6,411 nt of DNA, from positions 1 through 6,411 of the forward strand of contig LJUY01000085.1 of the NCBI GenBank assembly GCA_001304015.1, given 5' to 3'. Under the pieces are notes generated by a model that was given only the letters and a program-made list of their open reading frames with translations, made no database searches and had not been told where the DNA came from. Made by a program: the position numbers and the translations under genes. Below are positions 1 through 6,411 of this stretch, in pieces (the first letter of the stretch is position 1; the number at the start of each line of letters is the position of its first letter). Origin of the DNA: a candidate division Zixibacteria bacterium SM23_81 (GTDB taxonomy: Bacteria; SM23-81).

Positions 1-126
1 CGGGAAGAACCCACTTCAGTTAGCTGGTATAGACACCGCTGGTATCAATTGGATTCGCTTCAGCCAGAGAATAAAAAACCAACAGTAAAATGGGACGCCA
101 CCTATAATTCAATATCTTTTCAATAA
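1..126 (+). CDS. C-terminal end of an unidentified protein (partial)
   Basis: An open frame runs from the window edge to a TAA stop at 124-126, giving 41 residues that begin REEPTSVSWYRHRWYQLDSL and end in YNSISFQ. It is rich in Trp, Tyr and Arg, with a beta-strand-like tail (VKWDATYNSISFQ). A strong hairpin-plus-T-run terminator starts 19 bases after the stop, which is the main reason to believe a real plus-strand gene ends here. The codons are visibly more A/T-rich than those of the downstream genes. I do not recognise the family; a secreted or envelope protein is possible from the aromatic strand-like end, but 41 residues are too few to decide, and a chance open frame cannot be excluded. 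Confidence 0.5.
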   Translation, partial: REEPTSVSWYRHRWYQLDSLQPENKKPTVKWDATYNSISFQ

Positions 127-144
127 CGGAGAGGGCTGAGATAG

Positions 145-169
145 AGCCGCGAGCGGAGGCGGCTTTTTT
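145..169 (+). terminator. Rho-independent terminator after the left-edge gene
   Basis: The arms AGCCGC (145-150) and GCGGCT (159-164) pair perfectly around an 8-base loop, and a run of six T follows (164-169). It lies 19 bases after the TAA at 124-126 and upstream of the next gene on the same strand, so it separates two transcription units. Confidence 0.8.
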
Positions 170-251
170 GAGAAACTTGTTAAAATAGAGCGGGCTTTTT
201 GCAGGTGGTGCTTATGAGCCGGAAGCCATGATGCTAAGGAATCTCTTTAGA

Positions 252-269
252 GGACTCCCATGGGAGTCC
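252..269. repeat. Perfect 18-bp palindrome in the leader of the Tat lipoprotein gene
   Basis: GGACTCCCATGGGAGTCC is identical to its own reverse complement. As RNA it can form a 7-bp stem (252-258 with 263-269) with a CATG loop, ending five bases before the AGGAGG ribosome binding site. A weaker stem lies just upstream (CTAAGG 234-239 with CTTTAG 245-250, one G-U pair). It could be a protein operator or a leader hairpin affecting translation or mRNA stability; the sequence does not distinguish these. No convincing -35/-10 pair was found between 170 and 250. Confidence 0.6.
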
Positions 270-273
270 GGAA

Positions 274-279
274 AGGAGG
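274..279 (+). promoter_or_regulatory. Ribosome binding site fixing the start at 284
   Basis: AGGAGG (274-279) lies four bases before the ATG at 284 within GGAAAGGAGGG, a near-perfect Shine-Dalgarno sequence. It favours 284 over the in-frame ATG at 260, which lies inside the palindrome and would put eight extra residues in front of the Tat motif. Confidence 0.8.
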
Positions 280-283
280 GATC

Positions 284-733
284 ATGAAACGACGAGAGTT
301 CATACGGAACTCAGGTTTGCTTCTCGGAGGAGCCAGCCTGGTTGGCTGTGGTCTCTTTAACTGTGCCAAAAAGGAAGAGAAGATGGAGGAGGCCGGCGAG
401 CCAACCCCGGAGATGTCACGTTTAGACATGATCAAGAAGGACATGATGGAGAAGCAGGGCTTGTCTGAAGCCGAAGTGGCAGCCAAGATGACGGAATTCC
501 AGGAAATGCTTCCCGAGGTCAAGCAGATGTGCATCTGCGCTAACTGTCCCTCTTACGTTGAAGGGGAGACCGAGCTCGGATTCTGTCACGCCCTGGTGGG
601 CAAGAGCAGCAAGATCACCGAGAGAAAAAGCTGCATATGCCCCGAATGTCCTATTTACAAAAAATTAGGTATGAAGCGGGGGTATTACTGCCTGATGGGT
701 TCCAAGCTGGAGTTGGATCTGGCCGAGATGTAA
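284..733 (+). CDS. Tat-exported lipoprotein with duplicated DUF2769-type cysteine motif
   Basis: The product has 149 residues. It opens with a twin-arginine signal (KRREFIR, residues 2-8), a short hydrophobic stretch and the lipobox LVGC with Cys22, so export as a folded, lipid-anchored protein is likely. Residues 30-80 are charged and Met-rich, probably helical. The C-terminal half holds two copies of one motif: C83-I-C85-x2-C88-P-S-Y with C101, then C117-I-C119-x2-C122-P-I-Y with C136, each fourth Cys followed by a Gly-Lys/Ser segment. This CxCxxCPxY...C pattern is what I recall for DUF2769, a family of unknown function. Four cysteines per copy suggest a metal or Fe-S site, and Tat export fits loading of a cofactor before transport; both are inference. 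The start is set by the Shine-Dalgarno at 274-279. The next gene, an rseC homologue with its own cysteine cluster, is 114 bases downstream on the same strand. Confidence 0.85.
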   Translation: MKRREFIRNSGLLLGGASLVGCGLFNCAKKEEKMEEAGEPTPEMSRLDMIKKDMMEKQGLSEAEVAAKMTEFQEMLPEVKQMCICANCPSYVEGETELGFCHALVGKSSKITERKSCICPECPIYKKLGMKRGYYCLMGSKLELDLAEM

Positions 734-763
734 TCCTCGACAATCGTGATGTCTGCCTGAGAG

Positions 764-810
764 GGCACCGTCTTCGAGCCAGCATAAGGAGCGGAGAAAC
801 GGTGCCTTTT
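764..810 (+). terminator. Hairpin with T-run between the Tat lipoprotein gene and rseC (terminator or attenuator)
   Basis: GGCACCGT (764-771) pairs perfectly with ACGGTGCC (799-806), and TTTT follows (807-810), then CATGTTTT. The stem can continue inward as CTTCG (772-776) with CGGAG (792-796, one G-U pair) after a two-base bulge, leaving a 15-base loop. It starts 31 bases after the TAA of the lipoprotein gene. The T-run is short, so partial termination or attenuation before rseC is as likely as full termination. Confidence 0.55.
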
Positions 811-816
811 CATGTT

Positions 817-836
817 TTAGGAACCTCCCTTCCTAA
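817..836 (+). promoter_or_regulatory. rseC: Hairpin overlapping the rseC ribosome binding site
   Basis: TTAGGAA (817-823) and TTCCTAA (830-836) form a perfect 7-bp stem around the loop CCTCCC. The 3' arm includes the first two bases of the Shine-Dalgarno AAGGTG (835-840), and two more G-U pairs (816 with 837, 815 with 838) would cover its G bases as well. The loop resembles the anti-Shine-Dalgarno end of 16S rRNA. Translational control of rseC is the natural reading, but it is inferred only from base pairing. Confidence 0.5.
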
Positions 837-847
837 GGTGAATTTCA

Positions 848-1315
848 TTGGAAGAAATGGGCACGGTGTTGGAGATCAGAGACCGAGTGGCGTTGGTCTC
901 CACTGAGGCGAAGGGAGCCTGTCACAGCTGCTCTGCCAGGGGAGTTTGCCATCTGGGCGGGAGCAAAACGATGGTCGCCGAGACGTGGAATACCTTAGGT
1001 GCTCAGGTAGGGGATACGGTGCGCATCAGTCTGGGCTCTCGATCTGTTCTGGGAGCTGCGTTTCTTCTCTATATGGTTCCGCTGCTCTTTTTCCTCGGGG
1101 GTTTGATTCTGGGGCAGACCTTGACCAGTGGCCAGACCTGGGGTGTCATTCTGGGATTTCTGTGTATGGTTGCTTCATATGTAGGCATTCGGTTCCTCGA
1201 TCGCAGACTCAGCCGAGCGGAGAAGTTTCGGCCAGAAATAGTCGAAATCGTTGCCAGAGAGTCGCCGAAGGCCTCAGTGGACAAGGGTGGTTCTGCCGGG
1301 AAAGAGGGCATTTAG
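848..1315 (+). CDS. rseC: RseC/MucC-family inner-membrane protein
   Basis: The product has 155 residues, close to the usual family length. Residues 4-35 match the family N-terminus: a short strand (MGTVLEI), then a cysteine cluster C25-x2-C28-x5-C34 (CHSCSARGVC). VGDTVRISL (54-62) follows, then two membrane helices at about 67-90 and 97-117, and a basic and acidic cytoplasmic tail. RseC proteins act in the inner membrane; in E. coli RseC takes part in sigma-E control and in the SoxR-reducing system, and in anaerobes such proteins often accompany Rnf-type electron transport. No sigma-E or rnf gene is visible here, so the partner is unknown. A TTG start at 848 is chosen because AAGGTG (835-840) lies seven bases upstream; the ATG at 857 would be 16 bases away. 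The stop overlaps the stop of the convergent lyase gene by four bases. Confidence 0.85.
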   Translation: MEEMGTVLEIRDRVALVSTEAKGACHSCSARGVCHLGGSKTMVAETWNTLGAQVGDTVRISLGSRSVLGAAFLLYMVPLLFFLGGLILGQTLTSGQTWGVILGFLCMVASYVGIRFLDRRLSRAEKFRPEIVEIVARESPKASVDKGGSAGKEGI

Positions 1316-4300
1316 AATAGAAACTTGAGGAAGCCATCGTTACGAATGCCCAGCAAGGGATCTTTGGACAACAACAAACCCGGACTGCAGGGATTGCCCA
1401 GTTGTTGGATTTCGATCTCATATGCGTCGATTCGATCTTGCGAGCTCATCTGTACCTCAGCCCGACCCCGAATGCCCCTTCCTTTAGAATCCCTCCACGA
1501 AGCATGCGCAGAGATTTGAGAGTGCTTCTCTCCCAGAGGCGTCCACAGACGGTGCCACCCGCCGCCCCAGCTGACGCTGCCCCATCGATCCATGCCCAAA
1601 CCCCAGGTCATTCTCCGGCTTTCTCGCGAATTCCCCTCCAGCCTGAGGTGAATCCGCGTTGGCCCCGCGGGCATGAGATGGGCCGAAAGGGCCAGGCGAA
1701 CGAGATCGTGCCCCTCGGGCGCGCTATGTTCATGGAACACACTCGTGGCTGTGGTGACCCACCAGCCCCAATCTCGCTGGAGGGAAAGCGCCTCCTGGGT
1801 GATGAGCGGTCTTCGCCGCTCATCGAATGTAGCCCCTAAGGTCCAGCGGGTACGGTCTCCTTGCCCACGGAGGTTTCCCGAGCCTCGTATCCCGTGGCCA
1901 TTCTGGTACACGCTGTACAATTGCCCTCCCAGGTTCTCTCCCAGACCAGAGACCGTGTTGCTCAACTCCAGCACCTTGATGTGACCGGATCGATGAGCCC
2001 AAAGAGAGCTGAAATCCCAGGTAAAGCCCGAGAGGGGGATGCTGGCCCAGCTCACCCTGAGGTTCTTTTCCCCGGTGGAACCCGGGTCCACCAGCTCTGC
2101 CTGGGGAGAGAAGGTTCGGCCTCGATGGGAGAACAAAACGCGTCTTCCTAGGGACCTGCCCGCCCCTCGATACTGGGATGCCTCGGCCGTCAAAGAGGGG
2201 CCGCGCAAAAGGAGGTCGACTCCATACATGTCCGAGCCCTTTTGGGTATACCCTTGCACCCCCCAGATCATCTCTCCCGGACGATGGAAAGCCCAAAACT
2301 GATGCCGCCTCTGATCCTGTATTCTCTCCAGGCTGGTGGCCAGGGAGATCGTTCCCACCTCGAGGCTTAGCCTTTCATGCTTCACCTCGGGATAGGGAGA
2401 ATAATGGCCCACCTTCACAGAGGCGCTGCCCTTTGCGTCTAGCTGACCCTCCAATCGCTCAAGCCTGAGCCCTTCCTTGGTCAAATAGCCATCTTGATAA
2501 TAGGACAGCTCCACCTCGCCCCAGGTGCTGGTGCCCTCTAGATGCTCGGGAACATTCAGCCGAGCCCAGTTGCGAGGGTCGTAAACCTTGTCGGCCAGGC
2601 CTGTGGTCATACCCAGGGCCTTATCCGGTCCATCTGGGCCTAGTCCTAGTCTCTGGCTCAGCCTCCCCAGCGGTCCATTTACCTGTTCCCGAGCCACATC
2701 CAGCGCCTGTATTTGCACCAGAAATCGCCCCTCAGGGCTTAATTCCTCCCATCGAGCCATGGGCTCATCCTGCCAGGCCAGCTGTTCCAGGAAGGGATAG
2801 TGGTCCTTGGATTCTTGGGGAGTGAAGACCTGAGGAGGCCCATCACCCAGCTCCAGAGGTCCGGATCCCTCCAGGTGCAGCTTCACCTTCCCGTGTCGGT
2901 ACTCATACTCAAGGGGAAATTGTCCAAAGCGCACATGGCCAGGATCAAATCCGATATCCAGCAGAATAGTCACCTGTCGGTCGCCGGCGTCCACATACCC
3001 GAACCAACGATTGCCCTCGGTGACCAGGCTCACCGTGACGGGATTGTCGCTGATGTAGCAAGTGTCGCTCAGGTGGGCGTAGACAGTGCCCTGGCCATTG
3101 ATGAAGAACTGCTTGGCTCCGTCGGCGCCGAAACCGGTGACGCACACCAGCGCGTCCGTGGTCACCCCCTCGGCGGTCGTCGTACCCCCGTCGGAGGCAA
3201 TCACCAGATGCCGGGCTCCGCTCAGGGGCTCTCCGGAGATCTCACGGACCTGAGCTCTTGGGGATGAGGTTACGGGGATATCAGTGGATTTGAGTTGGCA
3301 GCGGTCACCACCCTGAGGCAACAGAAGAGTGACGAACTGCGCCTCCCGGCGGGGAGTCTTTTTTGCCCTGATATATGTGTGGCTTTTCTTCTGCTTCCAT
3401 CTCGGCGAGTGCTGGCCCGTTCTCAGGGATATTTCCAGGGGGTCCTTCTCCGGCGACAAAAAGTCCACCTCCAGACTAGTCGGGGCCGTGGACCAGCTGA
3501 CCTTTTCCGGCTCCTGCATGAAGGCCTCTCCCAGGCCATGTAGGGCCAGCTCGTATTCGTGCGTATCAGGGGAGCTGAGCCGATCGAAGATCAAAAAATA
3601 GTGATGGCCGAGGAAATGCACGGTTCGCTGGATTTCGGCTCCCCGGTATCTGGTTCTCACCCCCGCCCCGCTGATCTGCGGGGTACGGAAGCAATGGAGC
3701 AATTGTCCGCCCGATGGATCTCCCAAGAATGGATTTCCGCTGGGGCCCTTGCCATCGACCAGTAGCATGTTGTGGCCCTCGGAGGAGAGATACCAGGAGC
3801 GCCCATCGCCTAACCCCCCTCTGGGACCGGCAGCCGCGTCGATGAGCAAGTCCTGGCCGTGGGCTTGGAGGATGAAGTGACCCGGATCGAGATGTTCGTG
3901 ACCGCTGGCCAAAGCTTTTTCTCCTTCCCCCAGCAGCAGTAGGTAGATGCCATCGGAGGCCCAGCTGTCTCCGAAAACGGCCATGCCACCGTCTGGGAAG
4001 AAGGCAGTTCTCTCCCAAGGAGGCGGCTCTGGAGGGACACGATCGTCGAAGGCACAGATGAACTCCACCTCCCTCAAAAGGCCACTGGCCACTGGTCGCT
4101 CCCGCTCGTAAATCCAACGGGCCACACCTCCCAACCGGCTCTGGCCCACCAGAATGGGAAGGTAGATTCGGCTCTCTTGCCAGGCGTCGTCGAAAAGAGG
4201 GATGCTGCCGTCGGGCTTGCTGGTTCTGATAACCCACTGGACGAAGCGCTCGATTCGGCCAAGTCTAAAAAGGTTATACCCTGTGGTTTTGCCCAGATAT

Positions 4301-5256
4301 AAGATGAAGGGAAAAAGGACCCGTGCGATGTAGCCAGCATAGTAAAGGCCTTCTCGGTAAGAGCCATCTTGGTCGATTTGGGCCAGGCCACTGCGCAGAT
4401 TGATCATGGCGGCGTCCAACCAGGCTTGGGGTTCTCCTCGTCCATAGGAAGAGAGGGTCAGGGCGGCCGTGCCCACCGCCGCGGCCATAAGGGTCTTGTG
4501 GTTGTTTGGAGGGGCAAACTTCACGTTCCGGTAGAGCTGGTCCGTCTCAGCAGCGATTTTTTCCGCTACCAGAAGGCGGTCTCTCGGAGAAAGGTTTTCA
4601 GCCACGAGGTCGTAAGCCACACAATAGATGAGCATTAGGTTCGAGGCTCGAACCCAGTCTCCCCAGCCAGCTCCTGTCTTTCCCCCCTCCGGGGTAGTCA
4701 CCGCCGGTGGGGGAGATATGTGCAGCAATCCCTCTCGAGCCTTCTCCAAGTATGAACTTTTCCCGGTAATCAGATAGGCGAAGGCACAGCTTTTGGCGGC
4801 AAGGGCTCTCTTGGATTCTTCCAGATGGGGATCGGAGAGGTTGGTGACGAGGCTGCTATTAGCTTCCCGAAGGATGTGCTTCCACCAGCGAGCATAAGGT
4901 TCTCGTAAGATCCTCTGACGGATGAGATCTATTTGGTCCTGGGAGAAAAGCAGCGAGGGATGTCGCTCGGCGGGCAGAGCAATTTTAGGAAGATACACCT
5001 GTTCGAGAGCAAAAAGATCGTCCAGATCATAGGCCCGGTAGTCTGCTGTGGCCACACCTCTCAGGGCCGCCCGCCCGACCCTTTTGCCCGCGGAAACCAG
5101 ATTCCTTAAGCCGAGTGGTGAAGCGGATTTTATTGGGAAAGTCGCCTCATTAGACCAGGTTAGCCCAACGCCACCCAACAGGATGATGATCACAAAGCCC
5201 GTAAGGCAGCATTTTCCCAGCGCGAGACACACGGCCATGAGGTCCGTTTTTGACAC
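1312..5256 (-). CDS. Heparinase II/III-type polysaccharide lyase fused to a predicted outer-membrane beta-barrel
   Basis: One uninterrupted frame of 1314 residues. Residues 1-36 are a signal peptide (core FVIIILLGGVGL). Residues ~95-400 look like the helical toroid of heparinase II/III-like and alginate-lyase enzymes: entry motif HPSLLFS (99-105), N251-N252-H253, and DGSYREGLYYAGY (297-309) with the candidate catalytic Tyr. Residues ~420-600 are the beta-sandwich: GHEHLD (452-457) and HNMLLVDG (495-502). The Asn/His, Tyr and His set used for beta-elimination of uronic-acid polymers is thus present; the substrate cannot be told. Residues ~690-800 are an extra beta-rich domain and ~810-905 a helical linker. 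Residues ~908-1314 are alternating strands with short turns, many aromatic residues, and a C-terminal GFLKFLF ending in Phe, as in outer-membrane barrels. Typical family members end after the sandwich at roughly 600-800 residues. The start is uncertain: GTG at 5256 or ATG at 5238 (residue 7), both with weak ribosome binding sites. It has its own promoter. Confidence 0.85.
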   Translation of the reverse strand: MSKTDLMAVCLALGKCCLTGFVIIILLGGVGLTWSNEATFPIKSASPLGLRNLVSAGKRVGRAALRGVATADYRAYDLDDLFALEQVYLPKIALPAERHPSLLFSQDQIDLIRQRILREPYARWWKHILREANSSLVTNLSDPHLEESKRALAAKSCAFAYLITGKSSYLEKAREGLLHISPPPAVTTPEGGKTGAGWGDWVRASNLMLIYCVAYDLVAENLSPRDRLLVAEKIAAETDQLYRNVKFAPPNNHKTLMAAAVGTAALTLSSYGRGEPQAWLDAAMINLRSGLAQIDQDGSYREGLYYAGYIARVLFPFILYLGKTTGYNLFRLGRIERFVQWVIRTSKPDGSIPLFDDAWQESRIYLPILVGQSRLGGVARWIYERERPVASGLLREVEFICAFDDRVPPEPPPWERTAFFPDGGMAVFGDSWASDGIYLLLLGEGEKALASGHEHLDPGHFILQAHGQDLLIDAAAGPRGGLGDGRSWYLSSEGHNMLLVDGKGPSGNPFLGDPSGGQLLHCFRTPQISGAGVRTRYRGAEIQRTVHFLGHHYFLIFDRLSSPDTHEYELALHGLGEAFMQEPEKVSWSTAPTSLEVDFLSPEKDPLEISLRTGQHSPRWKQKKSHTYIRAKKTPRREAQFVTLLLPQGGDRCQLKSTDIPVTSSPRAQVREISGEPLSGARHLVIASDGGTTTAEGVTTDALVCVTGFGADGAKQFFINGQGTVYAHLSDTCYISDNPVTVSLVTEGNRWFGYVDAGDRQVTILLDIGFDPGHVRFGQFPLEYEYRHGKVKLHLEGSGPLELGDGPPQVFTPQESKDHYPFLEQLAWQDEPMARWEELSPEGRFLVQIQALDVAREQVNGPLGRLSQRLGLGPDGPDKALGMTTGLADKVYDPRNWARLNVPEHLEGTSTWGEVELSYYQDGYLTKEGLRLERLEGQLDAKGSASVKVGHYSPYPEVKHERLSLEVGTISLATSLERIQDQRRHQFWAFHRPGEMIWGVQGYTQKGSDMYGVDLLLRGPSLTAEASQYRGAGRSLGRRVLFSHRGRTFSPQAELVDPGSTGEKNLRVSWASIPLSGFTWDFSSLWAHRSGHIKVLELSNTVSGLGENLGGQLYSVYQNGHGIRGSGNLRGQGDRTRWTLGATFDERRRPLITQEALSLQRDWGWWVTTATSVFHEHSAPEGHDLVRLALSAHLMPAGPTRIHLRLEGNSRESRRMTWGLGMDRWGSVSWGGGWHRLWTPLGEKHSQISAHASWRDSKGRGIRGRAEVQMSSQDRIDAYEIEIQQLGNPCSPGLLLSKDPLLGIRNDGFLKFLF

Positions 5257-5287
5257 AGAATTCTCAGTTTGGTATGAGGTGGGAGTT

Positions 5288-5364
5288 GTTTTGGAGGGGA
5301 AAAATACGACCAGGCCGTCCCAGTGTCAAGCTTGAAATCTTTCGAGAGGTTTTGGGAGGGGAAA
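5288..5364. repeat. Direct repeat pair flanking the lyase promoter
   Basis: GTTTTGGAGGGGAAA (5288-5302) and GTTTTGGGAGGGGAAA (5349-5364) differ by a single inserted G. They are 61 bases apart, close to six helical turns, and in the same orientation. On the minus strand the first covers the end of the -10 box and the expected start of transcription, and the second lies about 20 bases upstream of the -35 box. This placement is what a pair of operator sites would show, though purine-rich chance similarity is possible. Confidence 0.5.
5301..5329 (-). promoter_or_regulatory. Sigma-70-like promoter of the lyase gene
   Basis: Read on the minus strand, a perfect TTGACA (5329-5324) is followed after exactly 17 bases by TATTTT (5306-5301, four of six matches to TATAAT). 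Transcription would start near 5294, giving a leader of about 38 bases to the GTG or 56 to the ATG. The 177-base gap between the lipoprotein stop and the lyase start contains no clear terminator, so read-through from the upstream gene may add to this promoter. Confidence 0.65.
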
Positions 5365-5433
5365 GGTTAAATTGGCTAGATTGCTAAACATGTGGCTAAC
5401 TAACAAGTTATAATCTGTAGATTGCTGGGGATT

Positions 5434-6225
5434 TCATTGCAGGGTGAAATCAACCCTGGTCACTTGGCCCTCGACTAAGTGAATTGTATTCGTGGCCGTA
5501 GCATACCCTTCTTTACTGGCTGAGATCTCGAAATGGTCGGTGAGCTCCCAGGAGGTCTCCGGGTAAGGCCAATTTCCCGGATAAAAGATACTGTCCAGAG
5601 GGGCCATTACAGTCGTGCTATGCAAAAGAATATTTAAAGGCACATTTGCGATGACGTATTTTCCGTCGGATTGAGTGGTTACGGTATAGGATTGCAGGCC
5701 TCCCTCGCCGGCGATGTCGACGTTTTTTGACAGGGCAATTCGAGTACTGCTGGTGTCCCCAGAAAAGAGAACCAGGATCTCGCAGGGGTAAAGACCATTG
5801 GGCAAGATTTCCCCTTGGGTATCGAGGCCATCGAAATAGACTTTGTTGGGACCCTCAGCAGTGGGGGCATTGGGGAACTCGCGCATCAATTCTCTCTGGA
5901 GGTTATAGATGGAGATCTGTACCGACTGGGCTGGCCCATTGGCCAGGTAGTAAGTGAAATATGTGTATGTAGAAAAGGGATTTGGGTACATGTGTTGGGT
6001 GCCCGGAGGCGGTATCGGTTCGATTGTGGTGATGGACACCCTGGCGCCTCCCAAATCCTTTCCATTGGAGTTTTTCACAAAACCAGCCACCATCCCGCAA
6101 TAGGGATTGGTGTTGGTCACGTCTAACCCATTTTCTGGCTCGGTGGCCTTGTCGTCGCATCCTATCAGCAGGGTACTCAACAACAGGACTACGAAGGCAA
6201 AAAGGATACAAGATTTGGGTTTCAT
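5434..6225 (-). CDS. Lipoprotein with a FlgD-like Ig module inside a carboxypeptidase-regulatory-like domain
   Basis: The product has 263 residues from the ATG at 6225. A Sec lipoprotein signal ends in the lipobox LIGC with Cys23, followed by Asp24-Asp25. In proteobacteria Asp at +2 keeps lipoproteins at the inner membrane, but that rule may not apply here. Residues ~43-67 are the first strands of a carboxypeptidase-regulatory-like fold (GFVKNSNGKDLGGARVSI). Residues ~77-153 form a FlgD-type Ig unit: YPNPFS (80-85), VQISIYN, and FDGLDTQGEILPNGLYPCEI, matching the usual WDG-x-D...G..V.SG.Y pattern. Residues ~182-263 resume the first fold (SDGKYVIANVP, then SASKEGYATATN and GQVTRVDFTL). No enzyme motif is seen; a structural or carbohydrate-contacting surface role is inferred from the folds. 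It has its own promoter and lies directly upstream of the lyase gene on the same strand, so a shared role is plausible. Confidence 0.8.
   Translation of the reverse strand: MKPKSCILFAFVVLLLSTLLIGCDDKATEPENGLDVTNTNPYCGMVAGFVKNSNGKDLGGARVSITTIEPIPPPGTQHMYPNPFSTYTYFTYYLANGPAQSVQISIYNLQRELMREFPNAPTAEGPNKVYFDGLDTQGEILPNGLYPCEILVLFSGDTSSTRIALSKNVDIAGEGGLQSYTVTTQSDGKYVIANVPLNILLHSTTVMAPLDSIFYPGNWPYPETSWELTDHFEISASKEGYATATNTIHLVEGQVTRVDFTLQ
5440..5458 (-). other. Small hairpin over the lipoprotein gene's last codons
   Basis: CAGGGT (5440-5445) pairs with ACCCTG (5453-5458) around a seven-base loop, just before the stop of the minus-strand lipoprotein gene. No T-run follows on the minus strand, so it is not a standard rho-independent terminator; it may only protect a 3' end or be chance. 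Confidence 0.25.
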
Positions 6226-6232
6226 GGCCATG

Positions 6233-6239
6233 CTCCCTC
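6233..6239 (-). promoter_or_regulatory. Ribosome binding site deciding the lipoprotein start
   Basis: On the minus strand GAGGGAG (6239-6233) lies seven bases before the ATG at 6225 but only one base before the ATG at 6231. The spacing favours 6225 (protein starting MKPKSC) over 6231 (MAMKPK). The two differ by only two residues. Confidence 0.6.
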
Positions 6240-6254
6240 AATAAGTATTCTCTC

Positions 6255-6278
6255 GGCTAAAAGAGGAGCAATTTAGCC
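6255..6278 (-). promoter_or_regulatory. Stem-loop in the 5' leader of the lipoprotein gene
   Basis: GGCTAAA (6255-6261) and TTTAGCC (6272-6278) are perfect complements separated by ten bases. Given the promoter at 6289-6317, the stem would sit near the 5' end of the leader RNA, about 15 bases before the ribosome binding site. No T-run follows it on the minus strand, so it does not look like a terminator for the upstream gene. It could stabilise the transcript or bind a regulator. Confidence 0.4.
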
Positions 6279-6288
6279 TTCTAAGCCA

Positions 6289-6317
6289 AGTATAGCATGA
6301 GAAGGTGAGTTTGTCAA
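6289..6317 (-). promoter_or_regulatory. Strong sigma-70-like promoter of the lipoprotein gene
   Basis: On the minus strand a perfect TTGACA (6317-6312) is followed after exactly 17 bases by TATACT (6294-6289, five of six matches), preceded by TGC, which is an extended -10 element. Transcription would start near 6282, about 57 bases before the ATG. The -35 box contains the TGA stop of the upstream membrane-protein gene, so the promoter begins where that gene ends. Confidence 0.75.
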
Positions 6318-6411
6318 TGAGTATTTCTATCTCCTCGAAACCTCCTCCTCAGCAAGACCAGCAGCAGGGGATAACCCAACAGGTAACAGGCCACTGTCTG
6401 TCCTATAGCCA
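6314..6411 (-). CDS. C-terminal end of a membrane protein (partial)
   Basis: Reading in from the right edge on the minus strand, an open frame gives 31 residues and a TGA stop at 6316-6314. It holds a clear membrane helix (TVACYLLGYPLLLVLL) followed by a strongly basic end (RRRFRGDRNTH), the pattern of a last helix with a cytoplasmic tail. The other two frames on this strand are shorter or lack such a pattern. The family cannot be named: polysaccharide flippases, polymerases and acyltransferases all end this way, and such a role would suit the lyase downstream, but that is inference only. Confidence 0.5.
   Translation of the reverse strand, partial: AIGQTVACYLLGYPLLLVLLRRRFRGDRNTH

Follow-up and report, generated by a model that had tools for sequence, protein, structure and literature searches.

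The window analyzed here is the whole of a 6,411-base contig (LJUY01000085.1) of the candidate division Zixibacteria bacterium SM23_81, and it is occupied mostly by a gene that had been predicted from the sequence alone to join a polysaccharide lyase to an outer-membrane-type barrel in one polypeptide. The gene is indeed a single open frame at positions 1312-5256, encoding 1314 amino acids; its strand, left unstated in the original prediction, is the minus strand. The features are listed below, with "joined proteins" denoting the window protein and its four full-length homologues, and Dp0100 the PL39 alginate lyase used for alignment.

5434-6231, minus strand: upstream putative lipoprotein, with CarboxypepD_reg and FlgD-like matches
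5301-5329, minus strand: sigma-70-like promoter match TTGACA-17-TATTTT, a consensus match only, 44 bases before the GTG
1312-5256, minus strand: complete joined gene, from the GTG at 5256 to a stop codon at 1312-1314, 1314 amino acids, full-length homologues known
5149-5256, minus strand: probable signal peptide, residues 1 to about 36, by reading the translation
4057-4971, minus strand: lyase alpha/alpha-toroid part, residues about 96-400, by alignment to PL39 6JPH and a weak Pfam DUF4962 match
4498-4503, minus strand: N252-H253, equivalent by alignment to N186/H187 of Dp0100, invariant in all five joined proteins
4339-4341, minus strand: Y306, equivalent by alignment to catalytic Y239 of Dp0100, invariant in all five
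4186-4188, minus strand: D357, equivalent by alignment to D288 of the His-Asp-His-metal tetrad, invariant in all five
2917-4056, minus strand: lyase beta-sheet part, Hepar_II_III_C, residues about 401-780, by Pfam and PL39 alignment
3892-3900, minus strand: H453, equivalent by alignment to catalytic base H405, invariant; H455, equivalent to H407, replaced by Gln in L017 and L022
2542-2826, minus strand: helical linker from the lyase to the C-terminal domain, residues about 811-905, helix from low-confidence predicted secondary structure
1315-2541, minus strand: C-terminal strand-rich domain, putative outer-membrane beta-barrel, residues about 906-1314, no family match
1315-1335, minus strand: C-terminal end GFLKFLF, beta-signal-like, pattern G-x-hyd-x-hyd-x-aromatic

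The putative signal peptide, as read from the translation, consists of an n-region with Lys, the hydrophobic stretch GFVIIILLGGVGL, and small residues at its end. The order of the putative lipoprotein and the joined gene is kept, with similar spacing, in L002, the relative that is 62% identical to the window protein over the whole length. Downstream of the lyase gene lie two convergent genes, one RseC/MucC-like and the other encoding a DUF2769 protein. The RseC/MucC-like gene, which converges on the lyase gene, overlaps its stop by four bases; the start of the cysteine-rich DUF2769 protein (window positions 260-733), encoded beside the RseC/MucC-like gene, resembles a twin-arginine signal and a lipobox (MKRREFIRNSGLLLGGASLVGCG). 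No polysaccharide synthesis or export genes adjoin the window gene on the 6.4-kb contig or occur at the homologous loci examined, and glycosyltransferase, polymerase, and copolymerase genes are likewise absent near the window gene and at the examined loci of its relatives.

Residues 89-763 align with both catalytic domains of Dp0100 (phmmer against PDB 6JPH/6JP4, E 8e-36), Pfam Hepar_II_III_C matches over its cut-off (E 7e-14), and DUF4962 matches weakly in the alpha/alpha-toroid part; the heparinase II/III-type enzyme predicted at the outset is confirmed by the first two of these matches. The active site and metal tetrad of Dp0100 comprise N186/H187, Y239, D288, H405, and H407 (PMC8286568, PMC12915356), and all six reported residues are present in the window protein as N252, H253, Y306, D357, H453, and H455. 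These equivalences were counted along the printed alignment, where they fall on chain positions 187, 188, 240, 289, 406, and 408, respectively, with a constant offset of one from the reported numbers; residue 186 is given as Asp in one literature source and is Asn in the PDB sequence. N252-H253 and Y306, already named as candidate residues, align with N186/H187 and Y239 and are thereby upheld, whereas the candidate His is only partly so: since the alignment puts H455 on H407, it belongs to the active site as the metal-tetrad His, and the equivalent of the catalytic base is H453, matching H405. The active-site residues are invariant across the five joined proteins with the exception of H455. 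Judged from these alignments, the N-terminal half is probably a PL39-like uronate lyase, with alginate as its probable substrate.

The same joined layout was found in four further full-length proteins (L002, L017, L022, and L027), the five together measuring 1217-1314 amino acids. L002 comes from a genome (G001) of the same family as the window, L017 (1228 amino acids) and L022 (1246 amino acids) belong to another phylum-level group, and L027 (taken as 1217 amino acids) to a third, this last placement resting on searches of the phylum-level groups centered on G010 (39 genomes) and on G098 (5 genomes), which had no matches in common. Among 386 sampled genomes, full-length matches to the five-protein profile occur only in the genome of the window (G000) and in G001, G010, and G240, the genomes of L002, L017, and L027, respectively; all other matches span lyase parts only. 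When the domain-wide sample was redrawn around other centers, most of the genomes were the same and no additional joined form appeared. A contig scan of genomes with the single window protein gave no match, a scan with the alignment gave three loci, of which one was new, and viral contigs scanned for the joined protein gave none. The search for the joined architecture in homologues, suggested with the original prediction, thus yielded four more proteins and three phylum-level groups overall, and the combination of lyase and C-terminal domain is real and recurrent, not an accident. In a tree of the lyase part, a branch with support 98/96 sets the five joined proteins apart, which is compatible with a single origin but does not prove it, because the tree is rooted at its midpoint and the program warns of long branches.

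At the L017 and L022 loci, the joined gene has two enoyl-CoA-hydratase-like genes on one flank and, on the opposite one, a gene for a multihaem-cytochrome-like protein whose start resembles collagen, a synteny kept despite C-terminal parts that are only about 26% identical. Two long frames from the same phylum as L017, L023 and L024, were rejected as joined forms because their N-terminal domains differ and the barrel-like tail is missing; they encode heparinase-like proteins of 1173-1176 amino acids whose additional N-terminal region looks ThuA-like.

The C-terminal stretch of about 400 in-frame residues ending in Phe was predicted correctly, being conserved in L002 and having an aromatic end in the five homologous chains. 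Residues 906-1314 are 53% identical to L002 with dN/dS of about 0.22, and the linker residues 811-905 are 70% identical with dN/dS of about 0.11; taken as a whole, the C-terminal half has a dN/dS of about 0.2 between the window protein and L002 and is thus subject to purifying selection. All five chains end in G-x-hyd-x-hyd-x-Phe/Trp, a pattern picked after the sequences had been inspected, and its three-position hydrophobic/aromatic part would arise by chance, given composition, at about 0.005 to 0.02 per protein. In the classical beta-signal, the Gly stands one place nearer the chain end than in the joined proteins. Neither Pfam nor NCBIfam matched the C-terminal part of the window protein, and Pfam matched none of the five C-terminal parts, its CBM, FN3, and sorting families included; Omp85, POTRA, and the autotransporter beta-domain of Pfam did not match the C-terminal part either, nor did a five-sequence profile of this part match any PDB sequence, so that the proposed comparison with barrel families came out empty for both Pfam and the PDB sequences. 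Profile-profile comparison of the C-terminal parts among the three clades gave no significant match; in gapless matching against shuffles, the magnitude was not significant, and several best matches fell at the equivalent linker position.

Strand-type alternation was scored as z against shuffles on three scales, the calibration set being 14 barrel stretches from E. coli and 42 soluble ones. On the binary scale, where barrels score 1.8-4.8 and soluble stretches have a median of -0.1 with 1 of 42 above 1.2, the C-terminal parts reach 2.1 (window protein), 1.7 (L002), and 3.1 (L027), against 0.1 at most for the lyase parts of these three, and 0.8 (L017) and 0.8 (L022). The corresponding Kyte-Doolittle values are 2.4, 2.9, 2.9, 0.2, and 0.6 (barrels 0.8-5.7, soluble stretches up to 2.3), and those on the octanol scale 0.5, 2.1, 4.5, 0.4, and 0.3; for the average of the window protein and L002, the Kyte-Doolittle score is 3.1 and the octanol score 1.6. 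Lower values were obtained for the lyase regions of the joined proteins, but the beta part of L041, a lyase-only relative, reaches 2.4 on Kyte-Doolittle. Alternation in or near the known-barrel range is therefore found in three of the five proteins on two of the three scales, L017 and L022 being weak on all (0.2-0.8). The amphipathic strands predicted for the window protein have moderate support, on two scales (z 2.1-2.4) but not on the octanol scale, and the alternation favors a barrel in this protein without proving it.

AlphaFold, run on a five-sequence alignment of the C-terminal part (mean pLDDT 34.6) and on that of L027 alone (34.1), returned a helix followed by strands at unusably low confidence, probably because the alignment was shallow. 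When the first of these models was used as the query of a fold search, nothing matched at E 0.001 or below. BamA/Omp85 is encoded in all five host genomes (best E 1e-59, in the genome of the window), and all can therefore assemble barrels. The best Omp85 match of G082 (G082:C56:18603-19577) contains an in-frame TAA, which may be an assembly error or real. A C-terminal part of known soluble fold, the opposite outcome considered with the original prediction, was found in none of the homologues. The predicted outer-membrane barrel is thus favored indirectly by the aromatic end, the alternation, the apparent signal peptide, and the presence of BamA, but the models, at pLDDT of about 34, are too uncertain to show a closed barrel. 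On balance, the C-terminal part is likely to be an outer-membrane barrel, and the lyase is probably anchored in the outer membrane.

The joined protein is worth comparing with known systems. Like Dp0100 of Defluviitalea (PDB 6JP4, 6JPH, 6JPN), it has a two-domain catalytic lyase (residues 89-763) with the six active-site residues; however, Dp0100 runs on into FN3 and CBM modules, and the window protein into a strand-rich region of about 400 residues ending in Phe. The host of Dp0100 is a Firmicute and lacks an outer membrane. In type Va autotransporters that carry an enzyme, such as EstA, the enzyme comes first and a C-terminal barrel with an aromatic last residue follows, the order predicted for the window protein; nevertheless, the Pfam model of their 12-strand autotransporter domain, about 300 residues long, finds no match, and the C-terminal part of the window protein is larger. 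The possible pairing of chain processing with an outer-membrane barrel in the window protein recalls the export systems AlgE/AlgL and BcsC/PgaA/PelB; unlike the window protein, however, these have a separate lyase or TPR repeats before the barrel, and the window locus has no export genes. The patatin-Omp85 proteins PlpD and FplA (type Vd) carry an N-terminal enzyme, a linker, and a C-terminal barrel on one chain, the layout predicted for the window protein, although their enzyme is a patatin-like phospholipase and their barrel an Omp85 with POTRA, and the window protein matches neither Omp85 nor POTRA. In PlpD, composed of enzyme, helical linker, and C-terminal barrel, the enzyme is kept in the periplasm (PMC11116518).

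By analogy, we infer a PlpD-like layout in which the lyase replaces the phospholipase. In the predicted mechanism, the signal peptide would export the joined chain, BAM would insert the C-terminal strands into the outer membrane, and the helical linker would tether the lyase to the membrane, with the periplasmic face the more likely side, where the enzyme may cut polyuronate chains by beta-elimination on their arrival at or departure from the cell. This reading as a whole, a PL39-like uronate lyase and an outer-membrane barrel on one chain with the enzyme anchored at the membrane and more likely periplasmic, seems to us to have an even chance of being correct. The bolder version, a new barrel family fused to a PL39-type lyase in uncultivated bacteria from three or more phylum-level lineages and cutting polyuronate at the barrel mouth during import or export, is quite unlikely. 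The earlier suggestion that chain cutting is coupled to passage through a pore is speculative; export and synthesis genes are absent beside the window gene and at the homologous loci examined.

The lyase might instead be a secreted enzyme whose C-terminal residues form a soluble beta-rich accessory region, for example several sorting or carbohydrate-binding domains. No barrel was modeled (pLDDT of about 34 in both predictions), Dp0100 itself has beta-sandwich modules after its catalytic part (PMC9971899), and lyase relatives bear other C-terminal additions, such as the sorting-like tail of L041; the lack of any Pfam CBM, FN3, or sorting family match in the five sequences, their common aromatic chain end, and the alternation in or near the barrel range in three of the five proteins on two scales argue against it, leaving this a genuine but lesser possibility. 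If the barrel is accepted, the main rival on topology is an outward-facing lyase, brought to the surface by its barrel, autotransporter-like, as an anchored polysaccharide-degrading enzyme. The order of enzyme first and barrel last, with a helix just before the strands in the low-confidence model, recalls type V proteins, and it is typically outside the cell that polysaccharide lyases encounter large polymers. Yet the lyase is a large globular alpha/alpha-toroid and not a beta-helix passenger, and PlpD, formerly classed as such an autotransporter, retains its enzyme in the periplasm (PMC11116518); we regard the outward orientation as somewhat unlikely.

An export route, with the barrel as exit pore and the lyase trimming or clearing the chain in the manner of AlgL plus AlgE in one protein, is highly improbable. 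The argument for it is architectural, and about 400 residues, if they form a barrel, are enough for an AlgE-sized pore; however, the C-terminal part matches no Pfam or PDB barrel, an export gene cluster was rejected for want of such neighbors at the loci examined, and the export pore is the least supported of the topologies and roles because of this absence of synthesis and export genes, glycosyltransferase, polymerase, and copolymerase genes among them. As for the enzyme half, a uronate C5-epimerase or an inactive relative would fit the fold, which is common to dermatan-sulfate epimerase (also found in the profile search), and the loss of both H455 and D473 in L017 and L022, but it is very unlikely given that the window protein keeps all the Dp0100 active-site residues and that its best match is a characterized lyase.

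Enzymes fused to a C-terminal barrel are already known, whereas a polysaccharide lyase as the cargo was found undescribed in the literature searched: the titles and abstracts covered, with most subscription journals outside their scope, held no description of a heparinase or alginate lyase with an autotransporter or barrel domain. If the barrel of the preferred, PlpD-like reading is real, the lyase would be fixed in the outer membrane beside a possible pore, in an enzyme-barrel fusion with lyase cargo that ties chain cutting to a fixed place. It would then offer a single-gene system in which to ask whether polymer cleavage and passage are coupled, and would add a barrel family missed by current Pfam models.

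Other C-terminal additions were seen among the lyase relatives. In L041, about 80 C-terminal residues read as a FlgD/T9SS-sorting-like tail, a different addition from that of the joined proteins. The genome of the window encodes a second heparinase II/III protein (L030; G000:C71, 1-3054), which continues in frame into a right-handed beta-helix-like part, and the same contig has a weak match to Omp85 at a distance of about 4.5 kb.
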